Positions 1 through 32,023 of a DNA stretch of 32,023 nt are shown here, in pieces. The stretch is from an uncultured Rubritalea sp. (lineage in GTDB: Bacteria > Verrucomicrobiota > Verrucomicrobiia > Verrucomicrobiales > Akkermansiaceae), in assembly GCA_937981665.1 (NCBI GenBank), contig CALJOJ010000052.1:1-32023 (forward strand), in the 5' to 3' direction. The notes beneath the pieces are model-generated. The model was not told the origin of the DNA, ran no database searches, and saw only the letters and a program-made list of their open reading frames with translations. How positions within the stretch are numbered: the stretch's first letter is position 1; each line of letters opens with the position of its first letter. The position numbers and the translations under genes were made by a program.

Positions 1-3
1 ATC

Positions 4-3000
4 ATGACCAACTACAAAACCATCGCCGAGTCAAAAAACTTCATCGTTCTGGATAGATACGAGAAGGACTGTGTGGTGAATGAAAGCTATCAGAGTGAGT
101 ATGACTTAGAGCGTGACTTCATCGAGGACTTAGAGAGTCAGGGTTATGAATACGAGCGTGAGCTGAGAACCCCTGCGGCGATGCTGGCGAATGTGCGGGT
201 GCAGCTGGAGGAGCTCAATAATATGAAATTCCTAGATGCTGAGTGGAAACGCTTCGTAGAACAGTATCTGGATGCCGCTAGCGATAACAGCGAGGATAAG
301 TCACGTAAGCTGCATGAGGATTACATCTATGATTTTGTCTTTGATGATGGACACATCGAGAACATTTACCTGCTGGATAAAAAGAACGTCACCAATAACA
401 AACTGCAGGTGATCAAGCAGTTCGAGCAGACTGGGACACATGCGAACCGCTATGATGTCACGGTGCTCGTCAATGGCTTACCGCTAGTGCAGGTGGAGCT
501 CAAAAAGCGTGGTGTAGCGATCCGTGAGGCCTTTAACCAAGTGCACCGCTACAGTAAGGAGAGCTTCAATGCTGAGAACTCTCTGTTTAAGTATTTGCAA
601 ATGTTTGTCATCTCGAATGGCACGGACAGCCGCTACTTCGCCAATACCACGCAGCGGAATAAAAACAGTTTTGACTTCACTATGAACTGGGCGAAGGCAG
701 ACAACTCACTGATCAAGGATCTTAAGGATTTCACCGCGACCTTTTTCCAGAAAAACGTGCTGCTCAAAGTGCTGCTAGAGTATTCGGTCTTTGATGTCAG
801 TAACACTCTGCTCGTGATGCGCCCTTACCAGATAGCGGCGACGGAGCGGATACAGTGGAAGATAAAAAGTGCCTTCGAGGCGAAGGGATGGAGTAAGTCA
901 GAAAGTGGTGGCTACATCTGGCACACGACAGGATCAGGCAAAACACTCACGAGCTTCAAGGCAGCACGCTTAGCGACGGAGCTAGAATTTATCGATAAAG
1001 TATTCTTCGTGGTAGACAGGAAAGACCTGGATTACCAAACGATGAAGGAATACCAGCGATTCTCTCCAGATAGTGTCAATGGCTCTGATAGCACCGCTGG
1101 GCTGAAACAAAACATCGAGAAAGAGGATAATAAAATCATCGTCACCACGATCCAGAAGCTTAATAACCTGATGCGAGGTGAGGAAGAGCTGTCCATCTAC
1201 AAGAAGCAGGTCGTCTTTATCTTCGATGAGGCGCACCGCAGTCAGTTCGGTGAAGCACAGAAGAACCTGAAGAAGAAGTTTAAGAAATATTACCAGTTCG
1301 GATTTACTGGAACTCCTATTTTCCCAGAGAACGCTCTAGGAGCAGAAACGACGGGCAGCGTCTTCGGTAGAGAGCTTCATTCCTATGTCATCACCGATGC
1401 GATCCGTGATGAGAAGGTGCTGAAATTTAAAGTAGATTACAATGATGTGCGGGCGAAGTTTCAGTCCATAGAAGCAGAACAAGATGAGAAAAAACTGACT
1501 GCTGCTGAGAACACACAGGCACTGCTGCACCCAGAGCGTATCAGCGAAATATCGCAGTATATCATCAATAACTTTGCACTAAAAACACACCGTGCTCACA
1601 TGGGAGCCAAGGGATTCAACGCGATGTTTGCCGTCAGCAGTGTGGATGCAGCGAAGGCTTACTATGAGGCATTCCGTAATCTACAGAGGAATACTGAGGG
1701 AAATAAACGTCTCAAGGTAGCGACTATCTTTTCCTTTGCCGCGAATGAGGAGCAAGATGCTGTAGGGGCGATTCCAGATGAGAGCTTCGATGTCTCCGCA
1801 ATGGATAGCACGGCGAAAGAATTTCTGAGCTCGGCGATCAATGATTATAACGAGAGCTTTGGCAGTAACCATGGAGTCGATAGCAAAGGTTTCCAAAACT
1901 ACTACCGTGACCTAGCGAAGCGGGTGAAGAATCAGGAAGTGGATTTACTCATCGTAGTAGGGATGTTCCTTACGGGCTTTGATGCACCCACCTTGAATAC
2001 CCTATTCGTCGATAAAAACCTCCGCTATCACGGTCTGATGCAGGCATTTTCACGGACGAACCGGATTTATGATGCGACGAAGACCTTTGGAAACATCGTC
2101 ACCTTCCGTGATCTGGAAAAAAGCACGGTGGATGCCATCACACTCTTTGGGGATAAGAACACCAAAAACGTGGTGCTGGAAAAAAGCTATAAAGAATACA
2201 TGGAGGGCTTTACCGATATCGCTACAGGTGAAGCACGTCGTGGCTATGTGGAGGTGGTCAATGAACTAAAGACACGCTTCCCTGAACCCGATGCCATAGA
2301 GAAAGAGCAGGACAAGAAAGACTTCGCCAAGCTGTTCGGTGAATATTTACGAGTTGAAAACATTCTACAAAACTACGATGAGTTTTCAGGGCTAAAGGAC
2401 TTACAAAACATTGATGCCGATGACCCTGAGGCTGTCGAAGAGTTCAAAGCGAAGTACCACCTCAGTGATGAGGATGTAGCAGAGATGCAAGCCATCGAAG
2501 TTCCCTCAGAGCGAGCTATACAAGACTATCGATCAACCTATAATGACACTCGCGACTGGCTACGCCGTCAGAAAGCGGGAGAAGAAAAAGAGGACTCAGG
2601 GGTTGATTGGGATGATGTCGTCTTTGAAGTGGATCTGCTAAAGTCGCAAGAGATTAATCTCGATTACATTCTAGAGCTAATCTTTGACCACAATAAAGAG
2701 ACGAAGAGCAAGGATGATCTGATCATCGAGGCACGTCGCGTCATTCGTGCCAGTTTAGGAAGTAGGGCGAAAGAAAGCCTGATTGTTGACTTTATTAATC
2801 AAACTGATTTAGACGACATTGATGATAAGGTTAGTATAATCGATGCGTTTTTCACCTTTGCACAAGCAGAGCAAAAGCGTGAAGTCGAAGAACTCATCCT
2901 CTCAGAGGAGCTGAACGAAAAAGCAGCAAGACGCTACATCAAAGCTTCACTCAAACGCGAATACGCTACTGAAAACGGTACAGCTCTCAATGAGGCTCTC

Positions 3001-3108
3001 CCTAAAATGAGTCCGCTTAATCCAAACTACAAAACCAAAAAGGAAACCGTTTTCCAAAGAATTTCAGCCTTTATCGAAAAATTTAAAGGCGTGGGCGGAA
3101 CAGTCTAG
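4..3108 (+). CDS. hsdR: Type I restriction enzyme R subunit (HsdR, EcoR124I-like)
   Basis: Motor and nuclease subunit of a type I restriction-modification complex; with HsdM and HsdS it translocates unmodified DNA using ATP and cuts it. At 1034 residues it is full length. The N-terminal nuclease has D151 (YDVTVLV), E165-L-K167 (VELKKRG) and a following QVHRY (QxxxY); as I recall, these are the same positions as the nuclease residues of EcoR124I HsdR. The SF2 motor follows: HTTGSGKT at 307-314, DEAH at 408-411, FTGTP near 434, and [11 protein letters not shown] / AFSRTNR near 653-687. A charged helical C-terminus follows, the part that docks on HsdM in this family. The ATG is only three bases into the window, so hsdM and hsdS, if present, lie to the left. 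It ends 17 bp before a convergent gene with no obvious terminator. Confidence 0.96.
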
Positions 3109-3125
3109 CTAGAACTAAGTAGAAA

Positions 3126-4043
3126 CTAACGCAGAAACTCTTTCGCCTCAGGACTAGCCGGAAAACCTTGCTTCCTCCAGCTCTCGTATCGTGCCCAGCT
3201 CTCAGTAAGAAGCTGCAGCACACGCGCATCTCTGTTAGATGAGGCGTAGCTCACCACGATAAGTTGACGTGGGGTAATCTGTGCGCGGCCATCTGCTAGC
3301 TTTTTCACCACATTACTCTTATCCGCGGAGATGATAGCATTCACACCATCAGTGATCAGTCCACTGACAGCACTCTTGCCAAGAAGACTATTAGAATTCG
3401 TTATTTTAAGTTTCTGTGGACTACCTGATGCTCTCTGAACAGTGATTGTCCTAGACTTTTGCTTCACATAGAAATCATATCCTTTCGTTCCCTGCGCTCC
3501 AGCTGCTAAGCGAGCTAGGTCTGAAAGCTTAGTTTTACCTAATCCACCTGCTGGGCTCTTAAACTTAGTCGACTGCATATTCAGATGAGCCGCCAGATTA
3601 TTCATTTCCTGGGTAAAGGCGCTGAATGGGTTACCTGTCCTACCACGCTTAGCCAGTATGTGTGTCCCGATAAAGTCACCGAGCACAAGCGCACAAGCCT
3701 TATCTTGATTGAGCGACATCGTATAGATAGCATCGCGCATCGAGATACTATCACCCGACTGAAGATTAAGAACATTGCCTAATCCCGAACCAGCCACACC
3801 ACTCGAGACAGGCATCATTGTAGATAGTGAAGTCCCGGACAGCTGTGCCCAGTCCAGAGCCACTTTCGCAGTCGCTAACTGGCTAAAGCTTCCCGTTGGG
3901 ATACTCTGCTCAGAATTAGCGGCGATCAGAACGCGCTTAGCATAGCGATCGATAACTATATAGCCTTCCTGAGCTTTCACTGCCGCTGATAGCGCCATAA
4001 GCGATAGCCCTACAACAATAGAGGATAAACGTGATTTTTGCAT
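3126..4043 (-). CDS. Exported penicillin-binding-protein-fold pseudoenzyme (S11 D-Ala-D-Ala carboxypeptidase-like, degenerate active site)
   Basis: A 305-residue protein with a signal peptide (likely cleavage after VKA, residue 24). It follows the S11 / DacA layout: opening EGYIVIDRYAKRVLIAAN, a GSFSQLATAKVAL helix, NNLAAHLNMQSTKFKSPAGG, then a C-terminal strand region. The three catalytic boxes are altered. The SxxK box reads S52-F-S-Q55, so the general-base lysine is glutamine; the SxN box survives as S110-L-N112; the KTG box reads I230-T-D232. I therefore infer a non-catalytic or changed-function relative, perhaps a periplasmic peptidoglycan binder or regulator. The frame is open and well formed, so this is not simple decay. 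It is convergent with hsdR and divergent from the RRM gene. Confidence 0.8.
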   Translation of the reverse strand: MQKSRLSSIVVGLSLMALSAAVKAQEGYIVIDRYAKRVLIAANSEQSIPTGSFSQLATAKVALDWAQLSGTSLSTMMPVSSGVAGSGLGNVLNLQSGDSISMRDAIYTMSLNQDKACALVLGDFIGTHILAKRGRTGNPFSAFTQEMNNLAAHLNMQSTKFKSPAGGLGKTKLSDLARLAAGAQGTKGYDFYVKQKSRTITVQRASGSPQKLKITNSNSLLGKSAVSGLITDGVNAIISADKSNVVKKLADGRAQITPRQLIVVSYASSNRDARVLQLLTESWARYESWRKQGFPASPEAKEFLR

Positions 4044-4430
4044 CGGTATAAATATATTTTAGTTAATGTTTCCTTACTAATCGAATCAACATAAGCACAT
4101 GCAGCTAGGATGACAACCCCTTGAATTAACAAAAAAGCACGCGAACTTAAAAGCATGAAACCCATTCATCACTAACTCTCTATAAGACGATATTATTAAC
4201 GAACTTATTCATAGTCATTGTCAATAAGTACTTGCCAAGCCAAACACTATGTGAGCAAGACCATGCATCGCACGGTACTTACGAGTTAGGCATCGATCCG
4301 TTCTACTCAGAACTATTCCCTCGGACACCGAGCGATTCACTCTCACAGCAGGTATAATCTGGGCTGTCAGTGATACATCAAATAAAGTCCCCTAGCCTAA
4401 CTCCCAAACACATAAACCACAAAAGACAAC
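4044..4430. other. 387-bp intergenic region between divergent genes, no gene assigned
   Basis: This gap separates the divergent starts of the PBP-fold gene and the RRM gene and must hold both promoters. I saw no tRNA, no strong terminator and only a small CTCGG-ACA-CCGAG hairpin near 4321. One plus-strand frame stays open for about 60 codons up to a stop near 4359 but has no start codon and no recognisable family. A long 5' leader of the RRM gene could lie here; the sequence does not settle it. Confidence 0.4.
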
Positions 4431-5114
4431 ATGTCAGAACAACAAAACAACGGTCAGCGAAATAATAATAACCGTAACAATAATAACCGTAACAACAACC
4501 GTAAACGCAATAACAACCGTAATAACAACCGTAAGCCACGCTATAACAAGCCAAAGCCACTCGTACTTTCTACATGGCAGAAAGTTCTCATCTTCTTCAA
4601 GATTACTAGCGAAGACAAGATCCGTAAGCAGCTCCACGCTAACCGCCCGCCTCGTAAGAAGACTCCAGGCCAAGACGTGAGTAATAACACGAAAACAAAT
4701 AGTAAAGGCAACACTAATGCAGTAAAGTCAAATACACGCACAAAAAGAGAGCGCAAAGCTCCTCAGAAGATAGAAGTAGAGTCAGCTAGACTTTACGTTG
4801 GTAACCTTTCTTATGATGCTACTGAGTATGACATCGAAGACCTTTTCAAGGGAATCGGTTCAGTGAAGAAAGTAGAAATTATCTACAATAAGCACACTCA
4901 CAAATCAAAAGGCTACGGATTCGTCCAGATGCTCAATGTTGATGAAGCTAAGCGTGCAGTAGACGTACTTCACGATCAGCCGTTCCTCGGTAGAAACCTC
5001 ATCGTAAATGGATCAAAAGCTCGTAAGGCAAACGACCCTAACAACGAGGGTTATCAAGAGCCAAAGAGAATCACTGAAGAAGCTCCTGCTTCATCAGAAG
5101 AGACTGAAAGTTAA
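4431..5114 (+). CDS. RRM-type RNA-binding protein with Asn/Arg-rich N-terminal tail
   Basis: A 227-residue cytoplasmic RNA-binding protein. Residues 6-40 are low complexity, almost only N and R/K in NNNR-type units, with no predicted fold. Residues 41-75 form a conserved-looking patch (STWQKVLIFFKITSEDKIRK). Residues 119-198 are one RNA recognition motif with RNP2 LYVGNL (121-126) and RNP1 KGYGFVQM (160-167), the aromatic residues Y122, Y162 and F164 being the usual RNA contacts. The C-terminal tail is acidic. Single-RRM proteins of this type occur in cyanobacteria and PVC bacteria, often cold- or stress-linked; that role is inference. It is monocistronic, with its own terminator 20 bp downstream. 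Confidence 0.9.
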   Translation: MSEQQNNGQRNNNNRNNNNRNNNRKRNNNRNNNRKPRYNKPKPLVLSTWQKVLIFFKITSEDKIRKQLHANRPPRKKTPGQDVSNNTKTNSKGNTNAVKSNTRTKRERKAPQKIEVESARLYVGNLSYDATEYDIEDLFKGIGSVKKVEIIYNKHTHKSKGYGFVQMLNVDEAKRAVDVLHDQPFLGRNLIVNGSKARKANDPNNEGYQEPKRITEEAPASSEETES

Positions 5115-5133
5115 TATTAGTACATTTAATCAC

Positions 5134-5170
5134 AAAAGCCCGCTAGGATTTAATCTAGCGGGCTTTTTTT
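5134..5170 (+). terminator. Intrinsic terminator of the RRM gene
   Basis: AAAAGCCCGCTAG (5134-5146) pairs perfectly with CTAGCGGGCTTTT (5155-5167) across an 8-nt loop. A run of seven T ends at 5170. It separates the RRM transcript from transaldolase. Confidence 0.93.
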
Positions 5171-5269
5171 ATTCCTATCCATGAACTCATCAGCATCAAT
5201 CATCCAGCTAATTAAACATGACGAGAATTTAACTTTTCTAATCACCAAAAAAAATACTACACTTAGGCT

Positions 5270-6217
5270 ATGTCCGATACATCATCACTTAATTCATTAA
5301 AGAAATTCACAACAATTGTTGCCGACACTGGTGACTTCGAGTCCATCAAGCAGTATCAACCACAAGATGCGACAACGAACCCTTCTCTCATTCTCAAAGC
5401 AGCACTCCAAGACGAGTACCAGCACATCGTAGATAAAGCTGTCCAGCTCGCTGAGACCAAGACTACAGAAGCAGTGATAGACCAGCTTCTCGTCCTCTTC
5501 GGACTAGAGATCCTCAAGATCGTACCAGGTCGTGTTTCTACTGAAGTAGACGCTAGACTTTCATTCGACACAGCAGGAACCATCGCTAAGGCAAAAGAAA
5601 TCATCGCCCTCTACGAGGCAAACGGTGTATCTAAAGACCGTGTTCTGATTAAAATTGCATCCACATGGGAAGGCATCAAGGCAGCTGAAGCTATCGAGAA
5701 GGAAGGCATCAAGTGTAACCTAACACTCCTCTTCTCTAAGGCACAGGCTATCGCATGTGCAGAGGCTAACGTCCAGCTCATCTCACCATTCGTAGGCAGA
5801 ATCTATGACTGGTATAAGAAGGACACAGGAATCGACTACGTAGGAGCTGAAGATCCAGGTGTCATCTCTGTAACCGATATTTATAACTACTATAAGAAGT
5901 TCGGCTACAAGACTGAGGTCATGGGCGCATCATTCAGAAACTCTGGCCAGATCACTGAGCTTGCCGGCTGTGATCTACTCACCATCAGCCCAGGTCTTCT
6001 CGAAGAACTTCAAAACTCAGATACTGAAGTGACTGAGAAGCTTAATGCAACGACTGCTCAGGAAAGCAACCAAGAGAAAATCTCTCTCTCAGAAGCAGAC
6101 TTCCGCTTCATGTATAACCAAGATGCAATGGCTACTGAAAAGACAGCTGAAGGCATCCGTGGATTCAGTAAAGACATCGACAAGCTCGAAGATCTTATTA
6201 ACGCTAAGCTCGCTTAA
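5270..6217 (+). CDS. tal: Transaldolase (class I, TalB type)
   Basis: Transfers a dihydroxyacetone unit between sedoheptulose-7-phosphate and glyceraldehyde-3-phosphate in the non-oxidative pentose phosphate pathway. The 315 residues match the usual TalB length. Visible landmarks are ADTGDF near residue 18, DATTNPSL at 33-40, the Schiff-base lysine K128 within [23 protein letters not shown] at 149-160 and [12 protein letters not shown] after it. The ATG at 5270 gives a normal N-terminus. It is followed at 34 bp by the alpha/beta hydrolase and thiD, so the three may share a transcript, although nothing in their chemistry requires it. Confidence 0.96.
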
Positions 6218-6251
6218 TTAAGCTAGGCTCCAACTGAGTAAAAATTCAAAA

Positions 6252-7031
6252 ATGACAAGCTCACTGTCCTTTAACAGCCAGTTAGAGAACACGAAGACGG
6301 ATTCACTCCACCTCGTATTCCTTCCTGGTCTCCATGGGACAGATGAGCTTTTTTGTGCTCTAAATTCAGCTATTTCTGTACTCCTAGAGGTAAGGATACC
6401 ATCAGAAGTAGAAATTTCGAAGACAACAGTATCCTACCCTACTGATATTCCTCAAAGCTACTCCTCACTCCTAAAGTGGCTGGTTCTAAAATTAGCTCTA
6501 GAGTCAGAGGAAAATAATGACAACATCATCCTCATTGCGGAGTCCTTCTCTTCCCCCCTAGTAATGATGCTGGCTGATGCATACCCTGAGCAGATTAAAG
6601 CTGTCATTCTTGGAGCAGGCTTCTGCGCCAGTCCAGTAAGCTCTTATCTATCACTCCTCCCTCTCACCCTCATCTTTTCCATCACGCCACCCCGTTTCGC
6701 AACGCGCTACTTTCTCACTGGTAGCGCAAGCTCAGATCTACTCGTAGAACATGTCCGAGACGTAATTTCTAACACTCATGTTAAAATTTTCAGCGAGAGA
6801 CTAAGAACCGTTCTTTCTTTAGCAGAAAATCTTCCGCCTACTATCCAGCTCCCCACCATGCTTCTTCAGGCATCCGCTGACGCACTCATTCCAGAAGATG
6901 CTCAGAACCTGTTAGAACATCATTTACCACATGCCAATATCCAACGGATAGATGCCCCACATTTCATATTTCAGTCCGAGCCAAAAATTTGTGCTCAGCA
7001 CATTGTCACATTCATAAAATCTGTGCTATAA
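6252..7031 (+). CDS. Alpha/beta hydrolase, BioH-like
   Basis: A 259-residue cytoplasmic alpha/beta hydrolase without a signal peptide. The oxyanion segment is LVFLPGLHGTDELF (21-34). The nucleophile elbow is A96-E-S98-F-S100, an AxSxS variant of the GxSxG elbow. The predicted acid is D210 in QASADALIP and the base is H237 in DAPHFIF. Size and layout resemble BioH / pimeloyl-ACP methyl ester esterase and similar small esterases, but I cannot assign the substrate. It ends 6 bp before thiD, so the two are probably co-transcribed. A biotin role would need bioC or other bio genes, none of which are in this window. Confidence 0.8.
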   Translation: MTSSLSFNSQLENTKTDSLHLVFLPGLHGTDELFCALNSAISVLLEVRIPSEVEISKTTVSYPTDIPQSYSSLLKWLVLKLALESEENNDNIILIAESFSSPLVMMLADAYPEQIKAVILGAGFCASPVSSYLSLLPLTLIFSITPPRFATRYFLTGSASSDLLVEHVRDVISNTHVKIFSERLRTVLSLAENLPPTIQLPTMLLQASADALIPEDAQNLLEHHLPHANIQRIDAPHFIFQSEPKICAQHIVTFIKSVL

Positions 7032-7037
7032 TCAGTT

Positions 7038-7844
7038 ATGCAACCAACTATCACCCTTGCTATTGCCGGATCTGACTGCTCATCTGGAGCTGGTATCCAG
7101 GCAGACCTCAAAACCTTCACAACTCATGGCTGTCATGGCCTAACAGCTCTCACATGTGTGGTAGCTGAGGTCCCTGGTCACGTAGAATCTATCCACCCAG
7201 TACCTCCTACTATTCTTCAGCAACAGGTAGATCTACTACTCGAGACATACCCAGTGAAAGCGATCAAGACAGGCATGCTGTACGACAAAGCCCATCTCGT
7301 AGCCATCACAGAAATCCTTTCTAAACATAGGAACATACCTCTAATAGTTGACCCAGTAATGGTAGCCACATCCGGCTCCAGGCTGCTCGATAAGCACGCA
7401 GTTAAGAGTTACCGCGAGCGCTTACTCCCACTAGCCACACTCATCACACCTAATATGCCAGAGGCCTCAGTGCTACTAGGTTACCCTGTCGAAATCAAAC
7501 CTGACCTAGAGCCTGCAGCAAAGAAACTCTCCGAGCTATTCCAGACATCCGTCCTCCTCAAAGGCGGACACCTACCTGGTTCAGATGATCGACTCGATGT
7601 CCTCTGGCACAATGGCGAGGCTCATCACTTCACAGCTCCTCATATCGAGATAGGTTGCACACACGGCACTGGCTGTACACTCTCAGCAGCTATCACATCA
7701 CATCTTAGTATGGGTACTGACCTGGTAGAGGCAGTAAAGCTGTCTACTCAATGGGTCCACACTGCCATCCAAGAATCATTCAAATGGCCATCACCTACTA
7801 ACCCAGATCAGAATATACATTGCCTAAATCACCTAGAGGTATAG
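7038..7844 (+). CDS. thiD: Hydroxymethylpyrimidine / phosphomethylpyrimidine kinase
   Basis: Phosphorylates HMP and then HMP-phosphate for thiamine diphosphate synthesis. The 268-residue ribokinase-fold protein has the ThiD signature AGSDCSSGAGIQADLKTF near residues 10-27, AIKTGMLYD at 75-83, VDPVMVATSGSRLL at 104-117, TPNMPEA near 137, LLKGGH at 173-178 and the C-terminal GTHGTG-type loop HGTGCTLSAA around C213. The start is an ATG 6 bp after the hydrolase. It is convergent with the sigma-factor operon. No other thi gene and no TPP riboswitch is visible upstream. Confidence 0.95.
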   Translation: MQPTITLAIAGSDCSSGAGIQADLKTFTTHGCHGLTALTCVVAEVPGHVESIHPVPPTILQQQVDLLLETYPVKAIKTGMLYDKAHLVAITEILSKHRNIPLIVDPVMVATSGSRLLDKHAVKSYRERLLPLATLITPNMPEASVLLGYPVEIKPDLEPAAKKLSELFQTSVLLKGGHLPGSDDRLDVLWHNGEAHHFTAPHIEIGCTHGTGCTLSAAITSHLSMGTDLVEAVKLSTQWVHTAIQESFKWPSPTNPDQNIHCLNHLEV

Positions 7845-7872
7845 TGGCAAATCACAGCTGATCAGAAGTTAC

Positions 7873-8373
7873 TTATTTCAGCTCTAAGAGCTCAACCGCA
7901 ATAATTAACTTACCTCCACGCCATGCTGGCCCCTGAACATAAAGCGGCTTACCTTTCTTTAATGTCACACCGCTTTTCATGATCTTCTTCTGTGCCTGCC
8001 AGAGCTCTAGATCCACCTTAAGTGTCCCTCCCACAGGCTTTCCGCTAGGCTGAAAACTCACCAAAATCTGCTTAGAACCTTTTATTGGATTTGCCCAGTT
8101 TACATACCGTTTAAGAATAGACTGCGTGTCTTCACCCATCAGACGATAGTGAGCAAACTTAATTTCTTTAAGCTGAGCTCCACTGATTATTTTCAAGTTT
8201 TTACCCGCTACATCGGCATCTCCATCAGTACCGAAAATGAGGCTCACCTTGAGCTTACCGATAGCCTGTTTAGCTTCCACTCCTTGCGCAGATAGTGAGC
8301 ACACACCACAAAGCAGTGTAGCGATCATCAAGCCTAGCCAAGGCAACCTTCTCTGTTTAAAAATCGTCATCAT
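7873..8373 (-). CDS. Exported protein, third gene of the ECF sigma operon
   Basis: A 166-residue protein of unknown family. Residues 1-30 form a signal peptide (basic MMTIFKQRR, hydrophobic core, likely cleavage near SLSAQG). The mature part is beta-rich, with regular alternation such as LKVSLIFGTDGDAD and GTLKVDLELWQ, and ends in KLIIAVELLELK. The ATG at 8373 directly abuts the stop codon of the anti-sigma-like gene with no gap, so translational coupling is likely. Its place makes it a candidate envelope sensor or effector tied to the sigma factor; this is inference from position only. Confidence 0.75.
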   Translation of the reverse strand: MMTIFKQRRLPWLGLMIATLLCGVCSLSAQGVEAKQAIGKLKVSLIFGTDGDADVAGKNLKIISGAQLKEIKFAHYRLMGEDTQSILKRYVNWANPIKGSKQILVSFQPSGKPVGGTLKVDLELWQAQKKIMKSGVTLKKGKPLYVQGPAWRGGKLIIAVELLELK

Positions 8374-8976
8374 TTAGTAAAATACATTATCCCCGTCTTG
8401 AGACACCATCACTCTAAACACGCCTGCGTCTGACTCAGCAGGAACAGAACTCACATTCATATCAAAGTCATCAGATATAGGAGTCAATCCATCTAAAACT
8501 ATCTCAGTAACTTCCAGGTTATCAGACACTTCAGCCTGCACGTTCTCATCAGGCACATAGATCACTTCCACCATCAGCTCGCTAGCATCTCTGTCCGTTG
8601 CCTTCATCTGCATTCCTGCGTAGAAAGCCACTGCAGCAGCCACCGCAGCGGGCATCACAGTGATACCTAACTTCTGCCATAGACTCCCCGTAACTGAAAC
8701 CGGAGCTGACGTTGATGACACTTCAACACCCTGTGGTTCAGCCATAATTGCCTGCTCTAGTTTACTATTGAAAAATTCTGGATAAGGCGGCTCTTCAGAC
8801 TTTGGTACGCTGGCCATATAATCATCATTGAGAGCATCCCAGCCGATATCACATTTAAATTCATTATCTAGGTCACCAGCATTATCCATAGCCCACGCCT
8901 CCATTTGGCGCAGCTCATCTTCTTCCAGCTTTCCATCTAGCCAGCTCGTAAGTAGTTCTTTATTCGGTTCCTTCAT
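8374..8976 (-). CDS. Single-pass membrane protein, probable anti-sigma factor
   Basis: 200 residues. The N-terminal ~80 residues are acidic and helical (LLTSWLDGKLEEDELRQMEAW), resembling the opening of many anti-sigma and zinc-finger-like membrane regulators. One transmembrane helix lies at about 103-121, followed by an acidic external domain. I do not see the HxxxCxxC zinc motif of ZAS anti-sigma factors; the only cysteine is C42. Its ATG overlaps the sigma stop as ATGA (8973-8976), the classic coupled layout of an ECF sigma and its membrane-bound antagonist. The function is inferred from gene order, topology and the N-terminal helix pattern. Confidence 0.72.
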   Translation of the reverse strand: MKEPNKELLTSWLDGKLEEDELRQMEAWAMDNAGDLDNEFKCDIGWDALNDDYMASVPKSEEPPYPEFFNSKLEQAIMAEPQGVEVSSTSAPVSVTGSLWQKLGITVMPAAVAAAVAFYAGMQMKATDRDASELMVEVIYVPDENVQAEVSDNLEVTEIVLDGLTPISDDFDMNVSSVPAESDAGVFRVMVSQDGDNVFY

Positions 8977-9641
8977 GATTTCAGTAATGTTTGTAATTTT
9001 TTGCGAGCATAGAACAAGCGACTCATCACTGTTCCCAGCGTACAGTCCATGACCTCTGCTATTTCCTTATAGTCCATCCCTTGCACCTCGCGCAGAAGGA
9101 TAGTCTCTTTATGGTGTGGAGAAAGTTTATTTAGCGCCTCACCGATCTCTTTTCTGAGCTCACGCCCTGACAATGCTTCATCAGGTCGAGGACTGAGCTT
9201 CGGTGCCGTAGTCGCGCTCATGTCGATACGGTTCACATCTAACAACTCGTCATCGAGCTCACCCTCAGAACGGATCTTCTTCTTACGCATCCAGTCGTAG
9301 ACTACGTTATGAGAAATTCTGAATAACCAAGTAGAAAACTTAGATCTATTCTCGAATTTCGGTAATGCCTTCCATGCCTTGATGAAAGAATCCTGTGCTA
9401 GATCCCATGCATCTGCATCGTTTTTTACCATATTCATAATCATCGCGTATACCTTTCCTCTGTGACGATTCACGAGTGTATCAAAGGCCTTGTAGTCACC
9501 AGCTTGGGACATCCTTACCAGATCAGCATCGTCTACTTCATCATCTTGAGATCCATCCCCACCATGACCTGCGACATCATCTGCTTCTTGGTGAGATTTC
9601 CCTCTCAATAAATTGGACGTTATAGTGCGGATAAAATTCAT
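8973..9641 (-). CDS. ECF-family RNA polymerase sigma factor (RpoE-like)
   Basis: 222 residues. Sigma region 2 is at about 43-121: FDTLVNRHRGKVYAMIMNMV, then DAWDLAQDSFIKAWKALPKF, then FSTWLFRISHNVVYDWMRKKK, which are the core-binding and -10 recognition helices. Region 4 is at about 163-219: LSPHHKETILLREVQGMDYKEIA and TLGTVMSRLFYARKKL, the -35-binding helix-turn-helix. Residues 14-40 are a short acidic extension and 122-160 a variable linker. It leads the three-gene minus-strand operon. A 12-mer, ATTTATACCGAT, just upstream of its start is shared with the PBP-fold gene. Confidence 0.93.
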   Translation of the reverse strand: MNFIRTITSNLLRGKSHQEADDVAGHGGDGSQDDEVDDADLVRMSQAGDYKAFDTLVNRHRGKVYAMIMNMVKNDADAWDLAQDSFIKAWKALPKFENRSKFSTWLFRISHNVVYDWMRKKKIRSEGELDDELLDVNRIDMSATTAPKLSPRPDEALSGRELRKEIGEALNKLSPHHKETILLREVQGMDYKEIAEVMDCTLGTVMSRLFYARKKLQTLLKS

Positions 9642-9814
9642 TTAAATCGGTATAAATTTTTCACTCTCTTAGTGATAGGAATAAACTTGGCTTCGATTTC
9701 CCTCAGGCGCAAGACCAAATCCTAACTGAAACCTAGCTTTTTTTAAACACAGCTTCTCATCAAAACAAACACCTCTAGAATCCACTTAAGATGTTTGAAA
9801 TAAGCTGCTTACAT

Positions 9815-9847
9815 AAAAAACTCAGAGACCGTTAAGCCTCTGAGTTT
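9815..9847 (-). terminator. Intrinsic terminator of the Ala-rich lipoprotein gene
   Basis: AAACTCAGAG (9818-9827) pairs with CTCTGAGTTT (9838-9847) across a 10-nt loop. Read on the minus strand, the hairpin runs into a T tract (A tract at 9815-9820 on the plus strand). It lies 40 bp past the stop of the minus-strand gene. Confidence 0.85.
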
Positions 9848-9887
9848 ATGTACCATAAAGTATTATAGTAAGTAGTAAGTCTTAAGA

Positions 9888-10589
9888 TTACTGACCGAGT
9901 GCACCTGCTGCTGCACCCTTAGCTTTTTCTAATGCGCCTGCTGCTGCACCTTTAGCTGCGTCAACTGCACCTGCTGCTGCGTCTGTTGCTGCTCCTTTAG
10001 CTTTCTCCACCATTCCTGTTGCTGCACCAGTATCCTTCTGAGTCTTCAAAGTAAATCTTGCTTTCTCCACCATTCCTGTTGCTGCACCTTTAACTGAATC
10101 CATGGCTCCTGTTGCTGCGTCTGTTGCTGATTCCGCTGCTCCTGCTGCTGCGTCTGTTGCTGAATCAACTGCTCCTGTTGCTGCGTCTGTTGCTGCGTCT
10201 GTTGCTGCGTCTGTTGCTGATTCCGCTGCTCCTGCTGCTGCGTCTGTTGCTGAATCCATTGCACCTGATGCTGCGTCTGTTGCTGAATCCATTGCACCTG
10301 ATGCTGCGTCTGTTGCGCCTGAAGCTGCACCTGTTACTGATTCTACTGCACTAGATGCCTTTTCTGAAACAGTATCCTTGACTGAATCCATTACTCCTGT
10401 TGCCGCTTCTTTAGCTGAATCTAAAGCTCCTGCTCCTGCTTCTTTAGCCGAATCCAACGCTCCTGCTGCTGCTTCTTTAGCTGATTCCTTAGCTGAATCC
10501 ATTGCTCCTGCTGCTGCCTCTTTAGCTTCTTTACATGAAGTAAAAGATGCAGCCACACCCGCTATGATAAGTATATTTTTAAGTTTCAT
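9888..10589 (-). CDS. Alanine-rich 11-residue-repeat lipoprotein
   Basis: A 233-residue protein. The signal segment MKLKNILIIAGVAASFTSC ends in a probable lipidation cysteine, C19, with a slightly unusual F at -3. Almost all of the rest is an imperfect 11-residue repeat of the form GAxDSAxDAA or SAKEAAAGA, composed of A, D/E, K, S, T and G. This is the pattern of amphipathic helices in LEA-like and YtxH-like proteins. There are no cysteines or aromatics in the repeats apart from one F in an aberrant insert. I infer an elongated periplasmic helix, perhaps a spacer or desiccation/stress protein. DNA repeats inside the gene are listed separately. Confidence 0.8.
   Translation of the reverse strand: MKLKNILIIAGVAASFTSCKEAKEAAAGAMDSAKESAKEAAAGALDSAKEAGAGALDSAKEAATGVMDSVKDTVSEKASSAVESVTGAASGATDAASGAMDSATDAASGAMDSATDAAAGAAESATDAATDAATDAATGAVDSATDAAAGAAESATDAATGAMDSVKGAATGMVEKARFTLKTQKDTGAATGMVEKAKGAATDAAAGAVDAAKGAAAGALEKAKGAAAGALGQ
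10001..10088. repeat. Two 28-bp direct repeats, 60 bp apart, around a non-repeat insert
   Basis: The same 28 bases occur at 10001-10028 and 10061-10088, inside the Ala-rich gene. The 32 bases between encode residues RFTLKTQKDT, which do not fit the 11-residue repeat. Confidence 0.9.
10249..10314. repeat. Perfect 33-bp tandem duplication in the Ala-rich gene
   Basis: Positions 10249-10281 and 10282-10314 are identical, encoding two successive 11-residue units. Flanking units from about 10100 to 10540 are diverged versions of the same 33-bp period. Unequal recombination or slippage should make the copy number variable. Confidence 0.9.
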
Positions 10590-10721
10590 TGTATTATGTA
10601 TATTGGTTAATTAATTGCCCCACAAGTGAACGCATTTATGTTCCCCCTTATAGACTCATTAGGCAACCGAATTGTCACTTTTTTCTGAAATATCTGCCAT
10701 AAATAACAATAATAAACGCTC

Positions 10722-12749
10722 TTACTGCTTAACTATCTTAATAGGAGCAGGTGGTAAGGCCTCGAGAAATAGCTTCCCGTAACGTTTAGTGACCACTCTA
10801 TTATCTAAAATAACCACCAATCCGCTATCTTTCTCACTACGAATAAGTCTTCCCACTCCCTGCCTCAACTTAATAATAGCCTCCGGCACCGAGTAATCCA
10901 TAAATGCATTTCCCCCATTAGCCTCAATTTCTTCTATCTTACAAGCTACCAGCGGATGATCCGGCACACTAAACGGTAAACGCGTCACGATCACATTCGA
11001 TAAACTTTCACCAGGGACATCCACTCCTGCCCAAAAACTATCAGTTCCAAAAAGTACACTATGCACGTCCTCACGGAATACATCCACCATCTGATGACGT
11101 GGCATCCCATCCCCCTGAACAAGTAAACGCCAGCCCATTTCCTCGAAGTAATCTTCCATAGCCTCTGCCACACTTCGCATCACTCGATAACTAGTGAAGA
11201 GGACAAACGCCTTACCCTCGGTGTACTTCAGCACGCGTTCTATCCAGTGCGCCAGTGATGACTCATAATGCTCCGAGCCGGGATCTGGCATCGCCTTCAT
11301 CACGTAAATTTCCATCTGCTTCTCGTAGTCAAACGGACTACCTATCTTCACTCCCCGGCTGCTCTCAGCACCCACTCGCCTCTTAAAATACCCTAAATCC
11401 TCATCCCCAGCACCCAATGTAGCACTAGTCAGCACACAGCTTTTCCCTTTACCAAACATCGTATTACGCAGACGATCTGCCACATTAATAGGTGCAGACT
11501 GTAGCACGATATTATCATTATCTCGTCCACCTTTCTCTACCCAGTAGACACTCTGTTCATCATCTTGATCCAAGAACAGCTTCAAGCTACCATGCATTTC
11601 ACGTAACCTCCGAGCGCCATCCATCAGTTCATTTCTGACCGCACTCTCCTTGTCCAGATCCTCAGCTGCCTCCTCTATCGAAGTCCAGAAATTTCTTAGC
11701 GGTAGCGCCAAAGTATTTTCCACTAGCTCAGCCTGCCGCACTCTATACTCCCGAGAATACTGGCCAAATTCCACGACCTCATTCACCTGCTCAAAAAATT
11801 CTTTAGCTTGATCTAACAGCTCCTCAGCACAGAGCATCCCTTCACCGTGACGCATCGTCTTTAGTAGCCCCCGCTTCGTCTTCGGATTATACAAGCGCTG
11901 CACATCGAAAAACATTCCAGCCTGACTCAGACGCATTCCGAGTTGCTTCGCCGCCACATCCTCCAGCGTATGGGCCTCATCAAGAATGGCAAAGTCATTG
12001 GCAAATAAATACCCACCATTACCAGCTTCACCAAGCTCTAAGCTCTCTACCTCAGCAGCGAACAAGGTAAAAAACAGCGTATGGTTCACCACGATCACTT
12101 CCGCCTTCTCTGCTCGCTTTCTTACATTTTGATAAAAACAGGCATCACCTCTACCACAAGACTTCCTAGTACATACATGCGCCTCACTACAGACTTGGCT
12201 CCAGACCTTAGCACTAGGCTGAAAATCCATATCACTGACACTTCCATCCAGTGTTTCTTCTGCCCAGTCATAGATAGCGCGCAGCTCTTCTGCTTCACTA
12301 CTGGAAAACAAATCACGCGGCTTCTCCATCGCTCTACGTAGTCTAGCTGGACAGACAAAATTACCTCGTCCCTTCAGCAGCACAGCGTCAAACTCCGCAC
12401 CTAATAGCTTCTTCACAATCGGTAAATCCTTATTCACCAACTGTTCTTGTAAATTAATAGTGTGCGTCGAGATCACTGCCTTCCGGTCATTCGCAAGCGC
12501 AAATTTCACAGCTGGAATAAGATATGCCAATGACTTCCCTACACCAGTACCCGCCTCTACCGAGAGGATACCAGTATTCTCGAGAGTCTCAGCTACAGCT
12601 ACCGCCATCTCTTGCTGCTGCGGACGATATGAAAAATCTGGTGACTTAGACAACAAGCCTGTTTCAGAAAATACATCTTTTATCTCATGGGATAATTTCA
12701 CCCCAGAGCTACCGCCTCCTCCATTATCGCCGTCGTTTACAGATATCAT
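10722..12749 (-). CDS. DinG-family ATP-dependent DNA helicase with Fe-S cluster
   Basis: A 675-residue XPD/DinG-like superfamily 2 helicase. YRPQQQEMA at 41-49 is a Q-motif-like opening, EAGTGVGKS (65-73) is Walker A and LDEAH (256-260) is Walker B. Between them C133, C193, C198 and C204 are placed as 4Fe-4S ligands; the last three have the 5- and 6-residue spacing known in E. coli DinG. The C-terminal motor shows LTSATLG, LFGTDSFWAGVDVPGESL and LRQGVGRLIRSEKDSG. The family unwinds 5'-3' and removes R-loops or other structures during repair. The ATG at 12749 gives a glycine-rich, probably disordered first 17 residues; a later start is possible. It is divergent from the C39-like gene across 120 bp. 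Confidence 0.93.
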   Translation of the reverse strand: MISVNDGDNGGGGSSGVKLSHEIKDVFSETGLLSKSPDFSYRPQQQEMAVAVAETLENTGILSVEAGTGVGKSLAYLIPAVKFALANDRKAVISTHTINLQEQLVNKDLPIVKKLLGAEFDAVLLKGRGNFVCPARLRRAMEKPRDLFSSSEAEELRAIYDWAEETLDGSVSDMDFQPSAKVWSQVCSEAHVCTRKSCGRGDACFYQNVRKRAEKAEVIVVNHTLFFTLFAAEVESLELGEAGNGGYLFANDFAILDEAHTLEDVAAKQLGMRLSQAGMFFDVQRLYNPKTKRGLLKTMRHGEGMLCAEELLDQAKEFFEQVNEVVEFGQYSREYRVRQAELVENTLALPLRNFWTSIEEAAEDLDKESAVRNELMDGARRLREMHGSLKLFLDQDDEQSVYWVEKGGRDNDNIVLQSAPINVADRLRNTMFGKGKSCVLTSATLGAGDEDLGYFKRRVGAESSRGVKIGSPFDYEKQMEIYVMKAMPDPGSEHYESSLAHWIERVLKYTEGKAFVLFTSYRVMRSVAEAMEDYFEEMGWRLLVQGDGMPRHQMVDVFREDVHSVLFGTDSFWAGVDVPGESLSNVIVTRLPFSVPDHPLVACKIEEIEANGGNAFMDYSVPEAIIKLRQGVGRLIRSEKDSGLVVILDNRVVTKRYGKLFLEALPPAPIKIVKQ

Positions 12750-12869
12750 TGTCGGCGCTCTTTTTAGTCTATTGCCTCACGAAAGAAAGAACTATTTTAG
12801 CTCCTCACTCCCCCAAGGCCTAATCACTTAGAGATTGTCAAATCTCGAGATAACCTTCAGCATCTTAGC

Positions 12870-13697
12870 ATGCTAAGACTCTCAGTCATCTCTCTCTACT
12901 TCACCATCATTTCCAGCCTCAGCAGCTGCACCACCTATGATAGTCCAGTCACATCTAAAAATTATGCCACAAAAGCCTTAAACCAAATACCGATCCAGAG
13001 AAACGGCTGTGGTCCAGCATCACTCATCAATGCCTACCGCTTCGGATCTCCAAAGTGGAACACAGCACTCGAGCGCCTACCAGGAACCACTGATGAACAG
13101 AGATTTAATAACCTAGTCAACCGCTATGGCACAGGGGTGTTCTCATCTCATCTACGTGCTCAGAAGCGCTATGACCCTAAACTCGGAATCAACATCATAG
13201 ACCTCACTGATTTAGCCAATCACTTTCAGTCAGACCGTAAACTAAACTTACCTGAACTCAAATATAACTCACTCTTCCTCTCCGGAGAAATGGATCATGA
13301 GAAGTTATTAAAAAAAGCACACAAGCAACTCGTCAAATCTCTTAAAGACGGTTTCCCGCCACTTCTCTCTCTGAAAACATTTGCCAATAACAAATCGCGC
13401 TGGACACAGATCTACGGTCATTTTGTAACTCTCCACGAAATGCCAATCACACTCCCAGCTGGCGCAACATCATTTGAGGTCAAGTACATCGACCCTTGGG
13501 GTGGTCGGCTCAAGACAGGAATCATCAAGATCCCTGAGAAATCTTTCTACGCGACAGATCTTTCAGTAAAGAAACAGACATTCCTGAAGTCCCCCACACT
13601 AGAGATAGATTTCCCAGATTCTCACCTAGGACTCAACCTACTAAAACCAAACCAAGCCAGCGCCACCATACTCGCCTTCAGCATCACGCCTAAGTAA
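12870..13697 (+). CDS. Lipoprotein with C39-like papain-fold cysteine hydrolase domain
   Basis: 275 residues with a short signal peptide ending at a lipobox SLSSC (C20). NQIPIQRNGCGPASLINAYRFG has the shape of a C39/papain-like active-site helix, with Q43 as oxyanion residue and C47 as nucleophile. H184 in YGHFVTLHE and D208 in KYIDPWGG are well placed to complete the triad. The first 150 residues after the cysteine are helical, and the last 60 look like an extra beta region. Being lipid-anchored, it should act on the envelope side; the substrate is unknown. It heads the run of plus-strand envelope genes but is separated from the transpeptidases by 179 bp, so it may have its own transcript. 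Confidence 0.75.
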   Translation: MLRLSVISLYFTIISSLSSCTTYDSPVTSKNYATKALNQIPIQRNGCGPASLINAYRFGSPKWNTALERLPGTTDEQRFNNLVNRYGTGVFSSHLRAQKRYDPKLGINIIDLTDLANHFQSDRKLNLPELKYNSLFLSGEMDHEKLLKKAHKQLVKSLKDGFPPLLSLKTFANNKSRWTQIYGHFVTLHEMPITLPAGATSFEVKYIDPWGGRLKTGIIKIPEKSFYATDLSVKKQTFLKSPTLEIDFPDSHLGLNLLKPNQASATILAFSITPK

Positions 13698-13876
13698 GTA
13701 GAATATAAACATCCAGCTTCTCCTTATTTTGTGACTTTCTAGTTACTCCACTACTCTATTATTATAACCAGATAGAAGCCAAATTAACCTATATCTTCAC
13801 TTGATTAGTAAGAGTCGCTATAATAAGTAATGGTAACAACGCTTATCAACACTTTTCACACAAGACCCCAAACATT

Positions 13877-14551
13877 ATGAATTTTCGTAAAATAACACCT
13901 ACAACCATGCTGAAAGCATCTTCCTTGCTCGCTATCGCCACACTTACTAGTTGTGGATCTCTTCCATCAGCATCAGTAGAAGAGAAAAAGTCACAGACTC
14001 CACTCAAGGCAGAATTTATAAACCCGTACAAATCGGGCACATACAATCACTTCAAAGCTCAGCCAGGCTACCCAAAGACATACAACGTCTATAAGAACAC
14101 AAGCCTGCTCTCTAAAACTAACTCGAGTAACTCATCAGTTATCATCGACCTCAGTGAGCAGCGTGGTCGCCTACTCAATGGCTCTACAGTAGTGATGGAC
14201 TACCCAGTATCTACAGGTACAGCTAAACACAAAACTCCTACAGGCACATTCTCCATCACTGAGAAAATCATTGATAAACGCTCTAACCTCTATGGAAAAA
14301 TCCTCGATGAAAATGGTACCGTGGTGAAATCCAATGCTGACTCACGAATAGACAAAGCACCAGAAGGTGGCAAGTTCCTCGGTGCATCTATGGCGCACTG
14401 GATGAGACTCACTAATGACGGAATAGGAATGCACAAAGGAAACGTTCCTCGTTACCCAGCATCTCACGGATGTATCCGTCACCCTGGATCAGTCGTCCCT
14501 ATCGTATTTAGTAAGGTCAAGTCTGGAACCAAGGTTACCATCAGACCATAA
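13877..14551 (+). CDS. L,D-transpeptidase (YkuD) lipoprotein 1
   Basis: A 224-residue envelope enzyme. The signal peptide ends at LTSC (C26), a lipobox. The YkuD domain covers about 85-224: KTPTGTFSITEKI at 119-131, GIGMH with H186, and PASHGCIRHPG carrying catalytic C199. This is the standard H...SHGC(I)R layout for enzymes forming 3-3 crosslinks in peptidoglycan or attaching lipoproteins to it. An insert at about 140-170 (KILDENGTVVKSNADSR) lengthens the loop before the catalytic histidine. It is followed 51 bp later by a paralogue, so the pair arose by tandem duplication. Confidence 0.92.
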   Translation: MNFRKITPTTMLKASSLLAIATLTSCGSLPSASVEEKKSQTPLKAEFINPYKSGTYNHFKAQPGYPKTYNVYKNTSLLSKTNSSNSSVIIDLSEQRGRLLNGSTVVMDYPVSTGTAKHKTPTGTFSITEKIIDKRSNLYGKILDENGTVVKSNADSRIDKAPEGGKFLGASMAHWMRLTNDGIGMHKGNVPRYPASHGCIRHPGSVVPIVFSKVKSGTKVTIRP

Positions 14552-14602
14552 CTTACTCATAACCCACCTTCCTTTAAGAAATACCAAACATTGAAACCAT
14601 AT

Positions 14603-15205
14603 ATGAAATCATTACTATTATTATCAGTCTCTATAGCGATAGCTACACTCTTCTCGAGTTGTGGCTCATCAGTAGCTCCCCTAGCGAACACTCACCAGAA
14701 CTTCAAAGCCCGCGCAGACTACAAGCAAAGCTATGACACGTACACAAACGAGAAAGCTCTCGCTACAGTAAACAAATCAAAGGTTAAACTCAGAGTCAGC
14801 AAAGCAAACCAGCGCATGATAGTTACTCAAGATAACGTTGTCCTCATGGACACCCCTATCACCACTGGCCGCCCAGGTAAGCCGACTCCTAACGGAACAT
14901 TCAAGCTCTACAACAGAGTAGCTGACAAGCGCTCAAATTCTTATGGAACAATGTACAAGAACGGCGTTCGCGTATGTGGTGGTCACAGACGTGACAACTG
15001 TAAAGGAGTATCCTATGATAAGTACGTAGGTTCACCACTCCCATACTGGCAGCGTATCGATGACAACGGAATCGGAATCCACCAGTCAAACAGCGTAAAG
15101 CGTTACCCTGCATCCGGTGGTTGCATCAGAATCCAGCCTGGATACGCGAAGAGAATCTTCAACATCACAAAATCTGGTACACCTATCACGATCACAAACT
15201 CTTAA
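14603..15205 (+). CDS. L,D-transpeptidase (YkuD) lipoprotein 2, variant SGGC motif
   Basis: A 200-residue paralogue of the preceding enzyme. I chose the ATG at 14603 over a TTG four codons upstream because it gives a compact signal peptide MKSLLLLSVSIAIATLFSSC with lipid-anchor C20. The YkuD domain is at about 62-200: GKPTPNGTFKLYNRVADKRS, GIGIH with H160, and PASGGCIRIQPG with catalytic C174. The residue that is histidine in SHGC is glycine here (G172), while the catalytic His and Cys remain, so activity is likely. C125 and C133 in the pre-catalytic loop are absent from the first copy and could form a disulfide. Confidence 0.88.
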   Translation: MKSLLLLSVSIAIATLFSSCGSSVAPLANTHQNFKARADYKQSYDTYTNEKALATVNKSKVKLRVSKANQRMIVTQDNVVLMDTPITTGRPGKPTPNGTFKLYNRVADKRSNSYGTMYKNGVRVCGGHRRDNCKGVSYDKYVGSPLPYWQRIDDNGIGIHQSNSVKRYPASGGCIRIQPGYAKRIFNITKSGTPITITNS

Positions 15206-15244
15206 TCTCCTGAGAGAACAAGAAAATTTCATTCCTGAAATAAC

Positions 15245-15766
15245 ATGAACCGTATCTCCAAAATCAGCGCTATCCTCGTGATAGCGCTTTCTAGCATCCA
15301 CCTCACAAGTTGTGGTAGTGGTACTGTAGCTCTGCCAAAAGCCAGGCAACTAGGTCCAGCTCCCAGCTATTCACAGAGATCCGCCCAGATAGCTAATGAA
15401 GTTAAGGGTGATTACTACTACGCTAGACGCTACTTTGTGAATAAAACTCGCTTCTGGGGATACGTTCGTGAGCCCGGTCAACAATGGACTAACTCCAAAC
15501 TCGTCATCATGAATGAGAGCCGCACAACCGTCCCAGATAGACTCCCTGAAAAGGGACCTAAAGGAAAACGCTTCGCTCATGACCAAAACTACGAGTACAT
15601 CATCACAGGTAACTACACAGGAAAGAAAGCCTATGATCCCAATACAGACCTATTCCTTCCTGAATTCAGGCCTACTAGTTTTAAACTAGTCAACACCGAG
15701 CCAGGCTGGATCTTCTCTCAGAATGACTACTACGATCCAAAACGTGTTACTCTGCGCATTCGATAA
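15245..15766 (+). CDS. Small lipoprotein of unknown function
   Basis: 173 residues; the signal peptide ends in LTSC (C23). The mature domain is rich in aromatic and basic residues and beta-prone (KGDYYYARRYFVNKTRFWGYVREPGQQW begins it) with no motif I recognise. It lies 39 bp after the second transpeptidase and 15 bp before the lipase gene, so it probably belongs to the same transcript. A 9-bp perfect hairpin sits in its signal-peptide codons. A role as partner or substrate of the transpeptidases is a guess from position. Confidence 0.7.
   Translation: MNRISKISAILVIALSSIHLTSCGSGTVALPKARQLGPAPSYSQRSAQIANEVKGDYYYARRYFVNKTRFWGYVREPGQQWTNSKLVIMNESRTTVPDRLPEKGPKGKRFAHDQNYEYIITGNYTGKKAYDPNTDLFLPEFRPTSFKLVNTEPGWIFSQNDYYDPKRVTLRIR
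15266..15290 (+). promoter_or_regulatory. Hairpin in the signal-peptide codons of the small lipoprotein gene
   Basis: AGCGCTATC (15266-15274) pairs perfectly with GATAGCGCT (15280-15288) over a 5-nt loop, followed by only TTT then C. The short T run makes it a weak terminator at best; it may be an mRNA structure affecting early translation. Confidence 0.4.
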
Positions 15767-15781
15767 CCCTCAGTATTCATA

Positions 15782-17347
15782 ATGCATATCAAACGCAGAA
15801 AAAACATAATCACATCTACTAAAGTCGCCTTCATTCAGATAAAGGCGGCTTTTTTCGCTTCTGTAGCTAGCTGCTTCTTACTAATCTTTCTCTGTATCTC
15901 ACTCCCATCCTGCTCACCTGTCACCTTTGGAAGTAGCGCTACTCCAGGCTCAAGCCTAGCTAAGCTAAAAGCTAAAAATAGTCCCGTCGTACTAGGAATT
16001 GGGAAGACACACTCCGCCTTTAAAAAATGGAGAGACCAGGGCTACCAAAATACAGATGACCACAAAATCACCTTCAAGTCCCACCACCCAGATACCACAG
16101 AATCAACACTTCCCGAAATCATCAGTGGATACTCCATCAATAGGCTAAGTAAACGCTCGGAGGGCATCGGTCTCCCAGCCCTCATCACTGCTAGATCAGG
16201 CGCCGGACACATCTTCACTCCCATCACAGCGGCGTCCTACATCTCTAATCTAAGGCCTGCAAACATTCTAGCCACACAGTCCGTTAAAGACGGCATCCTC
16301 CACACTCATTTCGATATCTACCATCCCTATGACCAGACTCACAAGGGACAAGCGCTCAAGCGCCAGCCAAACATCATCATGCAGTACATCACCGACCTCC
16401 CAGGTAACAGCGCACTCGATATTAAAGGACTCATCCGCCCTACCAAATACGGCAAACATCAAGGATTCTACTTAGCTGAACCATACGATAAAAAGCGTAT
16501 CCCCATCCTTATGATTCACGGGCTAATCTCAAGCCCAGCCACCTATGCTGAAATGTCAGATGCAATCAATGCTGACCCTAAGCTACGTAATAAATACCAG
16601 CTCTGGTACTACTTCTACCCCACCGGTACTCCATGGCTAGTAACAGCCAGTAAGTTTAGAAATTCTTACCGAGAGCTAATCAAAGCTCTAGACCCTGATA
16701 GTAACGACTCAAACCTGCGTAAAACCACAATCATTGCCCACAGCATGGGCGGACTCATCACTAGACTCTCACTTTCGACCCCAGAAAACACACTTCAGCA
16801 AGCTTACTTTGGAAACGTCCAGTTAGAGAAAACAGTCAAAGACAATGACCTCAAAAAAATTAAAGAATACTTTCATTTCCAGCCTCTAACAGAACCAAAA
16901 AGAGTCATCTACCTCGCCACACCGCACCGTGGATCAAGAATTGCCACCAGTCTCATTGGCTCTCTCGCCATAAGACTCATCAGCATCCCTGGAAACATTA
17001 TCAAACAAACTGCAGATGTACTAGCAACGGGCCAACTCAGAGGCGATAGCATACCGGAGCAAACCAGAAAACTTCTCACAAAAGGAGAAAGCTCTATTAA
17101 CCAACTGCAAGCTAAGAACCCATCTCTCAAAGCACTCAATCAAATGCAACCACGTAAGAACCTCACCAGTTATTCCGTAATAGGTGATATAGGAGCACCT
17201 CTGATGAGGCTAAAAACAGACGGTGTAGTATCTCACTCCAGCTCCAGACTGTCTCACTCCAAGGAAGAAATCACCGTCCCATCAAATCACGACATCTGCG
17301 GAGAAGACGAGACCATAGAAGCCGTCATCTATATTCTTTCTAAGTAA
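15782..17347 (+). CDS. Lipoprotein alpha/beta hydrolase (lipase/esterase, PGAP1-like)
   Basis: 521 residues. The signal peptide is unusually long: basic MHIKRRK, then a second basic/hydrophobic stretch, ending at LPSC with lipid-anchor C44. About 190 unassigned residues precede the hydrolase core: PILMIHGLISSPATY (oxyanion loop, 241-255), YQLWYYFYPTG, IIAHSMGGLITRLS with nucleophile S321, YLATPHRGS, then late candidates D near 480 (KTDGVVS) and H503 (SNHD). This is the layout of Verrucomicrobia/Planctomycetes secreted lipase-like hydrolases. There is no alternative ATG, GTG or TTG downstream before the lipobox, so the start is forced, although a terminator-like hairpin lies in codons 14-25. 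Confidence 0.85.
   Translation: MHIKRRKNIITSTKVAFIQIKAAFFASVASCFLLIFLCISLPSCSPVTFGSSATPGSSLAKLKAKNSPVVLGIGKTHSAFKKWRDQGYQNTDDHKITFKSHHPDTTESTLPEIISGYSINRLSKRSEGIGLPALITARSGAGHIFTPITAASYISNLRPANILATQSVKDGILHTHFDIYHPYDQTHKGQALKRQPNIIMQYITDLPGNSALDIKGLIRPTKYGKHQGFYLAEPYDKKRIPILMIHGLISSPATYAEMSDAINADPKLRNKYQLWYYFYPTGTPWLVTASKFRNSYRELIKALDPDSNDSNLRKTTIIAHSMGGLITRLSLSTPENTLQQAYFGNVQLEKTVKDNDLKKIKEYFHFQPLTEPKRVIYLATPHRGSRIATSLIGSLAIRLISIPGNIIKQTADVLATGQLRGDSIPEQTRKLLTKGESSINQLQAKNPSLKALNQMQPRKNLTSYSVIGDIGAPLMRLKTDGVVSHSSSRLSHSKEEITVPSNHDICGEDETIEAVIYILSK
15821..15855 (+). terminator. Terminator-like hairpin inside the lipase coding start
   Basis: AAAGTCGCCTT (15821-15831) pairs with AAGGCGGCTTT (15842-15852), 11 bp with one G-U, over a 10-nt loop, followed by a six-T run (15850-15855). 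It has every hallmark of an intrinsic terminator for the upstream lipoprotein/transpeptidase transcript, yet it lies within codons 14-25 of the next gene. Confidence 0.7.
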
Positions 17348-17399
17348 ATCTAGAGAGCTATTCACCCACTTTCATCAAATATATGAACAATAAATAATC

Positions 17400-18941
17400 A
17401 TGAAAACACTCATCACTTTAACTCTTTATAGTATTATTTCCTCTTCCTTTATTAAGGCGAAAGAGAATCATCATCCTAATATCATCCTCATCTTTGCTGA
17501 TGACTTAGGAATGGGAATGCTCAGCCACTATGGGCAAACGCACCTCACCACACCGAACATTGACTCCATTGCCAAAGAAGGCATCAGCTTCAAGCGGTTC
17601 TATGGTAGCACCTTCTGCGCTCCTTCTAGATACACACTTCTAACGGGAATGCATGATGGCCACCAAGGCGCAGGCTCACACACACCAGGGTCATTTATTA
17701 AAAAGCTCGATAAAACTACCCAAGATCCAGATCAATGGGAAGCGGTATACAACAAACACCTCGACGAGCGTAAAAAAAGGATCGTCATCCCAGACAGCGA
17801 GCTGTTCCTAGCTCAAGTCGCGAAAAAAGCCGGCTACACCACCGCCCAGTTTGGTAAGCTAGACATAGGCTTCCTCACATGGCATGACCGTATCAAGCGC
17901 CTAGGATGGGACCATTATGTAGGTTATTATGATCACGCTAGAGCACACGGGTTCTACCCTCGTTATCTCTGGAAAAATGGAGAAAAACTCCCACTTAAAG
18001 GCAATACAAAATGGGATGCTGGTAAAGCTAGTGAAAATGGTAACGAACCCGTGGGAAGTCATGGAGAGACCTACTCACAAGACATCTTTATTTCAGAAAT
18101 TCTAGACTTCATCCGCACCCACAAAGAAAAACCCTTTTTCATCTATCATTCTACTCAGCTGCCACACGGACCAGTGGCAGTGAATAAGTTACACCCTGAA
18201 GTCGCTGATAATCCAGACCTAACCCTTTCTGAAAAGAAATACGCGAGTATGGTAAAAATGTTAGATGAGCATGTGGGACTCATTCTAAAAGAACTCAAAG
18301 ACCAAGGAATAGAGGATAATACCATCGTCATGTTTACCTCTGATAACGGTCACGAAACATACTACGAAAACAAAAAGAAAAAGCTTCCTAAGAAAAATAA
18401 AAAACTACTAACAGATCACTCTAAGTCTAATATGACTAATAACAAATGGCGCACCAGTAATGGCGGCGATATTTTCAACGGTGCAGCTGGTATGGCAGGT
18501 CTAAAATGGGATACCCTAGAAGGTGGTATCCATTGCCCAATGTTTATCAAATGGCCGGCTAAAATCAAACCTAACAGTAACTCTGAACACTTAGCCACTC
18601 ATTACGATTTCATGGCAACTCTCGCTGACCTTACAGGGCAGTCTATACCCAAAGAAAAAAACAGCTTATCCTACCTCCCTACATTGACAGGGGCTAAGGA
18701 ACAACCTACGCATGACTGGATCTTCGTAAACTTCGGTAGAGCAACGAAAGGAACCGTCATCACAAAGGACCACTGGAAACTAATCCAATTAAAGAATGGA
18801 AGTTTCCAACTCTATAGCCTCAAGGATGACTTCAAAGAGGAAGTCAACGTCGAAAAGCAACACCCTGAAATAGTCAAGAAACTCAAAAGTATCTTCCTCA
18901 AAGAACAAGGGAAGCTACGTCCTGACACCGCTACAAAATAA
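17400..18941 (+). CDS. Secreted formylglycine-dependent sulfatase (S1 family)
   Basis: A 513-residue exported sulfatase; the signal peptide is MKTLITLTLYSIISSSFIKA. PNIILIFADDLG carries the calcium-binding D34-D35. C73-A-P-S-R77 is the CxPSR signature whose cysteine is converted to formylglycine, and LLTG follows. Later landmarks are FGKLDIGF, FFIYHSTQLPHGP, MFTSDNGHE (metal site) and WDTLEGGIHCPMFIKWP. The family hydrolyses sulfate esters of polysaccharides or small molecules; arylsulfatase-like enzymes in marine PVC bacteria usually act on algal glycans. No maturase gene (anSME or FGE) is in the window. It follows the lipase gene by 52 bp on the same strand. Confidence 0.93.
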   Translation: MKTLITLTLYSIISSSFIKAKENHHPNIILIFADDLGMGMLSHYGQTHLTTPNIDSIAKEGISFKRFYGSTFCAPSRYTLLTGMHDGHQGAGSHTPGSFIKKLDKTTQDPDQWEAVYNKHLDERKKRIVIPDSELFLAQVAKKAGYTTAQFGKLDIGFLTWHDRIKRLGWDHYVGYYDHARAHGFYPRYLWKNGEKLPLKGNTKWDAGKASENGNEPVGSHGETYSQDIFISEILDFIRTHKEKPFFIYHSTQLPHGPVAVNKLHPEVADNPDLTLSEKKYASMVKMLDEHVGLILKELKDQGIEDNTIVMFTSDNGHETYYENKKKKLPKKNKKLLTDHSKSNMTNNKWRTSNGGDIFNGAAGMAGLKWDTLEGGIHCPMFIKWPAKIKPNSNSEHLATHYDFMATLADLTGQSIPKEKNSLSYLPTLTGAKEQPTHDWIFVNFGRATKGTVITKDHWKLIQLKNGSFQLYSLKDDFKEEVNVEKQHPEIVKKLKSIFLKEQGKLRPDTATK

Positions 18942-18949
18942 ATAATCTT

Positions 18950-18979
18950 CAAGGCTGTGAATCTATAATCACAGCCTTG
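18950..18979. terminator. Hairpin between convergent sulfatase and rapA-like genes
   Basis: CAAGGCTGTGA (18950-18960) pairs perfectly with TCACAGCCTTG (18969-18979) over an 8-nt loop. The flanks are A/T-rich, but neither strand has a continuous T run, so it is a likely but not classical bidirectional terminator. Confidence 0.65.
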
Positions 18980-19007
18980 AGTTAAGTTCACAAAGTCAAA
19001 AAATAGA

Positions 19008-21734
19008 CTAATTCCTCCAAACAAGTTTCAGACCATCCAGCCTCACTCTCGCTGAGCCGACCGCTGACTTTAGTTCCTCGATCTGCGCCTTTAGCTGGTT
19101 GATTTCCCTATCACTCACAGTCACATTAATCTCTGATAGTTCTTCTAGTCTACTCAGTTCAGCCCCCATGATTTCTTCCACTCTAGTAGCTCCCTCCTCA
19201 GCAAGGATTGCCATTTTAGTTAATGCTAGTTTTTCGCACTGTTCCATCATGGCTGGAACCAGCTGTTTCTTCAGGGTTGGATTAGCTAACAGTTTTCTGA
19301 GGTTCCCCTCTCGTAGTCTCACCTTACGTAAGCCCATATCTTCACTCGCATCACTAAGTTTATGATCCACAGCCACACGGATCGGCTTAGCGGACAAGAA
19401 CCTGTCCACGTTGAGTGAACGTGGTGCGATGACTTCAGCCACGTAGTAAGCTTCTAAATAAACTCCCTTTTCTCCACTCCCTTCCCAGACTCCGAAGCCA
19501 GCATTTCCTGTCTCACTAGATAGCATGACATCCATCGCACTCCTAACAAGCGGATGATCCATACTTATAAATCTAACATCCTCACGGCTCAGAGCGTGTT
19601 CTCTATCGAAAGTCACCATCAGACCTTCATCAGGAATATCAGCCGCAAGCTCCGTCTTCATATGACTCACAGTGAGTAGATAACTGCGGTCATTCATTTC
19701 CTCAATCCCTAGACCAAGATGATCTAACAATTTTAAAGTAAACTTCTTAAAGCCAGGATCTACATCCACCGCTTCTATCCGGTCAATCATCTTCTGTGAA
19801 TCTTTAATACGGTAACTATTCAGAGCCAAGAGCTTCTCCTGACCACTCATAAGCTTTTCCTTAACCGCTTCCATTTGCTTACGTGAGAAAGCTATAAGAT
19901 CATTCAACCCCTCATAGCTAAACATCATTTTGAGGAGCTCTAACATCTCGCCACAGGCATTATACACCTCGGTAGCTCCATGCACATTATGCTCAAAGGC
20001 ATCTAGACCTTCATGATACCACCGAGCCACCACTTCATCCTCAGAACCAGCCACATATGGCACGTGAATATTGATCTGTTCAGTCTGGCCAATTCTATCA
20101 AGACGCCCAATTCGCTGCTCTAAAAGCTCTGGGTCATCTGGTAAATCATACAATACGAGATGGTGCGCGAACTGGAAGTTCCTCCCCTCACTACCTATCT
20201 CACTACAGAGAAGAATCTGAGCTCCATCTTCATCTGCAAAATAAGCTGCATTTCTATCACGCTGAAGTAAGGTGAGGTCTTCATGGAAGAGTGCCACCTC
20301 TACATTCATCTCGCTCTGTAACTGCTCAGCTATCAGCTCAGCCTGAGCACGTGTCTTCACTATCAGTAAAACTTTTTCCCCCCATTCCCCCTCGGTATTT
20401 AAACCAAGTTTTTTGATGAGTCCAGCTAACCACTTGATCTTACCACCCTCTTCCACTTCCGTGAGATGTGCTTTTCTTTCAGGGAATCCAGAAAGATAAT
20501 CTCGCGTATTTCTGAACATCACTCTCCCTGGACCAAAGCTATCTAACAGATCTTCCATGAGCTTATTTCTCACTTCTTCATCACCACCCATCAGAGCCTC
20601 CATGCCTTCTTTGACACGTTGGGACTGCTTACCAAATTCCTTCACTTCTGCCGCTGAAGGTAACTTACCTTTACTCAGATTAGTTAATAACGTAGCAGTT
20701 TTCTCGTAGTCATCACTCTCCTTGAGATAAGCCTTCAAATCTGAGAACCGATCACCATCTAACAATCTAAGACGAGCAAAATGACCTTCTGGACCTAGCT
20801 GCTGCGGAGTCGCCGTTAGAAGTAACACAGCCTCAGTCTGTGAAGCTAGAGAATCCACAAGAGCATATTCAGGGCTCACTTTCTTCTCACTCCACTCAAG
20901 GTGATGCGCCTCATCCACGATGAGCATATCCCAGCAAGCTTCGAGTACTTGCTCCGCTCTCTTAGACTGCCCAGTTAGGAAATTTATACTGGTGATCACT
21001 AGCTGACTATCTAAGAATGGATTCACCTTATTATTCTCTTCGATCGCCTTACAACGCTCTTCATCAAACAAGCTAAACAGCATGTTAAATCTACGTAACA
21101 ACTCTACAAACCACTGATGAACTAAACTCTCCGGCAGAACAATCAGCACTCGATCAGCACGACCTGTCAGATGCAGACGGTGCATGATCATACATGCTTC
21201 TATCGTCTTACCTAGTCCTACTTCATCCGCTAAAAGAACACGTGGTCGCACGCGTTTAGAAACCTCACTCACGATAGACATCTGATGTGGTATCAGATCA
21301 GCTCTCGCCCCCATAAAGCCTCTGAGCACACTCCCTTTGATCTGACTATTTCTATAAAGAGTCTCCACCCTGAGACGAAAATCTCTATCATCATCCACAG
21401 CTCCTCCTAAAAGACGATCATGCGGTTTATTCAGTGACATACTATCGCTCAGCTCTCCTTCCTCAAGCTCACGATCAGGCGTGACATAGATGACGACATC
21501 ACCCTCTTCTCTGACCTCAATAACTTCTAGCTCCTGGTCATCATGAGTCAGAACCTGATCTCCGGCACTAAAGACCACTCTCCTAAGAGGTGCTGTTTCC
21601 ACCGAGTACATCCTACGTTGTTCCACTGCAGGGAAGAGAATATCCACCACCCCGTTTTCAATGCTTAGCACCATGCCAAGTCCCATTTCCGGCTCCGAGT
21701 CACTGACCCATCTTTGCCCCACTGCTATGTCCAT
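19008..21734 (-). CDS. rapA: RapA-like SNF2-family ATPase (RNA polymerase recycling)
   Basis: 908 residues, close to E. coli RapA (968). The N-terminal ~100 residues are beta-rich (VGQRWVSDSEPEMGLGMVLSI), like the RapA Tudor-like domains. SNF2 motor lobe 1 has PHQMSIVSEV, DEVGLGKT (170-177), DEAHH from 273 and LTATPQQLG. Lobe 2 has LLCSEIGSEGRNFQFAHHLV, DLPDDPELLEQRIGRLDRIGQ. The region after the motor and the C-terminal coiled coil (SRLEELSEINVTVSDREINQLKAQIEELKS) follow RapA order. RapA binds RNA polymerase and helps release stalled or post-termination complexes. It lies 59 bp downstream of the AsmA-like gene on the same strand. Confidence 0.92.
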   Translation of the reverse strand: MDIAVGQRWVSDSEPEMGLGMVLSIENGVVDILFPAVEQRRMYSVETAPLRRVVFSAGDQVLTHDDQELEVIEVREEGDVVIYVTPDRELEEGELSDSMSLNKPHDRLLGGAVDDDRDFRLRVETLYRNSQIKGSVLRGFMGARADLIPHQMSIVSEVSKRVRPRVLLADEVGLGKTIEACMIMHRLHLTGRADRVLIVLPESLVHQWFVELLRRFNMLFSLFDEERCKAIEENNKVNPFLDSQLVITSINFLTGQSKRAEQVLEACWDMLIVDEAHHLEWSEKKVSPEYALVDSLASQTEAVLLLTATPQQLGPEGHFARLRLLDGDRFSDLKAYLKESDDYEKTATLLTNLSKGKLPSAAEVKEFGKQSQRVKEGMEALMGGDEEVRNKLMEDLLDSFGPGRVMFRNTRDYLSGFPERKAHLTEVEEGGKIKWLAGLIKKLGLNTEGEWGEKVLLIVKTRAQAELIAEQLQSEMNVEVALFHEDLTLLQRDRNAAYFADEDGAQILLCSEIGSEGRNFQFAHHLVLYDLPDDPELLEQRIGRLDRIGQTEQINIHVPYVAGSEDEVVARWYHEGLDAFEHNVHGATEVYNACGEMLELLKMMFSYEGLNDLIAFSRKQMEAVKEKLMSGQEKLLALNSYRIKDSQKMIDRIEAVDVDPGFKKFTLKLLDHLGLGIEEMNDRSYLLTVSHMKTELAADIPDEGLMVTFDREHALSREDVRFISMDHPLVRSAMDVMLSSETGNAGFGVWEGSGEKGVYLEAYYVAEVIAPRSLNVDRFLSAKPIRVAVDHKLSDASEDMGLRKVRLREGNLRKLLANPTLKKQLVPAMMEQCEKLALTKMAILAEEGATRVEEIMGAELSRLEELSEINVTVSDREINQLKAQIEELKSAVGSARVRLDGLKLVWRN

Positions 21735-21793
21735 TTAGTAATTGTTTAGAATCTGTATATATTTAAAAAAATCGGGAGAGATTTCAAAGCTTA

Positions 21794-23446
21794 TTAAAAA
21801 GGTAACGGTATACCAGGAATCTTAGGTAATTCCGGTAGATCTGGAATAGGTAATTCCGGTATCCCTGGTAAGGATGGAGTGCCAGACTCATCATCGTCAT
21901 CGACACTAGCTCCGTTTGCAGCTCCAGAACCAGCTCCAGTAATTCCATTTAGTAGCCCCTTAGCAGCATCAGCAGCTCCTTTCAAACCTTCTTTCACAAG
22001 CCCTTTATCATCGTTCAAAAGACCTTGTATCTGCTTCACTGGAACTCCATTCTCAAGACCGCCTTCTATTATCTTCTTCGCGGCATCAGGAGTGATGTTC
22101 AACAGCTCCGAAAAGCCTGCATCGATCGCTGCCTGAATCATTCTATCCTTAAGATCATTCGTCACAGCACCGATCACTCCACCCACCTCAACACGTGTCC
22201 AGTAAAGTCCATCCTTACCACGCTTAAATACATTATCTTTAGCACCAGGAAGAGCTAATAAATTTTTAGCTGGTATCCCGACATCAAATGCTCCGTCAAG
22301 TTTCTCACCATCAATTTCAAGATCACCCTCTACTTGAATTAATCCCGCGCTAACCAATTTCAGATTTTTTAAACCATAAGTATCTCGGTACTTCTCTACA
22401 TCACATGAAAACTCTTGAAAATCAACCGTGCGATAATCTTCAGAGAAATACTGAGCCATCGTATCTAAAAGAGGTAAAGCCTTCAGCTGACCATCAAGGA
22501 TGTCAATATGACCAGTAATCTTTGGCTCATTACCAGACCTCGGGATGATTTTAAACGTTCCTTTCACCTCACCTGTTAGATGACGTTGCCAGTCTCCTGG
22601 TACAACATCAGAACAGCGAAGACCAGTAAGTTTACCGTCGACATCATAAAGCTTACTTGCAGTAGGAGAAAGATCAGCCACTCCATTCAGGACTAATTCC
22701 CCACTACCAAAAACATTTAACTTCACATCATCAATATAGATCTCATCATCAAACTGAGTCAACTTCCCACTAGTTAATCTAGCAGATTTCAACATCGGAA
22801 AAGGAAGCTCTAGTAGTCCATTATCTATCTGAAGCTCATACTTCGCTCCTTCTTTCTGAGCCACTACATGCAGTCTACCTAGCTTGAAATCACCAGAATT
22901 AGTAATCACTTTAGCGCGTATATTAGAAACCTCCGCATCAAGGATTTCTATCTCCTCAGGAAGCAGACTAGCGATAAAACCTTTTTCTTTCTTAGGCAAT
23001 TCTATCTTCTCGAATGGCTTACGTAAATCCACCTCCGCATACACACTACGTACTCTAATATTCTTCACTCTGATTTTATCGCGCTTAATGAAATCCATTT
23101 TCACATCGAATGCAATATCCTCGACTTTAACTGACTCAATCAAGCCGTCACCCGCAGCATCGAAGCTCTCATTCTTTCCGTCCATTCCGGACCAAGTAAA
23201 CTTACCAAACTCCCCTTCAGTCCCTAGCTCAGCAGACACCTGCTCAGAAACTTCCTCCCTAAAACCTTCACTTCCTAAAAAGGCAATTGCTTTTCTGTAC
23301 GCAAATATCCCACCGATGACACCCATGATCAGCACCCCTATTAAAATCTTCCACCACAATCCCTTAGCCCAACCACCAGAAATCTTCCGTGGTTTATTTT
23401 CTGTGTTGCTATTCTGGTTTCTATTCTTTCTTCGTCTGCATGACAT
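21794..23446 (-). CDS. AsmA-like membrane-anchored envelope protein
   Basis: A 550-residue protein. A basic N-terminus (MSCRRRKNRN) precedes one transmembrane helix at about 33-50. The rest is periplasmic and beta-rich with repeated short strands (VKVEDIAFDVKMDFIKRDKIRVKNIRVRSVYAEVDLRKPFEKIELP), and GHIDILDGQLKALPLLDTMAQYF resembles the AsmA C-terminal region. This family includes bridge-like proteins proposed to move lipids between membranes. The end is proline-rich in repeating PELPxxPxLP units (about 526-550), likely disordered. It is transcribed before the rapA-like gene; no functional link between them is known to me. Confidence 0.7.
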   Translation of the reverse strand: MSCRRRKNRNQNSNTENKPRKISGGWAKGLWWKILIGVLIMGVIGGIFAYRKAIAFLGSEGFREEVSEQVSAELGTEGEFGKFTWSGMDGKNESFDAAGDGLIESVKVEDIAFDVKMDFIKRDKIRVKNIRVRSVYAEVDLRKPFEKIELPKKEKGFIASLLPEEIEILDAEVSNIRAKVITNSGDFKLGRLHVVAQKEGAKYELQIDNGLLELPFPMLKSARLTSGKLTQFDDEIYIDDVKLNVFGSGELVLNGVADLSPTASKLYDVDGKLTGLRCSDVVPGDWQRHLTGEVKGTFKIIPRSGNEPKITGHIDILDGQLKALPLLDTMAQYFSEDYRTVDFQEFSCDVEKYRDTYGLKNLKLVSAGLIQVEGDLEIDGEKLDGAFDVGIPAKNLLALPGAKDNVFKRGKDGLYWTRVEVGGVIGAVTNDLKDRMIQAAIDAGFSELLNITPDAAKKIIEGGLENGVPVKQIQGLLNDDKGLVKEGLKGAADAAKGLLNGITGAGSGAANGASVDDDDESGTPSLPGIPELPIPDLPELPKIPGIPLPF

Positions 23447-23555
23447 AAGTGTACGCTACCTACAATTTAATATCTCTCAAGATTTCTTCTCGCCAAATCT
23501 AAAAAAAATAGGTTTCATGTAAACAAATTACATTAACCACTTATAGCCTAATATC

Positions 23556-25475
23556 GTGCTAGAATTAAAAGACTTTTGTTTCACTATAGAAAAGGACGGC
23601 GAGCCTCATAATCTCATTGACCGCGTAAATCTGAAGATCCCTGCAGGCCACTTCATGGCTATTGTGGGACCATCAGGATGTGGTAAAACTACACTGCTTA
23701 ACACCATTGCTGGACTCAATGAGATGTCCGAAGGCTACATATTCTGGAAAGGCCGCGATCTCGAAGAAGATGGTGACCTCGAACCGGCTGAGCTAGGTTA
23801 TGTTCCCCAGTTCTCCATCGCCTTCGAAGAGCTCACTGTAGATGAGTCCATTGAGGCAGTCACCAAGCTCCGCGTCAAAACCAATGACCTCGGTGAGCTT
23901 GATCAGCGTATTGACAGAGTACTTGAGGAAACAGGGCTCACAGACATTGCGGATCGCCAAGTCAAAGTGCTCTCAGGTGGACAAAAACGCCGCCTAGGAC
24001 TAGCTATGGAACTAGTCACAGACCCTACACTACTTCTCTGTGATGAAGTAACTTCTGGTCTAGACCCCAGATCAGAGAGAGACATTGTTCGTCGGCTCCA
24101 TGACATTTCACGCCGTGATGGCCGCATTGTCATTTCCGTCACGCACTCACTCGCTCACTTAGAACTCTACGACTCTATCCTCGTGCTTCACGAAGGACGA
24201 GTGGCCTTTCATGGTCCACCAGATGAGCTCACCCACTACTTCTCAGTAGATGACACTGAGGAAATATACCCACGTCTTGGAAAACAAGAATCAACAAAAT
24301 GGAATAAGTCATGGGAAAAACACGCTGATAGCTACTATCAAAAAATTGAGGACACACGCGTTGAATTAATTAAATCCGGTAAGCTTAATGCACCACTAGC
24401 TCATGGTCTCACCTCTAAATCATCAGAAGATCTAGAAATCGAAAAAAACATCAATCTCGATGCCACAACAGAACTCGACGCCGAAGAAGAAGTCACCTTA
24501 TCGAAGCGCCAAAAACGTAGAAAAAAAGCAGAATCTAGTAAGCTCGATGATGAGTTTGACGTCGCCAAGACAGACTTCATCCAAGAAGTATCCATCGCAG
24601 TGCAGACGCCTGGTATATTTAGCCAGTTTAGCACACTACTTGCTCGTAGATGGAAAATTTTCTTCCGCGACCGTGGACAAGTGTACCTCCAGCTCGCTAT
24701 TATGATTTGCTTCCCACTGATCGTCATTCTCTTTGCTGATCAAGGAAACGAAACTCTACGAAAATTCTCAGACGCAGGAACCGATTATTCGATTGATGGC
24801 ATTAAGGAACTCAATGAAATTGCTAAAAACCGTCTCAATGTCGGTGGAGCAGTATCTGGCATCATCATGTTCCAAATGGTTCTTCTCGCCCTCATGGGAT
24901 CAAATAATGCAGCCAGAGAAATTGCTGGTGAACGTAAGATTATGGAAAAAGAAAAATTCGGTGGAGTGAGCCCAGTGGCATACCTACTGAGTAAAGTCAC
25001 CTTCCTCATAGCCATCATCCTAGTGCAGTCACTAGTGATGGGAATAGCAGTACAGGCAACTTGGACATTCAAGGGGGCTGAAGCTAGTAGCTATATAGAT
25101 CACTTTACCTTCCTCATATTGATCAATGCATCCATGTCATTCATCTGTCTGGGTATTTCAGCAATGATGAAGACCGCTGAAAAAGCCTCCATGCTCTCGA
25201 TTTATCTCGTAGGCTTTCAGCTTCCTCTATCTGGCGCCATGCTAGCTCTCCCTGATCTAGTAGGACAGATCACGAGACCATTCATATCGGCCTACTGGGC
25301 ATGGTCAGGAAGCTTGCAGAATCTACAATCTGGTTACTACGATGCCGTGAAAGATGTTACCAAAACACCGATCGACCTGGGATCCAATCTTTCATCATTC
25401 ATACTTATAGCACAGATAGTCATCGGCTTAGTCATCACATTTATCGGGATAAAACGCCACCAATGGGAACACTAG
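23556..25475 (+). CDS. ABCG-like half transporter (ATPase fused to ABC-2 permease)
   Basis: 639 residues with a GTG start at 23556, chosen because it leads straight into the ABC domain (MLELKDFCFTIEKDGE). The nucleotide-binding domain has GPSGCGKT (38-45), Q-loop YVPQ with Q85, LSGGQKRR from 139, Walker B LLLCDE (159-164), D-loop SGLD and switch histidine in VTHS. Residues ~255-345 are a charged linker (EEEVTLSKRQKRRKKAESS). From ~360 the ABC-2 membrane domain begins (FSTLLARRWKIFFRDRGQVYLQL), with about six helices. The ATPase-first, membrane-second order is that of ABCG/White exporters. It would function as a dimer; the substrate is unknown. Confidence 0.93.
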   Translation: MLELKDFCFTIEKDGEPHNLIDRVNLKIPAGHFMAIVGPSGCGKTTLLNTIAGLNEMSEGYIFWKGRDLEEDGDLEPAELGYVPQFSIAFEELTVDESIEAVTKLRVKTNDLGELDQRIDRVLEETGLTDIADRQVKVLSGGQKRRLGLAMELVTDPTLLLCDEVTSGLDPRSERDIVRRLHDISRRDGRIVISVTHSLAHLELYDSILVLHEGRVAFHGPPDELTHYFSVDDTEEIYPRLGKQESTKWNKSWEKHADSYYQKIEDTRVELIKSGKLNAPLAHGLTSKSSEDLEIEKNINLDATTELDAEEEVTLSKRQKRRKKAESSKLDDEFDVAKTDFIQEVSIAVQTPGIFSQFSTLLARRWKIFFRDRGQVYLQLAIMICFPLIVILFADQGNETLRKFSDAGTDYSIDGIKELNEIAKNRLNVGGAVSGIIMFQMVLLALMGSNNAAREIAGERKIMEKEKFGGVSPVAYLLSKVTFLIAIILVQSLVMGIAVQATWTFKGAEASSYIDHFTFLILINASMSFICLGISAMMKTAEKASMLSIYLVGFQLPLSGAMLALPDLVGQITRPFISAYWAWSGSLQNLQSGYYDAVKDVTKTPIDLGSNLSSFILIAQIVIGLVITFIGIKRHQWEH

Positions 25476-25507
25476 AACGCCGATTTTATAAGAGATAACA
25501 GAATTAC

Positions 25508-25540
25508 GCCTTGCTGAACCACGTTCAGCAAGGCATTTTT
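25508..25540 (+). terminator. Intrinsic terminator of the ABC transporter gene
   Basis: GCCTTGCTGAAC (25508-25519) pairs perfectly with GTTCAGCAAGGC (25523-25534) around a CAC loop. The sequence ATTTTT follows. Confidence 0.93.
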
Positions 25541-25620
25541 ATTGGTACAATAATCAATTTAGAGTGTAACCTTTTGTTGACCATACCTTATATTCATATA
25601 ACTTTATATACAACTAATTC

Positions 25621-26022
25621 ATGGCACGTAAATCACGCAAAAAGAAAAAAGCAGCATCTAATCCAGCTCCAGTCATCATCGGAGCTGTCTGTGCAGTAGC
25701 CCTTGTCGCTGGCGGCATCTATGTTATCAATAATCCTAGCGGAACCTCTAGCGCTAACCTACTCTCCATAGACACCTATACAACATCACCAGAATCCCAA
25801 CGAGGATCAACCTTCGAGGTACGTGGAGAAGTAATCAAAAAAATAGCATACAAAGACGGTGTTAGACAGGTATTGCAAGTCAGATACAACAACGAGGACA
25901 TCCCCATCGTAGTCCCTGCTGATGTTGACGGCCCTAATATCAACACCCAGCAAGAATACACATTCACAGTAAATGCAAAAGACGATGCATGGTTATTTGC
26001 TACCGCATACACGGACAAATAA
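25621..26022 (+). CDS. Small membrane-anchored protein, possible OB-fold
   Basis: 133 residues: a very basic N-terminus MARKSRKKKKA, one transmembrane helix at about 17-36, then an exported beta-rich domain. The segment FEVRGEVIKKIAYKDGVRQVLQVRYNNEDI, followed by PIVVPADVDG and QQEYTFTVNA, has the strand rhythm of a small OB-fold such as CcmE or NfeD-like domains, but I see no cofactor motif (no HxxxY of CcmE). It lies 42 bp before the helical secreted protein gene, so the two may be co-transcribed. Function unknown. Confidence 0.72.
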   Translation: MARKSRKKKKAASNPAPVIIGAVCAVALVAGGIYVINNPSGTSSANLLSIDTYTTSPESQRGSTFEVRGEVIKKIAYKDGVRQVLQVRYNNEDIPIVVPADVDGPNINTQQEYTFTVNAKDDAWLFATAYTDK

Positions 26023-26064
26023 TCCTCTTAAATCAAGTTACGGATCCTATAACACTATTTATTT

Positions 26065-28053
26065 ATGAACAAAACTCTTTTAACATTACTCCTAGCCTCT
26101 AGCTCGGTTTCTCCACTTTTCGCTCAAAAGCCCCCAAGTCTATCTCCTGGTGGCTCTGCAAGTGGTGGCGGTAACGATACTATCGTAAGACGAGACAGCC
26201 AGCCAGACGCTTCTGCTCACGGGACTGACATCCCAATCATCGATCCTACTAATAAAACCGTCGAAGTCCAAGGTAGACAATACAGCCTTATGGACAATCA
26301 TCTAGGTGGCCAATTCGAGGCATTCTTGGCTACTGATACACTCTCATCCGAGGAAGCAGTCACTTACCGTAAGGTCTTAAGAGAAATTCTTGATACAGTC
26401 TCACCAACGAGAAGTGGCGGACCTAACCTTGGCAAAGCATACAAATTGTTAGAAGTTGCATCAGCATACCCAGGTGACGGAAACCTTTGCGAGTCACTAG
26501 CTAACGCAATCTACTCAGCGCAGCTTACTAAAAACAATATTGGCTCTAAACAAGAGTTTATCGCCAAGCTTCGCCGTGAGGAAAAGACCCTCGTTCGTAA
26601 CATGAGAGTGATCGAACAAAAATCTGAATTTAGCACAGCTGGTGGTGGAAATGGTGGTAGTAAGAGCAGTAACACTGGATCTTCTAAAAGCGGAGCAAGA
26701 ACATCAAGCTCCTCAGGACGTACAGGAAACATCGACTACCAGGTTATGCAAAAGCGCCTCGTAGAGATCACTGCTATCATCAAAAAAACTGAAGTTGAAG
26801 GCACTATTGACCTCACTCAATCAAAAATTCAATACCAAGCAATGATGGTACAGCTATTCATGCAACGTAGATTTGAACACGTCATTATGTCTGCCAGATT
26901 TTACAACCTCATCTATCAAGATGGTGATGTGAAAATGCGCCTAAAGCGTGGTTCTGACACAGAAAAGTTCTTCTCGGAAGGAATAGGTGTTGACCCTACA
27001 GTAGCCGGACTAGATGCAGCTGCTAATGAAGCTATCCGTAAGGTAAAGACGCTAGTTAGTGCCTTTGAAAATAATATCCAAAGTGATCGACTTCACGCTG
27101 CATCAGAGAGACTCGTTGAGTCATTCGCCATCGGTGAATTCGTCACCACAGTTCAGACTATTCCTGCCGAGAGCAAGCTTAAGGTCCTTAAATATGTCCA
27201 AGACGCAAATGACCTCGTAAAAACACTTCAAGCAAAAGATCTGGAGCGCGGTGAAGAACTCAATAGCCGTCTCAGTGAAAGCGCTAGCGACTACAATGCA
27301 TCAGAAGCTCGGTCATACATCGCAGCTAAAAAGACAGAGTCCGAAAGCTACGCAAGAGACGCTAAACTAGCACTCTTCCAAATGAAAAGAGTAACAGATA
27401 CCCAAGAAAGATATAACGAAGAACAACGCTTTAAAACAGCAATGTTTAAAGCTACCTCAGCTTGGCCATCAAACCCAGATCTCAATGAAATCAATGGAAT
27501 GCTAGATGACATCATTGGTAGAGGTCTAGAAGCTGAAGACATGCTGCTCTCAGCCCGTAAAGACTTTGACCGCTATGTAGACACTCAGTCATGGGCTGCG
27601 ATCACTAACGAAGAAAACCTACCACGTTTCCTCGCAGCATTTGGTGTCTCCAAAGAAGAAGAAGACCTTGAGCGCAACAGCATGCTCAAGAAGATCACTG
27701 GCAATAAGACATCAGTCATCGAAGCACTCAGAAAGGCGGAGTCACTAGACCAGAATGGACAGGCAGCAGCAGCATGGGAAACGATCGATATGAAACTCAA
27801 GGAATTTGATGATGATATCGAACTCTCTAAAGCCAGCGCAATCTATAGTGGAAGAGCTGCTGAGTTCACTCAGATCATCTCCAAAGCTAAACAATATGAG
27901 AAGAAATCATCATCTTCAGCCCAAGCACTCACTTGGTACCTGAAAGCTCAAAACATTCACCCAAAGAGTGATTATGCAGCGAATGGCATTGAGCGTATTC
28001 TTCTGAATAAATTTGGAACTAGCGCAGATAAGATTAAGTCTACTGACAATTAA
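26065..28053 (+). CDS. Large helical secreted protein of unknown function
   Basis: A 662-residue exported protein; the signal peptide is MNKTLLTLLLASSSVSPLFA. A Ser/Gly-rich stretch follows cleavage, then VEVQGRQYSLMDNHLGGQFEAFLA, then long charged helices to the end. A second Gly/Ser linker at about 194-223 splits a shorter N-terminal from a long C-terminal helical region. The last ~80 residues (AEFTQIISKAKQYEKKSSSSAQALTW, then PKSDYAANGIERIL) look like a tetratricopeptide-type helix pair. No enzyme motif is visible. It could be a scaffold or periplasmic adaptor. I do not recognise a named family. Confidence 0.75.
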   Translation: MNKTLLTLLLASSSVSPLFAQKPPSLSPGGSASGGGNDTIVRRDSQPDASAHGTDIPIIDPTNKTVEVQGRQYSLMDNHLGGQFEAFLATDTLSSEEAVTYRKVLREILDTVSPTRSGGPNLGKAYKLLEVASAYPGDGNLCESLANAIYSAQLTKNNIGSKQEFIAKLRREEKTLVRNMRVIEQKSEFSTAGGGNGGSKSSNTGSSKSGARTSSSSGRTGNIDYQVMQKRLVEITAIIKKTEVEGTIDLTQSKIQYQAMMVQLFMQRRFEHVIMSARFYNLIYQDGDVKMRLKRGSDTEKFFSEGIGVDPTVAGLDAAANEAIRKVKTLVSAFENNIQSDRLHAASERLVESFAIGEFVTTVQTIPAESKLKVLKYVQDANDLVKTLQAKDLERGEELNSRLSESASDYNASEARSYIAAKKTESESYARDAKLALFQMKRVTDTQERYNEEQRFKTAMFKATSAWPSNPDLNEINGMLDDIIGRGLEAEDMLLSARKDFDRYVDTQSWAAITNEENLPRFLAAFGVSKEEEDLERNSMLKKITGNKTSVIEALRKAESLDQNGQAAAAWETIDMKLKEFDDDIELSKASAIYSGRAAEFTQIISKAKQYEKKSSSSAQALTWYLKAQNIHPKSDYAANGIERILLNKFGTSADKIKSTDN

Positions 28054-28137
28054 GCAGAGCGCGCTATCGCAGAATAACCCATCTCCATAAACAAACATTA
28101 AACCCACTCACCTAACAGTGCAGCTGGCTTTTTTGTA

Positions 28138-28327
28138 TCTTGGATTCTACGAGTAAGCGCAACACTATTTTTAGGTGGGGAAAGCTAGTTAACCGCAAGC
28201 CTTTTTGTGTAGTCGTAATCCTTTGCCATTATAAATGAAAGGATTACGACTACACAAAAAGGCTGTTATTCTCATAAGTCATTGATATGATCGGATTTAA
28301 ATTGTTGCACTTCGGGCTTGATAGTAG
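28138..28327. mobile_element. MITE-like hairpin repeat, copy 1
   Basis: About 190 bp shared with 29948-30136 in the same orientation, roughly 15 differences by eye. The centre is a perfect 27-bp inverted repeat (28198-28224 with 28238-28264) around a 13-nt loop; the arms begin AGCCTTTTTGTGTAGTCG. The outer ends carry an imperfect inverted repeat from CTAC at 28147 to GTAG at 28327. It encodes no protein. The structure suits a non-autonomous mobile element or a large structured RNA; which one cannot be told here. Confidence 0.75.
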
Positions 28328-28339
28328 TATATTGTAATT

Positions 28340-29904
28340 ATGTCACCAGCCTATTCTAAAAAGAATCAACTTCCACATATAAAAAAACATTAACACTAAT
28401 CTCTACCTTTTTAACCAGTATCAGCTTACCGTTATCAGGTTCTACACAACAGCCCAATGTCATTTTAATCTACGCTGACGATCTGGGTTATGGTGACTTG
28501 AGCTGTTATGGTGCTACTATGCTACAGACTCCGAACATCGATAAGCTAGCTACTGAGGGGAAAATATTTACAGATGCACACTCGCCATCAGCAGTCTGCA
28601 CTCCATCCCGTTATGGTCTCCTTACAGGAGAATACCCATATAGGAAAGGTCTCTGGGGGCCGTGCGGGCACACCCAGCCGCTATTGATTGACACAGGCAA
28701 GCTAACCCTGAGTCAGTTATTTAAGAACAAAGGCTATGCTACTGCAGCTATAGGTAAGTGGCATCTAGGCTTCGGTACTGATAAAACCGATTGGAATAAA
28801 CCGCTACGACCTGGCCCACTCGAACTAGGCTTCGACTATTACTTTGGTGTCCCAAAGGTAAACAGTGGCTATCCATATGTATATGTAGAGAATGACCGCG
28901 TCCTGGGATGGGAAGCTAATGACCCTTTAACTACTAAAAAGCCTTACGGGATAACAACAACCTACCCAGCAGATCATGGTAAAAAGACAGCTAATAAATT
29001 TGGGGGAGGAAAGAAAGCGCATGCCATGTATGACGATGAGCGCACAGGTACTTTACTCGCTGAAAAGAGTGTCAAATGGATCACTGAAAACAAAGAAAAA
29101 CCGTTCTTTCTCTATTTACCAACCACTAACATTCACCACCCATTCACCCCTGCCCCTCGCTTCAAGGGTACTAGTCAATGTGGACTATATGGTGATTTCA
29201 TTCATGAGTTAGACTGGATGGTCGGCGAAGTAATGAAGTGCTTAGATGACAACGGAATCACTGACAACACACTCGTCATCTTTACCAGTGACAATGGTGG
29301 TATGTTTAACAATGTAGCAAAAGATGCTTTCGATAAAGGGCATCATCAAAACGGCGAACTGCTTGGGTTTAAATTTGGAGTCTGGGAAGGCGGACACCGT
29401 GTTCCTTTTATTGCAAAGTGGTCGGGGAAGATCAAACCTGGAAGCAAATCCTCTCAGCTAATCAGCGGCATAGATATGCTAGCAACATTTGCAGCCCTTA
29501 CAGAGCAGTCCATTAATGAAAAGCAACTAGCTGATAGCATCAATATCTTACCTGCTATCATAGGTGATCCTACAAAGGCTCTGCGTGAAACATTAGTTCT
29601 ATGTCCTAGCAAAAAAAGCCACTTAGCTCTTCGCAAAGGTAAATGGCTATATATAGGTGCTCAGGGAGCTGGCGGCTTCAATAAGTCACCAGATAAGCAC
29701 GGAGCAGGTGGACCAAAATGTGTCACCTATGTAGGAGATATCAACAGTGATATTAAAGACGGAAAAATCATTAAAGACGCACCTCCTGCACAACTCTATG
29801 ATCTTCAAGCCGATCTCAAGCAGACAACAAACTTACATGATCAACACCCTGAAATCGTCGAGCAAATGAAGCGTCTTCTTAATGAATATAAACTTAAAAA
29901 ATAA
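28340..29904 (+). CDS. Second sulfatase (S1 family), 5' end disrupted
   Basis: The main frame (no stops 28360-29904) encodes a sulfatase: PNVILIYADDLGYGD (calcium-site Asp pair), C-T-P-S-R with the formylglycine cysteine codon at 28597-28599, GKWHLGFG, TTNIHHPF, FTSDNGG and WEGGHRVPFIAKW. Upstream it reads a good signal peptide (KKTLTLISTFLTSISLPLSG), but this frame has no ATG, GTG or TTG until the TTG at 28498, which lies after the essential Asp pair. An ATG at 28340 opens another frame that runs 13 codons into an A7 tract (28381-28387) and soon stops; one extra A there would join it to the sulfatase frame. It is therefore either a fresh pseudogene, a slippage- or phase-regulated gene, or a sequencing error. 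Confidence 0.75.
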
Positions 29905-29936
29905 AAGCCTACTCAGAGGTCATCCAAGTAGGCTTT
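29904..29936 (+). terminator. Probable terminator after the second sulfatase
   Basis: AAAGCCTACT (29904-29913) pairs perfectly with AGTAGGCTTT (29927-29936) over a 13-nt loop, immediately at the stop codon. The T run is only three, so its efficiency is uncertain. Confidence 0.7.
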
Positions 29937-29947
29937 ATAACAAAAAT

Positions 29948-30136
29948 TCTTGGATTCTAGGAGTAAGTACAATACTATTTTTAGGTGAGGAAGCTAGTTA
30001 ACCGCAAGCCTTTTTGTGTAGTCTTAATCCTTCGCCATTATACATGAAAGGATTACGACTACACAAAAAGGCTATTATTATCATAAGTCATTGATATAAA
30101 CGTATTTAAAGTGTTGCACTTCGGGCTTGATAGTAG
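29948..30136. mobile_element. MITE-like hairpin repeat, copy 2
   Basis: Direct copy of 28138-28327. The inverted repeat here is 30007-30033 with 30047-30073, with two mismatches in the left arm, so this copy has drifted from the perfect hairpin of copy 1. It ends 24 bp from the stop of the peroxiredoxin remnant. Together the two copies bracket the second sulfatase. Confidence 0.75.
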
Positions 30137-30160
30137 GATTTAAAATTCTAAATAGATAGA

Positions 30161-30370
30161 TTACTTTGAAAGGAATGCACTAACACCTGCATGGTCTGCA
30201 GTCATTGCGGCTGAACCCTTTTCCCAGTCCATTAGTCACACTTCACCGTGTTCTTCAAAGTGCTGAAGAGTATCGATCACACAGAGATACTCGCGAATAG
30301 GGCGACCCAGTGGCATGTCGTTTACCACTTGGTGACGAACCTTACCTTCAAGGTCGATAAGGAAGAGTCT
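30161..30370 (-). pseudogene. 3' remnant of a 2-Cys peroxiredoxin (AhpC/Prx1 type)
   Basis: About 70 codons. The minus strand reads RLFLIDLEGKVRHQVVND, then MPLGRPIREYL, then QHFEEHGEV. This is the C-terminal part of a typical 2-Cys peroxiredoxin, in which HGEV is normally followed by the resolving cysteine. Here the next codon is TGA (30236-30238), and the same frame continues as LMDWEKGSAAMTADHAGVS to a TAA at 30161. The catalytic thioredoxin-fold part with the peroxidatic cysteine is missing; upstream the sequence switches to the end of the neighbouring lipoprotein gene. This is truncation plus a nonsense change, so a dead fragment. Confidence 0.8.
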
Positions 30371-30371
30371 C

Positions 30372-30695
30372 TTATGGGACTACAAATATATGACTAGGGT
30401 CTGGATCCTCTGGATCTCTCACTTTCATGCCTGATCTCAGGCCTGCTACTTCTACCATGTTTTGATTAAAAGGGTTAAACACAAAACCTGGGCGGCCGGC
30501 TACTGGAGTAGCCAGCGGGATAGCTGAGTTTACAGGGATGGAGGTCTCATCAATGCTCACCAAATCATCAATACGCTGCTCGACGAAAGTTTCATTGATA
30601 ACAGCCTCTCTCTCTGGAACATCTGGAGTAGATCCACATGAGCTTAATAAACAGCCTGATAAAATAGTGATGGGAATGATTAAAAGAATTTTCAT
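30372..30695 (-). CDS. Small lipoprotein of unknown function
   Basis: 107 residues from the ATG at 30695, preferred over the ATG at 30752 because it begins a clean signal peptide MKILLIIPITILSGCLLSSC with two possible lipid cysteines (C15, C20). The mature part is short, acidic and proline-rich and ends VRDPEDPDPSHIFVVP. No family is recognised. Its stop codon overlaps the first bases of the peroxiredoxin remnant, so the downstream junction is a rearrangement point, but the protein itself looks complete. Confidence 0.6.
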   Translation of the reverse strand: MKILLIIPITILSGCLLSSCGSTPDVPEREAVINETFVEQRIDDLVSIDETSIPVNSAIPLATPVAGRPGFVFNPFNQNMVEVAGLRSGMKVRDPEDPDPSHIFVVP

Positions 30696-30789
30696 ACTTA
30701 CAGTCAAAGTCTTATACATTCCTCTCTTATTCAGCAACCCTAAATAATCCAATATTGATAGTTAATCATAGTGAGCGTATAGTATAAAC

Positions 30790-31539
30790 ATGAAACATCT
30801 ATTTCTCCTTTTATCATTTAGTCTCCTACTTCATGGGATACTATCTGCCCAGCTCCCAGAAAACACCCAGCAACTTGTCATCGGCATCGCCCCAGATAGT
30901 AGCTCATCCCACGTCACACTCTCCGTTTTTGAGAAAAACACCAACGGATGGCGACAACAAGGTACAGCTTGGAAAGGTAGGCTTGGTAGAAATGGACTCG
31001 CATGGGGACTAGGACTACATCCATCAAATCTCGCTGGCTTGAAAAAGAAAGAGGGCGACGGTCGCTCACCAGCTGGTCTATTCAAGATAGGATCAGGATC
31101 CAGCTTCAGCTTCGGGTACGCTCCATCTATTCAGAAAAAAACAAATCTACCTTATAAGCAAATCACTACCAAAGACCTGTGGATAGAAGACTCAAAATCA
31201 GCAAGCTATAACCAACACATCCTCCTCGACCACACCCCAAAATCTACTTGGGAAAAGGATGCTCAGATGCGCCAAGGAGACTATGCTCACTCCCTCAAGC
31301 TCTTCATCGCTCACAACGAAGGCACTGCTGAGAAGCGTGCTGTCGCTAATGCTGGCAGTGCTATCTTCTTCCATATCTGGAGATATAGTGGAGCCAAGGC
31401 GACTGCAGGATGTACCACTATGGACCCAACAAAGCTAAAACAGCTGATCGCCCAGATCGACCCTAGCAAAGCCCCCGTTTACCTTCTACTCACTAATGCA
31501 GACTATACTAAATACCGAGCAGCGTGGAAACTTCCATAG
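30790..31539 (+). CDS. Exported YkuD / L,D-transpeptidase-like catalytic domain protein
   Basis: 249 residues; signal peptide about 1-20 (MKHLFLLLSFSLLLHGILSA). It belongs to the branch of YkuD domains with KKEGDGRSPAGLFKIG (86-101), IFFHIWR with H195 and ATAGCTTM with C208, rather than the SHGC form. This matches exported L,D-transpeptidase catalytic-domain proteins of the COG3786/YafK-like type, which cut or form meso-diaminopimelate links in peptidoglycan; some members are hydrolases, so the direction is open. It is divergent from the small lipoprotein, the two starts lying 94 bp apart. Confidence 0.85.
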   Translation: MKHLFLLLSFSLLLHGILSAQLPENTQQLVIGIAPDSSSSHVTLSVFEKNTNGWRQQGTAWKGRLGRNGLAWGLGLHPSNLAGLKKKEGDGRSPAGLFKIGSGSSFSFGYAPSIQKKTNLPYKQITTKDLWIEDSKSASYNQHILLDHTPKSTWEKDAQMRQGDYAHSLKLFIAHNEGTAEKRAVANAGSAIFFHIWRYSGAKATAGCTTMDPTKLKQLIAQIDPSKAPVYLLLTNADYTKYRAAWKLP

Positions 31540-31559
31540 TTCGCATTTATCAAACCACA

Positions 31560-31856
31560 CTATGAGTACCAGTCAACCTCTTCAGCGCTAAGTTCAGCGT
31601 ACAGATCTCTGCCACATAGCTCACCAAGACGCTTCAGCTCAGACTCTAGCACCTGCCACGCGGGCTGACCTGACAGATCCTCTCTGCCACAGTGCGTGCA
31701 CGACGCGTAGCCAGCATAGCTCTCTTTCCTCTGTGGATCATTCTCCTTATTAACAATGGTTAGCACCGGTCTGTCCTCCCATTTTCCTGCAGGAACCAGC
31801 ACTAGAGGATGCATCCAGCACGTCAAAGGCTTATGCAGCCAAGGATCTAATACCAT
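31560..31856 (-). CDS. C-terminal half of a cysteine-cluster (DUF3109/YkgJ-like) protein, probably truncated
   Basis: 98 residues from the ATG at 31856. KPLTCWMHPL followed by CTHCGRE and a helical end resemble, from memory, the C-terminal half of DUF3109-type putative metal- or Fe-S-binding proteins (KPxSCxxxPI, later Cys pair, LxxEL helix). The N-terminal Cys-rich part expected in that family is absent. The frame upstream of the ATG stays open and similar-looking (FKLE precedes the Met) back to a TAG at 31887-31889, then becomes a different gene. I infer a 5'-truncated remnant; a genuine short protein is possible. Confidence 0.5.
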   Translation of the reverse strand: MVLDPWLHKPLTCWMHPLVLVPAGKWEDRPVLTIVNKENDPQRKESYAGYASCTHCGREDLSGQPAWQVLESELKRLGELCGRDLYAELSAEEVDWYS

Positions 31857-31886
31857 TTCTAGTTTGAAATAGGTCTTAAATAATTT

Positions 31887-32023
31887 CTAAATAGCGTTTA
31901 GTTCAGAGCGAATATACGAGTTGCTAAATAATGAGCGGAAGCCTTGCGCTTTGCTCCACCATTCTTTGAGAACCTCCTCGATCGCACTTTCTAAGTCCTC
32001 AAGCTTATCCCAGTGTATGGTGC
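31887..32023 (-). CDS. Partial gene running off the right edge (3' end only)
   Basis: The last 45 codons of a minus-strand gene whose start lies beyond the window. The visible end reads TIHWDKLEDLESAIEEVLKE, then WWSKAQGFRSLFSNSYIRSELNAI, a charged helix followed by an aromatic stretch. No family is recognised. It ends with TAG at 31887-31889, in the same frame as the following cysteine-cluster fragment. Confidence 0.4.
   Translation of the reverse strand, partial: TIHWDKLEDLESAIEEVLKEWWSKAQGFRSLFSNSYIRSELNAI

Follow-up and report, generated by a model that had tools for sequence, protein, structure and literature searches.

The non-coding repeat of about 190 bp that brackets a sulfatase gene in an uncultured Rubritalea sp. 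probably represents a small and old family of non-autonomous, MITE-like elements, whose two copies at this locus would be independent insertions, the sulfatase not being their cargo. The locus is found in a stretch of 32,023 nucleotides, hereafter the window, which corresponds to contig C52 of an assembly of 2.7 Mb in 107 contigs, 93% complete. The repeat pair is organised as follows, the sequences of the subterminal inverted repeats being those of a further full copy, on contig C54.

28139 to 28328, plus strand: left copy of the repeat, starting with CTTGGATTCTA and ending with GATAGTAG(T), the last base being uncertain
28155 to 28166, no strand assigned: left subterminal inverted repeat of the left copy (AAGTGCAACACT in C54; its place in the left copy is read from the alignment)
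28198 to 28264, no strand assigned: central hairpin of the left copy, with perfect arms of 27 bp (28198 to 28224 and 28238 to 28264) and a loop of 13 nt
28301 to 28312, no strand assigned: right subterminal inverted repeat of the left copy (AGTGTTGCACTT in C54)
29949 to 30137, plus strand: right copy of the repeat, in the same orientation as the left one and ending with GATAGTAGG, the last base being uncertain
30007 to 30073, no strand assigned: central hairpin of the right copy, with arms of 26 bp (30007 to 30032 and 30048 to 30073) that are 96% complementary and 15 nt between them

The two copies, whose boundaries were set by alignment with the other copies, are identical at 174 of 189 positions (92.1%, with one gap), very close to the 92% over two direct units of about 190 bp that the initial annotation had estimated by eye. 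In a repeat scan they appear as two ungapped direct repeats, D1 (162 nt at 90%) and D2 (45 nt at 89%). The repeat measures 188-190 bp, no open reading frame of at least 80 aa overlaps either copy, and the copies have G+C contents of 38% (left) and 35% (right), versus 45% for the window. The same annotation had described a non-coding element with an inverted-repeat core of 27 bp, and the measured arms, 27 nt at 100% in the left copy and 26 nt at 96% in the right one, agree with that description; so do the two spacings of 12 bp that it had reported, from the GTAG end of the left copy to an ATG at 28340 and from a terminator hairpin to the right copy. The folding of the left copy is far more stable than that of its shuffled versions (z -7.1 as RNA and -8.7 as DNA, with 0 of 200 shuffles as good) and, if transcribed, each copy would place a hairpin of 26-27 bp in the RNA. 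An Rfam search of positions 27900-30400 with E up to 1 returned ten matches (nine microRNA precursors and one antisense RNA), all below the gathering scores; since a long perfect hairpin produces such microRNA-type matches, they are not read as homology.

A search of the host genome with the 190-bp unit, a check proposed along with the initial annotation, revealed further copies. By blastn and models of the half elements, the genome holds three full copies (two in the window and one on C54) and three partial ones; those outside the window are the following.

Contig C54: full copy, 95% by blastn
Contig C70: left part of the repeat, 86% by blastn
Contig C3: right part of the repeat, 83% by blastn
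Contig C55: right end of the repeat, 93% over 40 nt by blastn, weakly extended by the model to 87 nt (42.8 bits)

In this genome the left-half and right-half models recover the same set of copies as blastn, their remaining matches being hairpin arms read backwards and weak ones with E above 0.1. The left end is present in four of the six copies and reads CTTGGAT in all of them, while the right end, present in five, reads GAT(A/C)GTAG in every case. In other words, the ends (CTTGGATTCTAGGAG and CACTTCGGGCTTGATAGTAG) are constant and the flanks differ among copies, those of the three full copies being among the flanks compared. Identities among the full copies are star-like: the window copies are 92% identical to each other, and the left and right ones are 95% and 94% identical, respectively, to the copy on C54, which also carries the fewest private changes (three, against seven in the left and eight in the right copy). 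In the partial copy on C70 the hairpin loop is inverted between its arms (local score of 151 in the inverted and 123 in the normal orientation); long palindromes are prone to such loop inversion. The neighbouring DNA of this contig is itself unusual in composition: positions 1-1500 of locus L139 are poor in T (10-19% in 250-base windows), begin with 4.5 copies of a 91-bp tandem repeat and appear by eye to hold no convincing gene, and the T-poor DNA reaches near the partial repeat copy.

The marks of mobility are mixed. In the copy on C54, AAGTGCAACACT begins 17 nt inside the left end and has an inverted counterpart 16 nt inside the right one, an exact match of 12 out of 12 bases that none of 2000 shuffles equalled. 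In each window copy, the longest exact match between the two ends is only 6 nt, a value reached by 436 and 408 of 2000 shuffles for the left and the right copy, respectively. Ends of the Tn3 type were not noticed by eye, and an integron attC site was dropped on inspection, no pair of the motifs GTTRRRY and RYYYAAC that characterises attC being seen in the repeat. The candidate target duplications are of 3 bp (ATT) for the right copy and of 5 bp for the left copy, the latter only with shifted boundaries, and none was found for C54; random places give a match of at least 3 bp in 51% and of at least 5 bp in 6% of cases, so that none of these stands out from chance, and old copies may have lost such duplications. 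At the C3 and C70 sites, the genes beside the neighbours differ among congeners, and hence no conserved neighbourhood is available for an empty-site comparison. No transposase beside the repeat copies was noticed by eye in the lists of open reading frames. The initial annotation had also pointed to an autonomous transposase with the same ends as something to look for; none was found, the genome-wide search covering the Y1 family in an assembly that is 93% complete. This search gave six Y1 transposase matches and, within up to 1.5 kb on each side of the six loci, matches to the repeat of only 8-13 nt, a length expected by chance. Near one of these Y1 matches, at about 1815-2000 of locus L180, GACCCTTTCTTAGACT-like units are repeated.

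Taken together, this anatomy is that of a MITE in several respects. As outlined in a review that also treats transcript effects and RNase III processing (PMC10969869), bacterial MITEs such as Correia/NEMIS, ERIC and MITEAba12 share with the present repeat a length below 500 bp, AT-richness, an intergenic position, the lack of genes, inverted-repeat ends, a strong hairpin and the occurrence of several copies per genome. Compared with that account, the inverted repeats are here subterminal and imperfect, only six copies were found, target duplications stand at the level of chance and no parent element is known.

The constant GTAG of the right end, seen in five of five copies, raises a different reading, namely a GTAG-tagged repeat of the REP type that depends for its movement on a REP-associated Y1 (HUH) transposase. 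Verrucomicrobia are reported to be among the carriers of GTAG repeats (PMC3733652), the six Y1 matches would provide candidate enzymes, and such repeats have in common with the present one a single GTAG end, a palindromic structure and an intergenic location. However, REPs are described in that source as stem-loops of 20-40 bp, against about 190 bp here, and their hairpin stands beside the tag, while here it is central. GTAG is flanked by a weak stem of 5 bp only, which 40 of 200 shuffles on the plus strand and 23 of 200 on the minus strand equal, and the Y1 loci, bearing nothing beyond the chance-length matches mentioned above, offer no associated enzyme. We therefore regard this origin as highly improbable.

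Outside its own genome the repeat was not recovered. The initial annotation had recommended a search of related genomes, and a blastn search of 57 relatives, 11 of them congeners, gave a match in none; a search of 260 genomes of the family, of lower sensitivity, found only the genome of the window itself and none of the 259 others. As this family search scored at most three first-look candidates per genome and missed the partial copies of the window's own genome, it excludes near-complete copies only. With the half-element models, whose searches used stricter filters, matches with E up to 1 were obtained in 7 (left) and 21 (right) of 58 genomes, own genome included; the relatives contributed only weak ones (best E 0.049 for the left and 0.0024, in G014, for the right half), which cover the element in part and were taken as noise. 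Phage and plasmid collections contain no match to the repeat. A pattern scan with the right end gave one match among the genome contigs, in a Saprospiraceae contig, and none among viral contigs, in which the left end gave one; in both matches the rest of the element is absent by eye. These phage, plasmid and contig collections may omit the window's own record. Finally, in the literature listings consulted, no title or opening of an abstract names the repeat element.

The question then is how the two copies came to bracket a gene. The features that surround them are listed here.

26065 to 28053, plus strand: conserved gene of 662 aa, here followed by the left copy and the sulfatase
28360 to 29904, plus strand: sulfatase open frame (PF00884, CTPSR motif), start codon not defined
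28381 to 28387, plus strand: run of seven A, across which the frame of the ATG at 28340 is offset by one base from that of the sulfatase
29904 to 29936, minus strand: terminator hairpin, matching the terminator after the peroxiredoxin gene in the congener G006
30161 to 30379, minus strand: peroxiredoxin remnant, C-terminal part with an in-frame stop
30372 to 30752, minus strand: small gene with no Pfam match, lipoprotein-like by eye, whose relative in G006 is followed by an intact peroxiredoxin gene

By sequence, the best solved relatives of the enzyme are sulfatases, with the N-acetylgalactosamine-6-O-sulfatase 6s20 at the top (E 1.6e-99); no NCBIfam cut-off was reached. The ATG at 28340, initially put forward as its start codon, is one base out of frame with the sulfatase across the seven A, and the sulfatase frame contains no ATG, GTG or TTG before 28498, a position inside the conserved domain. 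This offset may reflect a sequencing error, a true shift of frame or slippage at the A run. Among congeners, the proteins nearest to this sulfatase (59% and 60% identity) are encoded in G009 and G003, beside other sulfatase-like genes. Elsewhere in the window, a second sulfatase (17400-18941, PF00884, CAPSR motif) is 28.5% identical to the one at 28360, and an alanine-rich repetitive protein is encoded on the minus strand at 9888-10589, with frames of 80 and 170 aa open on the opposite strand.

On the other side of the sulfatase, the truncated peroxiredoxin gene described beside the right copy is indeed a remnant: its last 72 residues are 81% identical to an intact relative (AhpC-TSA, PF00578), and the frame carries a stop. 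The hairpin between the two, initially attributed to the sulfatase gene, is present, but it scored as a terminator on the minus strand only, that is for transcripts coming from the peroxiredoxin side. In G006, an intact peroxiredoxin gene (PF00578) comes after the relative of the small gene at 30372, and then about 50 nt and a terminator (AAAAAGCCTACTTGG-loop-AGGTAGGCTTTTT), whereas on the minus strand of the window the peroxiredoxin remnant is followed by the right copy of the repeat and then by AAAGCCTACTTGG...AGTAGGCTTT, scored as a terminator. When the flanks of the right copy are joined, a stop codon, about 38 nt and the terminator follow one another, which resembles the 3' end of the peroxiredoxin gene of G006; moreover, the first arm of the terminator is the same in the two genomes at 13 of 13 bases. 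The terminators displayed from the genus share AAAGCC-type stems, which weighs against this match, and the 3' end with terminator and no element comes from one genome of diverged sequence: of 33 loci searched, from congeners and from the present genome, only two overlapping ones of G006 and that of the window turned out to contain a peroxiredoxin. In view of the gene order in this single congener, the right copy appears to have inserted between the peroxiredoxin gene and its own terminator. The sulfatase, in turn, extends to this terminator from the other side.

The gene order on the left side suggests that the spot has been rearranged. Relatives of the gene at 26065 exist in 11 congeners, and in all four whose neighbourhood was inspected (G001, G004, G006 and G009) the gene is followed by a convergent infC (IF3 domains). 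The present genome carries infC on contig C7; the genes located beyond the peroxiredoxin in G006, one of them small and the other encoding a squalene/phytoene synthase, have their relatives on contig C14. Judged by gene order, then, the window locus is a synteny breakpoint, at which two regions that were once apart seem to have been joined. Neither the 15 kb of C7 surrounding infC nor the terminal 6.5 kb of C14 contains a significant match to the repeat, so nothing indicates that the repeats brought about the exchange. On C7 (locus L137), at the other side of the break and downstream of infC at 8254 on the minus strand, an IS66 Orf2-like piece was observed (PF05717, E 5.9e-5, 23.3 bits, below the cut-off of 26.6). 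The last 200 bases of C14 (locus L138), which we presumed by eye to be a group II intron end, were not supported as such, Rfam at gathering scores finding nothing; a small gene with stops lies beside this contig end.

Against this background, a composite transposon built from MITEs, as the initial annotation had it, can be weighed, i.e., a unit in which two direct copies mobilised a sulfatase cassette in the way Tn3-derived miniature elements do. A single gene does lie between two copies of the same orientation, the locus is a breakpoint, the closest congeneric sulfatases (59-60%) adjoin other sulfatase-like genes, and composite structures bounded by miniature elements have been published: in TIMEs and TIME-COMPs, as presented in PMC13367494, two direct short non-autonomous copies likewise flank a gene. 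What stood of the initial claim is the dispersed non-coding hairpin repeat with MITE-like anatomy; the pair carrying the sulfatase did not. Unlike in TIME-COMPs as described there, the copies are not sisters, the identity between them being lower than that of each to C54, and the pair seems not to have arisen by duplicating a single copy locally; a target duplication of the pair, which the annotation had wished to see, was not found, no match of at least 3 bp occurring within 3 bp of the outer ends, although an old unit could have lost it. Furthermore, the terminator that separates the sulfatase from the right copy matches that of the G006 peroxiredoxin, so that part of the supposed cargo looks native. 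A mobilised cassette is, on balance, unlikely.

A further possibility is that the repeat has been kept upstream of sulfatases as a regulatory element, its right end or its hairpin RNA controlling them. For three of the six copies (the left window copy, C54 and C55), the next downstream gene on the same strand encodes a sulfatase, at about 510 nt in C54, where the gap wholly contains no other open reading frame of at least 80 aa, at about 89 nt in C55, and within about 170 nt for the left copy, whose sulfatase start is undefined. The genome has 45 PF00884 matches, counted as about 43 genes, and the binomial probability of three or more such cases is 4e-5 to 1e-4 when only the downstream gene is considered and 3e-4 to 7e-4 when a sulfatase on either side counts, figures that are crude and post hoc, took five loci (the right copy being merged with the left) and assumed 2000-2800 genes; counting six copies about doubles the chance. 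By this estimate, the position of three copies upstream of three distantly related sulfatases is unlikely to be due to chance. The three proteins are only 26-35% identical to one another, which rules out a recent co-duplication of sulfatases with the repeat. Long spacers may also just be typical of sulfatase islands. In the left copy, TTGCAC stands by eye 17 nt before TATATT (28305 and 28328), but the remaining right ends have not conserved the second hexamer and the pair scores below the scan threshold; where 5.6 promoter-like sites were expected, the scan of 27900-30400 gave just one, which lies on the minus strand. Accordingly, no promoter shared by the three sulfatases was found in the comparison of right ends or in that scan. 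Moreover, for about 40 further sulfatases of this genome the blastn matches show no adjoining copy, and the C3, right window and C70 copies do not fit the pattern. A regulatory role is thus quite unlikely, and that the right end or the hairpin RNA is a shared control module wiring several unrelated sulfatases into one regulon of this species appears very unlikely.

The preferred reading remains that of an old MITE-like family with independent insertions. It would start from a non-autonomous, gene-less element of about 190 bp with imperfect ends, a 12-bp subterminal inverted repeat and a central 27-bp hairpin, which some transposase presumably moved in the past of the lineage. The copies then diverged, and three of the six are partial. 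At the present locus, a rearranged spot, one copy would have inserted after the T-run downstream of the gene at 26065 and another between the peroxiredoxin gene and its terminator.

These findings add a MITE-like family, unmatched in the collections searched, to a lineage rich in sulfatases. They also illustrate that a repeat on each side does not by itself make a gene a cassette, and that native sequence lying between the gene and a repeat can reveal the difference. If the bias towards sulfatases held in further genomes, it would represent a case of regulatory wiring by miniature elements.
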